Below, one piece after another: positions 1 to 64,000 of a stretch of DNA of 64,000 nt (the first letter of the stretch is position 1; every line of letters begins with the position of its first letter). Source of the DNA: Acidimicrobiia bacterium (lineage in GTDB: Bacteria; Actinomycetota; Acidimicrobiia; Acidimicrobiales; CATQHL01); the NCBI GenBank assembly GCA_009835395.1, contig VXXM01000079.1, positions 1-64,000 of the forward strand. Direction: 5' to 3'. A program made the translations under genes and the position numbers. The notes under the pieces are model-generated. The model was not told the DNA's origin. It was given only the letters and a program-made list of their open reading frames with translations, and ran no database searches.

Positions 1-3000
1 GGGCAGCGGGGTGGCGGGGTCGGCGGTGCGGGCACTGGCCTGGAAGTTCCAGATGGCGCCGGACCCCTCGGCGGGCACCACCTCGGGGAGGGCCTGCGAG
101 AGGGCGCCGAGACAGAGATCGGTCACGAAGTGGCCGATCACGTGGCGCACGGCGATGGGAGCCGGCTCGGTGGCGTTGAGGATGACGCCCGGCGGCGCGC
201 TCACCGTGAACGGGAACAGCGAGGCATGGTTGTTGGGCAGTTCCGGCGCCAGTGCCACCAGCATCCCGTAGGTGAAGTAGGCCTGGGCGTAGGTGATGGG
301 CACGTTGATGCCCATCGGGCTGATGGGCGAGGTGCCGGCGAAGTCGGCGTGCATGCCCTCGGAGTTGACGGTGAGTGTCACGGCGAGATTGACGGGGTCG
401 CCGTAGCCGTCCACCCGCATCTCGTTGCGGTAGGTGCCCGGGGGCACCGCCGCCATTGCTTCCAGGGTGGCCTGGCGCGTGCGGTCGAACACGAAGCCGG
501 CCACCTCGGAGAGATCGGCGATGCCGAACTCCTCGAACATGGCGAGCAGGCGCCGGCGCCCGATCTCGTTGCAGGCGGCAAGGCCGTGGAGGTCGCCGAT
601 CACGTAGTCGGCGGCGCGCACGTTGTGGCGCACGATGTTGACGAGGTCGCGGTTCAGCCGCCCCCGGTCGGCCCATCGCATGATGGGGATCCGCAGCCCC
701 TCCTCGTAGACCTCGCGGGCGTCGGGGCCCCAACCCCTGCCTCCGACATCGACCACGTGGGCGGTGGAGGCGAAGAAGCCGACGAGGTCGTCGCCGACGA
801 AGACGGGCGTCGTGACGGTGAAGTCGTGCAGATGGCCGGTGCCCTTCCAGGGGTCGTTGGTGATGTAGACGTCGCCCGGCGCGATGGTCTCGGAGCCGAT
901 GTCGGCGATGAAGTGCCCGACGGCGGCGGCCATTGTGTTGACGTGGCCGGGTGTCCCGGTGACGGCCTGGGTGATCATGCGGCCCTGGCGGTCGAACACT
1001 CCCGCCGAGAGGTCGCCCGCCTCGCGGACCGACGTGGCGAAGGCGGTTCGCACCAGGGTGCGGGCCTGTTCCTCCACGATCGAGATGAGGCGGTTCCACA
1101 TGACCTGCAACTGCACTTCGCCAGGGTCGGCGCCGCTTCCGGCGGCTGCCGCCTCACCGGCGCCGGTCCGGGCTCCCGACGTCGTCCCCGAGCGGATCAC
1201 GAGCGTGCCGTCGGCGGTCACGGCAGCGCTGTGATGGGGCCCCAGCACGGTGGTGGTCTGCTCCTCCACGATCAAGGCAGGTCCCTGCACCCGCTCGCCC
1301 GCCACGAGCGCGGCCCGTTCCACGATGCCGGCCTCCAGGGATCCGCCGGTGGCCGGATCGTGAACCGCCCGGTGGGCCCCCGCCGTCACGGCGGCGCCCT
1401 CGGTCACGGGAGAGACGAGCCTCCGGGGCGCCTGCTGCGATGACACCCGCACCGACCAGCTCACCGCCTCGATGGTGAGGTCTTCGATGGCGCGCCCGAA
1501 GTGCGCCTCGTAGGCGGCTGTGAAGGCGTTTCCGAGTGCCTGCGCGGTGACGCGGCCCGGCGGCAGTTCCACCGGGATCTCCCAGCCCTGACCCCGGTAG
1601 CGCATCGAGGCCTGGCGTTGGGTGATGAGCGGCGCGTCGGTGCCCCGCCGCACGAACGCCTCCGCCTCGGCGGTGAGCTCGGCGAGTGTGTCGTTGACCC
1701 CCTCGTCGTCGAAGTCCTCGACGGTGGTGTAGAGGCTGCGCGACGCCTCGTAGGAGAACGGCGCCAGCAGGAATCCGATGGCCGAGCCGACACCGGCGCC
1801 GGTGGGCACCAGAACCTCGGTGAGACCGAGCTTGTCCATGAGCCGGGTGGCGTGCACCGGCGCGCCGCCGCCGAAGGCCACCATGGAGAAGCCGCTGAGG
1901 TCCTTGCCGTGCTCGACGGCGTGGACGCGGGCCGCGTTCGCCATGTTCTCGTCCACGACCTCGGTGACACCGACCGCGCCCGTGACGGTGTCCAACCCCA
2001 GGGGCGTTGCGATGGCCTGCATGGCCCCCTCGGCAAGGTCCGGCGACAGCGAGATGTCCTTGGCCCCGAACGTGTCGGGATGCAGGCGGCCCAGGCAGAC
2101 ATCGGCGTCGGTCACGGTGGGGTCGTCCCCGCCGAGGTCGTAGGCCGCGGGTCCGGGTTCCGAGCCGGCGCTGCGGGGCCCCACGCGGATCTGCCCGAGG
2201 GCGTCCACCGAGGCGATGGAGCCACCCCCCGCGCCGATCTCCAGCATCTCGATCACCGGGATCGAGATGGGCATGCCGCTGCCCTTCTTGAATCTGGCCT
2301 CCCGCGCCACCTCGAAGCTGGAGGCGGTGCGCGGCACGTGATCCTCGATGAGGGCGATCTTGGCCGTCGTGCCACCCATGTCGAACGAGCAGATGCGGTC
2401 GCGGCCGTGGCGGGCAGCCAGATCGGCGGCGAACACGGCCCCGCCGGCGGGGCCCGACTCGACCAGGCGCACCGGGAACGCCGCGGCCACCTCCACGCTC
2501 AACAGGCCGCCGCCGGAGTGGATGAGGTGCAGCGGGCAGGTGGCGCCGAGCCGGTGGAGTTCGGCCTCCAGGCGACGCAGGTACGAGGCCATCAGCGGCT
2601 GCACGTAGGCGTTGGCACAGGTGGTGTTGAAGCGCTCGTACTCGCGCATCCGCGGCGAGACCTCGCTGCTGAGTGAGACCGCGACATCGGGCGCGGCCTC
2701 GAGCAGCAGCTCGCGGAAGCGGCGCTCGTGGTCGCCGTTGCGGTAGCTGTGCATGAATCCGACGGCCACGGACTCGTAGCCGGCGTCGGTCAACTCCGCC
2801 ACGACGGCTCGGGCGCCGCTCTCGTCGAACGGCACCAGCACCTCGCCCCGGGCGTTTAGGCGCTCGGCGACGACGTAGCGGTCCTTGCGCTCGATCAGTG
2901 GTGCCGGCAGCACGATGTTGAGGTCGTATTGCTCGAAGCGGCTCTCGGTACGGGTCTCGATCACGTCGCGGAACCCTGCTGTTGTGACGAGCGCGGTGCT

Positions 3001-3234
3001 GGCGCCGGTCCGCTGGATGAGGGCGTTGGTGGCCAGCGTGGTGCCGTGGATGATCTGGGTCACCTCGGCGAGGTCGACGTCGTTGCCGGCTGCCAGTTCG
3101 GTCACTGCTGCCAGCACGCCTTCCTCGGGGCGGCCGGTCGTCAGCACCTTGGTCGAGACGAACCGGCCGTCATCCCGTTCCAGCACCACGTCGGTGAAGG
3201 TGCCTCCCACGTCGGCCCCGATGCGCAGCGGCAC
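1..3234 (-). CDS. Fused hydantoinase/5-oxoprolinase HyuA-HyuB (3' end outside window)
   Basis: The reading frame from a GTG at 3234 to the window edge stays open for 1078 codons. It is missing from the ORF track only because its stop lies outside. The N-terminal half is HyuA: RIGADVGGTFTDVV near residue 3, FDMGGTTAK near 285 (ASKHA nucleotide-binding motifs), and GAGGGSIASVD. The HyuB half starts near residue 700 (VQLQVMWNRLISIVEEQA) and includes GDVYITNDPWKGTGH. I checked the junction codon by codon: one frame, no stop, joined by a short Ala/Gly-rich linker. The family performs ATP-dependent opening of hydantoins, 5-oxoproline or related cyclic amides; the substrate cannot be read. The start has GAGGAGG upstream inside the end of the SDR gene, which stops 2 nt before it, so the two form an operon. 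By family length about 150-200 residues are missing. Confidence 0.9.
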   Translation of the reverse strand, partial: MPLRIGADVGGTFTDVVLERDDGRFVSTKVLTTGRPEEGVLAAVTELAAGNDVDLAEVTQIIHGTTLATNALIQRTGASTALVTTAGFRDVIETRTESRFEQYDLNIVLPAPLIERKDRYVVAERLNARGEVLVPFDESGARAVVAELTDAGYESVAVGFMHSYRNGDHERRFRELLLEAAPDVAVSLSSEVSPRMREYERFNTTCANAYVQPLMASYLRRLEAELHRLGATCPLHLIHSGGGLLSVEVAAAFPVRLVESGPAGGAVFAADLAARHGRDRICSFDMGGTTAKIALIEDHVPRTASSFEVAREARFKKGSGMPISIPVIEMLEIGAGGGSIASVDALGQIRVGPRSAGSEPGPAAYDLGGDDPTVTDADVCLGRLHPDTFGAKDISLSPDLAEGAMQAIATPLGLDTVTGAVGVTEVVDENMANAARVHAVEHGKDLSGFSMVAFGGGAPVHATRLMDKLGLTEVLVPTGAGVGSAIGFLLAPFSYEASRSLYTTVEDFDDEGVNDTLAELTAEAEAFVRRGTDAPLITQRQASMRYRGQGWEIPVELPPGRVTAQALGNAFTAAYEAHFGRAIEDLTIEAVSWSVRVSSQQAPRRLVSPVTEGAAVTAGAHRAVHDPATGGSLEAGIVERAALVAGERVQGPALIVEEQTTTVLGPHHSAAVTADGTLVIRSGTTSGARTGAGEAAAAGSGADPGEVQLQVMWNRLISIVEEQARTLVRTAFATSVREAGDLSAGVFDRQGRMITQAVTGTPGHVNTMAAAVGHFIADIGSETIAPGDVYITNDPWKGTGHLHDFTVTTPVFVGDDLVGFFASTAHVVDVGGRGWGPDAREVYEEGLRIPIMRWADRGRLNRDLVNIVRHNVRAADYVIGDLHGLAACNEIGRRRLLAMFEEFGIADLSEVAGFVFDRTRQATLEAMAAVPPGTYRNEMRVDGYGDPVNLAVTLTVNSEGMHADFAGTSPISPMGINVPITYAQAYFTYGMLVALAPELPNNHASLFPFTVSAPPGVILNATEPAPIAVRHVIGHFVTDLCLGALSQALPEVVPAEGSGAIWNFQASARTADPATPLP

Positions 3235-3236
3235 GG

Positions 3237-4040
3237 TCAGACCTCCTCGAGCGGGGGGAAGTTCTCCGGCGGCATGATGTCGACGGTCGCCGAGCGTTGC
3301 TGAGCGAGCATGCCGCCGTCCACGCGTAGCACGTCGCCGGTGATGTAGGCAGCATCGTCGGAGGCCAGGAAGAGGGCGGCGCCGGTCATGTCGTACGGCT
3401 CGCCCATGCGCCCCAGCGGCAGGTTGTCGCCGCGCAGTGCCCGTGCCTCGGCGCTCATTCCCTCCGTGTCGATCGTGCCCGGCACGAGGGCGTTGACCCG
3501 GATGTTGTAGGGACCGAGGTCCAGCGCCATGGCCCGGGTGAGTCCTTCCACGCCGCCCTTGGCGGCGTCGTAGGCGGTGAAGCAGCGGTGTGCCCGTGTT
3601 GCCCCGCCCGAGCTCATGTTGATGATGCTGCCGCCGCCCTGGCGAGCCATGATGCGGGCCACGGGGTGCGCCACGAGGAAGTGCCCGGTGAGGTTCACGT
3701 CCACAATGCGCCGCCACCAGGCCTCGTCGCCCTCGAAGAAGTGCAGCATCGGCCCGGTCAGCCCGGCGTTGTTGACCAGCACGTCGATCCGGCCGTGAGC
3801 GACCATGACGGCGTCGATCATCGCCGCGACCGCGGCGCTGTCCGACACGTCCGCAGGGGCGCCCATGGCCGTGCCGCCGGCGCCGCAAATCGAAGCGACC
3901 ACCTCGTCGATGACCTCAACGTCGACGTCGTTGACCGCCACGCTCGATCCCACGTCCCCGAATCGTTCGGCGATGGCCCGACCGATGCCGCGCCCGGCAC
4001 CGGTCACGATCACCACCTTGCCCGCCAACGTCTCGTGCAT
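3237..4040 (-). CDS. SDR-family NAD(P)-dependent oxidoreductase
   Basis: This 267-residue classical short-chain dehydrogenase/reductase has the Rossmann motif TGAGRGIG at residues 13-20, NNAG at 90-93, a serine pair near 143-144 and the catalytic pair Y157/K161 in YDAAK. The C-terminal DVLRVDGG is typical of SDRs that use the C-terminal loop in assembly. The ATG at 4040 is preceded by GGGAGG at good spacing. It is directly upstream of the HyuAB fusion and nearly overlaps it, so it probably oxidises or reduces a substrate in the same pathway. The substrate is unknown. It has about 15 extra residues after the usual family end. Confidence 0.93.
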   Translation of the reverse strand: MHETLAGKVVIVTGAGRGIGRAIAERFGDVGSSVAVNDVDVEVIDEVVASICGAGGTAMGAPADVSDSAAVAAMIDAVMVAHGRIDVLVNNAGLTGPMLHFFEGDEAWWRRIVDVNLTGHFLVAHPVARIMARQGGGSIINMSSGGATRAHRCFTAYDAAKGGVEGLTRAMALDLGPYNIRVNALVPGTIDTEGMSAEARALRGDNLPLGRMGEPYDMTGAALFLASDDAAYITGDVLRVDGGMLAQQRSATVDIMPPENFPPLEEV

Positions 4041-4342
4041 GTGTGCCTCCCGGCTGTTCGGCCTGCGGTGACGGACGCTCCGGCTCTGCCGAGCGGGTCG
4101 TTCGCTCGCCGGCCGCAGACGTTGAGTAAGGCTATGGCGCTGTCGCCGAGCCCGGCAGGTGCAAGCGGGGCCACCTTTCGAACATGGAATGTAAGAAAGA
4201 TTCGCGGGGATTATCGGTGTGAAACGAGGCGCACACCGCTGCTGTAGTTGTAGTTTTCATCACATCGTCGTTTGCCTGCCATCGGTTCCGGATGCCGGAT
4301 TGAAATCGACGATTCCGGCAACGGCGCCGGGAAGGAGATGCA
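4041..4342. other. Divergent intergenic region between SDR and monooxygenase beta gene
   Basis: This roughly 300-nt gap separates the minus-strand SDR from a plus-strand pair of coupled ORFs. The middle part (about 4180-4330) is clearly less GC-rich than the surroundings, for example GTAGTTGTAGTTTTCATC, and is the likely place for divergent promoters. I see no convincing operator, RNA gene or gene fragment. Small ORFs on both strands here show no recognisable features. Confidence 0.4.
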
Positions 4343-4528
4343 ATGCCAAGGTTGCCGTTGCCCGTCTCCAAGCCCACCCGCTTGGTAGTGGCGGTCCGAA
4401 CCCCGCACATCACCTGCCGTCTCCCCGCTGCGGTCGACGGATCACGGCCGTTCCGAGCCGGTCGCGTTGACCGGGTCGCGGCCACCACGCCGCGCCGTGG
4501 TCGCCGCCGCGCTGGAGGTGTCGCGTGA
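4343..4528 (+). CDS. Possible 61-aa leader ORF coupled to monooxygenase beta gene
   Basis: A short ORF starts at an ATG preceded by GGAAGGAG, one of the best ribosome-binding sites in the window. It ends in a TGA that overlaps the GTG start of the next gene (GTGA, 4 nt). The peptide is basic and Arg/Pro-rich, with no recognisable domain, signal peptide or membrane segment. It could be a translated leader coupled to the downstream gene, a real small protein, or what remains after loss of a larger upstream gene. The good SD and exact coupling are the only reasons to list it. Confidence 0.3.
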   Translation: MPRLPLPVSKPTRLVVAVRTPHITCRLPAAVDGSRPFRAGRVDRVAATTPRRGRRRAGGVA

Positions 4529-5532
4529 ACGCCTTAGCGGGCGAACCCCGCGACCAAGGTTCCGACGGGGGGATGCGCCGCGTCGGCAGCGAGTACGAGT
4601 TCGTGACCCACGACCTCGACCGGGTCATCCGCCGGAGACGCGACGACGTCCCGGCAGCGCACGAGGACGACCCCGCGCCGGGATGGCCGGTTCCCGGCGA
4701 CGCCTCGGCTCTCCATTGCGAGCAGTGGCACGGCTTCAGTGACCCTGACGAGTTGACCTACGGCGGCTACGTCACACGTCAGGACGAGGCCGGCACAATC
4801 GTGCACGGCGTTCTGGACTACTACGACAGGGCCGCCCACGACCTGATGCTGGGACCGGACTGGTTGGAGGCGCTCGGTGAGCTTTTCGCCCCGCTGCGGT
4901 ACCCGCTCTACGGGCTGCAGCGGGTGGAGTCCTATCTGGGTGTCGTGGCGCCAACCTCGAACGTGGTGAACGCAGCCGCGTTTGCGACCACCGACCTCGT
5001 GCGGGCGACCAGCGTTGTGGCTCTCCGGACGCGGCAGTTGCAGGTGCGTCACCCGACCCGCTCCTTTGCTGCCCGCGACCGAGCCGTGTGGCAGGACATG
5101 CCCGCCTGGCAGCCGGCTCGACGAGCGGTGGAGACGGCTCTGGAAGCCACGGACTTCGGTGAGGCTCTGACGGCGGTGAACCTGGTGCTGTGGCCGGCGC
5201 TTGAAGCGGTGCTGTTCCGATCCTTCGGGCAGGTCGCTCGCGCCAACGGGGACGGTCTCACCTGGCTGCTGCTGGCCACTCTGGCGAACGACGCCGAGCG
5301 GAACCGACGCTGGAGCACGGCGCTGGCTCGCTACGCCGTGCAGCAGCGGCCGGCGAACGAGGCGGTATTCGGTCGGTGGGCCGGTCGCTGGGCGCCGCGC
5401 GCCGCCGCGGCCGTCGAGTCGCTCGCGGCGGCAATCGCCGACCTGCCCCGCGCCATGTCGGCCAGCGACATCACCGAGGCGGCGGACGAGGCCGTCGGTG
5501 AGACCCTGGCCTCGACGAGGGTTGGCGCGTAG
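4525..5532 (+). CDS. Soluble diiron monooxygenase hydroxylase beta subunit (orphan)
   Basis: The 335-residue protein matches the beta-subunit family of soluble methane / toluene / phenol / propane monooxygenases (TmoE, PrmC, MimC type). Hallmarks are the early WHGFSDPDELTYGGYVTRQD block and APLRYPLYGLQRVESYLG near residues 130-150, followed by an all-helical C-terminal half. In this family the beta subunit is structural: it pairs with the alpha subunit that carries the diiron site. No alpha subunit, reductase or coupling protein is present in the flanking genes, so a partner must be elsewhere or the gene is a relic. The GTG start has GGAGG 6 nt upstream and overlaps the stop of a 61-aa ORF. 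The frame is intact and of normal family length. Confidence 0.82.
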   Translation: MNALAGEPRDQGSDGGMRRVGSEYEFVTHDLDRVIRRRRDDVPAAHEDDPAPGWPVPGDASALHCEQWHGFSDPDELTYGGYVTRQDEAGTIVHGVLDYYDRAAHDLMLGPDWLEALGELFAPLRYPLYGLQRVESYLGVVAPTSNVVNAAAFATTDLVRATSVVALRTRQLQVRHPTRSFAARDRAVWQDMPAWQPARRAVETALEATDFGEALTAVNLVLWPALEAVLFRSFGQVARANGDGLTWLLLATLANDAERNRRWSTALARYAVQQRPANEAVFGRWAGRWAPRAAAAVESLAAAIADLPRAMSASDITEAADEAVGETLASTRVGA

Positions 5533-5583
5533 GAGCGCGCTCGCGGCAATGGCCGAATCGGACCCGAGGCCGGGCCGCTCGAG

Positions 5584-6390
5584 TCACGGCGCGATCCGCC
5601 GCCGGTATTCCCGGCGGTTCCGCTCGCTCATCCGGCGGAACAGCGCGAGGCTCTTGGGGATCATTCCGGGGTTCCACAGCACGGCCCGTGCGATCACGCC
5701 GTCCCAATAGGGGACGTAGATCTCGAGCTTCGGTTTGTCCAGAGCGCGCTCGTAGGCGTCGGCAACCTCGTCGACGGTCCGCACACGATTGAGATATTCG
5801 AGGTCGCCGTCACCCGACAGTGCCTCCCGAAGCATGGGCGTGTCGATGGCGGTGGGGTAGATGCCGCTGACGTGGACTCTTGTGCCCGCCAGTTCGGCGT
5901 TGAGCGCAGCGAGAAAGGCTCGGAGCCCCGCCTTGGCGGCCGAGTAGGCGGCCGTTGTCGGCATCGGGCAGATCCCGCTGAGAGACACGGTGGCCATGAT
6001 GTGGCCCCGTTCGCGCTCCTTGAACACCGGGACGGCGGCGCGGATGACCTGCATGGGGCTGCGCAGCATGACGTCGAGTTGCCGGTCCAGGTCGTCCGCG
6101 CTCGAATCGGTGACCTGCCGCAGCACGACGGTTCCGGCGTTGCAGATGAGGATCTCCAACTCCTGCCAGTCGCCGGCGATGCGCTCGCAGAGCCGGGCGG
6201 TGCCGGCCTCGGCGGCCAGGTCGCAGCCGACGGCGAGCGAGCCGGCTCCGATGTCCGCAGCGGCCCTCGCAGCCAGCTCGTCGGTGCGGTCCACGACGAT
6301 CACCCGGTGGCCCCGCCGGACGAGGCGGCGTGCAACCTCGGCGCCGATCCCCGAGGCCGCTCCGGTGACGAGAGCAGTGCAGGGCTTCAT
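5584..6390 (-). CDS. SDR-family oxidoreductase
   Basis: This 268-residue short-chain dehydrogenase has TGAASGIG at 9-16, CNAG at 83-86 (instead of NNAG), a serine near 136-138 and Y149/K153 in YSAAK. The start was moved from the ORF-track position (6561) to the ATG at 6390, because GGGGAGGAG lies just upstream and the Rossmann motif then sits at the usual place. The C-terminus (WDGVIARAVLWNPGMIPKSLALFRRM) is longer and more hydrophobic and basic than usual, suggesting membrane association. It is transcribed towards the orphan monooxygenase gene. The substrate is unknown. Confidence 0.9.
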   Translation of the reverse strand: MKPCTALVTGAASGIGAEVARRLVRRGHRVIVVDRTDELAARAAADIGAGSLAVGCDLAAEAGTARLCERIAGDWQELEILICNAGTVVLRQVTDSSADDLDRQLDVMLRSPMQVIRAAVPVFKERERGHIMATVSLSGICPMPTTAAYSAAKAGLRAFLAALNAELAGTRVHVSGIYPTAIDTPMLREALSGDGDLEYLNRVRTVDEVADAYERALDKPKLEIYVPYWDGVIARAVLWNPGMIPKSLALFRRMSERNRREYRRRIAP

Positions 6391-6611
6391 GGCTGACTCC
6401 TCCCCGAGGTGCGGTGTCTCTTGGCTGCCTCGGCGAACGCCACGTCGAGCACCGGTGGGTCGGTCATGAGCACCTCCGCGTGGGTCTCGGCGTGATGGCG
6501 CGTCAAGAATCGCACAAGAAGTTGTCCGCCGGCGCATCTGACCGCGACGGTTCGACGGCATGATGTTCCGGCAATCTGCCGTCGGTGATCGAGTTGATCG
6601 CGGGGCCGGTG

Positions 6612-8774
6612 ATGTCTCGACTCCTCTACCGCATGGGCCGCTGGTCGGCGGCGCACGGGAAACCGGTGCTGGTGGCGTGGGTCGTCGTCGTCGTGCTGCT
6701 CGGCGTCCTGTCGCGGGCCGTCGGGGGCCACGTCACCGATCAGTTCGAGTTGCCGGGGGCCGAGTCGCAGGTTGCCGCCGACCTGCTCGAGGAACGATTC
6801 CCGGCGGTCGGCCGTTCGTCCACCATGGTCGTGGTGGCCGCGGACGATCTGCGTGCCCACGCCGGGGAGGTCTCGGCACTGGCGGCCGGCCTCGACGGGG
6901 TGGCGGGGGTCGTGTCCGTCGGCGATCCACGCCGGGGGATGGCGCCGTCGGGAACCGTGCTCCAGTTCCCGGTTCGCTTCGACAAGCCGGCCGAGCAGGT
7001 CGAGGTCGAGACCTGGGACCGGGTCCTGGCCGTGGTGGACGCGGCGCGCAGCCCCGCTCTGCAGGTCGAGCTCGGCGGCGAGGTGGCCAACGAGATGGCC
7101 CGGACGGGACCGGCGGGAACGTCGGAGTTGATCGGCGTGGCCGTCGCGGTCGTCGTGCTGATCCTCGTCTTCGGCTCGTTTCTGGCGATGGGTTTGACCC
7201 TGCTGACAGCGCTCATCGGCGTCGGCGTCTCACTGGCGACGATCCTGCTGGTGGCCGCCGCCATCAACGTGCCGACGACCGCGGAGATCCTCGCCCTGAT
7301 GCTCGGCATCGCCGTCGGCATCGACTACGCCCTTTTCATCATGTCGCGGCACCGGGAGAACCTCGTCGCGGGCATGGACGTTCCGGAGTCGATCGGACGC
7401 TCTCTCGCCACCGCCGGCGGGGCGGTCGTGTTCGCGGGCTCGACGGTGGTCATCGCCATGCTAGGCCTGATCGTGGTCGGCACGCCCTCCATCACGACGA
7501 TGGCATTGGCCGTGGCATTCGCGGTCATCGTCGCAGTCGTGGTCGCCCTCACGCTGCTGCCGGCGCTGCTGGGCCTGGCCGGCCGTCGCCTGGCGGCGCC
7601 GACACTGCCCGGTCTGCGGAACCGCCGTCCCCGTGCGCGGGATGAGAATCTCGGCACTCGCTGGACGACGTGGGTGGCCCGCCGGCCGTGGCTCAGTTTC
7701 GGGATGGCGCTCGTGGCGATGCTGGTGATGGCGGTGCCGCTGCTGGACCTCGAGACGGCGTTCCCGTCGGCCGGCAGCGCCCCGGAGGAGACGACGCATC
7801 GCCGGGCCCATGATCTGATCACCGAAGGTTTCGGCCCCGGGTTCAACGGTCCGCTACTGATGGTGGTGGACCATTCGGGGTTACCCGCAGCCGACGCGTC
7901 GGCGGCGGTGTCTGACATCGGATCGGTGGTGCGCGCCGATCCGAACGTCGGGTTCATCGTGCCCGGCGCCTCCAACCCTGCGGGCAACACGACGCTCATG
8001 CAGGCGATTCCCCTCACCGGCCCGGCGGACGCCGCGACCAAGGACCTACTCGAGCGGATGCGGGGCGAGATCCTCCCCGCCGTCGAGTCCAGCTACGGCA
8101 TCGAGGTCTACGTGACGGGCCCGACCGCGCTCGACATCGACGTCACCAAGCAGCTCACGGACCGCCTGCCCTGGGTGATGACCGTCGTGATCGGCCTGAT
8201 CTTCGTCGTCTTGATGCTTGCCTTCCGGTCGTTGCTGGTGCCGCTGAAGGCGGCCGTAGGCATCCTGCTGTCGATCGGTGCCGCGCTGGGCATCGTCGTG
8301 GCCGTGTTCCAGTGGGGCTGGGGGGCAAGTTTGCTGGGGGTGGACGGCACGATGCCGATCATCAGCTTCCTTCCGGTGATGAGCTTCGCCATCCTGTTCG
8401 GACTGTCGATGGACTACGAGGTGTTCATCCTCTCCCGGGTGCGCGAGGAGTGGCTGCGCACCGGCGACGCCCGCGACAGCGTCATCAAGGGCGTCGGGGC
8501 CACGGCCCGGGTCATCACCGCCGCGGCGGCGATCATGACGGCGGTGTTCGCCGGTTTCCTGCTCGGCGATCAGCCGGTCGTGAAGATGATCGGCCTGGCG
8601 CTCGCCGTCGCGGTACTACTCGACGCCACCGTGATCCGCCTGATCCTCGTCCCGTCCACCATGGTCATGTTCAACCGGGCCAACTGGTGGCTCCCCGCCT
8701 GGCTCGACCGGATCCTCCCCAACGTCGACATCGAGGGCGAGCAACTCCTCGATGAGTCCGAGGCGACCGGCTAG
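6612..8774 (+). CDS. MMPL-family RND transporter
   Basis: This large membrane exporter (about 720 residues) has two halves, each with one N-terminal membrane helix, an extracytoplasmic domain and a bundle of helices. The MMPL signatures are GIDYALFIMSRHRE (about residue 235) and FGLSMDYEVFILSRVREE (about 597), which carry the proton-relay Asp-Tyr pairs. MMPL proteins export lipids, lipophilic compounds or siderophores by proton motive force. The track start is a GTG at 6585; I prefer the ATG at 6612 (MSRLLYRMGRW), directly before the first amphipathic segment and membrane helix, but neither start has a strong SD. It converges on the next gene, sharing CTAG as both stop codons. Confidence 0.9.
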   Translation: MSRLLYRMGRWSAAHGKPVLVAWVVVVVLLGVLSRAVGGHVTDQFELPGAESQVAADLLEERFPAVGRSSTMVVVAADDLRAHAGEVSALAAGLDGVAGVVSVGDPRRGMAPSGTVLQFPVRFDKPAEQVEVETWDRVLAVVDAARSPALQVELGGEVANEMARTGPAGTSELIGVAVAVVVLILVFGSFLAMGLTLLTALIGVGVSLATILLVAAAINVPTTAEILALMLGIAVGIDYALFIMSRHRENLVAGMDVPESIGRSLATAGGAVVFAGSTVVIAMLGLIVVGTPSITTMALAVAFAVIVAVVVALTLLPALLGLAGRRLAAPTLPGLRNRRPRARDENLGTRWTTWVARRPWLSFGMALVAMLVMAVPLLDLETAFPSAGSAPEETTHRRAHDLITEGFGPGFNGPLLMVVDHSGLPAADASAAVSDIGSVVRADPNVGFIVPGASNPAGNTTLMQAIPLTGPADAATKDLLERMRGEILPAVESSYGIEVYVTGPTALDIDVTKQLTDRLPWVMTVVIGLIFVVLMLAFRSLLVPLKAAVGILLSIGAALGIVVAVFQWGWGASLLGVDGTMPIISFLPVMSFAILFGLSMDYEVFILSRVREEWLRTGDARDSVIKGVGATARVITAAAAIMTAVFAGFLLGDQPVVKMIGLALAVAVLLDATVIRLILVPSTMVMFNRANWWLPAWLDRILPNVDIEGEQLLDESEATG

Positions 8775-9193
8775 CCACCCGCCTGGGAGGTGGCCGTTCG
8801 CAGCAGGTAGCGCCCGACGGTGACGCTCACGATGACGAACAGCACGTCGATGGCGTACCAGAGCAGCAGGCGGATCTCCCAGGGCGGTGTCTCCTCGGAG
8901 TCGTAGACCTCCCAGCCCAGCCAGAGCCGGAAGAAGAGCAGGAAGAGGCAGGCAGCGGCGATCAACATCGTCGTCGCCCGCCAGTCCGGCAACTTCCCGA
9001 CCTCCCTGATCCGCACGAGGCTGATGACGAGCGCGGTCGCCGTGCCGACGGCCATGGCGAAGCTGATGGCGTCCCAGACGTCACTGCTTGTCGCCACGTC
9101 GTAGGTCGGGGACGCCACGAACTGCCCCGCCACCGCCAGGCCGAGAAGGACGTGCGCGTAGCCGAATAGTCGCTTCAGTGCCCTGATGTACAT
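8771..9193 (-). CDS. Small four-helix membrane protein, unknown function
   Basis: About 140 residues with four predicted membrane segments (roughly residues 10-27, 40-60, 73-92 and 112-132) separated by short charged loops. I do not recognise the family. I chose the ATG at 9193 (MYIRALKRLFGYAH) over the longer track start at 9259, because the extra N-terminal stretch is hydrophilic and unconvincing. The stop codon overlaps the stop of the MMPL gene on the opposite strand by 3 nt. It is not in an obvious operon. Confidence 0.6.
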   Translation of the reverse strand: MYIRALKRLFGYAHVLLGLAVAGQFVASPTYDVATSSDVWDAISFAMAVGTATALVISLVRIREVGKLPDWRATTMLIAAACLFLLFFRLWLGWEVYDSEETPPWEIRLLLWYAIDVLFVIVSVTVGRYLLRTATSQAGG

Positions 9194-9383
9194 GTGATGC
9201 TCGTCTCGCTCGAGCGAACTCCCCCGTGGGCTCGCGCCACCGACGCGATCGAAACTCAAGGACGGAGACTAGTTGTCGGGGGCGGTGAACTCCTATTCCC
9301 GCGCCGCATGTGGGTTGCCGGAGTCGGGCTGTACTGCTGTCGAAGAGGCTCGCGCTTTCGGGATGTGAGCGAGTTCCGCGCCT

Positions 9384-9803
9384 CTAGGCAACGATCTCGA
9401 CGTTGCGATTCTCGGCGCGCAGCGCTTCCTCCAGCCGGGGCGCGGGTGCTGACAGGTAGACGTCTGCCTGGAGATGGATCGCGGCGGCGAGTACTTCGAT
9501 GCCCAGCGCGTTGAGTCGATGGCGGCGGCTCAGCTGGCCGATCAGTGGCCCCAGGGTCCGCAAGTTCGTCAGCCCGATCTCATCGGGAAGCTCCAGCAGT
9601 GCGCGCAGCGCCTGGGTGTGCAGCGCCTCGGACAGGGCGGCAAACGAACTTGACAGCACGCCGGTGGGTCCGGCGGAACTCAGGACGGCCCGGCACAATC
9701 GCACGTACCAGTAGCCGGTAGTCCAGACGGCCTCGGCGCGTTGTGGCGGATCGCCGCCACCGAGCAGGGTGACCAACAGCCGGTCGTCGACCAGTTGGGT
9801 CAC
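9384..9803 (-). CDS. PIN-like protein paired with AbrB-type antitoxin (putative toxin)
   Basis: The gene encodes 139 residues from a GTG at 9803 that overlaps the TGA of the upstream AbrB-type gene (GTGA, 4 nt). That exact coupling overrides the longer track start at 9851. The sequence starts VTQLVDDRLLVTLLGG and ends with LNALGIEVLAAAIHLQADVYLSAPAPRLEEAL. This layout resembles a PIN domain (N-terminal Asp strand, C-terminal helix-strand-helix), but the usual acidic residue after the last strand is replaced (YLSAPAP instead of T-x-D). It is therefore either a diverged PIN toxin or a catalytically altered homologue. Tandem arrangement with a SpoVT/AbrB protein supports a type II toxin-antitoxin role, but this is inference. 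Confidence 0.6.
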   Translation of the reverse strand: MTQLVDDRLLVTLLGGGDPPQRAEAVWTTGYWYVRLCRAVLSSAGPTGVLSSSFAALSEALHTQALRALLELPDEIGLTNLRTLGPLIGQLSRRHRLNALGIEVLAAAIHLQADVYLSAPAPRLEEALRAENRNVEIVA

Positions 9804-10042
9804 TCGTTGGCCAGTTCGGGATCCCCGAACCCGTCCCGAGCCACCTCCCAATCCTCCCCAGAGACGGAGCTCAGGAGTTCGCGGCGGAGCCTCCCGACGC
9901 CACCGGGGACGAGCAGCACCGCCTCACCGATGTCGAGGTAGCCCACGCTGCCGCCTTCCTCGAGCCCCCAGCGCCGCCGCGTTGCCGCCGGCAGGCTCAT
10001 CTGCCCCCGCCCCGACACTCGCAAGTCACCCGCGCTCGACAT
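9800..10042 (-). CDS. AbrB/MazE-type antitoxin or transcription regulator
   Basis: This 80-residue protein has a SpoVT/AbrB swapped-hairpin DNA-binding domain at the N-terminus: LRVSGRGQMSLPAATRRRWGLEEGGSVGYLDIGEAVLLVP. The typical G-x-h-x-LP-x-x-h-R-x-x-h-G-h pattern is visible. The C-terminal tail is acidic, as expected for an antitoxin tail that contacts a toxin. It is translationally coupled to the PIN-like gene downstream. A palindromic site lies just upstream (10054-10080) and is a likely autoregulatory operator. Confidence 0.8.
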   Translation of the reverse strand: MSSAGDLRVSGRGQMSLPAATRRRWGLEEGGSVGYLDIGEAVLLVPGGVGRLRRELLSSVSGEDWEVARDGFGDPELANE

Positions 10043-10053
10043 GCCACGAGCTT

Positions 10054-10080
10054 ACAAGGTGAAGCAAGCACTTGCCTTGT
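10054..10080. promoter_or_regulatory. Nested palindrome upstream of AbrB/PIN-like pair
   Basis: GCAAG-CA-CTTGC (10064-10075) is a perfect inverted repeat lying inside a wider one, ACAAGG (10054-10059) with CCTTGT (10075-10080). It sits 12 nt upstream of the AbrB start codon and between divergent genes, where an antitoxin operator is expected. AbrB-family antitoxins commonly bind such palindromes. Binding is inferred. Confidence 0.5.
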
Positions 10081-10170
10081 GGCATGGATCGGCCGAGGGG
10101 CATCGGCGCTCGCGCCGCTCGGAGCCCGGAGGCGCCGCCGTGCGCTCCGTCAGCCGGTAGCGTCGGCCGC

Positions 10171-11109
10171 ATGAACGAGTCGACGACTTCTGAAATCGAC
10201 GGTGTGGAGGACGTCGGCGCTGGCACGGCGTCTGGGATCGTGTCCGTGGAGACCCGACCCGCCAAGACCTTGCCGGGGATCCTCGGGGTGCTCTTGGCGC
10301 TAGTGGGGTTGGGGCTGGTCGTCGGCGGCGGATTCGGCGTCACCGAGGTGGGGGGTCTGGCCGCGCTCATTCCGATCGGGGTGCTCCTGTTCATTCTGTC
10401 GTTGCCGGGGCAGTACGTGGTGCAGCCCAACCAGGCGCTGGTGCTCATCATGTTCGGCCGCTACCGGGGGACGGTCACCGAGGCCGGCTGGTACCTGGCG
10501 AACCCGTTCACGCGCGCCGAAACGCGCAAGGTGTCCCTGCGGGTGCACAACTTCACGACCAGCGTGTCGAAGGTGAACGACGCCGAGGGCAACCCCATCG
10601 AGATCTCCGCGGTGGTCGTGTGGCGGGTGGTGGACACGGCCCGGGCCATCTTCGATGTGGATGACTTCGAGGACTTCGTGTACGTGCAGAGCGAGACCGC
10701 CATTCGCCACCTGGGCACGCAGTATCCCTACGACGACTTCGACGGCGACAGGGTGTCCCTGCGCGCCGATCCCGACACCGTCGCCGCGACGCTGCACGAA
10801 GAGGTACAGGCCCGGCTGGACCGCGCCGGTGTGGAGGTCATCGAGACCCGCCTCAATCACCTGGCCTACGCCACCGAGATCGCCGAGGCGATGCTGCGCC
10901 GCCAGCAGGCCGCGGCGGTTGTGGCCGCCCGGCGCACGATTGTCGAGGGCGCCGTGGGGATGGTGGAGGACGCCCTGGAGTTACTGGCGGAGCGTTCGGT
11001 GGTGGAGTTGGATCAGGACGCCAAGGCGTCGCTGGTGGCGAACCTGCTGGTGGTGCTGACCAGCGAGCAGCAGACCACACCGGTTGTGAACACCGGCGTG
11101 ACAGGCTGA
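10171..11109 (+). CDS. SPFH / band 7 domain membrane protein
   Basis: This 312-residue protein has two hydrophobic segments near the N-terminus (about residues 32-55 and 60-75). A stomatin/prohibitin/flotillin domain follows: GQYVVQPNQALVLIMFGRYRGTV, then TRKVSLRVHNFTT, EISAVVVWRVVDTARA and an alpha-helical region with LRRQQAAAVVAARRTIVEGAV. SPFH proteins form oligomeric membrane scaffolds linked to membrane stress and proteolysis. The start is placed at the ATG at 10171 (MNESTTSEID) rather than the track start at 10072, whose first 33 residues look non-coding. It lies 8 nt upstream of the MetY-like gene, so co-transcription is likely. Confidence 0.85.
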   Translation: MNESTTSEIDGVEDVGAGTASGIVSVETRPAKTLPGILGVLLALVGLGLVVGGGFGVTEVGGLAALIPIGVLLFILSLPGQYVVQPNQALVLIMFGRYRGTVTEAGWYLANPFTRAETRKVSLRVHNFTTSVSKVNDAEGNPIEISAVVVWRVVDTARAIFDVDDFEDFVYVQSETAIRHLGTQYPYDDFDGDRVSLRADPDTVAATLHEEVQARLDRAGVEVIETRLNHLAYATEIAEAMLRRQQAAAVVAARRTIVEGAVGMVEDALELLAERSVVELDQDAKASLVANLLVVLTSEQQTTPVVNTGVTG

Positions 11110-11117
11110 AGCCGTCC

Positions 11118-12410
11118 ATGGCGGATCGGGATTGGGGGTTTCGGACGCGGGCGCTGCATGCCGGCGGGCGCCCGGATCCGGGGACCGGGGCGCGGACCAC
11201 GCCGATCTACTACACCAGCGCCTTCGTGTTCGAGGACACCGCCGATGCGGCCGACCTCTTCGCTCTCCAGAAGTACGGCTCCATCTACACGCGGATCTCG
11301 AACCCCACCGTCAACGTGTTCGAGGAGCGGATGGCGAACCTGGAGGGCGGAATCGGGGCTGTGGCCACCTCCAGCGGCCAGTCGGCCCAGTTCCTCGCCC
11401 TCACGTCGCTGGCCGGCGCCGGCGATCACATCGTCTCGGCCGCCGGGCTGTACGGCGGCACGTATATGCAGTTCGACGTGACGCTGCGCCGCCTTGGCAT
11501 CGAGACCACTTTCGTCGGCGGCACCGACCCCGACGACTTCGCCGCCGCCATCGGCGACAGCACGAAGCTGCTCTTCACCGAGATCATCGCCAATCCGGCG
11601 GGCCAGATCGCCGACCTGAGCGGCCTCGCCGAGGTTGCCCGGGCGCACGGCCTGCCGCTGGTCGTGGACTCGACGTTCGCCACCCCGTACCTCTGCCGAC
11701 CGTTGGAGTTCGGCGCCGACATCGTCGTGCACTCGGCCACGAAGTTCCTGTGCGGGCACGGCACCACCATCGCCGGGGTGGTCGCCGAGGCCGGTCGCTT
11801 CGACTGGGGGTCGGGGCGGTTCCCGAGCTTCACCGAGCCGGTGGCGAGCTACAACGGGCTGCGCTGGTGGGACAACTTCGGCGAGTACGCCTTCTGCACC
11901 AGGCTGCGGGCCGAGCAGATGCGCGACGTGGGCGCCTGCCTGTCACCCTTCGACGCCTTCTTCCTGCTGGGTGGCCTTGAGACGCTGCCACTGCGCATGG
12001 ACGCCCACGTGGCCAACGCCCGCGCCGTCGCCGAATGGCTCGACGCCGACGACCGGGTGGCCTGGGTGCGCTGGGCCGGCCTGCCCGACCATCCCCACCA
12101 CGAGCGGGCCCAGCGGTACCTGCCCAAGGGACCCGGCTCCATCTTCACCTTCGGCGTCGAGGGCGGCCGGGAGGCCGGGGCCAGGTTCATCGAGGCGCTG
12201 CGGCTCGTGTCCCACCTGGCCAACGTCGGCGACGCCAAGACACTCGTCATCCACCCGGCCTCCACCACCCACCAGCAGCTCTCCGAGGCCGACCTGGCTG
12301 CCACAGGCGTGTCGGCCGACATGGTGCGGCTCTCCGTCGGCCTCGAGGACACAGACGACATCATCTGGGACCTCGACCAGGCCCTCGCCGCCGCTGTGGG
12401 CCGTGCCTGA
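11118..12410 (+). CDS. O-acetylhomoserine sulfhydrylase-type PLP enzyme (Cys/Met metabolism family)
   Basis: This 430-residue fold-type I PLP enzyme of the Cys/Met-metabolism family begins FRTRALHAGGRPDPGTGARTTPIYYTSAF. The Schiff-base lysine is K209 in HSATKFLCGHGTTIAGVV. The length and YGGTYMQFDVTLRRLGIET region fit O-acetyl- or O-succinylhomoserine sulfhydrylase (MetY/MetZ) better than cystathionine gamma-synthase. It would make homocysteine from acylated homoserine and sulfide. The next gene starts 8 nt before its stop, indicating translational coupling to a CoA-binding protein, an arrangement seen for other MetY homologues. No SAM or B12 riboswitch is visible upstream. Confidence 0.88.
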   Translation: MADRDWGFRTRALHAGGRPDPGTGARTTPIYYTSAFVFEDTADAADLFALQKYGSIYTRISNPTVNVFEERMANLEGGIGAVATSSGQSAQFLALTSLAGAGDHIVSAAGLYGGTYMQFDVTLRRLGIETTFVGGTDPDDFAAAIGDSTKLLFTEIIANPAGQIADLSGLAEVARAHGLPLVVDSTFATPYLCRPLEFGADIVVHSATKFLCGHGTTIAGVVAEAGRFDWGSGRFPSFTEPVASYNGLRWWDNFGEYAFCTRLRAEQMRDVGACLSPFDAFFLLGGLETLPLRMDAHVANARAVAEWLDADDRVAWVRWAGLPDHPHHERAQRYLPKGPGSIFTFGVEGGREAGARFIEALRLVSHLANVGDAKTLVIHPASTTHQQLSEADLAATGVSADMVRLSVGLEDTDDIIWDLDQALAAAVGRA

Positions 12411-12900
12411 GTATCCCCCCGTCGAGGGCTGGACGCCGCCCGACGCCGGCCAGCGTTGGGACATCATCCGCCGGTCGCGGACCGTCGCGGTCGTGGGTGC
12501 CTCGGGCGACCGGGCGCGGGCCAGCAACTTCGTTGTCACCTACCTGCTGTCGTCGTCGGTGGACTTCGACGTGTACCTCGTCAATCCCCGCGAGCGGGAG
12601 ATCCTCGGCCGGACGGTCTACCCCTCGCTGGAGGCCCTGCCGGTGGTGCCGGACATCGTCGACGTGTTCCGACGCTCCGAGGGCCTGCCCGACGTGGCCG
12701 CCGAGGCCATCGCCGTCGGCGCCGGGGTCTTCTGGGCGCAACTAGGTCTGTGGAGCCCCGAAGCCGCCCGGCTCTGCCTGGCCGCCGGTCTCGACGTGGT
12801 CATGAACCGCTGCCTGAAGATCGAGCACGCCAGATTCTCCGGCGGTCTGACCCGCGCCGGGTTCGACACGGGCGTCATCTCGTCCCGACGCCACCTGTGA
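12403..12900 (+). CDS. CoA-binding domain protein (YccU-like)
   Basis: This 165-residue protein has a Rossmann-like CoA-binding domain: TVAVVGASGDRARASNFVVTYLL near residues 27-49, then VYLVNPREREILGRTVYPSLEALP and GAGVFWAQLGLWSPEAARLCLAAGLDVVMNRCLKIEH. It is the small stand-alone type rather than an acyl-CoA synthetase. The start is a GTG at 12403 inside the end of metY, so the ORF-track entry at 11635 is a false extension. Coupling with MetY suggests a role linked to CoA or sulfur-amino-acid metabolism, but no activity is established for this subfamily. Confidence 0.82.
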   Translation: MPEYPPVEGWTPPDAGQRWDIIRRSRTVAVVGASGDRARASNFVVTYLLSSSVDFDVYLVNPREREILGRTVYPSLEALPVVPDIVDVFRRSEGLPDVAAEAIAVGAGVFWAQLGLWSPEAARLCLAAGLDVVMNRCLKIEHARFSGGLTRAGFDTGVISSRRHL

Positions 12901-12935
12901 GGGCCGGCGTTCGACGACGGATCGGAGGGCGAACC

Positions 12936-13718
12936 ATGCCCAATGAGCGGTCCATAGAACTGGAGATCGAGGTTCCCGGGCGGCCCGAGGAGGTGTGGCA
13001 AGCGGTGGCCACCGGTCCGGGGATCTCCTCGTGGTATGTGCCGCACACCGTCGAGGAGCGCGCCGGGGGAGCGGGCACGGCGTCGTTCGGGCCAGAGCCG
13101 GAGATGCAGATCACCGGACGGGTGGCGGTCTGGGAGCCACCGCGCCGCGTGGTCTTCGACGGCGGCGAGGGCGTCGACGGACTGGCCTTCGAGTGGACTG
13201 TGGAGCCGCGGGGTGACGACAGCTGTCTGGTGCGGCTGGTCAACTCGGGGTTCGGCACCGGTCCAGAGCACGACGCCCAACGCGAGGGCATGACCGAGGG
13301 CTGGCGGCTGTTCATGCTCAACCTGCGGCTGCACCTGGAGCACTTCGCCGGCCGGACTGCCACCGCGGTGCTTCCGATGGCGCTGTGGGCCGGGCCCAGG
13401 GAGGCAGCCTGGCGAGCGCTGAGCAGCGGTCTGAGCATCCCGGCGGCTCCGGCCGTCGGTGACCGCATCGAGGTCACGGCGGCCGACGCCCCCGAGTTAG
13501 CGGGCACCGTCGTCGACGTGGACCCGCGCTGGGTAGCCATGATCGTGGATCGACCCGCCCTCGGCACCGCCTTCCTGGCCGTCGAGGGCGACGGCGACCA
13601 CGTCACCGTGTCGATCTGGTCATACCTCTATGGCCCCGACGGCGCCGCTGTAGCCACGCGCGACGACCCCCGCTGGCGTCAATGGCTCGCCGAGCGCGCC
13701 GCAACCCCCGGCTGCTGA
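12936..13718 (+). CDS. SRPBCC (START/AHSA1-like) domain protein
   Basis: The protein has 260 residues from the ATG at 12936, which follows GGAGGG. The N-terminal 140 residues form an AHSA1-type SRPBCC domain: IELEIEVPGRPEEVWQAVATGPGISSWYVPHTVEE, then GRVAVWEPPRRVVFDGGE and an amphipathic C-terminal helix with GWRLFMLNLRLHLEHF. The remaining 115 residues contain a second related-looking segment (AAWRALSSGLSIPAAPAVGDRIEV). SRPBCC domains bind hydrophobic ligands. It follows the MetY / CoA-binding pair by 35 nt on the same strand. Confidence 0.8.
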   Translation: MPNERSIELEIEVPGRPEEVWQAVATGPGISSWYVPHTVEERAGGAGTASFGPEPEMQITGRVAVWEPPRRVVFDGGEGVDGLAFEWTVEPRGDDSCLVRLVNSGFGTGPEHDAQREGMTEGWRLFMLNLRLHLEHFAGRTATAVLPMALWAGPREAAWRALSSGLSIPAAPAVGDRIEVTAADAPELAGTVVDVDPRWVAMIVDRPALGTAFLAVEGDGDHVTVSIWSYLYGPDGAAVATRDDPRWRQWLAERAATPGC

Positions 13719-13720
13719 GT

Positions 13721-14137
13721 TCAGAGCGAGCCTCGCGGGGCAACCCACTCACAACGTTGGCCAGTGACTTCGGCGATGCGGTCGTAGTCGGCGTCGTAGT
13801 GGAGGACCGCGAGGCCGTTGAGTTCGGCCGTCGCGGCGATCAGGAGGTCGGGTAGCGGCAGGCGGTGGCGGCCTTCTTGGGCCAGCCGACGCTGGACGTC
13901 CACGGCCCGGTCCGTCACTTCGGGAGTCAGCGGAAACGACGGCAGCGCCCGGCGCTCGGCCAGAACGTCCTCGTAGTCGGCCGGCGAGCGGGCGCTGTAG
14001 AGGACCGCTAGGTCGACGATCGGCGTCGTGGCCACCAGCCCGTCGACGAGCAGCGGCCCCATCCGACGGGCCACGGTCGGGTGATGGAGCCGGGCGAGGG
14101 CGCTCTTGTCGGCCAGGTACAGCGGCGCTACCGCCAT
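13721..14137 (-). CDS. VapC-type PIN-domain toxin ribonuclease
   Basis: This 138-residue PIN domain starts LYLADKSALARL (acidic D10), has a middle block TTPIVDLAVLYSAR, a third acidic site in LPDLLIAATAELNGLAVLHYD, and ends DADYDRIAEVTGQ. The acidic residues expected for Mg-dependent RNase activity are all present. The gene overlaps the antitoxin gene by 10 nt. VapC toxins usually cleave tRNA or rRNA; the target cannot be read from sequence. Confidence in the toxin class is high because of the paired antitoxin. Confidence 0.9.
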   Translation of the reverse strand: MAVAPLYLADKSALARLHHPTVARRMGPLLVDGLVATTPIVDLAVLYSARSPADYEDVLAERRALPSFPLTPEVTDRAVDVQRRLAQEGRHRLPLPDLLIAATAELNGLAVLHYDADYDRIAEVTGQRCEWVAPRGSL

Positions 14138-14334
14138 GCGCTCCGCATGACTTGCTCGTCAGCCAGGTCGGTTCCCTCACCGGCTTCGAGTCGCCGCAGG
14201 TGCCGGCGGCGCAACTCGCCGTCGATCACCTGCTGCAACGCGGCGTTGACGGCCTCCTTCATGGTCGCAGCCCCCGTCAGCACCCGCGCCTCAGCCAGCA
14301 GATCGTCGTCGATGTCGACCAGCCGTTTTGTCAC
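14128..14334 (-). CDS. VapB-type antitoxin
   Basis: This 68-residue protein has a ribbon-helix-helix N-terminus (MTKRLVDIDDDLLAEARVLTGAATMKEAVNAALQQVID), the layout of VapB antitoxins with the DUF2191-type motif. An Arg-rich helix RRRHLRRLEAGEG and a C-terminal tail follow, suited to binding VapC. The stop lies inside the start of the toxin gene, so the two are translationally coupled. An AT-rich inverted repeat directly upstream is a likely autorepression site. Confidence 0.88.
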   Translation of the reverse strand: MTKRLVDIDDDLLAEARVLTGAATMKEAVNAALQQVIDGELRRRHLRRLEAGEGTDLADEQVMRSAWR

Positions 14335-14342
14335 ACAGGCAG

Positions 14343-14371
14343 TATATCCGAATCGATTATCAGAGGATATA
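14343..14371. promoter_or_regulatory. Inverted repeat upstream of vapBC, likely operator/promoter
   Basis: TATATCC (14343-14349) and GGATATA (14365-14371) form a 7-bp inverted repeat with a 15-nt spacer, 8 nt upstream of the antitoxin start. It is one of the most AT-rich spots in the window, so it probably holds the -10 region as well as a VapB operator. Binding is inferred from position and symmetry. Confidence 0.5.
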
Positions 14372-14421
14372 TCAGGTTCGGGAGGCTCTCAGGACGACTC
14401 GGCTACGTGGACGCCGTGCCG

Positions 14422-15555
14422 CTACGCCCGGCTCACGCGGACGCCGAGGGTCGTGGGCTCGGTGGGCCGGTCGTGCCGCGAGCCGTCCAGGCGCTCGCGC
14501 AGCCTTTCGAGAAGGTCGGCCGGATCGAGGCCGGGCGCCGACCAGTCGACATACGGGATGAGATCCTCGAACCGATCGTTGAATTCCTCCAGCTGATCGT
14601 CGAGGTCCTCGAGCCACTTGTCGAGATACTCGTGCAGATCCTCGATCGAGAGGTCCGGCAGACCCTCGAACGAGAGGTCCGGCAGATCCTCGAACGGATT
14701 CTCGAACGTGAGGCCGGTTGAGGAGGTCCTCTTGGTGATGACGGTCACGAGTTCCTCGCCGGTCCCGGGATGCTCGAAGACGACGGTGACCGAGCCGTCG
14801 TCGTTCTGCGTGAGGTGGACTCCGTCGGGAACGGGACCACCCTCGAACGCCTCAGGCTCTAACTCGTAGACGGGAGCATCGGCGACGAGGTCCCACAGGG
14901 TCATGCCGCCCGGGGGTTCGTCGAATCGGAGTTCGTAGCCGTCCTTGGCGATCCGGCCCTTGAAGAAGTGTTCGAAAGGCGCTTCGGGGCACGGGCACTT
15001 GCACTTGGTGTCCGTGAGAGCGAGCGTCTCGCAGCCGGCTGGCTCCGTCTCCGGATCATGCGCTTGCTCCGCCGGCCCTTCGGTGGTTCTGGAGGCCGGC
15101 TCGGGATCGACGAGCCCGGCATCGGATGCGGCGTCATCGGAGCGCTCCGGCGCGGCGGGCTGTGGATCTGCGGGCGTCGACTCGACGGGCGCTGGGTCTT
15201 CAGGTGGCACCGCGGAGGGTTGCGGATCTGCTGCACGGGAATTGCCGGACTCGGGTGTCGCCGGTGCCGCTGCACTGGTCGCCGGTGCCGTGGCGACGCG
15301 GACGCTTCCTCCGTCGTTGCCGAGCGTGTTCCAGGCCACGAGGCTGCCTGCCAGCAGGGCCGCGGCCGCGGCGACGCCCACCAGCGTGTACCGGAGCCGC
15401 CGGGCGCTCGCCGCCGTGGCGGCCCGCTCGACGACGCCCGCCACCGGGGGAATCCGGTCCAGAGACTCCGACCGCCTGCCGATCGCCGCGCCCAGGTCGG
15501 CGCCGAGGGTCCGGTCGTGCTCGGCCGGTTGGCCAGTGTCGCGGTTCCCGTTCAT
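14422..15555 (-). CDS. Membrane-anchored ECF sigma partner (putative anti-sigma/sensor), short ectodomain form
   Basis: The protein has 377 residues. A 55-residue cytoplasmic part (DLGAAIGRRSESLDRIPPVAGVVERAA) is followed by one membrane helix (56-78), ending in AWNTLG. A Pro/Ala-rich extracellular linker runs to about 170, then a Cys cluster at 175, 185, 187 and 189. Residues 201-275 form a module (IAKDGYELRF to GEELVTVIT) shared with the 706-residue paralogue. An acidic amphipathic tail (284-333) has near-repeats of F-E-x-L-P-D-L-S. There is no HxxxCxxC zinc anti-sigma motif. It overlaps the sigma gene by 4 nt (ATGA). An anti-sigma or co-sensor role is inferred from pairing and topology. 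Confidence 0.65.
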   Translation of the reverse strand: MNGNRDTGQPAEHDRTLGADLGAAIGRRSESLDRIPPVAGVVERAATAASARRLRYTLVGVAAAAALLAGSLVAWNTLGNDGGSVRVATAPATSAAAPATPESGNSRAADPQPSAVPPEDPAPVESTPADPQPAAPERSDDAASDAGLVDPEPASRTTEGPAEQAHDPETEPAGCETLALTDTKCKCPCPEAPFEHFFKGRIAKDGYELRFDEPPGGMTLWDLVADAPVYELEPEAFEGGPVPDGVHLTQNDDGSVTVVFEHPGTGEELVTVITKRTSSTGLTFENPFEDLPDLSFEGLPDLSIEDLHEYLDKWLEDLDDQLEEFNDRFEDLIPYVDWSAPGLDPADLLERLRERLDGSRHDRPTEPTTLGVRVSRA

Positions 15556-16064
15556 CTGTCGATCACCTCCCGCAGTTGCGCGAGCCCTCCGGCGAGAAGG
15601 CTCTTGACGGTGCCGGGGCGGATGCCCATCGTCTCGGCGATCTCCTTCTCGGACAGATCGCCGTAGTAGCGCAGCACCAGGGCCGTCTTTCTCCTGGTGG
15701 GCAACCGCTCGAGGGCATCCAGCAGGTAGTCCTGCTGCGCCGGGGCCTGTTGCGGCTGCCCCGGCAGGATGCGGCGCCGCACTTCCCGCTTGCGCAACTC
15801 GCTGCGGGCGCCGTTCACGACCGCCGTGCGCAGGTAACCGCCGGGATTCCGGAGCCGGCCCCAGCGCTCGAACACCTTGGCGAAGGCGTCCTGGGCGATC
15901 TCCTCAGCCGCCTCGGGGGTGTCCAGGAGCCCGTAGGCGAGCCGCACCATGGCGAGGTACTCGGTCCGGTAGAACTCGTCGAAGGCCTCGGCGATCACGT
16001 GTTTATCCAATACCTCCGCCGGCGCCTCCGGTTCGCTGTACGTGGCGGCGGTGAGCGTTCCCAT
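15552..16064 (-). CDS. ECF RNA polymerase sigma factor (copy 1)
   Basis: This 170-residue sigma-70 family ECF factor has region 2 (FDEFYRTEYLAMVRLAYGLL, then EEIAQDAFAKVFERW) and region 4 (RLPTRRKTALVLRYYGDLSEKEIAETMGIRPGTVKSLL). It is about as long as typical SigE-type ECFs. The track start is a GTG at 16067; I prefer the adjacent ATG at 16064, which matches the paralogue (MGTL versus MGTF). It overlaps the membrane partner gene downstream. A promoter element conserved with copy 2 lies 7 nt upstream, implying autoregulation and a leaderless or nearly leaderless transcript. Confidence 0.92.
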   Translation of the reverse strand: MGTLTAATYSEPEAPAEVLDKHVIAEAFDEFYRTEYLAMVRLAYGLLDTPEAAEEIAQDAFAKVFERWGRLRNPGGYLRTAVVNGARSELRKREVRRRILPGQPQQAPAQQDYLLDALERLPTRRKTALVLRYYGDLSEKEIAETMGIRPGTVKSLLAGGLAQLREVIDR

Positions 16065-16071
16065 CACCCCT

Positions 16072-16099
16072 ACCGACGCACGACCGGAGTGATCGGTTC
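16072..16099 (-). promoter_or_regulatory. Putative autoregulatory ECF promoter, sigma copy 1
   Basis: On the minus strand GAACCGATC, a 12-nt spacer and CGTCGGT precede the sigma gene; the -10-like element ends 7 nt before the ATG. The same nonamer, the same spacer length and the same distance to ATG occur upstream of the paralogous sigma gene at 18848. The GAAC / CGTC pattern is typical for ECF promoters. That TSS position leaves no room for a ribosome-binding site. Confidence 0.65.
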
Positions 16100-16162
16100 A
16101 TCGGGCTCGCAGAAGTTCTGCGTAGTCGTCAGCACGCGGGATGTGCGATGTGCCGGCACGCG

Positions 16163-16192
16163 AGCGGGCCCCGCCGTCCGGCGGGGCCCGCT
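16163..16192 (-). terminator. Strong hairpin between the two sigma/sensor modules
   Basis: AGCGGGCCCCGCC and GGCGGGGCCCGCT form a perfect 13-bp stem around a GTCC loop, 27 nt past the stop of the 706-residue gene and before the promoter of sigma copy 1. There is no U-tract, as is usual in high-GC actinomycetes. It probably insulates the two modules from each other. Confidence 0.7.
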
Positions 16193-16218
16193 GGGGCATG
16201 GGGGAGATGTCTGGTGGC

Positions 16219-18339
16219 CTACGGCACTGGGGCGATAAACCAGCGGGCGGTGGGGCTCCGAGTCCCGGACCGCTGCGAGTCGCTGCCGTCTGTCGAGACC
16301 GACTGTGAGACCGTCTCGCCGTCGGTCGCGAGGAAGACCTGTGCGAGCACAAAATCGTTGCCGACGGCGAGTTCGACCCGGGGGTACGTGCCGCCGACGT
16401 CGATCCCGAAGGCATCGGCGGCGTTCTGCCAACCCCAGGCGGTGCCGCCGGCCGACCAGCCGATCCAGGTCGGAGGCGGCTCGAACGCGCCGAGGCCGTC
16501 GGTGAACTGCGCAGCGTTGCGTTCCAGGTCAGCGGCCGTGAAGGCCACGAGGTCGTCGCCCGTGTCGGGATCCTCGAAGACCAGGGTCTGGGAGCCGTCG
16601 TCCTCGGCGACGATGCGGAGGCCGTCCGGCGCCGCTGCCCTGAACATGATCTCGGGGGCGGCGAACTCGTAGACGGCGACGTCCGCGGCGAGGTCCCAGA
16701 GGGCCAGGTCGCCCCAGGCTTGGTCGAGGCGCAGTTCGTAGCCGTCCTTGACGATGCGGACCTCGAGGCGGGAGCCGGCGCCGGCTATCGGCTCCGCCGT
16801 GGTCACCACGCCGGCCGGGCCCGCGGTGAGGATCGGGCCGGGTCGCAGGCCCTCGAACTCGGCGGCCGTTCCCGGACCGCGGCCGACATCGAGGCGCTCG
16901 ATGCGGTAGGAGTCGTAGCTCCGGGCGCTGCGCCACGCGGCGCCGTCAGGGCCGCGCGTCATGGGGACATAGCCCTGCTCGCTGACGTCGTGCTCGGTCC
17001 ACGCGCGACCGTCCGGTGAGGTGAGCAGCAGGTCGCCCTCGCCGGTGCGCAGCGTGATGAAGAACCCTTCGACGGTGCTGATCGCCGAGGTGTTGGCCCC
17101 GTCGTAGCGACCTACCGGCTCGGTGCCGGCGCCGTCGCTCGTGAAGAGGTGGACGCGTTGGTCGTGCTGGCCCTCGGATCCCGCGCAGGGCGCCGACTGG
17201 CCGGGCGCAAGGCCCAACTCGTCAAAGGGGATCTCGACGCTCTCGGCGTCGGCCTCCTCACCCAGATAGACGACGAGAGCGCTGTCGGTGTAACGCCAGT
17301 GCAGTATCGAGTCCCGGTCCGGGGTGTGGCCGAACGCCACGAGCAACTCCTGGAGGTCGAGGTCGCTGTGGGTCTCGACGACGGCCACCATCCGGTCACC
17401 GGAGGCCAGTGCCGCAGTCACCCTTGCGCGCCTGACGCAGTACGGCGGCAGCGAGCCCGCTCCGGATCCGACGTCGATGCTCAGTTCGGTCCAGGTCGCG
17501 CCCTGGTCGTCGGAGAAGAACACCCGTCCGCGATGCTGCGGATCGGCTGTGTCCGGCCCGCCGACCACCCAGCGGTCGCCGCCGATGGCGGGGAGGTCGG
17601 GATAGATGCCGTCGGGCATGTCGATGGCGGTCCACGTCGTACCGTCGGTCGTGACCACAACCTGGTTGCCGGCATCACCCCAGGCGAGGGCGACGATGCG
17701 GCCGTCGCCGACGGACTCCATGCGGTAGACGTCGATGAGTCCCGTGCTCGTATCGAAGTCCACTTCGATCCACGTCAGGGTGGGTCCGGTGGACAACTCT
17801 TCGGGTGCGAGGAGGCTCGAATCGATCACCGTCGATCCGGGATCGGCTTGCTCCGCTCCGTCGACCGGCTCGGCTGTGGTCGGATCGGCGAGCTGCCGGT
17901 CGGCCGCCGAGGACTCGTCTCCGGCGGGTGCGGCTGCGGAATCGGCGGCCGGCTCGTCGCCGAGGTCGGCCGGGTCGGCTCCAGCGGCGGCCGGACCGGA
18001 TTCGCCCGTCGCGTGCTCGGCTGGTTCGGCCTCCGGCGCGGTCGGATCGGGGACGGCCGGCTGGGTGGCCACCTGGATGTTGCCGTCGCCGGTGTCGCTT
18101 CCCAGCGTGTTCCAGGCCGCCAGGCCGCCGGCGATCAGGGCCGCCGCGGCGGCGATGCTCACCACACCGTGCCGGACCCGCCTGGCCTTCGCCAGTGCGG
18201 CGGCCCGCTCGGCGATGTCGGTGACCGGGGGAGTCACGATCGGCGAATCGGTCTCCCTGCCGACGGCCTCTCCGAGGGCGTCGCCCAGAGCGTCGCCATC
18301 ACCGTCCTCGCGGGGATCGCGCCGCCGGTTCTCGTTCAT
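16219..18339 (-). CDS. Membrane-anchored ECF sigma partner with beta-propeller-like ectodomain
   Basis: The protein has 706 residues and the same start plan as the 377-residue paralogue: short cytoplasmic part (DALGEAVGRETDSPIVTPPVTDIAERAAALAKARR in pieces), membrane helix 57-78 ending AWNTLG, and an acidic Ala/Pro-rich linker to about 180. A region from about 190 to 520 has Asp-box/BNR-like repeats: TTDGTTW (230-236), SDDQGATW (276-283) and SPDGRAW (441-447), pointing to a sialidase- or Ycf48-like beta-propeller. Residues 527-601 repeat the module found in the paralogue (IVKDGYELRL to GDDLVAFT). A further 100 residues close the protein. It overlaps sigma copy 2 by 4 nt. Function as sensor or anti-sigma is inferred. 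Confidence 0.65.
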   Translation of the reverse strand: MNENRRRDPREDGDGDALGDALGEAVGRETDSPIVTPPVTDIAERAAALAKARRVRHGVVSIAAAAALIAGGLAAWNTLGSDTGDGNIQVATQPAVPDPTAPEAEPAEHATGESGPAAAGADPADLGDEPAADSAAAPAGDESSAADRQLADPTTAEPVDGAEQADPGSTVIDSSLLAPEELSTGPTLTWIEVDFDTSTGLIDVYRMESVGDGRIVALAWGDAGNQVVVTTDGTTWTAIDMPDGIYPDLPAIGGDRWVVGGPDTADPQHRGRVFFSDDQGATWTELSIDVGSGAGSLPPYCVRRARVTAALASGDRMVAVVETHSDLDLQELLVAFGHTPDRDSILHWRYTDSALVVYLGEEADAESVEIPFDELGLAPGQSAPCAGSEGQHDQRVHLFTSDGAGTEPVGRYDGANTSAISTVEGFFITLRTGEGDLLLTSPDGRAWTEHDVSEQGYVPMTRGPDGAAWRSARSYDSYRIERLDVGRGPGTAAEFEGLRPGPILTAGPAGVVTTAEPIAGAGSRLEVRIVKDGYELRLDQAWGDLALWDLAADVAVYEFAAPEIMFRAAAPDGLRIVAEDDGSQTLVFEDPDTGDDLVAFTAADLERNAAQFTDGLGAFEPPPTWIGWSAGGTAWGWQNAADAFGIDVGGTYPRVELAVGNDFVLAQVFLATDGETVSQSVSTDGSDSQRSGTRSPTARWFIAPVP

Positions 18340-18848
18340 TTCTCGATCACCTCCCGGAGTTCCGCCAGCCCTCGCGACACCATGCTCTTGACCGTTCCGG
18401 GACGGACGCCCATGGTCTCGGCGATCTCCCGTTCGGACAGGCCGGCGTAGTAGCGGAGCACGAGGGCCGTCTTCCTCTTGGCCGGGAGCCGGTCGAGGGC
18501 GTCGACCAGGTAGTCCCGTTCAGCGGCCGGCTGCGGAGGCCGATCCAGGCCCACCCGCCGCCGCACCTCCCGCTTGCGCAACTCGCTGCGGGCGCCGTTG
18601 ACCACCGCGGTTCGCAGGTAGCCGCCCGGTGAATCCAGCCGATCCCAGCGTTCGAACACTTGGGCGAAGGCGTCCTGGGCGATCTCCTCGGCGCACTCGG
18701 AGGTATCGACCAGCCCGCGGGCCAACCGCACCATGGGTGCATACTCGGCCCGGTAGAACTCGTCGAACTCGGCGGCGATCACGCGACCATCCAACACTCT
18801 CGGCGGGACAATCGTGTGGCTTTCACTGACGGCGAGGAATGTCCCCAT
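18336..18848 (-). CDS. ECF RNA polymerase sigma factor (copy 2)
   Basis: This 170-residue ECF sigma factor is closely similar to copy 1: FDEFYRAEYAPMVRLARGLV, EEIAQDAFAQVFERWDRL, the identical GGYLRTAVVNGARSELRKRE and KRKTALVLRYYAGLSEREIA. The track start at 19013 adds 55 Arg-rich residues that would read through the promoter. The ATG at 18848 aligns with copy 1. Region 4 keeps the helix-turn-helix (EIAETMGVRPGTVKSMVSRG). It is coupled to the 706-residue membrane protein (ATGA). The two region 4 helices are nearly identical, so cross-talk at each other's promoters is possible. Confidence 0.92.
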   Translation of the reverse strand: MGTFLAVSESHTIVPPRVLDGRVIAAEFDEFYRAEYAPMVRLARGLVDTSECAEEIAQDAFAQVFERWDRLDSPGGYLRTAVVNGARSELRKREVRRRVGLDRPPQPAAERDYLVDALDRLPAKRKTALVLRYYAGLSEREIAETMGVRPGTVKSMVSRGLAELREVIEK

Positions 18849-18855
18849 CAACCGC

Positions 18856-18883
18856 AACGACGCCCGAGTCCCCCGATCGGTTC
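18856..18883 (-). promoter_or_regulatory. Putative autoregulatory ECF promoter, sigma copy 2
   Basis: The minus strand carries GGAACCGATC, a 12-nt spacer and CGTCGTT, ending 7 nt before the ATG at 18848. It matches the element before sigma copy 1 in the nonamer GAACCGATC, spacer and ATG distance. An upstream ACTTCTG is also shared at slightly different spacing. Confidence 0.65.
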
Positions 18884-19101
18884 CAGAAGTCTGTGGCGAT
18901 GCCGCGGACCGAGTCCGGCGGCGGCAATGTCGCTCGTCGCCCAGCGACACGTTCTGATCGCCGGGAGCCTCGACTCGCGGCCTGTCGGCGACTGCGCGCA
19001 GCGGCTGCCGCAAGGACTTTGCGCACCACCGGTGCCGACCCCGCGGAAGTGCGCGAATCGGGCAGAATGATGCCGTACCGCACGCTCAACGAGGAGCCGT
19101 G

Positions 19102-20268
19102 ATGTCTGTACTGGTCACCCCCAATCCCCTGCGTGAGGATCGAGACTGGCCCTCGGCGCCGCCGGAGATCGCGGGATTCCACCGCCGCATGCCGGCCTAC
19201 TCGCCGACACTCCTGCTGGATGCCCCTGACCTGGCCGAACGCCTCGGTGTGGGGCGCCTGCTCGTCAAGGCTGAGACCCGCCGCATGGGCCTGCCATCTT
19301 TCAAGATCCTCGGCGCATCCTGGGCCACCTACCAGGCCATCTGCGAGCACGTCGGCGCACCGCCGGCCCGCTGGGGCAACATCAACGAGCTGGCGGCCCG
19401 GCTGGCCTATCTGCGGCCGTTGCAGTTGTGCACCGCCACCGACGGCAACCACGGCCGGGCGGTGGCCTTCATGGCCCGGCTGCTGGGGTTCGACGCCCAG
19501 ATCTTCGTGCCGGCCGGCATGGCGGCGGCCCGCATCGAGGCCATGGAGTGGGAGGGCGCCAAGGTCACGATGGTGGCAGGCGACTACGACGACGCCGTCG
19601 CCCGGTCGGCCCAGGAGGCCGGGGATCGCTGCATCGTCGTTTCCGATACGTCCTGGCCGGGCTACGAGACCATCCCCGCTCAGGTGATCGAGGGCTACAC
19701 CACGATCTTCGCCGAGGTGGACGAGGCGATCGCCGCCAGCGGCCTCGAGCAACCCGAGCTGGTTGTCGTGCCGATGGGGGTGGGGGCCTTCATGTCGGCC
19801 GCGGTGACGCACTACCGATCCGGTAGCCATCGGCCGGTGCTGGTGGGCGTGGAGCCGAGCGACGCCAACTGCGTGCAGGCCTCGGCGCTGGCCGGCGGGC
19901 TCACGCACGTGCCCGGCCCGCACCGCTCGATCATGGTGGGCCTGAATTGCGGGCAGCCGTCGCCGGTGGCCTGGCCCCGACTGGCCGCCGGTGTGGACTG
20001 GTTCACCTCCGTGGACGACGACGCGGCCCGCCAGGCAATGCGTGACCTGGCCGACGCCGCCGTCGTGGCCGGCGAGACCGGTGCCGCCTCCCTGGCCGGC
20101 CTGGTGGCCCTGCTGGCCGACCCGGCCGCCCGGGAGGCGCTCGGCGACCTGTCGGGCAGTTGCGTCATGGTGACCGTCACCGAGGGCGCCACCGACCCCG
20201 ACGCCTACGAGCGGATCGTCGGCCGCAGTCACGACACCGTCGGCCGCGTCCTCACCGCCATGCGCTGA
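19102..20268 (+). CDS. Diaminopropionate ammonia-lyase-type PLP enzyme
   Basis: This 388-residue fold-type II PLP enzyme starts with NPLREDRDWPSAPPEIAGFHRRMPAYSPTLLLDAP, as in 2,3-diaminopropionate ammonia-lyases. The PLP lysine is K68 in GLPSFKILGASWA. TDGNHGRAVAFMARLLG and SDTSWPGYETIPAQVIEGY follow in the family order. The reaction would turn 2,3-diaminopropionate into pyruvate and ammonia; a related threonine-deaminase-like specificity cannot be excluded. GAGGAG lies just before the ATG at 19102, which I prefer to the adjacent GTG at 19099. It is divergent from the sigma gene. Confidence 0.85.
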   Translation: MSVLVTPNPLREDRDWPSAPPEIAGFHRRMPAYSPTLLLDAPDLAERLGVGRLLVKAETRRMGLPSFKILGASWATYQAICEHVGAPPARWGNINELAARLAYLRPLQLCTATDGNHGRAVAFMARLLGFDAQIFVPAGMAAARIEAMEWEGAKVTMVAGDYDDAVARSAQEAGDRCIVVSDTSWPGYETIPAQVIEGYTTIFAEVDEAIAASGLEQPELVVVPMGVGAFMSAAVTHYRSGSHRPVLVGVEPSDANCVQASALAGGLTHVPGPHRSIMVGLNCGQPSPVAWPRLAAGVDWFTSVDDDAARQAMRDLADAAVVAGETGAASLAGLVALLADPAAREALGDLSGSCVMVTVTEGATDPDAYERIVGRSHDTVGRVLTAMR

Positions 20269-20349
20269 CCCTCGGACGGATTGGGCTCCTACGCGCCGGT
20301 AGCGTGACCGGTGGCGGCTCGGAGCGAACGGGCCGGGACAGGAGCAGCA

Positions 20350-21282
20350 ATGACACGCCCATTCCGGTTCGGCCTCACGTTGGAGAGGAGCAGCAATCAG
20401 GACCAGATAGCCGAGCAGGCGCGCCAGGCCGAGGAACTGGGCTACTCGTGCATGGTCATGACCGATCATCTAGACGCTCGGAACGGGCCTCTCGTGACGA
20501 TCACGGCCGTGGCGCTCGCCACGTCGACGCTGCGGGTCGGCACCCTGGTCCTCTGCAACGACTACCGCCATCCCGTCGTGCTGGCCAAGGAGCTTGCCAC
20601 GCTCGACCGCATCTCCGGCGGCCGGCTGGAGATCGGCATCGGCGCCGGCTGGATGACCACCGACTACGAGCAGGCCGGCCTGCCGAAGGACCGGCCGGGC
20701 GTGCGCATCGCACGCCTGGCGGAGGCCGTGTCGGTCATGGACGGCTGCTTCGGGGACGGGCCGTTCGACTTCGCCGGGGAGTACTACACCGTCCAGGGGC
20801 TCGACGCCGGGCCCCAGCCCGTCCAGCGCCCGCGCCCGCCGCTGCTGATGGCCGGCGGCGGCCCGAGGATGCTGACGCTGGCGGCGCAGCGAGCCGACAT
20901 CGTGGCGGTCAACGTCAACCTGCGCAGCGGCGTGATGAGCGAGAGCGTGGCGGCCAACGCCACAGCCGAGGCGACCGACGAGAAAGTGGCGCTCGTGCGC
21001 GAGGTCGCCGGCGCCCGCTTCGCCGACATCGAACTCAGCGTCGGCGTGTTCATAGCCAGCATCGTCGACGACCGCCACGGCTTCGCCGCCGATCTGGCTC
21101 CCGCCTTCGGGATCACCGTCGAGCAGGCCCTCGGATCGCCCCACGCCCTATTCGGCACGGTCGAGGAGTGCATCGCCGCCCTCGAGGAACGCCGCGATCG
21201 CTGGGGCCTCTCCTACGTCACCATCCCCGCCGAGACCGCCGTGGAGTTCGCCCCCGTCATCGAACGCCTCACCGGCCGCTAG
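20350..21282 (+). CDS. LLM-class (luciferase-like) F420-dependent oxidoreductase, MSMEG_2516-like
   Basis: This 310-residue TIM-barrel protein of the bacterial luciferase family has the F420-type features of the MSMEG_2516 subfamily: RFGLTLERSSN at the start, LRVGTLVLCNDYRHPVVLAKELATLD, then SGGRLEIGIGAGWMTTDYEQAGL. PPLLMAGGGPRMLTLAAQRADIV binds the cofactor phosphate region in relatives. The substrate is unknown. The start is placed at the ATG at 20350, which follows AGGAG, rather than the track start at 20311. An imperfect hairpin follows the stop. Confidence 0.85.
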   Translation: MTRPFRFGLTLERSSNQDQIAEQARQAEELGYSCMVMTDHLDARNGPLVTITAVALATSTLRVGTLVLCNDYRHPVVLAKELATLDRISGGRLEIGIGAGWMTTDYEQAGLPKDRPGVRIARLAEAVSVMDGCFGDGPFDFAGEYYTVQGLDAGPQPVQRPRPPLLMAGGGPRMLTLAAQRADIVAVNVNLRSGVMSESVAANATAEATDEKVALVREVAGARFADIELSVGVFIASIVDDRHGFAADLAPAFGITVEQALGSPHALFGTVEECIAALEERRDRWGLSYVTIPAETAVEFAPVIERLTGR

Positions 21283-21283
21283 G

Positions 21284-21315
21284 ACCGGAACTCCCGCGGC
21301 GCAGCGGAGTCCGGT
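21284..21315 (+). terminator. Imperfect hairpin after the luciferase-like gene
   Basis: ACCGGAACTCC and GGAGTCCGGT pair with one bulged base around a GC-rich loop, immediately after the stop codon at 21282. The position suggests a terminator before the hydroxylase gene. Confidence 0.4.
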
Positions 21316-21386
21316 ACTGTCAAACTGTCAGCAGGCGGCGTGACGTCTGCTGAGCGGAGTCAACTGCAGCCAGTGGGGATGGGCGA

Positions 21387-22379
21387 ATGGCGAGGGCTCA
21401 GGGATACGTGCCGGACGGCATGCCGATGGAGCCGCCAAGGTTCCTGACTAGGCCCTCGGAGTCGCTGGGGAACGTCACCAAGCTCACGAAGCTGATGCTG
21501 TGGCCCTACGGGCTGTTCTACATCGGGCTTTCGGTGGTGATCTGGAACTACTTCACGCCGGCGTTGGCGCGTATGGAACGCTTCGAGATCGGTTGGGTGG
21601 CCGAGATCTACGTGCGCAACCTCGTCATGGTGGCGGTGTGGGTGAGCGCCATCCACTTCTGGCTCTACGTGCGACGGGCGCAGGGGATGCGGTTCAAGTA
21701 CGACGGGCAGTGGCTCAGCACCAGAGCCCGCCGCTTCCTGTGGCGCAACCAGGCGTGGGACAACGCCTTCTGGAGCCTCGCCAGCGCACCCGTCTTCTGG
21801 ACCTTCTGGGAGGCACTTCTCTACTGGTGCTACGCCAACGAGTACATCCCGCACGTCCGCTGGAGCGACGGGGCGGGTTGGGTCGTCTACCTGGTGGTGA
21901 TGACGGTCTTCTCGTTCTGGCTGGTGGCCGGCTACTTCTACGTGACCCACCGGTTCCTGCACACCCGGCCCATGTACCGGTGGGCCCACTACCTCCACCA
22001 CAAGAACGTCAACACCGGGCCGTGGTCGGGCCTGTCGATGCACCCGGTCGAGCACCTGCTCTACTTCTCGACGCCGGTGTTCTTCCTGTTCATCCCCGCC
22101 AACCCGTTCATCATCATCGTCACGCAGATCTTCACCGGTCTGGCCCCGTCGCTGGGCCACTCCAACTTCGACCGGATCGTGGTCGCCGGCGACCGCACCC
22201 TCCCGGCCGGCGACTACTTCCACGACCTGCACCACAAGTACTTCGAGTGCAACTACGGCACCCCGGTCGTCCCCGTCGACGCCTGGGTCGGCACCTGGCA
22301 CGACGGCTCCGCCGAGGCCCACGAACGGATGCGAGCCCGCCGGGAGGCCGCCGGCCACCTCGCCCGCAAAGGCGACTGA
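21387..22379 (+). CDS. Fatty-acid hydroxylase / sterol-desaturase superfamily membrane protein (copy 1)
   Basis: This 330-residue integral membrane diiron enzyme has hydrophobic segments near residues 38-55, 72-92, 125-145 and 165-187, plus another after the second histidine box. The histidine boxes are HRFLH (188-192), HYLHHKN (201-207), HPVEH (about 218-222) and HDLHHKYFECNYG (279 onward), as in the superfamily that hydroxylates or desaturates lipids, sterols and carotenoids. The substrate is unknown. A near-identical paralogue lies at 24348. The two N-termini differ most, while the box regions are almost the same (HKNVNTGPWSGLSMHPVEHLL). Confidence 0.88.
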   Translation: MARAQGYVPDGMPMEPPRFLTRPSESLGNVTKLTKLMLWPYGLFYIGLSVVIWNYFTPALARMERFEIGWVAEIYVRNLVMVAVWVSAIHFWLYVRRAQGMRFKYDGQWLSTRARRFLWRNQAWDNAFWSLASAPVFWTFWEALLYWCYANEYIPHVRWSDGAGWVVYLVVMTVFSFWLVAGYFYVTHRFLHTRPMYRWAHYLHHKNVNTGPWSGLSMHPVEHLLYFSTPVFFLFIPANPFIIIVTQIFTGLAPSLGHSNFDRIVVAGDRTLPAGDYFHDLHHKYFECNYGTPVVPVDAWVGTWHDGSAEAHERMRARREAAGHLARKGD

Positions 22380-22512
22380 CCACACCGGGCCGGTGCCGGT
22401 GTTGGGCCGCCCGGTCCGGTGCACCCGTGGCCGCCACTCGGGCAGCTTCTACGCTCGGGGATGTGACCCACCCGATCGCATCGCTGCCGTTGCCGGCCGG
22501 CGGGAGGGCGGC

Positions 22513-23853
22513 GTGGCCATAGATCTACCCCTGCTGGATGTCTTCGGCGAGGCGCGGTTCGTGGAGGCTTTCGCCGCGGATCGGACCATCGGGGCCTGGC
22601 TCGATGTCGAGGTGGCGCTGGCGCGGGCGCAGGCCGAAGCCGGCGTGATTCCCGACTCAGCGGCCGAGACGATCCGGGTGGAGCTCGAATCGGTCGAGAT
22701 CGATCACGAGCAACTGGAGGAGGGCGCCCGGCTCGTGGGGTACCCGATCCTGCCGCTGTTGCAGCAGCTCGGCCGATCGCATCCCGATGTGGCGTCGTGG
22801 CTGCACTTCGGTGCCACCACGCAGGACATCATGGACACGGCGCTGGTGATCCTGCTGCGCGACGCCTGCAGGGGCATCGCCCACGTCGGCGTCGAGTTGG
22901 GCGACACCCTGGCTGCGCTCGCCGAGTCCCACAGGGCTACGCCGATGGCCGGCCGGACGCACGGCCAGCAGGCCGTGCCGATCACCTTCGGCATGAAGGT
23001 CGCCGGCTGGCTGGAGGAGATCGCCCGCTCGCTGGCGCGCCTCGGCGAGGCGCGGGCGGCCGCCGAGGTGGTCCAGCTGTACGGTGCGGCAGGCACGTCG
23101 GCGGCCTATGGGCCCCTCAGCGCCGCCACGCGCCGGCGCACGGCGGAGATCCTGGGTCTGGGTTGCGACGACGTGCCGTGGCACAGCGTCCGAGACCGCC
23201 TTGCGCAGGTAGCCGCCGGCCTGGGCGTGCTGGCCGCGGCGACGAGCCGGATCGCCCTGGAGGTCATCGACCTGGCTCGCAGCGAGATCGCCGAGGTACG
23301 CGAGGGCGGTGGCCGGCTGGCCGGGGCGTCCTCCACGATGCCCCAGAAGGCGAATCCCATCCTCTCCGAGACCATCGTGGGGCTCAGCGGGATGGCCGGC
23401 GCGCTTGCCGCCGTGCCGCTACGCGCCATGACCGGTCGCCACGAGCGGTCGGCGGGGGAGTGGCAGATGGAGTGGGACTCGTTGCCGCTGCTCGTTGCCT
23501 ATACCGGCAGCTCGCTGGCCCGCTGCGGCGATCTGGTCGCCGGGCTGTATGTGGACCGTGCCAGGATGGCGGCCAACCTGGACATCGATGGGGGCCTGAT
23601 CATGGCCGAGGCGCTCATGATCCGCCTCGCCCCGCTGCTGGGGCGTCAAGAGGCCCACGACGTTGTCTACGACCTGTCGGCGGCGGCTCGGGACTCCGGC
23701 GTGCCGCTGGCAGAGGCTGCCAGGTCGTTCCTCGCAGACCGGGGTTTGGCGGAGCAGGCGGACCTCGAACCGGCGAGCTACCTCGGCGAGGCCGAGGCGA
23801 TCGTCGACACCGCCGTCGAGCGCTGGCGCAGCGCGCGCCGGCCAGAGGTGTGA
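22513..23853 (+). CDS. Fumarase/aspartase-superfamily lyase (adenylosuccinate lyase / PcaB-like)
   Basis: This 446-residue helical lyase has the superfamily signature SSTMPQKANP at about 274-283 and the conserved early blocks WLHFGATTQDIMDTA and RTHGQQAVPITFGMKVAGW. The closest look-alikes are 3-carboxy-cis,cis-muconate cycloisomerase and adenylosuccinate lyase-like proteins outside purine synthesis. The start is a GTG at 22513 with GGGAGGG upstream; the track start at 22393 adds 40 unsupported residues. It sits between the two hydroxylase paralogues on the same strand, so it may act on a product of the same pathway. The substrate is not determinable. Confidence 0.85.
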   Translation: MAIDLPLLDVFGEARFVEAFAADRTIGAWLDVEVALARAQAEAGVIPDSAAETIRVELESVEIDHEQLEEGARLVGYPILPLLQQLGRSHPDVASWLHFGATTQDIMDTALVILLRDACRGIAHVGVELGDTLAALAESHRATPMAGRTHGQQAVPITFGMKVAGWLEEIARSLARLGEARAAAEVVQLYGAAGTSAAYGPLSAATRRRTAEILGLGCDDVPWHSVRDRLAQVAAGLGVLAAATSRIALEVIDLARSEIAEVREGGGRLAGASSTMPQKANPILSETIVGLSGMAGALAAVPLRAMTGRHERSAGEWQMEWDSLPLLVAYTGSSLARCGDLVAGLYVDRARMAANLDIDGGLIMAEALMIRLAPLLGRQEAHDVVYDLSAAARDSGVPLAEAARSFLADRGLAEQADLEPASYLGEAEAIVDTAVERWRSARRPEV

Positions 23854-23878
23854 CCGGCGCCGACCGCGCTCGATCGGG

Positions 23879-24226
23879 TCACTCGATGGCGGCCTCCACG
23901 GCGGCATCCGCCAGAGCCCCCAGCAGGTCGATCACTGCGAAGGCCTTGCCTTCGGAGATCGCGTCGAGCGGCCTCATGCCTTCGAGTTCGGGCTGGGGCG
24001 ACCGCAGCCAGCTTCGCGCCTCGCGGTCGGGCATCGCCTTGCGGGCGAGATCCACGACGGCGCGCAACTCGAGGAGCCGCTCTTCCACGTCGCGACGGAC
24101 GGTGGCCCCTCGATAGCGCCAGCGGACGACGTTGCGCTTGCTGGTCCGGGTGACCTGTGCGAGGTCTCCCACGGTCAGCACCCCCCCGGCGCACACGTTG
24201 TCCAGCAGCGATCTGATCGTCGTCAT
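23879..24226 (-). CDS. MbcA/ParS/Xre-type antitoxin (DUF2384), solitary
   Basis: This 115-residue protein has an N-terminal helix-turn-helix-like part (LTVGDLAQVTRTSKRNVVRWRYRG) and a C-terminal DUF2384 block: SWLRSPQPELEGMRPLDAISEG. That is the layout of ParS/MbcA antitoxins that neutralise RES-domain NAD-degrading toxins. No RES-domain gene is adjacent. The start was set to the ATG at 24226, which has AGGA upstream; the track start at 24280 is Arg-rich and unsupported. It is divergent from hydroxylase copy 2, so it may regulate that gene instead of a toxin. Confidence 0.7.
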   Translation of the reverse strand: MTTIRSLLDNVCAGGVLTVGDLAQVTRTSKRNVVRWRYRGATVRRDVEERLLELRAVVDLARKAMPDREARSWLRSPQPELEGMRPLDAISEGKAFAVIDLLGALADAAVEAAIE

Positions 24227-24347
24227 CGTTGCGGTCCTCCTTCTGCGCAGCGGACCCTGGCGGGACACATACGTTGGCACAATTCAGGCGGGCGAGGGGC
24301 GGCTGGTACGATCGGCAAGCCGCGGATCGGCTAGGGGGACGTTGGCC

Positions 24348-25325
24348 ATGGAGCGGATCGCGGGATACGAGCCGGCAGACGCCATCCCGATGCTTCCGCC
24401 CACGCTGCGGGGTGGACCACGGAAGGCGCTGCGCACCGTCTGGGACCTCGTTTGGATGACGATGTGGCCCTACGGGTTCGTCTACGCCGGCCTGGCGGCG
24501 TTGGTGTGGAACGTCTTCACGCCCGCCATGGAGCGCATGGAGCGGTTCGCGGTCGGCTGGATCGCCGAGATCTACCTGCGCAACGTGGTGCTGCTGCTGG
24601 TCTCGGCGGGTGGTCTCCATCTCTGGCTCTACGTGCGCCGGGCGCAGGGCAAGGACTACAAGTACGACTACCGGTGGCCGCGCAAGAGGAGTCGCCGCTT
24701 CCTCTGGCGCAGCCAGACCCGGGACAACATGTTCTGGGCGCTCACCAGCGGTGCCTTCTTCTGGACGGCCTACGAGGCCTTGCTTCTTTGGGCGTACGCC
24801 AACGACCACATCGCGCGGGTGGATTGGGGTGACGGCCCGGGTTGGGTCGTCTACCTGCTTGCGATGACGGTCGTGCCGTTCTTCCTGGTCACGGCGTGGT
24901 TCTATGTGACCCACCGGCTGCTGCACACCCGTCCCCTCTACCGCTGGGCGCACTACCTGCATCACAAGAACGTGAACACCGGACCGTGGTCGGGGCTCTC
25001 GATGCACCCCGTCGAGCACCTGCTCTACTTCTCCACGGTGCTGTTCTTCATGGTCATCCCGGTGAGCCCGTTCGTCGTCATTCTCACGAACCTCTTCACC
25101 GCCATGGATCCGGCTCGAGGTCACTGCGGCTTCGATCGCTTCGAGATCGGCTACGGCCGCACGATGCCCGCGGGCACCTACTACCACGACCTGCACCACA
25201 AGTACTTCGAGTGCAACTACGGCTTGCAAGTGATCCCCATAGACGCCTGGATGGGCACCTGGCACGACGGCTCGCCCGAGGCGCACGAACGCATGCGGGC
25301 CCGCCTGGAGGCCACTCGGCGCTGA
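24348..25325 (+). CDS. Fatty-acid hydroxylase / sterol-desaturase superfamily membrane protein (copy 2)
   Basis: This 325-residue paralogue of the 21387 gene has the same membrane-segment layout and histidine boxes: HRLLH (189-193), HYLHHKN (about 202), HPVEH and HDLHHKYFECNYG. The start at the ATG at 24348 has GGGGGA upstream and matches the length of copy 1; the track ORF begins about 216 nt too early, inside the divergent promoter region. As in copy 1, the segment HKNVNTGPWSGLSMHPVEHLLYFS is conserved. Two such similar copies 2 kb apart suggest duplication followed by substrate divergence or a heteromer. Confidence 0.88.
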   Translation: MERIAGYEPADAIPMLPPTLRGGPRKALRTVWDLVWMTMWPYGFVYAGLAALVWNVFTPAMERMERFAVGWIAEIYLRNVVLLLVSAGGLHLWLYVRRAQGKDYKYDYRWPRKRSRRFLWRSQTRDNMFWALTSGAFFWTAYEALLLWAYANDHIARVDWGDGPGWVVYLLAMTVVPFFLVTAWFYVTHRLLHTRPLYRWAHYLHHKNVNTGPWSGLSMHPVEHLLYFSTVLFFMVIPVSPFVVILTNLFTAMDPARGHCGFDRFEIGYGRTMPAGTYYHDLHHKYFECNYGLQVIPIDAWMGTWHDGSPEAHERMRARLEATRR

Positions 25326-25338
25326 GCGTGGCGGCGGG

Positions 25339-26805
25339 CTAACCCGGCGGCCGCCCCTCGGCGGCACGGACCAACCGCTTGGCCAGCAGCCGGAAGATCA
25401 CCGAGTGGACCGGGTACAGCGCCCACCAGTACAGGCGTCCCAACACCCCGCGGGGGTACATGCGAGCCAGTTGGTGCAAGGTCTGCCGGCCGTTCTCGGT
25501 GGCGATGTGCCACTCCAGGAAGGCCACGCCCGGCAGGCGCATCTCGGCGCGCAGCCGGAGTAGCCGCGCGGGATCGACGGCCTCGACGCGGAAGTAGTCC
25601 AGAGCGTCGCCCACACGCAGGTCGTCCGGATGGCGGCGGCCCCGTCGCATCCCGACCCCTCCGACGAGCGAGTCGAGCGCGCCACGCAACGCCCACAGGG
25701 GTTGGGCGACGTACCAGCCGCGGTCGCCCCCCACGCCCGAGATGGTGGCGAACAGCGCCTCGGTCGACGCGCCGGTGTGGAGCGCTCGCTCGTCACTGAG
25801 CACGGTCCCACCGGCCCAGGAGGGGTCCTGGGGCATGGGCTCTGCAACGCTCCGCTCGGGTGAGCTGCCCGTCCAACTGGTCTGCACGTCGAGGTCCTGC
25901 ACCCGCTGCAGCGCCCGGGTCAGTGCCTCGTCGAGTCCCACTGGCTCGTGGTCGACGAATTGCCGGATGTCCCGCTCGGGGCTCACGACCACATCGTTGA
26001 TGAGGCTGTCCACCAGCGGTCGGGCCAGGCCGTAGGGCAGGGGCGTGACCAGCCGTACCCAGTGCGAGGACAGGCGCGGCGTCAGCACCGGGACCGGAAG
26101 GATGACCCGGGGTCGCAGCCCGGCTGCGCGGGCGTAGCGATCCATCATCTTCCGGTAGGTGACCACATCCCGTCCGCCCACCTCCACGACGCGTCCCGCC
26201 AGCGCCTCGACCTGCGGAGCGGCAACCAGATAGTGCAGCACGTCACCGATGGCGATCGGCTGGCAGCTGGTCAGGGTCACCCAGCGGGGACAGGTCATGG
26301 CCGGCAGCCGGTCGACGAGGTGGCGCAGCATCTCGAAGGAGGCGCTGCCCGAGCCGATGATGACCGCGGCCCGCAATTCGGTGACCGGCACTGCGCCGCC
26401 GGCCAGCACGCGCCCGACCTCGTGCCGGCTTGCCAGGTGGGGCGAGAGAGCGGCGGGATCGTCGGCGCCCAGCCCGCCGAGGTACACGATCCGTCTCACA
26501 CCGGCGGCCTGCGCGGCCGCAGCGGTGTTGGCCGCGCCCAGCCGGTCGGTCTCGGCGAAGCGGTCGCTGTGACCCATGGCGTGCACCAGGTAGTACACCG
26601 CGTCGATGCCGGCGAAGCCCTGCTCGAGAGAGTCCCGGTCCCCGACATCGCCCCGCACCACCTCCACCTGCTCCCCCCAGCCGAAACCGCCGGCGCGCTC
26701 AGGGCGGCGCACGATGCAGCGCACGTCACCGCCGGCGTCCAGCAACTGCGGCACCAGCCGTCCGCCGACGTACCCCGTGGCGCCCAGAACGGCGACGCGG
26801 ATCAT
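25339..26805 (-). CDS. NAD(P)-binding extended SDR with DUF2867 C-terminal domain
   Basis: This 488-residue protein has two domains. The N-terminal half is an NmrA/atypical SDR Rossmann domain, with VAVLGATGYVGGRLVPQLL at 4-22, YYLVHAMGH, and GVRRIVYLGGLGAD. The C-terminal half (from about residue 330) is a DUF2867 domain, with RVGDALDYFRVEAVDPARLLRLRAEMRLPG and TLHQLARMYPRGVLGRLYWWALYPVH. The C-terminus has a hydrophobic segment that may touch the membrane. It follows mftD by 49 nt on the same strand, so it may belong to the mycofactocin-linked transcript as an oxidoreductase that uses or accompanies the cofactor. The reaction is not known. Confidence 0.85.
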   Translation of the reverse strand: MIRVAVLGATGYVGGRLVPQLLDAGGDVRCIVRRPERAGGFGWGEQVEVVRGDVGDRDSLEQGFAGIDAVYYLVHAMGHSDRFAETDRLGAANTAAAAQAAGVRRIVYLGGLGADDPAALSPHLASRHEVGRVLAGGAVPVTELRAAVIIGSGSASFEMLRHLVDRLPAMTCPRWVTLTSCQPIAIGDVLHYLVAAPQVEALAGRVVEVGGRDVVTYRKMMDRYARAAGLRPRVILPVPVLTPRLSSHWVRLVTPLPYGLARPLVDSLINDVVVSPERDIRQFVDHEPVGLDEALTRALQRVQDLDVQTSWTGSSPERSVAEPMPQDPSWAGGTVLSDERALHTGASTEALFATISGVGGDRGWYVAQPLWALRGALDSLVGGVGMRRGRRHPDDLRVGDALDYFRVEAVDPARLLRLRAEMRLPGVAFLEWHIATENGRQTLHQLARMYPRGVLGRLYWWALYPVHSVIFRLLAKRLVRAAEGRPPG

Positions 26806-26854
26806 GGGCGGCGACGGTGGCCGGGGCGGTGGGCGGTCACACGTCCCGAGCGAT

Positions 26855-28033
26855 TCACTCCGAGGTGCCGGTGGTGATGCTGAAACCGGGTGGGATCAGG
26901 ATGTCGTGAGGGGTGAGATCGGCGATCGAGTCGCGGCCGAGTCCCAGCAGCGCCGAGTCGATGCCGGCTCGGAGCACGTCCAGCACGTTCTCCACGCCGG
27001 CCCGGCCGTTTGCGGCCAGGCCCCACAGGCAGGCCCGACCGATGAGTACCGCCCGGGCCCCCAGGGCGACGGCCTTGACCACGTCTCCGCCCCGGCGGAT
27101 ACCCCCGTCGAGTAGGACCTCGACATCGTTGCCCACGGCGGCGGCGATCGGCTGGAGCAGGCGAATGGTTGCCGGCGTCGTGTCGAGATTGTTGCCGCCG
27201 TGATTCGACACGGAGATAGCGGTGGCGCCGATGTCGGTGGCCCGCCGGGCGTCGTCGACGCGCACGATGCCCTTGATCATGCAGGGCCCGTCCCACTGCT
27301 GACGCAGCCACGCCAGGTCGTCCCAGGAGGGGGGCGGGGTCTGCATCCACTCGCCGTAGGCGTCGAAGAAACCCGGCGACGCCTCGCCGGGGATCGCCAT
27401 GTTCGGCACCGTCAGGTCCGGCAGCCGCCCAGCGCGCAGCCAGCGGCACAGCCAGCGGGGACGGCGGAGCACCTCGGGTGCCAGCCGCCGCATCGCCTCC
27501 AGGTTGATCCGCTGGGGGATGAACGGGCTTCCCCAGTCCCGGCTGTGCACGAAAGACCAGTCCAGCGTGACGATCAGCCCGACGGCGCCCGCCGAGCGGG
27601 CGCGTTCGAGTCGCTGCAGGATCCGGTCCCGTGACCCGCACCAGTAGATCTGGAACAGCGTCCGGGGGTTGGCGGCGACGACCTCTTCGATGGGCTTGCT
27701 GCCGAAGGCGCTGAGGCACATGACGGTTCCTCGGGCGGCGGCGGCACCGGCGACGGCCACCTCGGCCTCGGGGTGGACGGCCTGCACGCCGGTCGGCGAG
27801 ATCAGCACCGGCATCGAGACCGGCTGGCCCATGACGCTGGTGGACAGGTCGCGCCCGCCGGGCTTGCCGGCAACGGTCGGAGCGAACCCCAGCTCGCTGA
27901 ACGCAGCCTCGTTGTCGCGCAGCGTGACGCCCGCCTCGGCGCCGGCCCGCAGCGCCGCGGCGACCGAGGCCGGCAGGGTGCGCTCGGCGCGCCGGCGGGC
28001 CACCGCCACCGACTCGAACCAGCCGCCGGCCAT
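26855..28033 (-). CDS. mftD: Pre-mycofactocin synthase MftD-type FMN enzyme
   Basis: This 392-residue FMN-dependent alpha-hydroxy-acid oxidase family protein has PVLISPTGVQAVHPEAEVAVAGAAAARGTVMCLSAFGSKPIEEVV and DWGSPFIPQ. The flavin phosphate and active-site regions follow: MIKGIVRVDDARRATDIGATAISVSNHGGNN, then VLLDGGIRRGGDVVKAVALGARAVLIGR. In mycofactocin synthesis MftD oxidatively deaminates the cyclised dipeptide intermediate. Identification rests on direct coupling to mftC (stop and start share one base, TGATG). Taken alone it could be read as a lactate-dehydrogenase-like enzyme. Confidence 0.85.
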   Translation of the reverse strand: MAGGWFESVAVARRRAERTLPASVAAALRAGAEAGVTLRDNEAAFSELGFAPTVAGKPGGRDLSTSVMGQPVSMPVLISPTGVQAVHPEAEVAVAGAAAARGTVMCLSAFGSKPIEEVVAANPRTLFQIYWCGSRDRILQRLERARSAGAVGLIVTLDWSFVHSRDWGSPFIPQRINLEAMRRLAPEVLRRPRWLCRWLRAGRLPDLTVPNMAIPGEASPGFFDAYGEWMQTPPPSWDDLAWLRQQWDGPCMIKGIVRVDDARRATDIGATAISVSNHGGNNLDTTPATIRLLQPIAAAVGNDVEVLLDGGIRRGGDVVKAVALGARAVLIGRACLWGLAANGRAGVENVLDVLRAGIDSALLGLGRDSIADLTPHDILIPPGFSITTGTSE

Positions 28034-29211
28034 CAGGCGCTCACGGTCGTGGCGAGGTCGGAGGGTGCCAGCGGGCTTTCGTCACAGGCCCGAGCGGGAC
28101 GGCGCGGCAGGAGCCTCACCCGGGAGTGATCGGCTGAGGGTCGCGGTGCCGAGCCGGGCTCGACGGCTGCCAGCGCCACCGCGCCGTGGCCCTTGACACA
28201 CTCGGGGTCGGGTCCGGCGAGCGGGAGGCCGGTGAAGAACTTCGCCGCCATGCAGCCGCCGCGGCAGGCGTCATATGCCGAGCACGTGCCGCAGGCGCCG
28301 GCGTCGGCAGGTTCGCGCAGCGAGCGGAACAGGTCCGCCTCGCGCCACAGCCGCCCGAATCCGCCGGGGTCGCGCACGTTGCCGGCCAGGAAGGATTCGT
28401 GGATGGCGAACGGGCAGGCGTAGACGTCGCCGACGGGGTCGATGAGGCACACCACGCGCCCGGCGCCGCAGAGGTTCAGCCCGGGCAGCGGCTCGCCATA
28501 GCCGGCCAGGTGGAAGAACGAGTCACCGGTCAGGACCTCCTCCCCGTGCGCCAGCAGCCACCGATAGAGCATCTGCTGCTGCTCGCCGGTGGGGTGCAGT
28601 TCGCCCCAGACGTCCGCGCCGCGCCCCGACGGTCGCAGGCGGGTGAGCCGGAGTTGGGCGCCGTAGCGGTCGGCGAGCGCCTTCAGGTCGTCGACCTGGG
28701 GCAGGTTGTGGCGGGTGCAGACGACCGACAGCTTGAAGCCCCGCACACCGGCGGTGGCCAGATGCTCCATGGCGGCGAGCGCGGTGGCGAAGGTGCCCTC
28801 GCCGCGCACGGTGTCGTTGACCTCGGGGGTTGCGCCGTCGAGGGAGATCTGCACGTCCAGGTAGTCGCTGCCGGCGATGCGCCGGGCGGACTCAGGGGTG
28901 ATTCGCGAGCCGTTGGTGGAGAACTTGACCCCGACGTGGTGGGCGACGGCGTAGTCGACGATCTCCCAGAAGTCGCTGCGGATCGTCGGTTCGCCCCCGC
29001 CGATGTTGACGTAGAACACCTGCATCGCCTCGAACTCGTCGATGAGCGCCTTGGCCTCGGCGGTGGACAGCTCGCGGGGGTCGCGCCGCCCCGAACTAGA
29101 AAGACAGTGCCGGCAGTCCAGGTTGCAGGCGTAGGTCAGCTCCCAGGTGAGGCAGATCGGCGCCTCCAGCCCGGCGGCGAAGTGCTCGACCAGCGGGGCC
29201 GCCACGCTCAC
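28033..29211 (-). CDS. mftC: Mycofactocin radical SAM maturase MftC
   Basis: This 392-residue radical SAM/SPASM protein carries the 4Fe-4S site as CNLDCRHC near residue 29 (C-x3-C-x2-C), SAM-contact motif GGGEPT at about 73, and a SPASM region with CGAGRVVCLIDPVGDVYACPFA, CGTCSAYDACRGGC. MftC decarboxylates and cyclises the C-terminal Val-Tyr of the precursor peptide MftA. It overlaps mftB by 4 nt upstream and mftD by 1 nt downstream. The C-terminal 45 residues after the last Cys are Arg/Pro-rich and look like a non-conserved extension. Confidence 0.9.
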   Translation of the reverse strand: MSVAAPLVEHFAAGLEAPICLTWELTYACNLDCRHCLSSSGRRDPRELSTAEAKALIDEFEAMQVFYVNIGGGEPTIRSDFWEIVDYAVAHHVGVKFSTNGSRITPESARRIAGSDYLDVQISLDGATPEVNDTVRGEGTFATALAAMEHLATAGVRGFKLSVVCTRHNLPQVDDLKALADRYGAQLRLTRLRPSGRGADVWGELHPTGEQQQMLYRWLLAHGEEVLTGDSFFHLAGYGEPLPGLNLCGAGRVVCLIDPVGDVYACPFAIHESFLAGNVRDPGGFGRLWREADLFRSLREPADAGACGTCSAYDACRGGCMAAKFFTGLPLAGPDPECVKGHGAVALAAVEPGSAPRPSADHSRVRLLPRRPARACDESPLAPSDLATTVSA

Positions 29212-29480
29212 GGGCGGCGCTCCTGCAGCATGTCCGTCTCCACCAGCCTCGCAAGCGCCCGCTCGAAGGCAGGAAGTGCCTCTTCGGCGACGCCCGCCTC
29301 GTCGCAGGCGGCCCGCGCCGTGGCCGAACCGTCGAGCCGCTCGAGGACCTCCAGGAGCCGCCGATCCTTGAGGAACGACAGGCGCCGTGTGCCGAAGTGG
29401 TACAGCAGGGCGCCGAAACGCTCGGGCCGCACCGACACCTGCGGCGCGACGCCGAGCCGGCGATCCAGCACGGAGGTCAT
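29208..29480 (-). CDS. mftB: Mycofactocin chaperone MftB (PqqD-like)
   Basis: This 90-residue RRE/PqqD-like protein (LGVAPQVSVRPERFGALLYHFGTRRLSFLKDRRLLEVLERL, then a short helical tail) binds the precursor peptide and presents it to MftC. The start at the ATG at 29480 fits the family length; the track entry is longer by 24 unsupported residues. It is the first gene of the transcript. I searched the upstream 160 nt on this strand in all frames for an MftA-like peptide ending IDGMCGVY and found none. Confidence 0.85.
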   Translation of the reverse strand: MTSVLDRRLGVAPQVSVRPERFGALLYHFGTRRLSFLKDRRLLEVLERLDGSATARAACDEAGVAEEALPAFERALARLVETDMLQERRP

Positions 29481-29639
29481 GGTGCCAACTCCTGTCACAG
29501 TTACCGGGAGGTGCCGCTGATGGTACCCCTCACCGCCCGGAGGTCTCCGCAAGCCGGTCGGCCGGGGTCAGAGATTGTTCGTGGTGGATGTCCGGGAGGG
29601 TCGATCAGTCGTTGCTCCGTCGGGTGTAAACCTGCAGCT

Positions 29640-32495
29640 GTGGATCCCTTCCCGCGCAAGCTGATCGAGGTGGCCTTGCCGCTGGAGGCGGTGAACGCAG
29701 CCGGGCGAGCCGAGAAGGCGGTGCCGAAGAAGGGACATCCGGCCACGATGCACCTGTGGTGGTCTCGCAAGCCGTTGGGGGTGACTCGTGCCGCGCTGTT
29801 CGCCTCACTCGTTGACGATCCCTCGGCGCGGCCCGACCTGTATCCCACCGAGGCCGCGCAGCAGGAGGAGCGCCGGCGGTTGCTGGCACTGATCGAGCAA
29901 CTCTGCCGCTGGGAGCGAAGCGCTGATCCGGCCCTGCTGGCCGAAGCGCAGCGCTGCATCGCGGCGTCGGCCGGCGACAGGCCGCCGCGGATCATCGACC
30001 CGTTCTGCGGCGGCGGGGCCATCTCCACCGAGGCGATCCGGCTGGGGCTGGACACACTCGCCATCGACCTGAACCCTGTGGCGGCGCTGGTCAGTTCGGC
30101 CACCCTGTCCGTCGCGCAGCGGTTCGCCGGGCAGCCTGCCATCAGTCCTGGCGACTCCGGCGGCGACGGCACGTCGGGGATCGCCGCCGACGTCGCCCAT
30201 TACGGCGAAGCCGTGGAGGACGAGTGCCGGCGGCGCCTCGCCGGAGTGTTCCCGGCGCCATCCGGCCATTCGCCGTCCGGCTATCACGGCGTGGCCGTCT
30301 CGTACCTGTGGGCGCGGACCATCACCTGCGCCGACCCCGCCTGCGGGCGCACCACGCCGTTGCTGTCCACGTGGTGGCTCTCGAAGAAGCCGACCAACCG
30401 CTGGCACGCCCGCCCCGTCGTGGAGGGCGACCGATTCGGGTTCGTCGCCGAGCGCGGGCCACCTCCCGCCGACCTGGCGGATCTCAAGGTCGGCCGGGGC
30501 GCCAACTACAGGTGCCTGCACTGCGGCACCGTGAACGATGCCGACGTGGTGCGCCGCTGCGGGCGCGGAGCGGGGTTCGGGCTGCGGCTGGTGGCCGTGC
30601 AGGGGTTGGCCGACCCGCGCCGCCCCCGGGCGGGCCGCGTCTGGTTCAGCCCCGACGAGCCCGGCGAGAGAGCGGGCCTGGCCGGTGCCCCGGTCGGCTT
30701 CCCGGATGCTGTCGAGGCGGCGTTGCGCCACGATCTGCCCGAGGAATGCGGCAACGTCACCGCATTCGGTCTACGCACCTTCGCCGATGTGCTGTCGCCC
30801 CGCCAGCGCCGCACGATGGCGACCTTCGCCGAAGTGATCAGCGACATGACCCCGGTTGTGCACCGGGATGCCCTCTCGGCGGGACTCGCCGACGACGGGG
30901 TTGGCGTCGAGCAGGACGGAAGCGGCGCCCGCGCCTACGCCGAGGCCGTCATCACCTACCTGGCCGTGGCGCTCTCGCGCATGGCGAACCGCACGACGAC
31001 GATGACGACGCACAACCGGGCGAACGGATCGGTGGAGCAGTCCTTCATCCGGCCGGCCTACGGCTTCTACGGGGAGTTCGCCGAGGCGAACCCGTTCTCC
31101 GGATCCACCGGATCATGGGCCGGTGGCTTGGGGTATGTGGTGCGGGCGATGGCGGCCCTTCCTGCCTCGGGTGGTCCCCCTGCGGACTCGGCCCTGCGGG
31201 ACAGCGCAACCCGGCCCGGCGCTCAACCCCCCGAAGCGGTGCGCGTGGCTCGAGCGGATGTGCGCTGCGGCTCGATGCTCGGCGCTCTCGACGGCGCGGC
31301 GGGTGTGGTCTGCACCGACCCGCCCTACTACGACATGTTCGACTACGCCGCCCTCTCGAACTTGTTCCTGGTGTGGCTGCGGGCCGCACTCGGCGACGTG
31401 TGGCCTGAGACGCTGGGTCCGCCGGCGGCGCCGGCGGCCGAGCAGATCGTCGCGAACGCGGCCCGCAGTGGCGGCGATCGGGCGGCGGCGCACGAGCGAT
31501 TCGAGAAGCTGCTGCGCCTGGCATTCGAGCGCATGCGCGCCGTGCACGACAGGCGCTACCCGCTCACGGTGTTCTACGGCTACCGGCAATCCGAGACGAC
31601 ATCGTCGCCGGGGACCCGCGGATCTCCCGGCACGGCGTGGGAGGCGCTGCTGGAGAGCCTGATCGCGGCGGGCTATCGCGTCACCGCAAGCTGGCCGCTG
31701 CGGACCGAGCGACCCGAGGGTGTCAAGAAAGGCACCAAGTCGCTGGCGTCGTCGGTTCTGCTGGTCTGCCGTCCCGTGGCAGGACCGGATTCGGTTCGGC
31801 CGGCGGCCACGGTGGGCGATCTTCGATCGGCGCTGCGGGCCGAACTGCCCGGTGCCGTGCGGATGATGCAGCAGGCCGACGTCGCCCCGTTGGACCTCGT
31901 GCAGGCCGTCATCGGTCCGGGGATGGCCGTCTTCACCCGCTTCGACAGCGTCCTGACAGCCGACGGTTCGCCCCTCGGGGTCCGCGCGGTGCTCGCCATG
32001 ATCAACGAGGTGTTGGACGAGACACTCACCGGTGCCGGGGCCGAACTCGACGCAACCACCCGCTGGGCGCTCGCGTGGTTCGATGAGCACGGCTTTGCCG
32101 AGGGATCGCTCGGTCGGGCCGAGCAGCTCTCAAAGGAGCGGGACATCTCGCTGGCCGGTCCGGTCGCAGCCGGCATCGTCGTCACCGACGGGGAGCGGGT
32201 GCGCCTGCGCCGGAGCGGCGAGCTGGACACCGGCCAGGATCGGATCCGCGGTGGGATCCCGACCGTCTGGGAAGCCACCCAACAGCTCCTGCGCCACGTC
32301 TCTGACGGGGGTGAGCAGGCGGCGGCGGTGCTGTTGAGCCGCCTCGATGCCGACACCGCGGACGCGGCCCGCGAACTCGCCTACCGGCTGTTCCAGATCT
32401 GCACGCGGCGCAACCTGTCCGCAGAGGCCGCAGCCTGCAACGGTCTGGTCAACTCTTGGCCGGAACTGTGCCGTCTCGCCGCCGGCCGGGGGTAG
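29640..32495 (+). CDS. DUF1156-family DNA adenine methylase
   Basis: This protein of about 950 residues begins with the DUF1156 signature (KLIEVALPLEAVNAAGRAEKAVPKKGHPATMHLWWSRKPLG). The SAM-binding motif follows (RIIDPFCGGGAISTEAIRLGLDTLAIDLNPVA), then a possible zinc-ribbon region (CADPACGRTT, CLHCGTVND), and the catalytic DPPYYDMFDYAALSNLF. DPPY indicates N6-adenine or N4-cytosine methylation. In other genomes COG1743 proteins sit in defence islands with DUF499 ATPases and helicases; no such partner is present here. I use the GTG at 29640 because family members begin just before the LIEVALP block. An ATG at 29520 with GGGAGG upstream is an alternative that adds 40 residues. Confidence 0.85.
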   Translation: MDPFPRKLIEVALPLEAVNAAGRAEKAVPKKGHPATMHLWWSRKPLGVTRAALFASLVDDPSARPDLYPTEAAQQEERRRLLALIEQLCRWERSADPALLAEAQRCIAASAGDRPPRIIDPFCGGGAISTEAIRLGLDTLAIDLNPVAALVSSATLSVAQRFAGQPAISPGDSGGDGTSGIAADVAHYGEAVEDECRRRLAGVFPAPSGHSPSGYHGVAVSYLWARTITCADPACGRTTPLLSTWWLSKKPTNRWHARPVVEGDRFGFVAERGPPPADLADLKVGRGANYRCLHCGTVNDADVVRRCGRGAGFGLRLVAVQGLADPRRPRAGRVWFSPDEPGERAGLAGAPVGFPDAVEAALRHDLPEECGNVTAFGLRTFADVLSPRQRRTMATFAEVISDMTPVVHRDALSAGLADDGVGVEQDGSGARAYAEAVITYLAVALSRMANRTTTMTTHNRANGSVEQSFIRPAYGFYGEFAEANPFSGSTGSWAGGLGYVVRAMAALPASGGPPADSALRDSATRPGAQPPEAVRVARADVRCGSMLGALDGAAGVVCTDPPYYDMFDYAALSNLFLVWLRAALGDVWPETLGPPAAPAAEQIVANAARSGGDRAAAHERFEKLLRLAFERMRAVHDRRYPLTVFYGYRQSETTSSPGTRGSPGTAWEALLESLIAAGYRVTASWPLRTERPEGVKKGTKSLASSVLLVCRPVAGPDSVRPAATVGDLRSALRAELPGAVRMMQQADVAPLDLVQAVIGPGMAVFTRFDSVLTADGSPLGVRAVLAMINEVLDETLTGAGAELDATTRWALAWFDEHGFAEGSLGRAEQLSKERDISLAGPVAAGIVVTDGERVRLRRSGELDTGQDRIRGGIPTVWEATQQLLRHVSDGGEQAAAVLLSRLDADTADAARELAYRLFQICTRRNLSAEAAACNGLVNSWPELCRLAAGRG

Positions 32496-33944
32496 GACCA
32501 GCGGCAGATCTCGGGGTGACATCGCAGAACTCCGGGCTGTGCGTAACTCTCGGGCTCAGAACGGGAGTTTTTCCACAGATGATGCTCTCCGGCGGCGAGT
32601 TTCAGCCCAGCGCCTGCTGGACTTCGTCGCTGTAGGGGCTAAGGCCTACGAGTTCGCGCTGCTCCACTAGGAGCTGTTGCGACCGATGCTCGACAATCAG
32701 GGCCGTGGCGTCCGGTCCGGCGCGGCGCAGCGGCTGAGGCCGGTGTCACGGCTGACCTGCCTCTCGAGCGGGAGTCGATCGAGCAGTACGGCGACATCAC
32801 CTGGGGACATTCCGAAATGGCGCAGCACGCCGCTGAACTGCACCAGGTGCGGCACTGTGCTCGGATCGCCGGGTGTGGCGCCCCGACCGACTCGTGCCGT
32901 CGCAGCGTCATCACCGAGGGGCTCGACAGAGTGATCATCTGCGCCGTCGAGCGCTTCGCCTGTACCGGCGGCGATCACGTGAAAACACTTCCTCGGCAGG
33001 GCAAGACGCTCGCCCTCGTCGCTCTGCACCACCTCACCGGCGCCAAGAGGGTCGCCCACCTGGCCGGGCGGAAAGACCTGTTGAACGACCGGCAGCTGCG
33101 GGTTCCCGGTGCCCGAGCGTCCCGAGCGGCGCTGTTGGGCCCCCCACTGGCGCCGGGACACACTTCCTGCAATCCCGACGGCACCGTAGTTCGCGCTATT
33201 TCAGGTGAAACTGCATGATAGATCGGTAAATCTTCTGCATAGTCCCTGCCGAATGACACTGATCGGTCGGGCGCCGGTCCCAAGCCGCCCCCGGTGTGCT
33301 GCTGCGGTCCTGCGCCCTGCCTGATCCTCATCGACGAGTGGGCGGCCGACGCCCGCGGCACGACGGGCCGTCGGATCTGCCGGCTGGAACGTCCGACTCC
33401 CGATTTCGGGGGTCGGTCGACACGGTTGCCGCCACGCCGCGAGCGGCGCCGGTTTCCACCATCCCCGCCCCGCAGATCGAGGTCGGCGGTGACGGTGGCA
33501 GGTCGCGCATACGCGCCCGGGGGAACATTCTCGTTGCCGCGGAGGACGACTGGCGCCCCGCGTTGGCCGGGGAGAGTTCCGAGATCGTCCGGTGCCGGCT
33601 GTTCGAGCCCTCGAGCGCGAGCGCCGCCCGCCGATGGGGAGCGGTGGTGAGAGCCTTCGGTGAGCCCCTTACAGGGTCGACAGCAGCGAGCTACCGCCGG
33701 AGTGCCGGAGGGGCTCCACCGCGCCGGATGCGGCGGCGTACCCGGTTCAACAGGAGCTTTTCGATCGGCTGTTCGGCGATCTGGTCCAACCTGGAGTGCT
33801 TTCGGCGCACCCGAGTCCCGCAGCGCCTGATGGCCGAAGTTATCCACAGTCTGTGGATGAACGACGACGCGAATTTGCTGCTCAGGGCCGGCGCAGCGGA
33901 CCACCGAGGGCGGGGGTGACGCCTAGGCTGGGCTCGTTCCCGCC
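32496..33944. other. Gene-poor 1.4-kb region with DnaA-box-like sites
   Basis: No convincing gene lies here. ORFs on both strands are short or low-complexity Arg/Pro-rich, and I recognise no domain. Landmarks are a perfect TTATCCACA (33840-33848) facing TCATCCACA on the other strand (33852-33860), a one-mismatch TTTTCCACA at 32569-32577, and a local AT-rich patch about 33190-33250. The region may be a decayed gene or gene pair behind the methylase, or a replication or regulatory site. Confidence 0.4.
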
Positions 33945-34274
33945 ATGACCTCAGGTACCGCATCCACCCGGGCCGCCTCGCGACAGGCCGCTGAGCGTCG
34001 CTTCAGCCAGTCCATGGTCGTCTCGGGCACCCGTTGCCTCCTGGCCTACATCGTGTTCCCGTACGTGTTCCCGCTGCTCGGGGTGACCGACGTCGTCGGA
34101 CCGGCGGTCGGCGTGGCCATCGGCGTCGTTGCGGTGGTGTTCAACGTGGTGAGCATCCGGCGGTTCTGGCGCGTGAACCACCGCCTCAAGTGGGCGTTGA
34201 GCACGGTCAACGTGGCCGTGATCGGGCTGATGTTCTACCTTGCAGCCGGCGACATCGCCGAGTTCGCCGCTTGA
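33945..34274 (+). CDS. Small membrane protein, unknown function
   Basis: This 109-residue protein has three hydrophobic segments: about 29-47 (LLAYIVFPYVFPLLGVTDV), 49-68 and 84-101. A basic loop (SIRRFWRVNHRLK) lies between the second and third. I do not recognise a named family. It is the first gene of a plus-strand group with the DUF454 protein 17 nt downstream, so both are probably co-expressed inner-membrane proteins. Confidence 0.6.
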   Translation: MTSGTASTRAASRQAAERRFSQSMVVSGTRCLLAYIVFPYVFPLLGVTDVVGPAVGVAIGVVAVVFNVVSIRRFWRVNHRLKWALSTVNVAVIGLMFYLAAGDIAEFAA

Positions 34275-34291
34275 GCCGAGGGGTACCGGGC

Positions 34292-34783
34292 ATGGCGGGG
34301 CGGACTGAGCCGGCCGGCGACTCCGACGTGCCGGTCTCCGGGAATCCCGCTCCGGCGGATAGTCCCGTCATCGTGCGCAGCCGGTTGATCCGGGGCATCT
34401 GGATCGCCGCGGGTCTTGTGCTCGTCGGTATCGGCGCCGTCGGCATCGTGGTCCCGGGCCTCCCGTCCACGATCTTCTTCATCCTGGCGGCAGGGGCCTT
34501 CTCCCGGTCGAGCGCCAAGCTGGAGCGCTGGCTGCTGAACCTTCCCGCGGTTGGGAAGATGGTGGGCGACTACCGGGCCGGGCTGGGCATGCGCCGCCGG
34601 GCCAAGATCGCCGCCGTGTCCATGATCGTGATCGCCGTGGGCATCAGCACGGGTCTGGCCATCAAGAGTTGGACGCCGCGGACGATCGTCCTGGCTGCGG
34701 GTGCCGTCGGTGTGGCCTACGTCAGCTGGCGGGTGCCGACCCGCGAGGTTCTGGATCGAGCGGCAGCCGAGAGCGCCGGCTAG
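34292..34783 (+). CDS. DUF454 (YbaN-like) inner-membrane protein
   Basis: This 163-residue protein has a hydrophilic N-terminus of about 35 residues. The DUF454 core follows: GIWIAAGLVLVGIGAVGIVVPGLPSTIFFILAAGAFSRSSAKLERWLLNLPAVGKMVGDYRAG, then two further membrane segments (AKIAAVSMIVIAVGISTGLAI and TIVLAAGAVGVAYV). YbaN-like proteins have no established function. The start is the ATG at 34292; the track start at 34034 would overlap the previous gene in another frame. Confidence 0.82.
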   Translation: MAGRTEPAGDSDVPVSGNPAPADSPVIVRSRLIRGIWIAAGLVLVGIGAVGIVVPGLPSTIFFILAAGAFSRSSAKLERWLLNLPAVGKMVGDYRAGLGMRRRAKIAAVSMIVIAVGISTGLAIKSWTPRTIVLAAGAVGVAYVSWRVPTREVLDRAAAESAG

Positions 34784-34793
34784 CCCTCGCCGC

Positions 34794-35321
34794 GTGACCC
34801 TTACCCCGATCGTCGGCACGCTCGGCTACCTGTGGGACCGGGACGGCGACCGGGTGCTGATGGTGCAGCGGGACGCACGTCCCGACGACGACCACTTCGG
34901 CAAGGTCAACGGCCTCGGCGGCAAGCTTGAGGCCGGCGAGCACGTGGTCGAGTGCATGCGGCGCGAGCTGCGCGAGGAGGCCGGCCTGGAGGTCACCTCG
35001 CTGCGGCTGCGCGGCACGATCTCCTGGACCGACTTCGGTCCCCGGGATGAGGACTGGCTCGGATTCGTCTTCCTGGCCGACGCCTGGCGCGGCGAGCCCC
35101 CGGCTCAGAACGACGAGGGCGGCCTGATCTGGGTGCCGCGCACCCGCCTGCTCGCCGCCTGCGACCCCGACCCCGCTGTCCGGCAGGCCGCCGGCCTGGT
35201 GCTCTGGGACGGCGACCGCCACTTCCTTCCGCTGGTCTTTGACGACGACCGGCGCCCCTTCCACGGCACCATGCCCTACGCCGGCGACCGGGCGGTCGGC
35301 TGGACCTTCGAACGTCTCTAG
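34794..35321 (+). CDS. NUDIX hydrolase (MutT/MTH1-like)
   Basis: This 175-residue protein has a complete NUDIX box, GGKLEAGEHVVECMRRELREEAGLEV, matching G-x5-E-x7-REUXEEXGU. The upstream GTLGYLWDRDGDRVLMVQRDARPDDDHFGKVNGLGG resembles MTH1-type 8-oxo-dGTP diphosphatases. It is followed convergently by the ada-type gene with 1 nt between the stop codons, making a small local pair of nucleotide- and DNA-repair genes on opposite strands. The start is a GTG at 34794, 10 nt after the DUF454 stop. Confidence 0.85.
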   Translation: MTLTPIVGTLGYLWDRDGDRVLMVQRDARPDDDHFGKVNGLGGKLEAGEHVVECMRRELREEAGLEVTSLRLRGTISWTDFGPRDEDWLGFVFLADAWRGEPPAQNDEGGLIWVPRTRLLAACDPDPAVRQAAGLVLWDGDRHFLPLVFDDDRRPFHGTMPYAGDRAVGWTFERL

Positions 35322-35322
35322 C

Positions 35323-36498
35323 TCAGCCTCCCGTCGAGGCGGCGGTGTTCTCGGCCTCGGCGGTCAGCAAGGCGGCTTTGATCTCGGTGCCCCATCGGTA
35401 GCCGCCGAGCGCTCCGTCGCTGCGGAGCACCCGATGGCAGGGCACCAGCAGCGCCACCGGATTCGCCGCGCACGCTCCACCGACGGCCCGGGCCGCGTCC
35501 GGTCGTCCAATCTGGGCGGCTACCTCGGCGTAGCTGCGCACCGAGCCCGCCGCGATGGTGCGCAGCGCCTCCCACACCTCCACCTGGAACGCGGAGCCGC
35601 GCAGATCGAGGCCGATGTCGGCCGCCGAACGACCTGCGGCGGGGGAGGACCGCCCCGACGCCAGGGCGCGGACGACGGCAGTGACCGGCGCAAGTCCGTC
35701 GTCGTCGCAGGTGATGTGGGCTCGGGGGAACTCGGCAACCAGTTCGGCCAGCAGGTCCTCCTCGCAAGCGCCGATGCGAACGGCGCACACCCCCGAGGCG
35801 GTCGCCGCGACCAGGATGTTCCCCAGGGCCGTGTCCATCACGCTGTAGCGCACGTGCACGCCGGGAGAGCCCTGACGGTACGACGACGGCGAGGTGCCCA
35901 GACGGGGTGCGCCGTGCTCGTAGAAGGCCCGGGTCGACCCGTAGCCGGCGTCGAAGACGGCGTCGGTGACCGGAGCGCCGGACCGTAGGGCCGCCCGCGC
36001 CCGGTCCGCCTGCTGCGCCCGCGCGTAGGCCGAGGGCGTGACGCCGGTCAGGGCTCTGAACAGACGGCGGAAGTGACGAGGCGACCAGCCCATGGCGCGC
36101 GCCAGATCGGCCAGGTTCACAGACCCATCGCAGGCCTCGAGCCGGCGGCAGGCGGCGATCACCGCCGCAGCGGCCGGATCGGCGTCGCGGCCCTGGTGGG
36201 GTCGGCAACGTCGGCACGCCCGGAATCCCGCGGCTGCCGCCTCGGTCGCGGTGGCGAAGAAGACCACGTTCCGCCGCTGGGGGCGCCGCGCCGGGCAAGC
36301 CGGGCGGCAGTAGATGCCCGTGGAACGCACGCCGTAGATGAACAGGCCGTCCGCCGCTGCCGAGCGACCTGCAACCGCCTCCCAGCGAGCATCGTCGAGA
36401 GCAGCGCCGTGCGTGAAGTCGGCGGCGGGCGAGGATCCGCCGCCGCCCGGCGAGCCGGCACGCCCGCCGGCGGCACTCGAGTTGTTCGATTCCTGCAT
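35323..36498 (-). CDS. ada: Ada-type methylated-DNA repair methyltransferase and regulator
   Basis: This 391-residue protein has three modules in the Ada order. The N-terminal zinc/methylphosphotriester domain has C64, C68, C95 and C98 (YCRPACPARR, CRRCRP). An AraC-type helix-turn-helix follows in the middle (DLARAMGWSPRHFRRLFRALTGVTPSAYARAQQ). The O6-methylguanine methyltransferase domain comes last, with active-site PCHRV near residue 353. It repairs alkylated DNA and, when methylated, activates alkylation-response genes. The N-terminus has about 30 extra Gly/Ser-rich residues; a later start is possible. Confidence 0.93.
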   Translation of the reverse strand: MQESNNSSAAGGRAGSPGGGGSSPAADFTHGAALDDARWEAVAGRSAAADGLFIYGVRSTGIYCRPACPARRPQRRNVVFFATATEAAAAGFRACRRCRPHQGRDADPAAAAVIAACRRLEACDGSVNLADLARAMGWSPRHFRRLFRALTGVTPSAYARAQQADRARAALRSGAPVTDAVFDAGYGSTRAFYEHGAPRLGTSPSSYRQGSPGVHVRYSVMDTALGNILVAATASGVCAVRIGACEEDLLAELVAEFPRAHITCDDDGLAPVTAVVRALASGRSSPAAGRSAADIGLDLRGSAFQVEVWEALRTIAAGSVRSYAEVAAQIGRPDAARAVGGACAANPVALLVPCHRVLRSDGALGGYRWGTEIKAALLTAEAENTAASTGG

Positions 36499-36752
36499 CG
36501 TCCCGACCCTATGCAGCGCATCCCCGATCGGCTATCCGCTACCGGACACGGAACTCACTCGGCCATTCGGCGGCACTCCGGCGACGCCCCGGGGTGCCAG
36601 TGGCGGTCGCACGGGCCCGTTGTGGCGCGTCGCGAGCGGCGTGGTGGATCGCGGGCCGGGCTCTCCGTCGCTTCGGAGGTCATGACGCGCGAGAGTTGTG
36701 CGGTGGCACGACTCGACAGTCGGGTCGAGCGGCAGCCGGAAGGGGGACGAGC

Positions 36753-37697
36753 ATGGGAACGAAGCACGATCCGGGGCGCATGAGCGTCGCCGACTTCGAC
36801 GCCCTGTTCGCCGAACTCGACAACTCTGGCCGGTGGGGCGGCGAGGACGCTCTCGGCACCCTCAACCTGCTGAGGGCCGCGCACGTCGTGGCCGCAGCCG
36901 GCACCGTGCGGTCGGGTCGCACGGTCACGCTGTCGCTGCCGGTCAACACGGTCGCGGGACCGGACAACCCCGTGCCGGCCATCCACTACATGTCCATCGG
37001 CCACGACGATGTGATCGGCGAGGGTGACGGCCGCTTCGCCACGGACTTCCTGGGCATCGACTTCCACGGGGAGTCCCAGAGCCACATCGACGCCCTGAAC
37101 CACGTCTCCTACCGGGGCCTGCTGTACAACCGCCGGCCCATCGACCTGGTGAAGACCAGCGGCGCGGACGTGCACACCGTCGACGACTACCGCCACGGCA
37201 TTGTCGGGCGCGGGGTGCTTGTCGACGTCGCCCGCCACCGGGGTGTCCCCTGGCTGCTGCCGGGCGAGTACGTGACCGCCGAAGAGTTGGAGGAGGCGAG
37301 CGAGGCGCAGGGCGTCGAGGTGGGCGAGGGCGACATCCTGGTGTTCCGCACCGGCCAGCACCGGCGGCGCCTCGAGGAGGGGCCCTGGGACAACAACGTC
37401 GAGGGCCGGGCCGGATTCCACCCCACCGCGCTGCGTTTCCTTGCAGAGCGCAACGTCGCCGCCTTCGCCGCCGACGGCGACGGCGAGACCGTGCCCAGCC
37501 CGGTGGACGGCATCAGCTATCCCATCCACCCCCTGATGATCGCCGCGATGGGCATGGCCGCATTCGACAACCTCCAGTTCGAGGACCTGCGGAAGGTCTG
37601 CGACGAGGAGGGCCGCCAGGAGTTCCTCTTCACTGCCGGCCCGCTCCGCCTGCTCCGAGGCACCGGCTCCCCGGTCAATCCGACCGCCGTGTTCTGA
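36753..37697 (+). CDS. Cyclase family protein (kynurenine formamidase-like metal hydrolase)
   Basis: This 314-residue member of the putative-cyclase / kynurenine-formamidase-like family has the metal-binding motif HGESQSHID near residues 105-113, a variant of H-x-GTH-x-D. Other family blocks are NTVAGPDNPVPAIHYMS, GVLVDVARHRGVPWL and GISYPIHPLMIAAMGM. The family hydrolyses amides such as N-formylkynurenine or isatin; the substrate is unknown. GGGGGA precedes the ATG at 36753, while the ORF-track start is 53 codons too early. A remnant of a second cyclase follows at 37743. Confidence 0.85.
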   Translation: MGTKHDPGRMSVADFDALFAELDNSGRWGGEDALGTLNLLRAAHVVAAAGTVRSGRTVTLSLPVNTVAGPDNPVPAIHYMSIGHDDVIGEGDGRFATDFLGIDFHGESQSHIDALNHVSYRGLLYNRRPIDLVKTSGADVHTVDDYRHGIVGRGVLVDVARHRGVPWLLPGEYVTAEELEEASEAQGVEVGEGDILVFRTGQHRRRLEEGPWDNNVEGRAGFHPTALRFLAERNVAAFAADGDGETVPSPVDGISYPIHPLMIAAMGMAAFDNLQFEDLRKVCDEEGRQEFLFTAGPLRLLRGTGSPVNPTAVF

Positions 37698-37742
37698 GTC
37701 GTCGATCGCTCGATCGCGTCGGCATTGAGGATTGGCGGGGCG

Positions 37743-37848
37743 GTCACCTTCGCGGAGCTGGAGGTGGCCGGCGAGGTGCAGGGAGTCGAGGTCGGCGAGG
37801 GTGATGTCCTGGTGTTCTGCACCGGCCAGCACCGCTACCGACGCCGTC
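37743..37848 (+). pseudogene. Remnant of a second cyclase-family gene
   Basis: One frame reads VTFAELEVAGEVQGVEVGEGDVLVFCTGQHRYRR. It aligns without gaps with VTAEELEEASEAQGVEVGEGDILVFRTGQHRRR of the intact cyclase 480 nt upstream. There is no start codon, no upstream metal site and no continuation, so only about 35 codons survive. The differences from the intact copy show it came from a diverged paralogue, not from a fresh tandem copy. Confidence 0.75.
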
Positions 37849-37889
37849 GTCATCTATCTGGACCTCGATCCTCGCCCACTGCAAGAGCT

Positions 37890-38864
37890 TCATGATGCTG
37901 CCCTGATGGCCGCCTCGACGATGGCGTCGGTGCCGGGGACGACGGCGCTCTCGAGTGGGGGGCTGAAGGGGATGGGCGCCCGTGCGGCGCCGACGCGGAC
38001 CACCGGTGCCCGCAGGTCGGCGAACAGTTCCTCGCTGATGCGGGCGGAGAGTTCGGCGCCGTAGCCGCCGGTCAGCCAGGCCTCGTGGGCAATGACCGCC
38101 CGGCCGGTCCTGGTTATCGACGAGGCCACGGTCTCGAAGTCCAATGGCCACAGGCTGCGGAGGTCGATCAATTCGGCTGAGATGCCGTGCTCGTCGGCCA
38201 GGGTGGCTGCCGCGTCCGTGCCCCGCAGGGTCATCGCCGAGTAGGTGAGCAGGGTCACGTCGGTGCCTTCCCTGACCACCGAGGCCGAGCCCAGTGGCAC
38301 CCGGTGGTCACCTTCGGGAACCGGCCCGCGCTTGGCGGTGATCGACTTGTTCTCGAGGTAGACGACGGGGTCGTCGTCGTCCATGGCCGAGCGCAGCAGA
38401 CCCTTGGCGTCGGCGGGGTTGGAGGGCGCCACCACCTTCAGGCCGGCGACGTGGGTGAACAACGCTTCCAGGCTGCCGGAGTGCTGGGCCGCCGACGATC
38501 GCAGGATGCCGTCGGAGGCTCGCAGGACCAGCGGCACGCTGACCTGGCCGCCGGACATGTAGCGCATCTTGGCGGCCTGGTTGACGATCTCGTCCATGGC
38601 GCCGAGGGTGAACTCCAGGAAGCTCATCGACGCCACCGGGCGCAGGCCGGTCATCGCGGCGCCGACGGCTGCCGACATGATCAGTGCCTCCGAGATGGGC
38701 ATGTCGATGATCCGGTCGGGGCCGAACTCCTCCAGCAGGCCCCGGAACTGGCCGAAGTTGCCACCCCAGCTGATGTCCTCGCCCAGCACGATCACCCGCT
38801 CGTCCTCCCGCATGGCGAGGCGGGTGGCGTCCACGGTCGCCTGGCCGAACGACATGCGCTTCAC
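37890..38864 (-). CDS. 2-oxoacid dehydrogenase E1 component, beta subunit
   Basis: This 324-residue E1-beta (transketolase-like) has MSFGQATVDATRLAMREDERVIVLGEDI and FGPDRIIDMPISEALIMSAAVGAAMTGLRPV. It continues with AKMRYMSGGQVSVPLVLRASDG, HSGSLEALFTHVAGLKVVAPSNPADAKGLL, and a C-terminal domain from about residue 200. It closely resembles acetoin / branched-chain / pyruvate dehydrogenase beta subunits. The GTG start at 38864 overlaps the alpha-subunit stop (GTGA, 4 nt). The large track ORF at 37890-39422 is a frame fusion with a shadow. The substrate cannot be assigned without E2. Confidence 0.9.
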   Translation of the reverse strand: MKRMSFGQATVDATRLAMREDERVIVLGEDISWGGNFGQFRGLLEEFGPDRIIDMPISEALIMSAAVGAAMTGLRPVASMSFLEFTLGAMDEIVNQAAKMRYMSGGQVSVPLVLRASDGILRSSAAQHSGSLEALFTHVAGLKVVAPSNPADAKGLLRSAMDDDDPVVYLENKSITAKRGPVPEGDHRVPLGSASVVREGTDVTLLTYSAMTLRGTDAAATLADEHGISAELIDLRSLWPLDFETVASSITRTGRAVIAHEAWLTGGYGAELSARISEELFADLRAPVVRVGAARAPIPFSPPLESAVVPGTDAIVEAAIRAAS

Positions 38865-39871
38865 GGGGCGACCTCGCCGGCGGGGGTGTACACGTAGTCC
38901 AGGGCCGTGGCGGGGTCCGGGTCCACTGAGGTGACGGCGAACTCCTCGGCCGCGGCGGTCTCGGCCCGGGCGGCCTCCCAGGTGGCCTCGAGGTCCGCGG
39001 CGTCCACCCACCCGGCCGCGACGAGCGCCAACTCCAGCCGGCCGATCGGGTCGGCGGCCCGCCACTGCTCCACCTCGGCGGCGTCGCGGTAGACCTCGGC
39101 GTCGCCCACGTAGTGGCCGCTGTGGCGGTAGGTGACGCAGTTCAGCAGGGCCGGCCCCTCGCCGCTGCGGGCCGCCTCCACGGCTGTGCCCACCGCGGCG
39201 TACACGGCGCCGGCGTCGTTGCCGTCGAGGGTCATCCCGGGCATGTCGTAGCCGGTTGCACGAACCGCCAGATCCTCCACGGCCGAGGTGCGACCGATGG
39301 CGGTGAACTGGGCGTACTGGTTGTTCTCGCAGACGAACACCACCGGCAATGCCTTGACGGACGCGAAGTTCAGCGCTTCGTGGAACGGGCCCTTGTTGAT
39401 GCCGCCGTCGCCGAAGAAGCACACTGCCACCTGCCCCGAGCTCCGCCGCCGGGCCGACAACCCCGCCCCGGCGGCGATCCCGAACCCGCCGCCGACGATG
39501 CCGTTGGCGCCCAGCATGCCGAGCGAGAAATCCGCCACGTGCATGGAACCACCCCGGCCGCGATTGGCGCCGGTCTCCCTGCCGAACAGCTCGGCCATCA
39601 GCCGGTTCGTCGGCATCCCCTTGGCAACGGCGTGGCCGTGGCCCCGATGGGTGGAGGTGATGTAGTCGTCGTCGCGGAGGTGTCGGCAGGTGGCCGCGGC
39701 GATCGCCTCCTGGCCGAGGTAGGTGTGCACGAAGCCGGGCAGCTTCCCCGCCGCGAACAGCTCCGTCACCCTTGTCTCGAAGACGCGGATGCGCACCATC
39801 GTGGCGTGGATCGGCAGGGCCACCTCCGGGCTGAGGCCGGCGAGGGTGGCGGGACCTGTCGGCGGCCGCAT
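38861..39871 (-). CDS. 2-oxoacid dehydrogenase E1 component, alpha subunit
   Basis: This 336-residue thiamine-diphosphate-binding E1-alpha has the TPP motif FFGDGGINKGPFHEALNFASVKALPVVFVCENNQYAQ at about 155-190. Upstream blocks include LYTYLGQEAIAAATC-type FVHTYLGQEAIAAATCRHLRDDDYITSTHRGHGHAVAKG. It decarboxylates a 2-oxoacid and passes the acyl unit to a lipoyl group together with the beta subunit. It stops 4 nt inside the beta gene. Substrate choice between pyruvate, branched-chain oxoacids and acetoin is not resolved. Confidence 0.92.
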   Translation of the reverse strand: MRPPTGPATLAGLSPEVALPIHATMVRIRVFETRVTELFAAGKLPGFVHTYLGQEAIAAATCRHLRDDDYITSTHRGHGHAVAKGMPTNRLMAELFGRETGANRGRGGSMHVADFSLGMLGANGIVGGGFGIAAGAGLSARRRSSGQVAVCFFGDGGINKGPFHEALNFASVKALPVVFVCENNQYAQFTAIGRTSAVEDLAVRATGYDMPGMTLDGNDAGAVYAAVGTAVEAARSGEGPALLNCVTYRHSGHYVGDAEVYRDAAEVEQWRAADPIGRLELALVAAGWVDAADLEATWEAARAETAAAEEFAVTSVDPDPATALDYVYTPAGEVAP

Positions 39872-39919
39872 CGTTCTATCGCCGGGTTCCGAGCCGCCGG
39901 GAGGGGTGTTTCGACGGCG

Positions 39920-40681
39920 TCACTGGGCCAGGTAGCCGCCGTCGACGGCCAGGATGTGCCCGGTCACCATGGCGGCCGCGTCGGAGGCCAGGAAGATCGC
40001 CGGTCCGACGATCTCCTCCGGCTGACCGATCCTCCCGAGGGGGGTGCGCGACTCCCAGTCCGCTCGCATGTCCGGCTCGCGCTCCCACTGGGCCAGCACG
40101 ATGGCCGACTCGAACTGCGAGGGGGCGATTGCGTTGACTCGCACACCCTGGGGTGCCCACTCGATGGCGAGCGTCCGGGTCAGTGCCACCACCCCACCCT
40201 TGGAGGCCTGGTAGCCGAGGCTGCCCGGGAAGCCCGCCAGGCCGCCGACGGAGGCGATGTTGATGATCGAGCCCGACCCCGCGGGAACCATGTGGCGCCC
40301 GGCCGCCCGGCAGGCCAGGTAGGTGCCGCGCAGGTTGATCTCCATCACCGAGTCCCAGAGTTCCTCGGGGTAGTCCACCGCGGGGGAGCGTCCCCCGACG
40401 CCGGCGCTGTTCACGAGCACGTTGATGCGGCCGGCATCGACGACCAACCCGTCGACGGCCGCAGCGACCGCGTCGGCATCGGTCACGTCCGCGGTGAAGG
40501 CATCCGCAGCCTCGCCGATCGACAGGGCCGCCTCCTCGTTGCCGGCAGCGTCGCGATCGACGCAGCGCACCCGGGCGCCCGCCTCGGCGAACCCTGTGGC
40601 GATGGCCCGGCCCAGCCCGCTGGCGGCGCCGGTGACGAGGGCGACCTGGCCGTCGAGCGAGAAGTGAGCCAGGGCGGTCAC
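39920..40681 (-). CDS. SDR-family oxidoreductase
   Basis: This 253-residue classical SDR has TGAASGLG at 17-24, NSAG at 91-94 (Ser in place of the second Asn), a serine near 144, and Y157/K161 in YQASK. The C-terminal MVTGHILAVDGGYLAQ is a normal family end. The start overlaps the lipoyl-domain gene stop by 4 nt (ATGA) and the E1-alpha gene follows 48 nt later, so it belongs to the same transcript. It might make or consume the hydroxy-acid form of the 2-oxoacid substrate. Confidence 0.9.
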   Translation of the reverse strand: MTALAHFSLDGQVALVTGAASGLGRAIATGFAEAGARVRCVDRDAAGNEEAALSIGEAADAFTADVTDADAVAAAVDGLVVDAGRINVLVNSAGVGGRSPAVDYPEELWDSVMEINLRGTYLACRAAGRHMVPAGSGSIINIASVGGLAGFPGSLGYQASKGGVVALTRTLAIEWAPQGVRVNAIAPSQFESAIVLAQWEREPDMRADWESRTPLGRIGQPEEIVGPAIFLASDAAAMVTGHILAVDGGYLAQ

Positions 40682-40926
40682 GCCACTATGTGGCCGATGG
40701 TCGCCCCGACGTCGACCTCCACGTCGCCGGAGGGGTCGGCATCGACCGCGATCTCGAGAGTGCCGGTGGCGGGCGCCTCGATGGCCGTCTCGGCCTTCTC
40801 GGACTCGACGATTACCAACTCCTCACCCTCCTCGACGCGCGTACCGGACTCGCGCAGCCATTCCACGATGAGCACGCTCTCCACGACGCCGGAGTGCGGG
40901 ACGACGATGGCCATCCGGGCGGCCAT
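40678..40926 (-). CDS. Stand-alone lipoyl/biotinyl-type carrier domain
   Basis: This 82-residue protein is almost only a lipoyl domain: IVVPHSGVVESVLIVEWLRESGTRVEEGEELVIVESEKAETAIEAPATGTLEI. The likely lipoylated lysine is K44 in ESEKAE. No acyltransferase domain follows, unlike a normal E2. Its place between the RraA-like gene and the SDR, and near E1, suggests it is the acyl carrier for this E1. It overlaps its neighbours by 1 nt upstream and 4 nt downstream. Confidence 0.85.
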   Translation of the reverse strand: MAARMAIVVPHSGVVESVLIVEWLRESGTRVEEGEELVIVESEKAETAIEAPATGTLEIAVDADPSGDVEVDVGATIGHIVA

Positions 40927-41597
40927 CAGATGTAGCCGTGCTTCTCGAGCCCCTCGGCGGGGGAGAGGCCGCGGCGCATGTCCTCCCGCACCAGGTCCTC
41001 GCCTGCCATCACGGTCTCGGAGTCCGCCAGCACTTGCTCCGCCTCGCCTGCGGGGATCACGAGGATGCCGTCGAAGTCGGCGTGGATCACGTCGCCGGGG
41101 TGGATCTCCACGTCGCCGATGGTCACGGGCACCTGCGTGGCCGCCATCTCCCAGCGGCCGATGGCGTTCAGCGGCGACATGTCGCGGTAGAAGACCTGCA
41201 GCCCGATGTCGCGCAGCCCGTCGGTGTCGCGCAGGTTGCCGTCGAGGATGACGCCCACGCAGCCGTGCACCTGCGCGGCGTTGCCGGTGAGTTCGCCGAA
41301 GTGGCCGACGGGGCTGTCGCGGTTGACCGACACCAACACATCATCGGGCTGGATGCCGTCGAACATCCGCAGGTATGACTGGATGCGCCCGACGCCCTCG
41401 TCCCACGGCAGGTGCTCGGCGATGGGGACGCCCAGAACCGTGCGGGCGATGCCGACGATCCGCTGGGTGGGGAACAGCGGCCTGAGGTACGACGGCAGGA
41501 CGCGCTCTTCGCGGCCGCCCCGGTAGATGGCGTCGCAAACCGCCGTCATGGGTATGCGCCGGAAGCGCTCGCACAGCTCCGCCCGAGGTATCGCCAT
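40926..41597 (-). CDS. RraA-family protein (HMG/CHA aldolase or oxaloacetate decarboxylase-like)
   Basis: This 223-residue RraA-like protein has VGIARTVLGVP, the substrate- and metal-binding GNAAQVHGCVGVILDGNLRDTDGL with the conserved R-D pair, and HADFDGILVIPAGEAEQVL. The family includes 4-hydroxy-4-methyl-2-oxoglutarate aldolases and oxaloacetate decarboxylases as well as RNase E inhibitors. The enzyme form is more likely here because it heads an operon with E1 and a lipoyl carrier: it could release pyruvate or another 2-oxoacid for E1. It shares 1 nt with the lipoyl gene. Confidence 0.85.
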   Translation of the reverse strand: MAIPRAELCERFRRIPMTAVCDAIYRGGREERVLPSYLRPLFPTQRIVGIARTVLGVPIAEHLPWDEGVGRIQSYLRMFDGIQPDDVLVSVNRDSPVGHFGELTGNAAQVHGCVGVILDGNLRDTDGLRDIGLQVFYRDMSPLNAIGRWEMAATQVPVTIGDVEIHPGDVIHADFDGILVIPAGEAEQVLADSETVMAGEDLVREDMRRGLSPAEGLEKHGYI

Positions 41598-41689
41598 GGC
41601 GCCGAACGTACTCCAACGTGGGTATCGGCGGGACGGGCACGCCGCGTCTACAGTCTCCGAACCGACCGCGAACAGCCTCGGGAGGGCCC

Positions 41690-42109
41690 ATGAAGCGCGT
41701 CTACGAGGTCCCGGACGGACCGCCGGGCCATCCGTTCCTGTCGCCGGTGATCAGGGCGGGGGATTTCGTCTTCGTGTCGGGCAACGCCGGGCTCTTGCCG
41801 CGCAGTTCGGCGACCGCCGGGGACGGCAGTTGGCAGCCGGGCGCCCTCGTGGAGGGGGGCATCGAGGCCGAGACCCGCCAGACATTGGAAAACATCAAGA
41901 CGGCCCTCGAGGCCGCCGGCGCACAGCTGTCCGACGTGGTCAAGGTCAACACGTTCCTGCGCGACGTCGACCGCCACTTCGGTGCCTACAACAAGGTCTA
42001 CCTGGAGTACTTCCCGACCGAGCCACCCACCCGCACAACCGTCGGAGCGAAGATCTACGGAAACATCCTCGTCGAGATCGAGTGCGTGGCCTACGCACCG
42101 GAGTCCTGA
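41690..42109 (+). CDS. Rid-family (YjgF/UK114) protein
   Basis: This 139-residue protein of the Rid superfamily has a core of FLSPVIRAGDFVFVSGNAG, ETRQTLENIKTALEAAGAQLSDVVKVNTFLRD, and PTRTTVGAKIYGNILVEIECVA. In RidA the last conserved Arg binds the carboxylate of enamine/imine intermediates, and R-T-T-V keeps such an Arg here. Members hydrolyse reactive 2-aminoacrylate-type imines released by PLP enzymes. The next gene, 3 nt downstream, is a PLP-dependent D-amino-acid dehydratase homologue, so a damage-control role fits. GGAGGG precedes the ATG at 41690. Confidence 0.88.
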   Translation: MKRVYEVPDGPPGHPFLSPVIRAGDFVFVSGNAGLLPRSSATAGDGSWQPGALVEGGIEAETRQTLENIKTALEAAGAQLSDVVKVNTFLRDVDRHFGAYNKVYLEYFPTEPPTRTTVGAKIYGNILVEIECVAYAPES

Positions 42110-42112
42110 GCC

Positions 42113-43414
42113 ATGAGCAGCCGAACAGCCGGCTGGAGCCGGCACTACGACCTAGCCAACGCCGATCTCGGCTGGCAGTACAAGGGTTGGCTGCTGTCAC
42201 CGGGCGCCGCCGACCTCGATTCAGTCGCCTCGGCGGGGCTGAACCTGTTCGCCGACGACTTCATGTTCCCGGTGATGGTGATCTCCCACAGCGATCTGAT
42301 GCACAACATCGATGTCGTCGCCCGGTTCTGCGCTGACAGTGGCGTGTCGCTGGCCCCGCACGGCAAGACGACCATGTCGCCCGAGTTGTCACACCTGCAG
42401 CTCGAGGCGGGCGCCTGGGCCATCACCGCCTCGACGGGTAGCCAGGCGCGCATCTTCCGGGCCTTCGACATCGGTCGGATCCTCATCGCGCACCAGGTCG
42501 TGGATCCGGCAGCGGTCACCTGGATGGCCGACGAGCTCGACGCCCATCCGGACGTGGACTTGCTGTGCCTGATCGACTCCGTCGAATGCGTCGACCTGAT
42601 GGAGGCGGCACTGGCCGGACGACCCGCAGGGCGGCCCATCGACGGGCTCGTGGAGCTGGGCATGATGGCAGGCCGAACCGGCTGCCGCACGATCGACGGT
42701 GCGGTGCAGGTGGCCGAGCGGATCGCCGCCTCCGACCGGATCCGCCTGGTCGGGGTGGAGGGCTACGAGGGCATCCTGCACTTCCACGGCGACGACTTCA
42801 GCGAGGTCGACGAGTTCCTCCACCGCATGCGGGAGCTCACCGAGCGACTCGCCGCAGCCGGGCACTTCGACCATCTCGAGGAGGTGATCGTCACCGCCGG
42901 CGGCAGCATGTTCCCCGACCGGGTGGTGGAGATCCTGGGCAGCGGCTGGGACATCGGCCGGCCGGTGCGGCCGGTGATCCGCCCCGGTGGCTACGCCACG
43001 CACGACTCGAAGATGTACACCGACTCGGGCCCGTTCGGCGTGCGGGCGCCGATGGACACCTACCCGGCCCTGCGCCCCGCGCTGACGTTGTGGTCCTACG
43101 TGGTCTCCCGGCCGGAACCCGATCTGGCCCTGCTCGGCTTCGGCAAGCGCGACGGCTCCTACGACGTTGACCTGCCCATGCCCGAGGTGCTCCGCCGCGG
43201 CGGCGAGATGTACGACATCGCCGGCCGACTCAAGGTGTTCGAACTCAACGACCAGCACGCCTTCGTGCGCATCGCCCCAGGATTCGACCTCAGAGTCGGC
43301 GACCAGGTGGGATGCGGGATCAGCCACCCCTGCACCTCGTTCGAACGCTGGCGGGCCATCCCCGTCACCGACGACGACCACGACATCGTCGGCTCCGTGC
43401 GTACGTTCTTCTAG
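42113..43414 (+). CDS. D-serine dehydratase / D-threonine aldolase-like PLP enzyme (DSD1 type)
   Basis: This 433-residue alanine-racemase-fold PLP enzyme has its PLP lysine at K85 in LAPHGKTTMSPEL. The central barrel (LVELGMMAGRTGCRTIDGAVQVAERIA) and a C-terminal domain with SHPCTSFERW supply the His and Cys that bind zinc in eukaryotic-type D-serine dehydratases. The reaction is likely removal of ammonia from a D-hydroxy amino acid to give a 2-oxoacid. It is coupled to the Rid gene and divergent from the RraA operon. Confidence 0.85.
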   Translation: MSSRTAGWSRHYDLANADLGWQYKGWLLSPGAADLDSVASAGLNLFADDFMFPVMVISHSDLMHNIDVVARFCADSGVSLAPHGKTTMSPELSHLQLEAGAWAITASTGSQARIFRAFDIGRILIAHQVVDPAAVTWMADELDAHPDVDLLCLIDSVECVDLMEAALAGRPAGRPIDGLVELGMMAGRTGCRTIDGAVQVAERIAASDRIRLVGVEGYEGILHFHGDDFSEVDEFLHRMRELTERLAAAGHFDHLEEVIVTAGGSMFPDRVVEILGSGWDIGRPVRPVIRPGGYATHDSKMYTDSGPFGVRAPMDTYPALRPALTLWSYVVSRPEPDLALLGFGKRDGSYDVDLPMPEVLRRGGEMYDIAGRLKVFELNDQHAFVRIAPGFDLRVGDQVGCGISHPCTSFERWRAIPVTDDDHDIVGSVRTFF

Positions 43415-43426
43415 GCCGCCTCGGAT

Positions 43427-44920
43427 TCAGGCGAAGACAGTCGGCCGCAGGCCGGCGATGTCGTCGTCGAGGGGGAAGAACGGACGCTGCATCCGCTCGA
43501 ACGGCAGTGATCGCACCGAGGCGGGCGTGGGTCCGGGGGAGTCGATGACGATCACGGGGGCGTCCGGGTACACCATCCGGTAGTTCATCGGGTTCTTGGC
43601 CACGGCGAACTTCGGGGTGAGTGCGTCCACGCCCACCGAGGTGTACTGCTCGCCGGTCCACTCGTAGGTGGGATGGGTGGCGATGACGATCAGCAACCCG
43701 CCGGACCGCAAGACCGCCGTCGGGCCCATCTCGCCGATCACACCCTCCCAGATGCCGCCCTCGTAGACGAAATCGCCGTCGGTGAGCGCCTCCACGATGC
43801 CGGTCACGGTGATCGCTTCGCCCCAGCGCGGATCCAGTTGGTGGCCCAGCCGGACCGTCACCGCCGCGTCGATACCTGCGGCGTGGCATTGCGCGGCCGC
43901 CGCGGGGTCCACCACCGGGGCGACGGACACCGCATCCGGCGCGTGCCGCAGCAACGCTGCGATGCAGGCCACGCTGTCGCCGGCTGCGCCGCCCCCGCAG
44001 GCGTCGGCGGTCTCCATCAGCACGATCGGCTGGTCGTCGATCGCCAGGCCTTGCCGGACGGCCTCGGCGGGGCTCGACATGGCCGGCTCGAACTCGTGGC
44101 GCCGCTGCCAGTACTCCTCGGCGAGCGCGACCGCTGCCTGCCGGGCACCGGCGGCGTCGCCGTCGGTGATGACGAGCCCGCCGCTGCCCATGCCGGGGCG
44201 GTCGATGAACGGATGGACCAGGAACATGCTGGTGGAGAGCACGTCGGGGCGTTCCTCCAGCGCCTTGGCCTTGCGCATCATGTCGGCGAACGGGCCGTCG
44301 CCCTCGGTGGAGCCGTTGACAGCGCCCGTCAACACCGGCACCTTGGCCATCACCATCGTCGGGTGTGCCGCGCCGACGGCGGTATCGACGATCAGCGAGG
44401 CACCGCGCCGGCCGGTGGTGTAGGCGTCACGGTGGGGGTAGGTCTCCCAGGCGACCAGCCCGTCGGCGTTGGTGACCATGTCCTCGGTGACGTGTGCGTG
44501 GAGGTCGAGAGTGGCAACGATCGGGACCTCGGGACCGACGAGGGCGCGGGCGCGCGCCAGCAGGTCGCCCTCGATGTCGTGCACCGTCTCGGACACGGCG
44601 GCGCCGTGCAGTGCCAGCAGCACTGCGTCGACCGGCACAACCGCCTCGAGAGCCGCCAGAAGATGGCGGCGGAGCGTCTCGTAACACTCGGTGGTGAGTG
44701 GCCCGCCGGGGCTCGTCGAGGCGAACAGCAGGGGTACGGGTTGCGCTCCCCGCTCGGCCAGCACCTCCAGCATCCCGCCCATCACACCCCCGGCGACCTC
44801 CAGAACGTCGTCGCCGTAGCGGAGTTCGAATCGCTCGAAGGCGGCGACGTCGATCGGCTGCCCGCCGAAGTCGTTGCACTCGGTCAGGATCCCGCCGACC
44901 GCCACGCGTGGTGAGGGCAT
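43427..44920 (-). CDS. M81-family (MlrC / microcystinase C-like) hydrolase
   Basis: This 497-residue M81 family protein begins VAVGGILTECNDFGGQPIDVAAFERFEL. It has the conserved LLALHGAAVSETVHDIEGDLLARARALVG, the metal-site motif ATLDLHAHVTEDMV with DLHAH, and VHPFIDRPGMGSGG. The C-terminal half ends with THPTYEWTGEQYTSVGVD. MlrC hydrolyses small linear peptides; many bacterial homologues have unknown amide substrates. It lies 33 nt after the amidohydrolase on the same strand, at the end of an ABC-importer transcript. Confidence 0.88.
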   Translation of the reverse strand: MPSPRVAVGGILTECNDFGGQPIDVAAFERFELRYGDDVLEVAGGVMGGMLEVLAERGAQPVPLLFASTSPGGPLTTECYETLRRHLLAALEAVVPVDAVLLALHGAAVSETVHDIEGDLLARARALVGPEVPIVATLDLHAHVTEDMVTNADGLVAWETYPHRDAYTTGRRGASLIVDTAVGAAHPTMVMAKVPVLTGAVNGSTEGDGPFADMMRKAKALEERPDVLSTSMFLVHPFIDRPGMGSGGLVITDGDAAGARQAAVALAEEYWQRRHEFEPAMSSPAEAVRQGLAIDDQPIVLMETADACGGGAAGDSVACIAALLRHAPDAVSVAPVVDPAAAAQCHAAGIDAAVTVRLGHQLDPRWGEAITVTGIVEALTDGDFVYEGGIWEGVIGEMGPTAVLRSGGLLIVIATHPTYEWTGEQYTSVGVDALTPKFAVAKNPMNYRMVYPDAPVIVIDSPGPTPASVRSLPFERMQRPFFPLDDDIAGLRPTVFA

Positions 44921-44953
44921 GTTCCGGCCTCCTCTCCTCTGGCTCGCCGGTCG

Positions 44954-45820
44954 TCAGTCCAGGCCGTAGGCCCGGCAGGCGGATCGCCATTGCAGGTCCT
45001 CGGTGGCCTCGGCGTCCAGCGGAGCGATGAGCGCCTCGAAGGCCTCGACCTGGCGCGGGTAGCCGCCGCCGACGTTGCACACCGGCCAGTCGCTGCCGAA
45101 CATCAGGCGCCCGGAACCGAAGGACTCGAGGGCCACCTCGAAGGCGCCGCGCAGGTCGTCGGGCGTCCAGTCGGCGTGCGGCGTGACGTTGTGAAGCCCC
45201 GAGACCTTGGCGAACACGTTCGGGAAGCTCGCCACCGCGCCCATCAACTCCACCCAGCGCGGGAAGTCGTCGGTGCCGATGGGTGGCTTGTTCAGGTGGT
45301 CGATCACGATGTGGAGGTCGCCGACCGCACTCGCCAGGGTGGGCACGTGCTCGAGGTGGCGCAACTGCACCCCCACGAAGTCGTAGGCCATCCCGTGCTC
45401 CGCCAGCACGCTCAGGCTCTCGCCGACCTCCGGTCGCAGCACCCAGTCGGGGTCGGGCTCGTCGTGGATCAGGTGACGGATCCCCACGACCGGCCCGGCG
45501 GCCTGCAGGGCGTCCAGTGCCGCGGGTGCGCTCTCGGGGTCGAGCAGGTCGAACCAGCCGACGACGGCGGTGACCCGGTTGCCGGCAGCCGTCACGGCGA
45601 GCATGGCCTCGGTGTCGGCGAGGCTGTTCTCGGCCTGGACGAGAATCGCTTCGGTCACACCTGCGGCCTCGATGTGCTCCCGTGCCTCGTCAACGCGGAA
45701 CGTCCTACGGAGTTGGTGGAACGCCGGCGGCAGGTCGGCGTCCAGCCAGGCGTATTCGCACTGGTCGAGGTCCCACTGGTGGAGGTGGGTGTCGATGAGC
45801 CGGGTGGCGGTTTCAGACAT
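44954..45820 (-). CDS. Amidohydrolase (fuconolactonase / TIM-dicarboxylate hydrolase-like)
   Basis: This 288-residue amidohydrolase-2 family barrel has its metal site at DTHLHQWDL near residue 10, GIRHLIHDEPDPDWVL in the middle, VIDHLNKPPIG, and the C-terminal MFGSDWPVCNVGGGY. It resembles L-fuconolactonase-type sugar-lactone hydrolases. I chose the ATG at 45820 (GGAGG 8 nt upstream) over the track start at 45862. It stands between the sugar-type importer and the M81 gene on the same strand. A lactone or dicarboxylate substrate taken up by the importer is plausible but unproven. Confidence 0.85.
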   Translation of the reverse strand: MSETATRLIDTHLHQWDLDQCEYAWLDADLPPAFHQLRRTFRVDEAREHIEAAGVTEAILVQAENSLADTEAMLAVTAAGNRVTAVVGWFDLLDPESAPAALDALQAAGPVVGIRHLIHDEPDPDWVLRPEVGESLSVLAEHGMAYDFVGVQLRHLEHVPTLASAVGDLHIVIDHLNKPPIGTDDFPRWVELMGAVASFPNVFAKVSGLHNVTPHADWTPDDLRGAFEVALESFGSGRLMFGSDWPVCNVGGGYPRQVEAFEALIAPLDAEATEDLQWRSACRAYGLD

Positions 45821-45926
45821 GGTCTCGGCCTCCGGATGATGTTCGGGCAGGATGGCGTTCACGGGCTCGAGCGACGCGACGGCGCCGCTTGCTGCCGGCA
45901 GGCGATGGGCTGTGCACGGCCACCCC

Positions 45927-46733
45927 TCACTTGGTGGCGCCCGCGGTGAGGCCGCGGACGAAGTACCTCTGCAGCAGCAGGTAGAACACCAGCACCGGGA
46001 TCGACACGAAGAGCATGTAGCTGAAGAGCTGCCCGTAGTTCACGTCGAACTGCCCGACCGACCGGAACAACCCGACGGTGACCGTGTTGCCCTGCAGCGG
46101 ACCCAGCAGCACCAGCGGGGGCAGGAACTCGTTCCACACCCAAACCCCGCAGATCACCAGCACGCTCGCCGTGGCCGGCCGCAGCAGCGGCAGGATCACC
46201 GACCAGTAGATGGATGCCAGGGAGGCGCCGTCTATCGAGGCCGCTTCGGCCAGCTCCCTCGGGATCGACCGCATGAAGCCGCGATACACGAGCACGGCGA
46301 ACGGGGCGTAGTAGGCGCACAGGAACAGGATGAGTCCCGGGAAGCTGTTCTCCAGCCCGACGTACTTCAGCACCCGGAACACCGGGATCAGGATCACCGG
46401 AGTCGGCAGGATCAGGCCGAAGAGAATGACGGTGCCGACGGTGTTGCTGATCCAGCTGTTGGACATGTGGAGGGCGAACGCCAGCATCGAGGACACGACC
46501 ATGATCAGGGCGATCGTCGAACCCGTGATGAGCAGCGAGTTCACCAGCCCGCCGGTCACGTCCCCGACGCTGAGCACCCCCGACATGCCGTCCAGGGTCG
46601 GACCGATGGGCGGCTTGGCCGGCGATCGCAGGATCTCGGGGTCGGTCTTGAAGGCGTTGGCGATCACCAGGTACAGGGGGAACAGGAAGAAGGCCGAGAC
46701 GACGATCGCCAGCAGTGCCCGGAGCTGGCGCAT
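45927..46733 (-). CDS. Carbohydrate-type ABC importer permease 2 (MalG/UgpE-like)
   Basis: This 268-residue inner-membrane permease has six membrane segments and the EAA loop ELAEAASIDGASLASIYWSVILPLLRPA, the contact site for the ATPase. The N-terminus MRQLRALLAIVVSAFFLFPLYLVIANAFK is typical of MalG-type subunits. It starts at an ATG that shares one base with the upstream permease stop (TGATG). The track entry at 45927-47462 is a frame fusion; only the last 268 residues are real. No ATPase gene is in the operon. Confidence 0.9.
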   Translation of the reverse strand: MRQLRALLAIVVSAFFLFPLYLVIANAFKTDPEILRSPAKPPIGPTLDGMSGVLSVGDVTGGLVNSLLITGSTIALIMVVSSMLAFALHMSNSWISNTVGTVILFGLILPTPVILIPVFRVLKYVGLENSFPGLILFLCAYYAPFAVLVYRGFMRSIPRELAEAASIDGASLASIYWSVILPLLRPATASVLVICGVWVWNEFLPPLVLLGPLQGNTVTVGLFRSVGQFDVNYGQLFSYMLFVSIPVLVFYLLLQRYFVRGLTAGATK

Positions 46734-47695
46734 CACAACTCCACCTCGCGGCGCCGCAGCACCCGGAGCGAGATGACCGTTGTCGCCGCGGTGATCACCA
46801 GCAACAACACCGCCATCGACGAGGCCAGGCCGGCGCGATTCTGGGTGAACCCGGCGCGGATGATCGCCAGCCCGACGGTCTCCGACGAACGTCCCGGTCC
46901 ACCCCCCGTCAACGCCACGACGTGGTCGTAGAGCTTCAGGGCGGAGATGAGCGAGATCAGGGTCGTGATGGTCACCGCGGGCGCCACCAGCGGCCAGGTG
47001 ATGAGGCGGAACCGCAGGTATCCCGAGGCACCGTCGATGGAGGCCGCCTCGTAGAGGTCGGTCGGGATGGCCCGGAGCGAGGCCACGTAGATGACGGTGG
47101 CGAACGCGATGAGCTGCCACGCCAGTGCCAAGCCGACCGACACGACGGCCAGATTGGGGGAGGCGATCCACTCCGGTCCGGGGATCCCCAGCGCCTCGAG
47201 CGCGTTGTTCAGCGAGCCGTCGTTGGCCAGCGTCCAGCGGAACGTCAGGCCCACGACGAGGGGACTGAGGACGAACGGCGCGAACAGGATGATGCGCAAC
47301 GTCGTGTAGAGCCGCGACCCTGCGTCCAGCAGCACCGCGAAGAGCAACCCCAGAGCGTTGGGGATGACAACCGAGGCGGCGGCGATCAGGAGGGTGACGT
47401 AGAGGGCGTGGCGGAAGTCGCCGCTCTCCCAGAGCTTGGCGTAGTTGCTGAAGCCCACCCACGAGATCTCGTCCCGCAGGAAGTTCACGTCGTTGAGGCT
47501 GTAGTGGACGGTGATGCCGATGGGCGCCACCACCAGCGCTGCGAACAGCGCCGTGGTGGGCGCGCCCATCGCCATCAGCCCGAAGCTGCGCCGCCCCGCG
47601 CCGGGCGGCCGGCTGCGCCCTCCGGCTCGACGGCCGGAGGGGCGCTCGGCGCGACTCCGCCCCGGCAGGAGGGTGCTCCTGGCGGCGGAGGTCAA
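46733..47695 (-). CDS. Carbohydrate-type ABC importer permease 1 (MalF/UgpA-like)
   Basis: This MalF-type permease of about 320 residues has a membrane start at APTTALFAALVVAPIGITVHYSLND and the EAA loop DLYEAASIDGASGYLRFRLITWPLVAPA. ALTGGGPGRSSETVGLAIIRAGFTQNRAG is a normal sugar-importer permease ending. The start is uncertain: the track ATG at 47773 overlaps the binding-protein gene by 68 nt, a TTG at 47695 lies just after its stop, and an in-frame ATG lies at 47575. No clear SD favours one. I list 47695 because the Arg-rich stretch preceding the first helix suits a permease N-terminus. Confidence 0.85.
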   Translation of the reverse strand: MTSAARSTLLPGRSRAERPSGRRAGGRSRPPGAGRRSFGLMAMGAPTTALFAALVVAPIGITVHYSLNDVNFLRDEISWVGFSNYAKLWESGDFRHALYVTLLIAAASVVIPNALGLLFAVLLDAGSRLYTTLRIILFAPFVLSPLVVGLTFRWTLANDGSLNNALEALGIPGPEWIASPNLAVVSVGLALAWQLIAFATVIYVASLRAIPTDLYEAASIDGASGYLRFRLITWPLVAPAVTITTLISLISALKLYDHVVALTGGGPGRSSETVGLAIIRAGFTQNRAGLASSMAVLLLVITAATTVISLRVLRRREVEL

Positions 47696-47705
47696 GTTGG
47701 TTGGT

Positions 47706-49496
47706 TTAGCCGGAGAGGTCTTCGAGGGCGTCCTGGAGGGCCTGCGCGGCCTCCTCCGCCGACCTGCCCGCAAGCATCTCCTGGGCCTGGATCCAGATTT
47801 CGTTCTGGAGGCCCGCCACCAGGGCGTCGTCGCCCACCTCGAAGGTGTAGAAGGCGACCTGCTGCGCGTCCGGATCAGCGAGGATCTCGATGACCTCGGT
47901 GATCAGCGGGTGCAACTCGACGTCGTCGGGCAGCACGAACAGCTTGTTGTTGGCGATGTGCGCGTCACGGATCAGGTCGTCGAGGTTCGTCTCGACGTTC
48001 GTGGCGAACTCCACCGAGAACAGCCGCGCCGCCTCCGGATCAGGGGTAGCGGCCGAGATGGCCGGGCCACCCGACGTGTACGTCGCCAGGCGCTTGGTTC
48101 CGTCGAGGGTGGGCATCGGGAAGATGCCGATCTCGAACGGATGGTCCATGGGCACCGCCCCTGCGAAGAAGCTGCCCATCGGGTACATCGCCGCGGCGCC
48201 GTCGAGGAACGTCTGCTGCAGATCCGCGTAGCCGAGGTTCAACTCCTCGCCGGTGAGCCAGCCGGCCGCGACCAGCTGCTCGTACGGCCGCAGGGCCTCC
48301 ACGAAGATCGGGTCGGTGAAGCTGGCCTCACCGGTGCGCAGCCTCTGGTTGAACGTGGGATCCGCGCCCGTCACGTTGAGCGAGGCCAGGTTCATGATCG
48401 GCCAGCCTGCGGCCCAGGCATCGCCCCCGGCGCCGCCGATGACGAACGGGGTCTCACCCGATGCGGCGATCGCCAGGGCCGCGTTGATGAACTCTTCCCA
48501 GGTCTCCGGCTCGGACGTGATGCCGGCCGCGTCGAACATGTCCTTGTTGTAGAACACGCCCGACTCGTAGACCGTCAGCATCGGCAGCGCGTACTGCTTG
48601 CCGTCGGTGTAGCCGAGGCCCACCGGGTCGATGAACCGCTCCAGGTCCTCCGGCTCAAACGGCAGGAGCAGGCCCTCGGCGATGAACTCCGCGGTGGAGA
48701 AGTTGCTCATCATGATGTCGGGGAGTTGGTCGGTTGCGGCCAGCTGCTTGAGGAAGTCGCCGATGTTGAGGTCGGGAGCCACGATCTTGTTGATCTTGAA
48801 CTGCGGGAAGTCCGCCACCGTGCGGGCGATGGCGTCGTCCCAGAACTCCGCCGGCAGGTTCGGCGTCTCGAAGACCAGGAAGTCCAACTCGATCAGCTCG
48901 GCAGCGGGTGCGGCTGCTGCCGCTTCGGCCTCGGCCGCGGCCGCTGCTGCCGCCTCGGCCTCGGCCCGAGCCTCGTCGGCTTCGGCCTGCGCGGCCTCTG
49001 CCTCGGCCTGCGCGGCGGCTGCGGCCTCCCGAGCCTCGTCGGCTTCGGCCTGCGCGGCCTCTGCCTCGGCCTGCGCGGCCGCGGCCTCCGACAGCGCTGC
49101 GTCGGCGGCGGCCTGCGCGTCGGCGAGCGCTGCTTCGGCCGCGGCCACCGCTGCCTCATTGCCCTCGGCGGTGGCCTGTGCAAGATCGGCGGCGGCCTGC
49201 GCCGCCTCAGCTGCAGCCTGAGCCGCCTCTGACGCGGCGAGCCCCGCGTCAGCTGCGGCCTCTGCGGCGGCGGCGTCGGCGATCCCGGTGGCGGCGTCGG
49301 CCTGTGCACTCCGAACCCCCGCCGCCGTCGCCTCAACCTCGGTCATCGCCTCGGCCGCTGCGGCGGCAGCGCTCCGGGCCTCGGCCATTGCCGCGTCAGC
49401 GGCCTCCGAGCCTGAGTCGTCTGCCGCGCACGCCGCTGCCAGAAGCGTCAACACGAGCAGCGCCGCAAGAACTCCGCTCTTCCTCAGGTGTCTCAT
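47706..49496 (-). CDS. Carbohydrate-type ABC substrate-binding lipoprotein with long Ala-rich tether
   Basis: This 596-residue lipoprotein starts at the ATG at 49496 (GGAGG upstream) with signal peptide MRHLRKSGVLAALLVLTLLAAAC and lipidated C23. Residues about 30-200 are a low-complexity Ala/Glu/Gln-rich stretch with A-x-A-E-A-x-x-A-Q-A repeats, probably a continuous helix or coiled coil. After that comes a family 1 (MalE-like) binding domain: LIELDFLVFETPNLPAEFWDDAIARTV, YALPMLTVYESGVFYNKDMFDAAGI, then GAAAMYPMGSFFAG. Family members normally start the domain within about 10 residues of the Cys. The tether matches the one in the divergent family 5 binding protein at 49752. Confidence 0.88.
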   Translation of the reverse strand: MRHLRKSGVLAALLVLTLLAAACAADDSGSEAADAAMAEARSAAAAAAEAMTEVEATAAGVRSAQADAATGIADAAAAEAAADAGLAASEAAQAAAEAAQAAADLAQATAEGNEAAVAAAEAALADAQAAADAALSEAAAAQAEAEAAQAEADEAREAAAAAQAEAEAAQAEADEARAEAEAAAAAAAEAEAAAAAPAAELIELDFLVFETPNLPAEFWDDAIARTVADFPQFKINKIVAPDLNIGDFLKQLAATDQLPDIMMSNFSTAEFIAEGLLLPFEPEDLERFIDPVGLGYTDGKQYALPMLTVYESGVFYNKDMFDAAGITSEPETWEEFINAALAIAASGETPFVIGGAGGDAWAAGWPIMNLASLNVTGADPTFNQRLRTGEASFTDPIFVEALRPYEQLVAAGWLTGEELNLGYADLQQTFLDGAAAMYPMGSFFAGAVPMDHPFEIGIFPMPTLDGTKRLATYTSGGPAISAATPDPEAARLFSVEFATNVETNLDDLIRDAHIANNKLFVLPDDVELHPLITEVIEILADPDAQQVAFYTFEVGDDALVAGLQNEIWIQAQEMLAGRSAEEAAQALQDALEDLSG

Positions 49497-49751
49497 GGGT
49501 CCTCCAGTCGCGGAATTCTTGCCCGATGCCGCCCTGCCCGCGAACAAGACTTGTCGGCGGCAACGAGAAACTGCCGGGGGCACAGTAACCGGTGCTCCGC
49601 TGTGTGGGAAATGAGTAGCTCGTTGCTCGCGGCAACCTCCGACGGCTACGCATGAGCGGGAAAAACAGGGCTGTACTACAGTGCCGATCGCCGGCGCCAC
49701 TGGGGGGAGGCGCCCCTCCTTCCGTTACGGCGTTGGCGGAAGGAGATCACT
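49497..49751. promoter_or_regulatory. Divergent promoter region between two ABC importer operons
   Basis: These 255 nt separate the two divergent lipoprotein genes. The part around 49600-49680 is less GC-rich than the flanks (GAAATGAGTAGCTCGTTG, GAAAAACAGGGCTGTACTA) and is the probable site of one or both promoters. No exact palindrome or riboswitch-like structure was found. Shared regulation of both importers from here is possible. Confidence 0.4.
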
Positions 49752-51779
49752 ATGGAACCGCGACACAGCCGCCGTTGGAGGCGGTTGATCGTGCTCGCTG
49801 CTGTGACGATGCTCATCGCCGCCTCGTGCGCGGCCGATGACTCTGCATCGGATGCCGCTGATGCCGCAGCAGCGGCCGCCAATGCCGCAATGGCGGAGGC
49901 GAGCAGCGCAGCCGCCGATGCGGCAGACGCCATGGCCGAAGCTCGAGCCACGGCGGCGGACGCCGCCACCGGCATCGCCGACGCGGCAGCCGCGGATGCC
50001 GCAGCTGCGGCGGCGCTCGCCGCGGCCGAGGCGGCGCAGGCCGCCGCCGACCTGGCGCAGGCCACCGCCGAGGGCAACGTGGAGGCCATGGCCGCTGCCG
50101 AAGCCGCGCTTGCCGACGCGCAAGCCGCCGCGGAGGCGGCGCTCTCGGAGGCCGCAGCCGCACAGGCCGAAGCCGACGAGGCGCGGGCCGCGGCCGACGC
50201 GGCACGCGAGGAGGCCGCCGCAGCGCAGGCCGAAGCCGATGCGGCGCGCGCCGAAGCCGAAGCAGCAGCTGCGGGTGCAGCCGCGGCGCCGGGCGGCCCG
50301 CAGCGCGGTGGGACGCTCACCTTCGCCCGGTTCTTCGAGACGCAGAACCTCGACCCGGCGGGGGTGGCCGACAACGGATCCATCTTCGTGCGGGTGCAGA
50401 TCTACAACACCCTCGTGGAAGCCGACCCCGACACCATCCCGAACGTCGGCCCGGGGATCGCCGACGAATGGAGTTCCAGCCCCGACGGCATGACCTGGAC
50501 GTTCCACATCCGCGACAACGCACGGTTCTCCAACGGCGAGCCGGTCACGGCCGAGGACGTGCAGTTCTCGCTGGAGCGCTTCGCGGACCCGACGATCAGC
50601 GTGAACATCCCGAGCCTCGGCGTCGGGGTCGAGAGCGTGGACATCATCGATGATCAGACGGTGCAGGTGAACCTGGACCGCCCGGTCGGGGCGTTCCTCG
50701 AGAACATCTCGGTGTTCCCCGCATCGATCATCAACAAGGCCGCCGTGGAGGCCGAAGGCGACGACCACTGGTTGAACCCGCTCGGCACCGGCCCGTTCAA
50801 GGTGAAGGAATGGGTACCCGGCTCGCACATCACCCTCGAGCGCAACGAGTACTACTGGGAGGAGGGCAAGCCGTATCTCGACGAGATCCGGTTCGACTAC
50901 ATCCCCGACGACAACGCCCGCATGCTGCGCATGCAAGGTGGCGACGCCCACATCCTGGAGGGCGTGCCCTGGACGCAGATCCCCGACCTGCAGGACAGCG
51001 AGGGGTTCAGCATCCACGTGGCTGACATCGTCCGCTACGAGGGCGTGTTCCTGAACCACACCATCCCGCCGCTCGACGAGATCGGCGTGCGCCAGGCTCT
51101 GAACTACGCCACCAACAAGGCGGCGATCAACGAGGCGGTCTACGGGGGCGTCGGCGAGATCGCCAACAGCATGATCCCCAAGGCGCTGTACCACTCCGAC
51201 TACGACACGCTGCCGGCGTACTTCTACGACCTCGAGAGGGCCCAGGAACTGATGGCGGCGTCGTCGATGCCCGACGGCTTCGATCTCGCCTATATCTACC
51301 CGTCGGGATCCACTGCCCACGAGCAACTCGGGACCATCCTCCAGGCGGACTGGGCGAAGATCGGCGTGAACCTCACCATCGAGGAGGTGGACACCGGCAC
51401 GCTGTTCGGCGACCGCTTCTTCACGATGGAGTACGAGTCGGGCGTGCCGCTGCCCAAGTTCACGTCCGACGTGGTCGTGCCCGACGAGGTGGCGTTGCTG
51501 TTCTACGACAAGGCCCCGGAGAACATCCTGGCCGGGTTCTTCACCGGCTGGGACATCCCCGACGAACTCGAGCGCCTCACCGAGGAGGCGGCGTTCACGA
51601 ACGATGAGGCCATACGGGCCGAACTCTGGCCGGAGGTGCAGCGCATCGCCATGGAGGAGGCCCCGTGGGTGACACTGTTCTTCCTGCCCACCGTGCACGC
51701 GGTGGCCGACGGTGTCGAGGGATTCCGTGTCGTGCCCAACGGCTGGTGGGACATGGAGGATGTCTGGCTCAGCGGCTGA
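49752..51779 (+). CDS. Opp/Dpp-type (family 5) substrate-binding lipoprotein with long Ala-rich tether
   Basis: This 675-residue lipoprotein has signal sequence RRLIVLAAVTMLIAASC with lipidated C26. Residues about 31-180 are the Ala-rich helical stretch shared with the divergent family 1 protein, including ATGIADAAAA, LAQATAEGN and AEAALADAQAAA. The family 5 domain starts at about 184: GGTLTFARFFETQNLDPAGV, PDGMTWTFHIRDNARFSNGEPVTAEDV, GTGPFKVKEWVPGSHITLERNEYYW. It ends near the usual LPTVHAVADGVEGFRV. It would deliver peptides, nickel or a sugar to the permeases encoded downstream. AAGGAG precedes the ATG. Confidence 0.9.
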   Translation: MEPRHSRRWRRLIVLAAVTMLIAASCAADDSASDAADAAAAAANAAMAEASSAAADAADAMAEARATAADAATGIADAAAADAAAAAALAAAEAAQAAADLAQATAEGNVEAMAAAEAALADAQAAAEAALSEAAAAQAEADEARAAADAAREEAAAAQAEADAARAEAEAAAAGAAAAPGGPQRGGTLTFARFFETQNLDPAGVADNGSIFVRVQIYNTLVEADPDTIPNVGPGIADEWSSSPDGMTWTFHIRDNARFSNGEPVTAEDVQFSLERFADPTISVNIPSLGVGVESVDIIDDQTVQVNLDRPVGAFLENISVFPASIINKAAVEAEGDDHWLNPLGTGPFKVKEWVPGSHITLERNEYYWEEGKPYLDEIRFDYIPDDNARMLRMQGGDAHILEGVPWTQIPDLQDSEGFSIHVADIVRYEGVFLNHTIPPLDEIGVRQALNYATNKAAINEAVYGGVGEIANSMIPKALYHSDYDTLPAYFYDLERAQELMAASSMPDGFDLAYIYPSGSTAHEQLGTILQADWAKIGVNLTIEEVDTGTLFGDRFFTMEYESGVPLPKFTSDVVVPDEVALLFYDKAPENILAGFFTGWDIPDELERLTEEAAFTNDEAIRAELWPEVQRIAMEEAPWVTLFFLPTVHAVADGVEGFRVVPNGWWDMEDVWLSG

Positions 51780-51819
51780 TCGACTGACCTCGGCGACGTA
51801 GTCGCCACAGCGCGAAACT

Positions 51820-51850
51820 GGTCGGGTCCCCGCATCGCGGGGGCCCGACC
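51820..51850 (+). terminator. Hairpin between binding-protein and permease genes (attenuator-like)
   Basis: GGTCGGGTCCCCGC and GCGGGGGCCCGACC form a 14-bp stem (one G-U pair) around a 3-nt ATC loop in the 95-nt gap before the first permease gene. Such hairpins in importer operons often hold most transcripts at the binding-protein gene. It has no U-tract, so it may act as a partial terminator or as an RNA-stabilising 3' end. Confidence 0.6.
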
Positions 51851-51874
51851 CACGCCGGGAGGTCGTAGGCGCGT

Positions 51875-52822
51875 ATGTGGGGGTTCCTAGGGCGACGGGT
51901 GCTGCACAGCATCTGGGTGCTGGCCGCCATCATCATCGTGTCGTTCCTGGTCATCCGGCTCATACCGGGCGACCCGGTCGTGCAGATGCTGGGACTCCAG
52001 GCGACACCGGAGAACATCGCGGCTGTCAACGAGGACCTCGGGTTGGACCTCCCGATGGGTCAGCAGATCACCTCGTTCGTGCAGCGCGCCTTCCAGGGCG
52101 ACCTGGGCACGTCCATCATCAAGCGGGCGCCCGTGAACGACATCGTGTTCGACAGGCTCCTGCCCTCGGTTTACCTGCTCCTGTATGCCACGGTCCTGGC
52201 GCTGATCATCTCGGTACCGCTCGGCGCCCTCTCGGCCATCTACCGCAATCGCGTGCCTGACCAGATCGTCCGGCTGACAAGCATGGTGTCCTTCGCCATG
52301 CCGCAGTTCTGGCTGGGCCTGATGCTGATCCTGCTGTTCGCCATCCAGCTCGACGTGTTGCCCAGCGGGGGTTACGGGGAGGGGTTCGGCGGGATCCTCC
52401 TGCACCTCACGCTGCCGGCGCTCACGATCGGCCTCTACCTCGCCCCGCAGCTCATGCGCACGCTGCGGTCGAGCCTCATCGAGGCGATCGACAGCGACTA
52501 CGTGGAGGCTGCCCGCTCCCGGGGCTACCGGGAGAGCCGGGTGGTGGGCAAGCTGGCCATGCGCAACGCCCTGGTGCCGCTGATCAGCGTTCTCTCCATC
52601 AACATCGGCTTCCTCATCAGCGGCACGGTGATCGTGGAGGTGGTCTTCCAGGTGCCGGGCCTCGGGGCCCTGCTCGTGCAGTCGGTGCTCAACAGGGACT
52701 ACCCGGTGATCCAGGGGCTGATCCTCGTCTTCGGGGCGATGGTCATTCTCGTCAACATCCTCGCTGACGCCGCCTACGCCGTGGTCGACCCGAGGGTGCG
52801 AGCAGGGATGGCCGCCGAATGA
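51875..52822 (+). CDS. Opp/Dpp-type ABC permease DppB-like
   Basis: This 315-residue permease starts at WGFLGRRVLHSIWVLAAIIIVSFLVIRLIPGDPV, the standard DppB/OppB N-terminus. The EAA-type loop is EAARSRGYRESRVVGKLAMRNALVPLISVL and the end is DAAYAVVDPRVRAG. GGGAGG lies about 12 nt before the ATG. The next gene overlaps it by 4 nt (ATGA). Together with the following three genes it forms a full importer. Confidence 0.93.
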   Translation: MWGFLGRRVLHSIWVLAAIIIVSFLVIRLIPGDPVVQMLGLQATPENIAAVNEDLGLDLPMGQQITSFVQRAFQGDLGTSIIKRAPVNDIVFDRLLPSVYLLLYATVLALIISVPLGALSAIYRNRVPDQIVRLTSMVSFAMPQFWLGLMLILLFAIQLDVLPSGGYGEGFGGILLHLTLPALTIGLYLAPQLMRTLRSSLIEAIDSDYVEAARSRGYRESRVVGKLAMRNALVPLISVLSINIGFLISGTVIVEVVFQVPGLGALLVQSVLNRDYPVIQGLILVFGAMVILVNILADAAYAVVDPRVRAGMAAE

Positions 52823-53721
52823 GGACCCTCGCCTGGGCGGGCCGCCGTGCCGTGGGCCTCAGAGGGGAGGCGGCCGACCTGCTGCGCCAGGCCCAGACGG
52901 AGCGGCGCTGGTCGAACGTCACCCTGGGCGTCGGGATCGCCATCGTGGGCGCGCTCGCGGTCGCGGGCTTCTTCGCATCCGTGATCGCTCCCGCCGACCC
53001 CAATGCCGTCGACCTGACCCAGCGGCTGCTGAGTCCCTCCGGGAAGCACTGGATGGGAACCGATCCGTTCGGTCGGGACATCTTCACCCGCACGCTCTAC
53101 GCCATCCGGCTCGACCTCATCGTCGTTCTCATCATCACTTACGTTCCGATGGTCTTCGGGATGATCGTGGGGGCGCTCGCCGGCTACTTCCGGGGGTGGG
53201 TGGACGCCGTCACGATCCGTGTGATCGACGCCTTCATCGCCTTCCCGTTCATCGTGCTGGTGATCGCCGTGGTGGCGATCCTGGGGCCGGGACTGCAGGG
53301 GGTGTACATCGGGGTTCTCGCCGTGGGTTGGACCTTGTACGCCCGCCTCACCAGGGGCGACATGCTGGTGCTGCGCGAGCAGCAGTTCATCCTGGCGGCG
53401 CGCACGCTGGGCTACTCGCCGCGGCGGGTCATCCTCCGCCACGCCATCCCAAACCTGATCAGGTCGAACCTGGTGTTCTCGATGGCCGACATCGTGCTGA
53501 ACCTGCTGCTGCTGGCGGGGCTGTCGTACCTGGGGTTGGGTGTGCAGGCGCCGACGGCGGAGCTGGGTGCGATGGTTGCCGACGGCCAGTCGTTCCTGCT
53601 CCAGGCGTGGTGGGTGACGACGCTGCCGGGCGTGGTGATCGTGGTCCTCGGCGCGGGCTTCAGCATGATCGGTGATTCGCTGGCCGACCGCCTCGGCCAG
53701 AAGTTCGGAGTGGTCGGATGA
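52819..53721 (+). CDS. Opp/Dpp-type ABC permease DppC-like
   Basis: This 300-residue permease has the DppC/OppC signature HWMGTDPFGRDIFTRTLYAIRLDL and the loop ILAARTLGYSPRRVILRHAIPNLIRS, with five membrane helices. It has an unusually long N-terminus before the first helix. It overlaps the DppB-like gene by 4 nt upstream and the DppD-like gene by 4 nt downstream, so translation of the four-gene series is coupled. Confidence 0.93.
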   Translation: MRTLAWAGRRAVGLRGEAADLLRQAQTERRWSNVTLGVGIAIVGALAVAGFFASVIAPADPNAVDLTQRLLSPSGKHWMGTDPFGRDIFTRTLYAIRLDLIVVLIITYVPMVFGMIVGALAGYFRGWVDAVTIRVIDAFIAFPFIVLVIAVVAILGPGLQGVYIGVLAVGWTLYARLTRGDMLVLREQQFILAARTLGYSPRRVILRHAIPNLIRSNLVFSMADIVLNLLLLAGLSYLGLGVQAPTAELGAMVADGQSFLLQAWWVTTLPGVVIVVLGAGFSMIGDSLADRLGQKFGVVG

Positions 53722-54740
53722 CGTCCCTCGACGCGGCGCCCCGAACCGACCGGCCGGAGGCGAGCGCAACTCCGCTCCTCACCATCGAAGGTCTCCGCAT
53801 CGGCTTCCCGTCGCTGGAGGGCCTCGTCCTCGCCGCCAACGACGCTCATCTGACCGTCGGTGAGGGTGAGGTCCTGGGGCTGGTCGGGGAGTCGGGGTCG
53901 GGCAAGAGCGTGACGTGCCGTGCCATCGTGGGGATGGTTCCCCATCCGGGGGCGGTACTCGGGGGGCGTATCGACTTCGCCGGGCGCAACGTCCTGGAAT
54001 TCAGCAAGGCTGAGATGCGCGAGCTACGGGCCCGCCAGATCGCCATGATCTTCCAGGATCCTGCCAGCGCCCTCAACCCGGTCTTCACGATCGGCCACCA
54101 GATCTCCGAGGTCCTGCGGCTGAACGCCGGACTCAGCCGAGCCGAGGCCCGGAACAGGAGCATCGAGTTGCTGGAGCGGGTGGGGATCCCGGCGCCGGAC
54201 AGGCGCATGTCGGCATACCCGCACGAGATGAGCGGCGGTATGCGCCAGCGGGTCATGATCGCCATGGCGCTGGCAGGCGAGCCTCGCCTGTTGCTGGCCG
54301 ACGAGCCGACGACCGCCCTTGACGTCACGATCCAGGATCAGGTGTTGCGGCTTCTCGAGGACCTGCGGCGGGAGCGCAACATGTCGATGATCCTTGTCTC
54401 GCACGACATGGGGGTCATCGGCACGGCCGCCGACCGCGTGGCAGTCATGTACGCCGGGCGCATCGTGGAGGTTGCCCCGACCGATGTCCTGTTCTCGCGC
54501 CCCGACCATCCCTACACCCGGGCGCTAATCGATGCGATGCCGCAACTCACCCCGGAGGATCGGTCCGACCTTCGCACCATCCCGGGCCAGCCGCCCGACC
54601 TGCTGAAGCTGCCGGAGGGTTGCCCCTTCGCCCCTCGCTGCCCGCTTGCGCGCGACGAGTGCGCAGAGGTGTCGATGGAGTTGACCGCCGTCTCGCCGGC
54701 GCAGTCCTCGGCGTGCCCGTTCGCGCGGGACGGGTCATGA
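53718..54740 (+). CDS. Opp/Dpp-type ABC ATPase DppD-like
   Basis: This 340-residue ATPase has Walker A GESGSGKS, a Q-loop region with FQDPASALNPV, signature motif MSGGMRQRVMIAMAL, Walker B LLLADEPTTALD, and switch HDMGVI. The C-terminal oligopeptide/dipeptide domain (CPFAPRCPLARDECAEVSMEL) has the Cys residues that bind a 4Fe-4S cluster or zinc in some homologues. It overlaps both neighbours by 4 nt. Confidence 0.94.
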   Translation: MTSLDAAPRTDRPEASATPLLTIEGLRIGFPSLEGLVLAANDAHLTVGEGEVLGLVGESGSGKSVTCRAIVGMVPHPGAVLGGRIDFAGRNVLEFSKAEMRELRARQIAMIFQDPASALNPVFTIGHQISEVLRLNAGLSRAEARNRSIELLERVGIPAPDRRMSAYPHEMSGGMRQRVMIAMALAGEPRLLLADEPTTALDVTIQDQVLRLLEDLRRERNMSMILVSHDMGVIGTAADRVAVMYAGRIVEVAPTDVLFSRPDHPYTRALIDAMPQLTPEDRSDLRTIPGQPPDLLKLPEGCPFAPRCPLARDECAEVSMELTAVSPAQSSACPFARDGS

Positions 54741-55759
54741 GTGCGCACGCGCCCACCGGTGCTCGCGACGGCGTGCCGATTCTCGTGGTGGCGGCGCTGG
54801 AGAAGTGGTTCGCCGTCGCACGCTCGCCTATCGACGTGATTCGCCGGAGGCCGCGAGAGCGCGTTCACGCCGTGGACGGTGTCTCGCTGCAACTGCTGCC
54901 GAACGAGGTGCTCGGGATCGTCGGCGAATCAGGGAGCGGCAAGAGCACCCTGGCCCGCTGTCTGGTCGCCCTGTACCGGCCCGATCAGGGGACCATCAAC
55001 TTCGACGGGGTCGACGTCACCGAGGCCACGGGACAGGTGCGCCGCGATCTCCACGGCCGGATGCAGATGATCTACCAGGATCCGTTCACCTCGCTCAACC
55101 CGCAGATGTCGATCGGCGCGGCCATCGAGGAGGCCGGCAAGGTGCACGGCCGCGAGGGCGACGACTTCGTGGGTGACCTCCTCGAAGTGGTCGGATTGCC
55201 GCGTTCGTTCGCTCGGCGCCGGCCCCGGGCGCTGAGCGGGGGGCAGCGGCAGCGGGCCGCCATCGCTCGAGCGCTGGCCGTGCAACCCGAGGTACTGATC
55301 GCGGATGAGGCCGTGAGCGCGCTCGACGTGTCCATCCAGGCTCAGATCCTGAACCTGTTCGCCCAGCTCAGCGACGATCTGGGCCTGGCGATGATCTTCA
55401 TCGCCCACGATCTGGCCGTCGTCTCCCACGTCGCCGACCGCGTCGCCATCATGTACCTCGGGCGGATCGTCGAGGAGGGTCCGGTCGAGTCCGTCTTCCG
55501 CACCCCCAGGCATCCGTACACGCGGGCGCTGCTCGACGCCCACCCCGATCCGTACGCGCTCGGCGCGGCCGAGGAGACCGCCGCGATCTCGGGAGACATC
55601 CCCTCGCCGCTCGACATCCCGTCGGGATGCCGTTTCCGGACCCGCTGCCCCTACGCCACGGACGTCTGCGAGACCGATGATCCGGCGCTCGCGCCCGACG
55701 ACCGGCCGCATCGAGTGGCCTGTCACGTGCTGCCGTTCGGACCCCCGGCGGAGGGTTAG
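54737..55759 (+). CDS. Opp/Dpp-type ABC ATPase DppF-like
   Basis: This 340-residue ATPase has Walker A GESGSGKSTLARC, the region IYQDPFTSLNPQMSIG, signature LSGGQRQRAAIARALAVQ, a Walker B in which DEAVSALD replaces the usual DEPVSALD, and H-loop IAHDLAVV. The C-terminal Cys-containing domain is CRFRTRCPYATDVCETDD. The start is the ATG at 54737, which overlaps the DppD stop; the track start at 54620 reads 39 false codons. It completes the importer. Confidence 0.93.
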   Translation: MSAHAPTGARDGVPILVVAALEKWFAVARSPIDVIRRRPRERVHAVDGVSLQLLPNEVLGIVGESGSGKSTLARCLVALYRPDQGTINFDGVDVTEATGQVRRDLHGRMQMIYQDPFTSLNPQMSIGAAIEEAGKVHGREGDDFVGDLLEVVGLPRSFARRRPRALSGGQRQRAAIARALAVQPEVLIADEAVSALDVSIQAQILNLFAQLSDDLGLAMIFIAHDLAVVSHVADRVAIMYLGRIVEEGPVESVFRTPRHPYTRALLDAHPDPYALGAAEETAAISGDIPSPLDIPSGCRFRTRCPYATDVCETDDPALAPDDRPHRVACHVLPFGPPAEG

Positions 55760-55801
55760 CGGGCTCGGCTCCCGGCTGGCGGACGCAGTCGCGGTCGCGG
55801 G

Positions 55802-56224
55802 TCAGCCGAGGGCGGCTTGCAGTCCTGCGGCGTACTTCTTGCGCTGCGCTTTGACCATGAGGGGCACGAATGGCCGCAGCAGGATGAACGGCCCGGAGGG
55901 CTTCATCTCCAGGTCCATGGTGATGCGCGTGCCGCCCGCGGCCAGGTCGCTGAGGCGGTAGGTGCCACGCACCGGCCAGGTGGTCTCCTCGGCACACACC
56001 CAGGAGATGGCTGAGCCGTCCTCCACACCGGTGATGCGGAACTCCACCTCCTGGCCGCGGTTGGTCTGGCGGTAGACGGCGCCGACGGCTCCGGAGGTGC
56101 CCTCGGTCAACGCGCACGTCTCCACGTCGTGGCGCCAGGCGGGCTGGTTGGCGGCGTCGGCCAGGAATTCGAAGGTTCGCTGCTGGTCGGCGGCGACGTC
56201 GATCTCGACGGTGCAGATGCCCAT
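55802..56224 (-). CDS. SRPBCC (polyketide cyclase/dehydrase-like) protein
   Basis: This 140-residue single-domain SRPBCC protein has VEIDVAADQQRTFEFLADAANQPAWRHDVE, TNRGQEVEFRITGVEDGSAISW, and a long C-terminal helix PFVPLMVKAQRKKYAAGLQAALG. It would form a helix-grip fold with a hydrophobic ligand cavity. The ligand is unknown. It is transcribed convergently with the importer operon and divergently from the aldolase gene. Confidence 0.82.
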   Translation of the reverse strand: MGICTVEIDVAADQQRTFEFLADAANQPAWRHDVETCALTEGTSGAVGAVYRQTNRGQEVEFRITGVEDGSAISWVCAEETTWPVRGTYRLSDLAAGGTRITMDLEMKPSGPFILLRPFVPLMVKAQRKKYAAGLQAALG

Positions 56225-56341
56225 GGGCGGCGATCCTACGGCGCGCCGAGCGTTTCAAGGCAATCCCTGCTCTCCTGGCACGGGGGTTCTGGAGCCGGGT
56301 GAAGTAGGGTCGCTGTGAGCCGGCGACGATCGGAGGTCACG

Positions 56342-56971
56342 GTGGCTGATCTGGTGGCGGCGGAGTTGCGTCGCAGCATCGTGGTGACGATGAAGCGCCT
56401 GTCGGCGTCGTCGCTCATGCCCGCGTCGCAGGGGAATCTGAGTGCGCGCGACGGCGACACGGGCAACGTGGTGATCACGCCGCACGCCTATCCCTACGAG
56501 GACATGACGCCCGACGATCTGGTGGTGCTCGCTTCTGACGGGATGCAGATCGGCGGTCGCCTCGACCCTTCCTACGACGCGCTCCTGCACCTCGGGGTCT
56601 ACGCGGCGCGTCCCGAGGTGTTCGCGGTGCTGCACACCGAGCCGCCGTACGTCAACGCCTTCGGCGCCCTCGGCCGGGACATCCTTCCGATCACCACGAC
56701 CGGCCTGAAGTCGGCCAACGGCAGCATCCCGATCATGCCGTTCCGCCACCAACGGGACGAGGCCTTCGTTGTCGAGATGCTGGAGGTCATGGGCGATCGG
56801 CACGGGGTGGTGTGGCAGAACCACGGTCTGCTGGTGGTGGCCGACACCGTGGAGAACGCCGCCGAGCGCACCATCGGAATCGAGTTCAACGCGCAGGTCA
56901 TGCATCTCGCCGTCCGGGTCGGCGAGCCTCAGACGCTCGAGCGCGTCGGCGCCGACATGATCGTGGCCTGA
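56342..56971 (+). CDS. Class II aldolase/adducin-family protein
   Basis: This 209-residue protein of the fuculose-phosphate-aldolase family has a typical start (LVAAELRRSIVVTMKRLSASSLMPASQGNLSARDG), the block VITPHAYPYEDMTPDDLVVL, and the third zinc His in WQNHGLLVVADTVE. The usual H-x-H zinc motif reads LHTEP here, so the second zinc His is replaced by Glu. I take the GTG at 56342 (GGAGG 5 nt upstream) over the track GTG at 56315. Together with the kinase downstream it suggests phosphosugar cleavage, or an aldolase-family epimerase. Confidence 0.82.
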   Translation: MADLVAAELRRSIVVTMKRLSASSLMPASQGNLSARDGDTGNVVITPHAYPYEDMTPDDLVVLASDGMQIGGRLDPSYDALLHLGVYAARPEVFAVLHTEPPYVNAFGALGRDILPITTTGLKSANGSIPIMPFRHQRDEAFVVEMLEVMGDRHGVVWQNHGLLVVADTVENAAERTIGIEFNAQVMHLAVRVGEPQTLERVGADMIVA

Positions 56972-57090
56972 GGGGATGAAAGGCCCGGTTCCAAAGGGCA
57001 CTCCCCGCAACGGATGACCCTTACCGGCGTCGCCGCGGGTTCGGGCGCCGGCGAGCCAACCGCCGTGACCCGTCGGAGGGCAGCGAGCCC

Positions 57091-58614
57091 GTGACACTCC
57101 TCGGCGTCGACGTCGGCACGACCGGGTGCAAGGCCGCCGTGGTCGGACTCGAGGGGTCGGTTCAGGCGACCGCGTACCGCGAGTACCCCCTGGCGACGCC
57201 ACGGCCGGGATGGGCCGAACTGGACCCCGACGGCGTCTGGGACGCGGTCTGCGCGGCCATCCGGGCGGTCACCACGGCCGTGGCCGAACCGCCGCGAGCT
57301 CTCGCGTTCGCCACCCTCGGTGAGGCGGTGACGCCCATCGACGCGTCCGGCGCCGCGCTGGCTCCCATGATCGTCTCCTTCGACGGCCGGGCCGGCGCCT
57401 GTTACGAGGAGATGGTCGCCGCCGTTGGCGTGGAGCGGCTCACGGCCGTGTGCGGCATGGCGCCCCAGCCGCACTACTCGGTCGCCAAATGGCGCTGGAT
57501 CGTCCGGGAGATGCCCGACACGTACCGCCGCGCCGCCCTCCTCGCCTGCTTCGGTGATCTCTGCGCCGTGCGCCTGGGGCTTCCGCCCGTGATCGACCAC
57601 ACGATGGCGACGCGGACCCTCGCCTTCGACGCCGCCGATCATTGCTGGTCCCCCGAGATCCTCGATGCCGCCGGCGTGGATGCCGGGAAGCTCCCGACCC
57701 CGGCGCCCACCGGGACAGTCGTCGACGCCGTCGCTGCACCGCAGGCCCGCGACCTGGGGCTCGCCGACGGCGCACTGCTCGTCACCGGAGGGCTCGACCA
57801 GGCCTGCGCCGCCCATGGCGTCGGCATCGCCGGCGATGGGAGCGCCATGCTGTCGCTCGGGACCGTCGCCGTCCTAGCGGCGGTGACCGGCACCGACTCT
57901 CCGGGCGCGACCGCGGTGCCGACGGTGCCCTACGTCCAACCGATGAAGCGGCTCGCCATCGCCGGGACTCCCGCCGGGGGCGCCGTCCTTCGCTGGTGGC
58001 GCGATCAGTTCGCCGCCGCCGAGGTGCCGGCGCCGGGCGGCGCCGGTGCGGAGGGCGAGTTCTACGACCGGATCGTCGCCGCCGCTGCCGATGTCGAAAC
58101 CGATCTGATCGCCCTGCCCCACTTCGCGGGCTCGCGCACGGCCTTCGCCGATCCGGAGGCGAGAGCCGCAGTCGTCGGCCTGACGTTCGCCACCGAGCGG
58201 CGCCACATCGTCCGTGCCCTGCTGGAGGGCGTGGCGCTGGAGACCGCAGTGATGGCCGAGCGGCTCGCGGCGGCGGGCGCCCCGGTGACGTCGCTCCGCG
58301 CCGCCGGTGGCGGATCGCGCTCAGCGGTCTGGATGCAGATCTTCGCCGACGTGCTGGGAATCCCCGTGGACTCGACGGCCAGCGCGGACGCGGCAGCGGT
58401 TGGGGCGGCGATGATCGCCGGTGCCGCCACGGGAATGGTCGCCGACGATCACCGAAGCCTTCCTGTGGTCATGCGGTGTGAGCCGGAGGACTCCCTCCGC
58501 GGGCGGTACCGTTCGACGCTCGAGCGGTACCGGGCTCTTCATGGCGCGCTGGTATCGGGCAGGGACTCGGACTTGCCACGCCGCGCCCGCGGCGAGGGGA
58601 GCGAGGCCACATGA
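57091..58614 (+). CDS. FGGY-family carbohydrate kinase
   Basis: This 507-residue FGGY kinase has the N-terminal ATP-phosphate motif LGVDVGTTGCKAAVVG, followed by substrate-domain blocks HYSVAKWRWIVREMP and SVAK, GLDQACAAHGVGIA, and the C-terminal LRAAGGGSRSAVWMQIFADVLGIPV with ADAAAVGAAMIAGAATG. The family phosphorylates xylulose, glycerol, gluconate, ribulose and similar sugars; the preferred one is not clear. The dehydrogenase gene overlaps its stop by 4 nt (ATGA). Confidence 0.9.
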   Translation: MTLLGVDVGTTGCKAAVVGLEGSVQATAYREYPLATPRPGWAELDPDGVWDAVCAAIRAVTTAVAEPPRALAFATLGEAVTPIDASGAALAPMIVSFDGRAGACYEEMVAAVGVERLTAVCGMAPQPHYSVAKWRWIVREMPDTYRRAALLACFGDLCAVRLGLPPVIDHTMATRTLAFDAADHCWSPEILDAAGVDAGKLPTPAPTGTVVDAVAAPQARDLGLADGALLVTGGLDQACAAHGVGIAGDGSAMLSLGTVAVLAAVTGTDSPGATAVPTVPYVQPMKRLAIAGTPAGGAVLRWWRDQFAAAEVPAPGGAGAEGEFYDRIVAAAADVETDLIALPHFAGSRTAFADPEARAAVVGLTFATERRHIVRALLEGVALETAVMAERLAAAGAPVTSLRAAGGGSRSAVWMQIFADVLGIPVDSTASADAAAVGAAMIAGAATGMVADDHRSLPVVMRCEPEDSLRGRYRSTLERYRALHGALVSGRDSDLPRRARGEGSEAT

Positions 58615-59708
58615 GCAGGCTGCGACTGGGGCTGATCGGAGCCGGCGCCTGGAGCGTGGCGTCGCATCTGCCGCGGCTCCAGCTTCACCGGGATCTCGTG
58701 GAGTTCGTGGCCGTCAACCGGCGCGATCCGGAGATGGCAGAGAGCGTGCGCTCGCGCTTCGGGTTCGCCTCGGCGCACACGCACTACGAGGGTGTCCTGA
58801 AGGCGGATCCCGACATCGTCGTGATCGCCAGCCCGGTGCGCTGGCACCACGAGCAGGCCAAGGCCGCGCTGGAGGCCGGAGCGCACGTCCTCGTGGAGAA
58901 GCCGTTCACGCTGCATCCCGACGAGGCCCGCGATCTGGTCGCCACCGCAGCGGCGATGGACCGCCATCTACTGATCGCACTCGGTTGGCACTACAAGGAC
59001 ATCGTGATCAAGGCCAAGGACTTGATGGTGCGGGACGGGGGAGTCGGTGAGATCGAGCACGTCTCGATCGTGATGTCCTCCACGACCCGCGAGGCGCTCG
59101 TGGGCCGGCAGCCCTCGTTCGCGGCCGACCAGACCGCCGGAGAGATCGTCAGCAGCGAGCAGGTCCCCGAGCTGACGCCGCGTCCGGAGACGTTGACCGA
59201 CCCGGCGATCTCCGGCGGCGGCTACGCGCAGGCTCAACTCAGCCATGCACTCGGTTTGGCACTCTGGCTCACAGGGTTGGGCGGCGCCGAGGTGTTCGCC
59301 ATGATGTCGTCACCGCAGGGCACGGCGGTGGAGTTCCATGACAGCCTGTCGGTTCGCTTCACGAGCGGCGCCATCGGCAGCGTCTCGGGCGCCTCGGCCC
59401 ATCTGGCCGTCAACGCCGGCAAGCACTACTTGGTGGTACAGGTCATCGGTTCCGATGGCCAGCTCACGGTTGATCTGCAACGTGAACTGCTGACCCGCTA
59501 CCGCGTCGACCAGGGCGAGGTGACGGTTCCGCTTGCCGCCGATGCCGGGGCGTACGACTGTGCCGGCCCGATCGACGCCCTTGTCGCCCTGGCGCGTGGC
59601 GACACGGTGGCGAACAACTCGCCCGGAGACCTCGGCGTACGGACGGTGGAGATCATCGAAGCCGCCTATCGGAGCGCTCGCAGCGGGCGCGCCGAGTCCG
59701 TGGCGTGA
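58611..59708 (+). CDS. Gfo/Idh/MocA-family oxidoreductase (kinase-linked)
   Basis: This 365-residue NAD(P)-dependent sugar dehydrogenase family protein has LGLIGAGAWSVASHLPRLQLHRD, a Rossmann start at residues 5-20, the catalytic-type VEKP motif in ALEAGAHVLVEKPFTLHP, and a C-terminal alpha/beta domain with GGGYAQAQLSHALGLALWLTGLGG. It probably oxidises or epimerises the sugar processed by the neighbouring kinase and aldolase. Its overlap with the FGGY kinase gene shows the two are translated together. Confidence 0.9.
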   Translation: MSRLRLGLIGAGAWSVASHLPRLQLHRDLVEFVAVNRRDPEMAESVRSRFGFASAHTHYEGVLKADPDIVVIASPVRWHHEQAKAALEAGAHVLVEKPFTLHPDEARDLVATAAAMDRHLLIALGWHYKDIVIKAKDLMVRDGGVGEIEHVSIVMSSTTREALVGRQPSFAADQTAGEIVSSEQVPELTPRPETLTDPAISGGGYAQAQLSHALGLALWLTGLGGAEVFAMMSSPQGTAVEFHDSLSVRFTSGAIGSVSGASAHLAVNAGKHYLVVQVIGSDGQLTVDLQRELLTRYRVDQGEVTVPLAADAGAYDCAGPIDALVALARGDTVANNSPGDLGVRTVEIIEAAYRSARSGRAESVA

Positions 59709-59861
59709 GGACCAACCTCTGAGGCGGCGCTCCGAAGCCCCCAGGCGCCTCCGGCCTGACACCTTCTTGTCACCACGGAGCGCCGACCCGGGCGACGCGA
59801 CTTCTATAGAGTGTGCGGGTCGCCCGAATCGGTCGGGCGCAGAGGATGGGGGGACTATCCG

Positions 59862-60107
59862 ATGGACGCACTGCTCAGCCCGATCTACGGATTGATCAAG
59901 GCTCTGATGACCCTGGTGGCGAGAGTCATCCTTCTCCCGGTCGGAATCCTGCACGCGCTCCCGTTGCCGAGTGTGATCTGGAAGCCGATCGACATGATCA
60001 TCGGCCTTCTGGTGACGATCGTCGAGGTCGTGCCGATGCCGGGGGCACTCAAGGAGCACATGGCCGAACTGCGTGCGGAGTTCGAGGCGGTCACCGGCGG
60101 TGGCTAG
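59862..60107 (+). CDS. Small membrane protein, unknown function
   Basis: This 81-residue protein is mostly hydrophobic: PIYGLIKALMTLVARVILLPVGILHALPLP forms one helix or hairpin, and PIDMIIGLLVTIVEVVPMP a second segment. A charged tail follows (GALKEHMAELRAEFEAVTGGG). I do not recognise a family. The ATG at 59862 has a run of G nearby as a weak SD; the track start at 59811 is less likely. It lies between the dehydrogenase and the sugar-binding lipoprotein, so an accessory transport role is possible but unsupported. Confidence 0.5.
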   Translation: MDALLSPIYGLIKALMTLVARVILLPVGILHALPLPSVIWKPIDMIIGLLVTIVEVVPMPGALKEHMAELRAEFEAVTGGG

Positions 60108-60151
60108 GCGGCGCTAGCGCCGGTCTGTTCGAGTCCCTACAGTTGCCACAC

Positions 60152-60170
60152 CGCCCGGACGAGCCGGGCG
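60152..60170 (+). terminator. Short hairpin before the sugar-binding lipoprotein gene
   Basis: CGCCCGG and CCGGGCG form a 7-bp stem with a 5-nt loop, 22 nt upstream of the lipoprotein start codon. It may end the small membrane-protein transcript or structure the leader of the binding-protein mRNA. The stem is short, so this is tentative. Confidence 0.35.
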
Positions 60171-60192
60171 CCGAATCAATTGGGGGACACTC

Positions 60193-61167
60193 GTGAAGAG
60201 AATCTCAGGCCTTCTGGGCCTCATCCTGGCCGTCGTCCTCGTAGCCGCGGCCTGCGGCGGCGACGACGACGAGAAGACGGTTGGTTTCGCCAACATTCTG
60301 CGGACGGGTTGCGAGTTCTGCAATGACGTGGAGAACGGTGTCACAGCGGAGACGGCCGACGCCGGTTGGGAGTTGTACGCCCTCGACCACGACCTGGACG
60401 CCAACAAGATGCTCGCCAACGCCGACGCCATGATCACCCGCGAGGTGGACGTCTATCTGAACTTCGACGGCGGCATCACGAACTACGAAGCGACGCTGGA
60501 GAAGATGGCCGACGCGGAGATCCCGATGATCTTCATTGACGGCCCGATCCCCGAGCCGGCCGATGACGTGTACTGGTTCGGCGCGCACGGCCAGTCGGCA
60601 GGCCAGCAGATGGGCGAGTATGCCCTCGACTACATCAACAACAATTGGGGTGGCAACGTCGACGGCATCTTCGGTATCTACCAGAGCACCTGGCCCGATG
60701 AGACCAAGGCGCGCATGGTCGTGGCCATGGACGTCATCTCCCAGCAGTTCCCGGAGTGGACGATGGACACGATCACCCTCAACGACGTCGTGCTGGAGGG
60801 CTCGGAGACGCAGGCCGCGGCCGCGGCGTACCTGAACGCCAACCCGGACGCCAAGAACCTGCTGTTCATCGCCACGACCAACGACCTCGCCGGCGTGGCC
60901 GTGGTGGCGGCCATGGAGCAACTCGGTCGCCTCGACGCGGGCGTGGTGCTGTCCAACGGCGGCGCCTCGGACGCCCTGGCGGAGATCCGCGATCCGGACT
61001 CGCCGTTCATCATGTCGATCGGCTACTTCCCGGATCGCTACGGCGAGTTCCTGCGTCCGATCATCGCAACGATTCTCGACGGTGACACGCCCGCCCAGCG
61101 GGTGAACCACGTCACCCACGTCCCCATCGACGCCAGCAACATCGACGAGTGGTACCCCGAGGGCTGA
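60193..61167 (+). CDS. Sugar ABC substrate-binding lipoprotein (ribose-type, family 4)
   Basis: This 324-residue lipoprotein has signal sequence RISGLLGLILAVVLVAAAC with lipidated Cys near 21. A periplasmic-binding type-4 domain follows: KTVGFANILRTGCEFCNDVENGVTAETADAGWELYALDHDLDANKMLANADAMITREVDVYLN and IPMIFIDGPIPEP. The C-terminal lobe has LLFIATTNDLAGVAVVAAMEQLG. Two Cys near residues 38 and 41 could form a disulfide. It starts with GTG. No RbsA-type ATPase or RbsC-type permease is in the window. Confidence 0.88.
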   Translation: MKRISGLLGLILAVVLVAAACGGDDDEKTVGFANILRTGCEFCNDVENGVTAETADAGWELYALDHDLDANKMLANADAMITREVDVYLNFDGGITNYEATLEKMADAEIPMIFIDGPIPEPADDVYWFGAHGQSAGQQMGEYALDYINNNWGGNVDGIFGIYQSTWPDETKARMVVAMDVISQQFPEWTMDTITLNDVVLEGSETQAAAAAYLNANPDAKNLLFIATTNDLAGVAVVAAMEQLGRLDAGVVLSNGGASDALAEIRDPDSPFIMSIGYFPDRYGEFLRPIIATILDGDTPAQRVNHVTHVPIDASNIDEWYPEG

Positions 61168-61189
61168 CCCTCCCCTGAGCAAGTAGGCC

Positions 61190-61229
61190 GGGTGCGTCCG
61201 CGGCAGCGCGCACGCAGGCGGACGCACCC
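61190..61229 (+). terminator. Terminator-like hairpin after sugar-binding protein
   Basis: GGGTGCGTCCGC and GCGGACGCACCC form a perfect 12-bp stem with a 16-nt loop, 22 nt after the stop codon. Because the next genes face the same way, it probably raises the binding-protein transcript over the downstream genes. Confidence 0.6.
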
Positions 61230-61380
61230 AGAGCCTCCCAGCGAGCGCGCGACCCCGCCTCGGTTACTGTCGTCTCGAGACGGCGGGCGGGGCTTCGGGC
61301 ACCCGCCCGAAGGCGACGAGGTTGGTCCGCATGAATGGAACGACGCGGTGACGAGTCCCGGGCAGGCGCGCGGGCCCGCC

Positions 61381-62376
61381 ATGGGACTCATCGTCCGGAT
61401 GTTCACCGCAACAAGCGGTCGGCCGGACGAGAGCAAGCCGGAACACGCCGGGCCGGCTTGGATGAACCCCGTGTCCACCCGGGCCGAGTTCGAGGCCCGC
61501 CTCGACATCGCCACCGAGATCGGGGCGAGGGGCATCGAGGTCACCCAGGCGGGGCAGCCGTCGGGCGTTCGCCATCTGCTCGAGAGCGAGCGCAGCCGGG
61601 CGATGTTCACCGATGCGTTCGCTAGTCGCGGCTTGGAAATCTCCGCCCTCAACTGTGCGGGCATGCCCCTGCATCCGCTTCGAGGGCCCGAGCACCGCCG
61701 GCTCATCGAGGACACGTTCCGGCTCGCAGAACTCCTCGGCGTCGAGAAGATCGTGACGATGTCCGGCACGACCGGCGACGGCGGTGATGCATCCACCGTG
61801 AATTGGGTGTTCTATCCCTGGCCCGACGACAGTGTGGTGCTTCTGGAACGCCAGTGGTCCGAGGGAATCGCGCTGTGGACCGAGCTGGCGGAACTGGCCG
61901 AACGCTGTGGCGTGCGCCGCATCGCCTTCGAGCTGCATCCGATCCATCTCGTCTACAACGTGCCGACGCTGCTGCGCATGCGGGAGGCGGTCGGTCCCGT
62001 CGTCGGCGCCAATGTCGACCCCAGCCACCTGTTCTGGCAGCAGATGGACCCGGTCAGGGTCGTGGAGGCCCTCGGCGAGGCGGTCCATCACGTGCAACTC
62101 AAGGACACCGAGATGGTGCCCGAGCAACTCGCCCTCGCCGGCGTGCTGGACCAGCGGCCCTTCGGTGACCCTTCGGCGCGCGCCTGGCGCTACCGGACGA
62201 TCGGGCGGGCTCACGACGCCGCCTTCTGGGGGGCACTCGTGGACGCGCTCGCGGCGGCCGGCTACGACGACTACGTGAGCATCGAGAACGAGGATCCCTA
62301 CCAGACCTACGAGGAGGGCGTGCGCGAGGCAGGACGCTTCCTGGCTCCGCTGCTGACGGGCGACCCGGAGAATTGA
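61381..62376 (+). CDS. Xylose-isomerase-like TIM-barrel sugar isomerase/epimerase
   Basis: This protein of about 331 residues belongs to the AP-endonuclease-2 / xylose-isomerase-like barrel family. Metal-ligand regions are visible: IAFELHPIHLVYNVPTLLRMREAVG, VGANVDPSHLFWQQMDPVRVVEAL, HHVQLKDTEM, and DYVSIENEDPYQTYEEGV. The ELHP, DPSH, HVQLKD and ENED elements give the usual Glu/His/Asp/Glu metal set. It would isomerise or epimerise a sugar or sugar acid. The start is uncertain: the track ORF begins earlier, and the ATG at 61381 lacks a strong SD. Confidence 0.8.
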   Translation: MGLIVRMFTATSGRPDESKPEHAGPAWMNPVSTRAEFEARLDIATEIGARGIEVTQAGQPSGVRHLLESERSRAMFTDAFASRGLEISALNCAGMPLHPLRGPEHRRLIEDTFRLAELLGVEKIVTMSGTTGDGGDASTVNWVFYPWPDDSVVLLERQWSEGIALWTELAELAERCGVRRIAFELHPIHLVYNVPTLLRMREAVGPVVGANVDPSHLFWQQMDPVRVVEALGEAVHHVQLKDTEMVPEQLALAGVLDQRPFGDPSARAWRYRTIGRAHDAAFWGALVDALAAAGYDDYVSIENEDPYQTYEEGVREAGRFLAPLLTGDPEN

Positions 62377-62383
62377 GACGGCC

Positions 62384-63517
62384 ATGGCCCCGCAGATCGA
62401 CCTGAGTTCGGACATCCCCCCGGTGGATCTGGGCCCCGTCGCGGCCCTGGATCTCGTGCCGCCACCGTTGCGCCAGGAGATCCCCGGCGACCTGCGGATC
62501 GGTCTGGTGGGAGCCGGTCGCATCGTGCACAGCGGCGTCATGCCCGCCTACCGGGCGGCCGGCCTCCAACCCGTTGCCGCCTGCGACCCCGACCCTGTCG
62601 CCGCCACGGCGATCCGTGACACCTGGGGCGTGGCGCAGGTATTCGACGACTACCGGTCGATGATCGACGCCGTCGATCTGGACGTCCTCGACATCAACAT
62701 CCGCTGGGACGTCGGCCTCTCGCCGCTGCGCGTCGAAGTGGTGGCCGAGGCCGCCCGTCGCGGCATCCACGTCATCATCGCCAAGCCCGTCGCCGAGACG
62801 TGGCAGCAGTGCCAGGACATGGTGGGCCACGCCCGCGCCGGCGGTATCACGTTCGGCGTCGACTTCAACACCCGCTACGCCCCGGCCTTCTACGGCTGCC
62901 GCGCCCTCATCCTGGCCGGCTCGTTGGGGCCGCTCATCTCGGCGGGGATCAACTACCACTCGGGGATCGGGCGCCAGCACACCAACGCCTTCGACGCAGT
63001 GCACGACGTGTGCATCCACGCTGTGGACGTGCTCCAGTCGTGGTTCGGCGAGGCGCCCGAGGAGGTGTACGGCAACTGGTCGCGCCGCGTCGACGGTGTT
63101 GGCTCGGTGCTCTCGGGGGTCTTCAGCTTCGCCGGCGGCGCCAACGCCACGCTCCTGTACGACTTCGCCACCCGTCACCGCCGCCGTTTCGAGATGTTCG
63201 CCGTGGGCGAGCGGGCAGGCGTCGACGGGATCCAGGATCAGGAACTTCCCGGGCCGGCCCGGCTGGTGCGTGCCGAGTTGCGGTTCGGGCCGCACGAGCC
63301 ACGGGGCTCGGCACTCGAGTTGCCGCTGCAGTACACGCTGTCGCCGGAGTCGTACCTGGCGACGCGGGCCGATGTGCTGCAGTGCATCGCCACCGGTGGG
63401 GAGCCCTGGGCCAGCGGCACGGACATCCTGCGCAGCATGAGCACGCTGTTCGCGCTCAAGGAATCCATCCGCAGCGGTCGGCCCGTGCGGCCGTCCCTCG
63501 ATCCGGAGGAATCATGA
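62384..63517 (+). CDS. Gfo/Idh/MocA-family oxidoreductase (second copy)
   Basis: This 377-residue dehydrogenase has a 35-residue N-terminal extension before the Rossmann start RIGLVGAGRIVHSGVMPAYRAAGLQPVAACDPDP. The usual E-K-P catalytic motif reads AKP here (VIIAKPVAETW). The C-terminal domain has HSGIGRQHTNAFDAVHDVCIHAVDVLQSWFGEAP, with a His-x3-Asp pair typical of the active site. It starts 8 nt after the isomerase gene, and its stop overlaps the AllA-like start. A sugar-acid pathway fits the neighbours. Confidence 0.88.
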   Translation: MAPQIDLSSDIPPVDLGPVAALDLVPPPLRQEIPGDLRIGLVGAGRIVHSGVMPAYRAAGLQPVAACDPDPVAATAIRDTWGVAQVFDDYRSMIDAVDLDVLDINIRWDVGLSPLRVEVVAEAARRGIHVIIAKPVAETWQQCQDMVGHARAGGITFGVDFNTRYAPAFYGCRALILAGSLGPLISAGINYHSGIGRQHTNAFDAVHDVCIHAVDVLQSWFGEAPEEVYGNWSRRVDGVGSVLSGVFSFAGGANATLLYDFATRHRRRFEMFAVGERAGVDGIQDQELPGPARLVRAELRFGPHEPRGSALELPLQYTLSPESYLATRADVLQCIATGGEPWASGTDILRSMSTLFALKESIRSGRPVRPSLDPEES

Positions 63518-64000
63518 GTACCGATCCCGTCGGTGTCCGCCGCCTGCCGGTGGAACGCCTCGACCGGACCGCTTTCGAGCCGTTCGGCGCCGTCATCGCC
63601 CCCGAGACCGCCGACTCGCCGAATCTCAACAGGGCAGCCAACAACCTGGGCTACCTCTGGGTCCAGAAGGAGCTGGAGTTCCCGGGCAGGGCGTACATGT
63701 GCTCGCTGCGCTACTACTACCGGGGCAACCGCTGCGAATTCGTGCAGAAGCATCCGGCGAGCACCATCACGCTCATCACCCTCGGCATGTATCCGGCCGC
63801 TTTCGTCGTCGTTCCCGACGTCGACGGCCGTCCCGATGTCGACGCGGCCCGTGCATTCCTGCTCACCGGGGGAACGGGCGTGGTGATCAATCGCGGCACC
63901 TGGGTGCGCTACGCCTACCCACTCGGCGCCTACGCGGACTTCGCCTACGTCACCCAGCGGGTCGACCCCGCGACCGCCAACACCACCGACGACGTCGTGC
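63514..64000 (+). CDS. Ureidoglycolate lyase (AllA)-like protein (3' end outside window)
   Basis: The frame is open from an ATG at 63514 (ATGA overlap with the dehydrogenase stop, GGAGGA upstream) to the window end, giving 162 codons. It starts VRRLPVERLDRTAFEPFGAVIAP, as in the AllA cupin family, followed by QKHPASTITLITLGMYPAAFVVVPDVDGRPDVDAARAFLLTGGTGVVINRGTWVRY. The HP-x-S and G-TW positions of AllA are kept, but the His after TW is replaced (TWVRYAYP). No purine genes are nearby, so it probably acts on another oxygenated acid. Confidence 0.8.
   Translation, partial: MSTDPVGVRRLPVERLDRTAFEPFGAVIAPETADSPNLNRAANNLGYLWVQKELEFPGRAYMCSLRYYYRGNRCEFVQKHPASTITLITLGMYPAAFVVVPDVDGRPDVDAARAFLLTGGTGVVINRGTWVRYAYPLGAYADFAYVTQRVDPATANTTDDVV

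Follow-up and report, generated by a model that had tools for sequence, protein, structure and literature searches.

The closest demonstrated case for the mechanism that we propose here, by analogy, is the Tt-RpoE1/Tt-TolB pair of Thermoanaerobacter tengcongensis, in which residues 1-39 of the downstream membrane protein Tt-TolB bind the ECF sigma factor Tt-RpoE1 and the protein inhibits transcription (PMC3397946). The sigma/partner module described below can be likened to it by layout, with an ECF sigma gene followed by a gene for a single-pass protein that has a short N-terminus and a large outer part, which in Tt-TolB is of the TolB (propeller) type. The Tt-RpoE1 promoter is autoregulated, has N16 spacing and carries a CGTC -10 element, as the module promoters do or are predicted to do (PMC3397946). 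The two differ in that the genes of the T. tengcongensis pair are separated by a 2-base gap rather than joined by a 4-base overlap, its -35 element is tGTTAC, its host is a Firmicute and it is, as reported, present in single copy (PMC3397946).

The closest evolutionary pattern is that of SigI/RsgI in Clostridium thermocellum, where several paralogous overlapping pairs share the inside part and the helix, the outer domains vary (CBM3, PA14, GH10), and the self-activated promoters are slightly different (PMC4711584), a pattern that the module shares or is predicted to share. In contrast to the module, SigI is not an ECF sigma factor, the cytoplasmic part of RsgI is ~165 aa and its ligands are known polysaccharides, whereas the outer domains of the module are likely of propeller types (PMC4711584). 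In class II anti-sigma factors such as CnrY and NepR, a short zinc-free segment of two helices stands ahead of a membrane helix or occurs without one (PMC7406223, PMC8103513); the predicted helices of the module segment would resemble it, but there is no detectable sequence similarity. The pairs of the SigE family (TIGR02983) in Actinobacteria resemble the module in sigma family, ATGA overlap, short N-terminus, single helix and variable outer part; however, the N-termini of their partners gave no significant hhalign profile alignment with those of the module, and the window sigmas fall just below the TIGR02983 cut-off. We conclude that the module is real and conserved, and that sensor multiplication of this sort is clear but not categorically new. 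The main interest of the locus lies in the exchange of sensors together with a matched change in sigma factor and promoter, which allows a concrete test.

Two adjacent sigma/partner pairs in an Acidimicrobiia genome

The window, which is the whole 64,000-nucleotide stretch of DNA that was analysed, belongs to contig C80 of a metagenome-assembled genome (G000) that spans 3.16 Mb and is 94% complete. Its close relatives by name are bacterial metagenome-assembled genomes including 'Acidimicrobiia bacterium SB0661_bin_55', IRC4_bin_37 and APA_bin_18, and the bin names of such relatives suggest that the genus is probably sponge-associated. A sequence-only reading of the window had described two adjacent, same-strand pairs, each with an ECF sigma factor overlapping a single-pass membrane protein by ATGA. 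Open reading frames and coordinates bore this out: both pairs lie on the minus strand, and the ATGA overlap is seen in each. Their features are as follows.

18858..18884, minus strand: predicted pair 1 promoter, GGAACC-N16-CGTCG, with the sigma ATG 9 bases downstream and a probably leaderless transcript; the element recurs in place at 30 of 32 module sigmas
18336..18848, minus strand: sig1, ECF sigma factor, 170 aa, SigE/TIGR02983-like, R159 kept
16219..18339, minus strand: par1, single-pass membrane partner, 706 aa, ATGA overlap with sig1
18166..18339, minus strand: par1 cytoplasmic segment, residues 1-58, helices 16-31 and 39-52 predicted (low-confidence model), putative anti-sigma segment
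18100..18165, minus strand: par1 membrane helix, residues 59-80
16222..17784, minus strand: par1 ectodomain, beta-propeller-like with Asp-box motifs (SxDxGxxW), holding the shared blade pair as an insertion
16522..16764, minus strand: par1 shared KDGYELR stretch, residues 526-606, a pair of beta-meanders resembling blades
16074..16100, minus strand: predicted pair 2 promoter, TGAACC-N16-CGTCG, with the sigma ATG 9 bases downstream
15552..16064, minus strand: sig2, ECF sigma factor, 170 aa, G159 replacing the conserved Arg
14422..15555, minus strand: par2, single-pass membrane partner, 377 aa, ATGA overlap with sig2
15385..15555, minus strand: par2 cytoplasmic segment, residues 1-57, putative anti-sigma segment
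15319..15384, minus strand: par2 membrane helix, residues 58-79
14731..14961, minus strand: par2 shared KDGYELR stretch, residues 199-275, apparently the sole remnant of the ancestral ectodomain

A third copy of the module is present in the same genome on contig C7.

The module was duplicated within the genus

Both window sigmas carry sigma2 (PF04542) and sigma4 (PF08281) domains above the Pfam cut-offs and, at 170 aa, fit the pattern of ECF (sigma70 group IV) factors (no sigma3, ~170-190 aa). They had been called very alike, and are 70% identical over 170 aa. In a family profile search the best family for each was the SigE family TIGR02983, with scores of 138.5 and 141.0 bits against a curated cut-off of 141.55, which places both as related to the family but just outside it.

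A survey of related genomes for the same pair, one of the checks proposed in the sequence-only reading, returned 32 sigma/partner pairs in 30 genomes. All 32 come from four families of one order (Acidimicrobiales) and all have the 4-base overlap of sigma and partner, and a 58%-identical sigma from another order is paired with a different partner. No copy of the module was found on a plasmid. The flanking genes are syntenic and conserved only within the genus, and the gene neighbourhood beyond it gave no hint of function. Pair 1 of the window is the usual form of the family, with an Asp-box propeller-like ectodomain that contains the shared stretch.

The tandem recurs in two further genomes of the genus, G004 and G007, and is therefore not a product of chance. 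In the sigma tree, one clade inside the genus (support 100/99) unites sig2, the third copy on C7, the sigma of G005 and the second-copy sigmas from G004 and G007, and sig1 clusters with the first copies. The partners belonging to this duplicate clade have three makes of ectodomain, namely the shared stretch without a propeller (window, G004), a propeller without the stretch (G007) and RCC1 repeats (C7, G005), while their cytoplasmic segment and helix are 71-96% identical in the pairs measured. The clade, the kept inside part and the three unrelated ectodomains lend good support to the earlier proposal that duplication was followed by sensor diversification. One genus member, G002, has the same flanks and no second pair; because the tree places the divergence of sig2 ahead of the species split, loss from G002 is likelier than late gain.

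The duplicate clade carries a matched change in sigma factor and promoter

The element [G/T]GAACC-N16-CGTC was found upstream of 30 of the 32 module sigmas, across the four families, nearly always 9-10 bases before an in-frame sigma ATG that is usually written as GTGATG. With an ECF promoter at that spacing, transcription would begin on the start codon or right beside it, and the module mRNA is thus predicted to be leaderless. Self-activated ECF operons are marked by conservation of an ECF-type promoter ahead of the sigma gene, and we predict self-activation for the module operons on this ground. Genome searches with the promoter pattern, in which the control patterns were imperfect owing to base composition, recovered only the modules' own promoters as recurrent matches to the full element; other matches were near chance level or inconsistent between genomes. 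Self-activation is therefore the sole regulation that we predict.

Two further observations concern these elements. A conserved intergenic near-match, TCAACCGAAC-N12-CGTC, lies between rnhA-like and AMP-ligase-like genes at loci L161-L165 (G007:C23, G004:C267, G002:C128, G006:C75, G000:C33) and is possibly the promoter of another ECF sigma factor. The sig1 promoter region is present in tandem two or three times in G007 and G003 (L038 near 10385-10500; L042 near 2924-3135).

In E. coli sigma-E, the -35 element GGAACTT is read by R176 at its first G, by S172 at its second and by R171 at the C (PMC3397946, PMC6713349). Alignment to this sigma factor, whose reference sequence was confirmed against PDB 1or7, identified R159, S155 and K154 of sig1 as the equivalent residues. 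Every module sigma retains S155 and K154. Position 159 is Gly in the five sigmas of the duplicate clade and Arg in each of the 27 others, and the first base of the -35 element differs in the same way, with GGAACC in 26/26 promoters found outside the clade and TGAACC in 4/4 inside. This co-change arose once, in a single ancestor, and therefore gives no statistical proof. The lost base is the one read by the lost residue, a match that speaks for the promoter assignment and also for a shift in specificity, and we suggest that the duplicate copies were probably rewired to a changed promoter signal.

A competing explanation, to which we give a lesser but substantial weight, is that the copies are redundant, with every sigma reading the same promoters, three sensors feeding one response and the -35 change neutral. 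The -10 element and most of the -35 element are indeed identical between the two promoter types, and cross-talk has been reported among the SigI paralogues of C. thermocellum (PMC4711584). A neutral change, however, sits poorly with the finding that the altered base is that read by the altered residue in each of the four duplicate-clade promoters.

The cytoplasmic segment of the partner follows the sigma factor

The common cytoplasmic start and helix noted earlier were readily recovered, with the N-terminal ~95 residues of par1 and par2 alike (51% identity over 97 aa; 44% in the cytoplasmic segment and 73% in the helix). The reported absence of a zinc anti-sigma motif (HxxxCxxC) also held, as there is no Cys within the first 58 residues in any of the 32 partners, which rules out a zinc-binding class I anti-sigma factor (ZAS). 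A class I anti-sigma domain without zinc (four-helix, ~100 aa) was rejected as well, with no family match at a cut-off and only ~58 residues preceding the helix. Two of 18 partners gave a weak match to the NCBIfam family 'antisigma' NF052375, with 16.9 bits where the cut-off is 100, and this was not counted as evidence.

Comparison of the N-terminal segment with anti-sigma families, likewise among the proposed checks, gave no Pfam or NCBIfam match at the curated cut-off. The partner proteins as a whole had no Pfam family match and no NCBIfam match at the family cut-off, and a PDB profile search with the partner N-terminus returned nothing. Because there is no curated anti-sigma match, the cytoplasmic segment constitutes an undescribed family by sequence. 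Class II anti-sigma factors are recognised by two helices that wrap sigma4 and sigma2, and the two helices of the par1 segment (16-31 and 39-52) are predicted at low confidence. The sequence-only reading had suggested a possibly new class of ECF partner; the undescribed family speaks for this, but the layout has a precedent in Tt-TolB and resembles CnrY, and the suggestion survives weakly. Among the other actinobacterial SigE-family sigmas compared, many likewise overlap a partner that crosses the membrane once and has a short N-terminus and a variable ectodomain, so the general arrangement is common.

Within the module, the cytoplasmic segment tracks the sigma clade and not the ectodomain. 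The second copies of the window genome and of G007, which have different ectodomains, share 78% identity in the sigma factor and 96% in the cytoplasmic segment, and duplicates within one genome share 69-70% and 44-49%, respectively. The identity matrices of sigma factors and N-termini correlate at r = 0.90, much of which is explained by shared ancestry alone. The swap of ectodomains over a constant inside is the stronger argument, and it suggests that the inside is the part that works with the sigma factor.

The partner could instead be an output or co-factor controlled by the sigma factor, such as a surface protein or a membrane tether for its activity, rather than an inhibitor, with the sigma under transcriptional control only. 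Predicted autoregulation with no other target found would leave the partner as the only known product of the circuit, and large, fast-evolving ectodomains would suit a surface protein. We consider this unlikely, however, since the retention of the inside and helix under ectodomain exchange and the fit of the segment to the sigma clade argue for a functional link inside the cell, and since Tt-TolB, alike in layout, inhibits its own sigma factor.

Ectodomains are exchanged over a constant inside

The par1 ectodomain is likely a beta-propeller. It contains repeated Asp-box-like motifs (SDDxGxxW, SPDGRxW, SADGxxW), and most of the 32 partners have this form, with or without the KDGYELR stretch. 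Profile matches of the par1-type ectodomain to sortilin and sialidase were weak (E 0.006-0.02). Foldseek searches with the par1 model (pLDDT 51) gave local matches mainly to propellers (E to 1e-8), their low global TM being due to the poor model. Ectodomains change fast across the module family.

The outside parts of the two window partners had been described as very different, at 377 versus 706 residues. Both figures are in fact whole-protein lengths. The two outside parts also have a region in common: residues 201-270 of par2 match 528-598 of par1 at 54% identity (E 1e-18), so the description holds only in part. This common outer stretch is 71 residues long and has two propeller-blade-like units. 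Its model (pLDDT 81) folds as two antiparallel beta-meanders, one after the other. Almost all of the best Foldseek neighbours of the stretch are beta-propellers, each individually insignificant, and its profile matches WD-repeat proteins weakly. Because the stretch is retained, par2 resembles a par1 that has lost its propeller but kept the inserted blade pair. The par2 C-terminus beyond the shared stretch (window 14422-14730, minus strand) is acidic and helix-like, and the motif EDLPDLSFEGLPDLS is repeated in it; a cluster of four Cys lies ahead of the stretch.

The ectodomain of the third-copy partner on C7 is made of RCC1 repeats with certainty (PF13540, E 2.8e-88). In their assemblies, the RCC1 partners on C7 and in G005 are interrupted within the repeat region, and C7 has masked bases. 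Although these breaks, and the fact that all genus members are metagenome-assembled, would favour it, the idea that errors of assembly or binning produced the ectodomain differences is very improbable and already largely refuted, as par2 recurs in the independent genome G004 (70% identity over 356 aa), RCC1 partners occur in two genomes and the flanking genes are syntenic.

RCC1_2 repeats have undergone a large expansion in G000, with 101 matches in the 3.2-Mb genome (contigs C3, C7, C9, C14, C17, C37, C46, C54 and C64) and 0 in 14 control genomes. The genome's own repeats are a possible source of the third-copy ectodomain.

Proposed mechanism

We think it probable that the module is a self-activating ECF sigma factor checked by a zinc-free membrane anti-sigma factor, and that the duplicate exchanged its ectodomain and became partly insulated. 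The ~58-residue, zinc-free, two-helix N-terminus of the partner would bind and inhibit the sigma factor, while the outer beta-propeller-type domain would sense a ligand or the state of the envelope. The signal may release the sigma factor by conformational change or regulated proteolysis, and the released sigma would transcribe its own operon from GAACC-N16-CGTC, plus any further targets. After duplication in the genus, the copy kept the sigma, cytoplasmic segment and helix while its ectodomain was lost or exchanged in at least three ways, and with the loss of the -35-reading Arg along with the matching promoter G it is probably partly insulated from the original. An M50 (site-2-type) protease is present in the genome and fits proteolytic release, but such proteases are universal and it carries no weight.

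We favour the anti-sigma reading because of the overlap in 32/32 pairs, the promoter at fixed spacing, the well-supported duplicate clade, an inside that follows the sigma clade, the fast change of ectodomains with RCC1 repeats on the third copy, the Arg/G co-change and the Tt-TolB precedent. Counted against it are the lack of a curated anti-sigma match and of an N-terminal profile match, the single co-change event, the promoter searches that found no wider regulon and the propeller pLDDT of 51.

More tentatively, the genus may multiply its sensors by copying one sigma/anti-sigma chassis and plugging in propeller-type ectodomains, including some from its own RCC1 pool, with a matched residue/base change; the products would be natural orthogonal circuits of an undescribed anti-sigma family. 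The locus offers a natural experiment in which sigma factor, putative anti-sigma segment and promoter can be traced through duplication while the sensor swaps. The Arg-to-Gly change with its matching -35 base offers a direct and inexpensive way to test how the circuits of ECF paralogues come apart. The cytoplasmic segments, in turn, are a candidate anti-sigma family, compact and so far undescribed, that could be combined with exchangeable sensors.

Neighbouring genes

A PIN-domain toxin-like gene (window 13721-14137, minus strand) and a small VapB-like gene (14128-14334, minus strand) adjoin par2, and this stretch is missing at the equivalent place in G002 and G007. On the other side of the tandem, two fatty-acid-hydroxylase paralogues (window 21387-22379 and 24132-25325, both plus strand) have a lyase gene between them.
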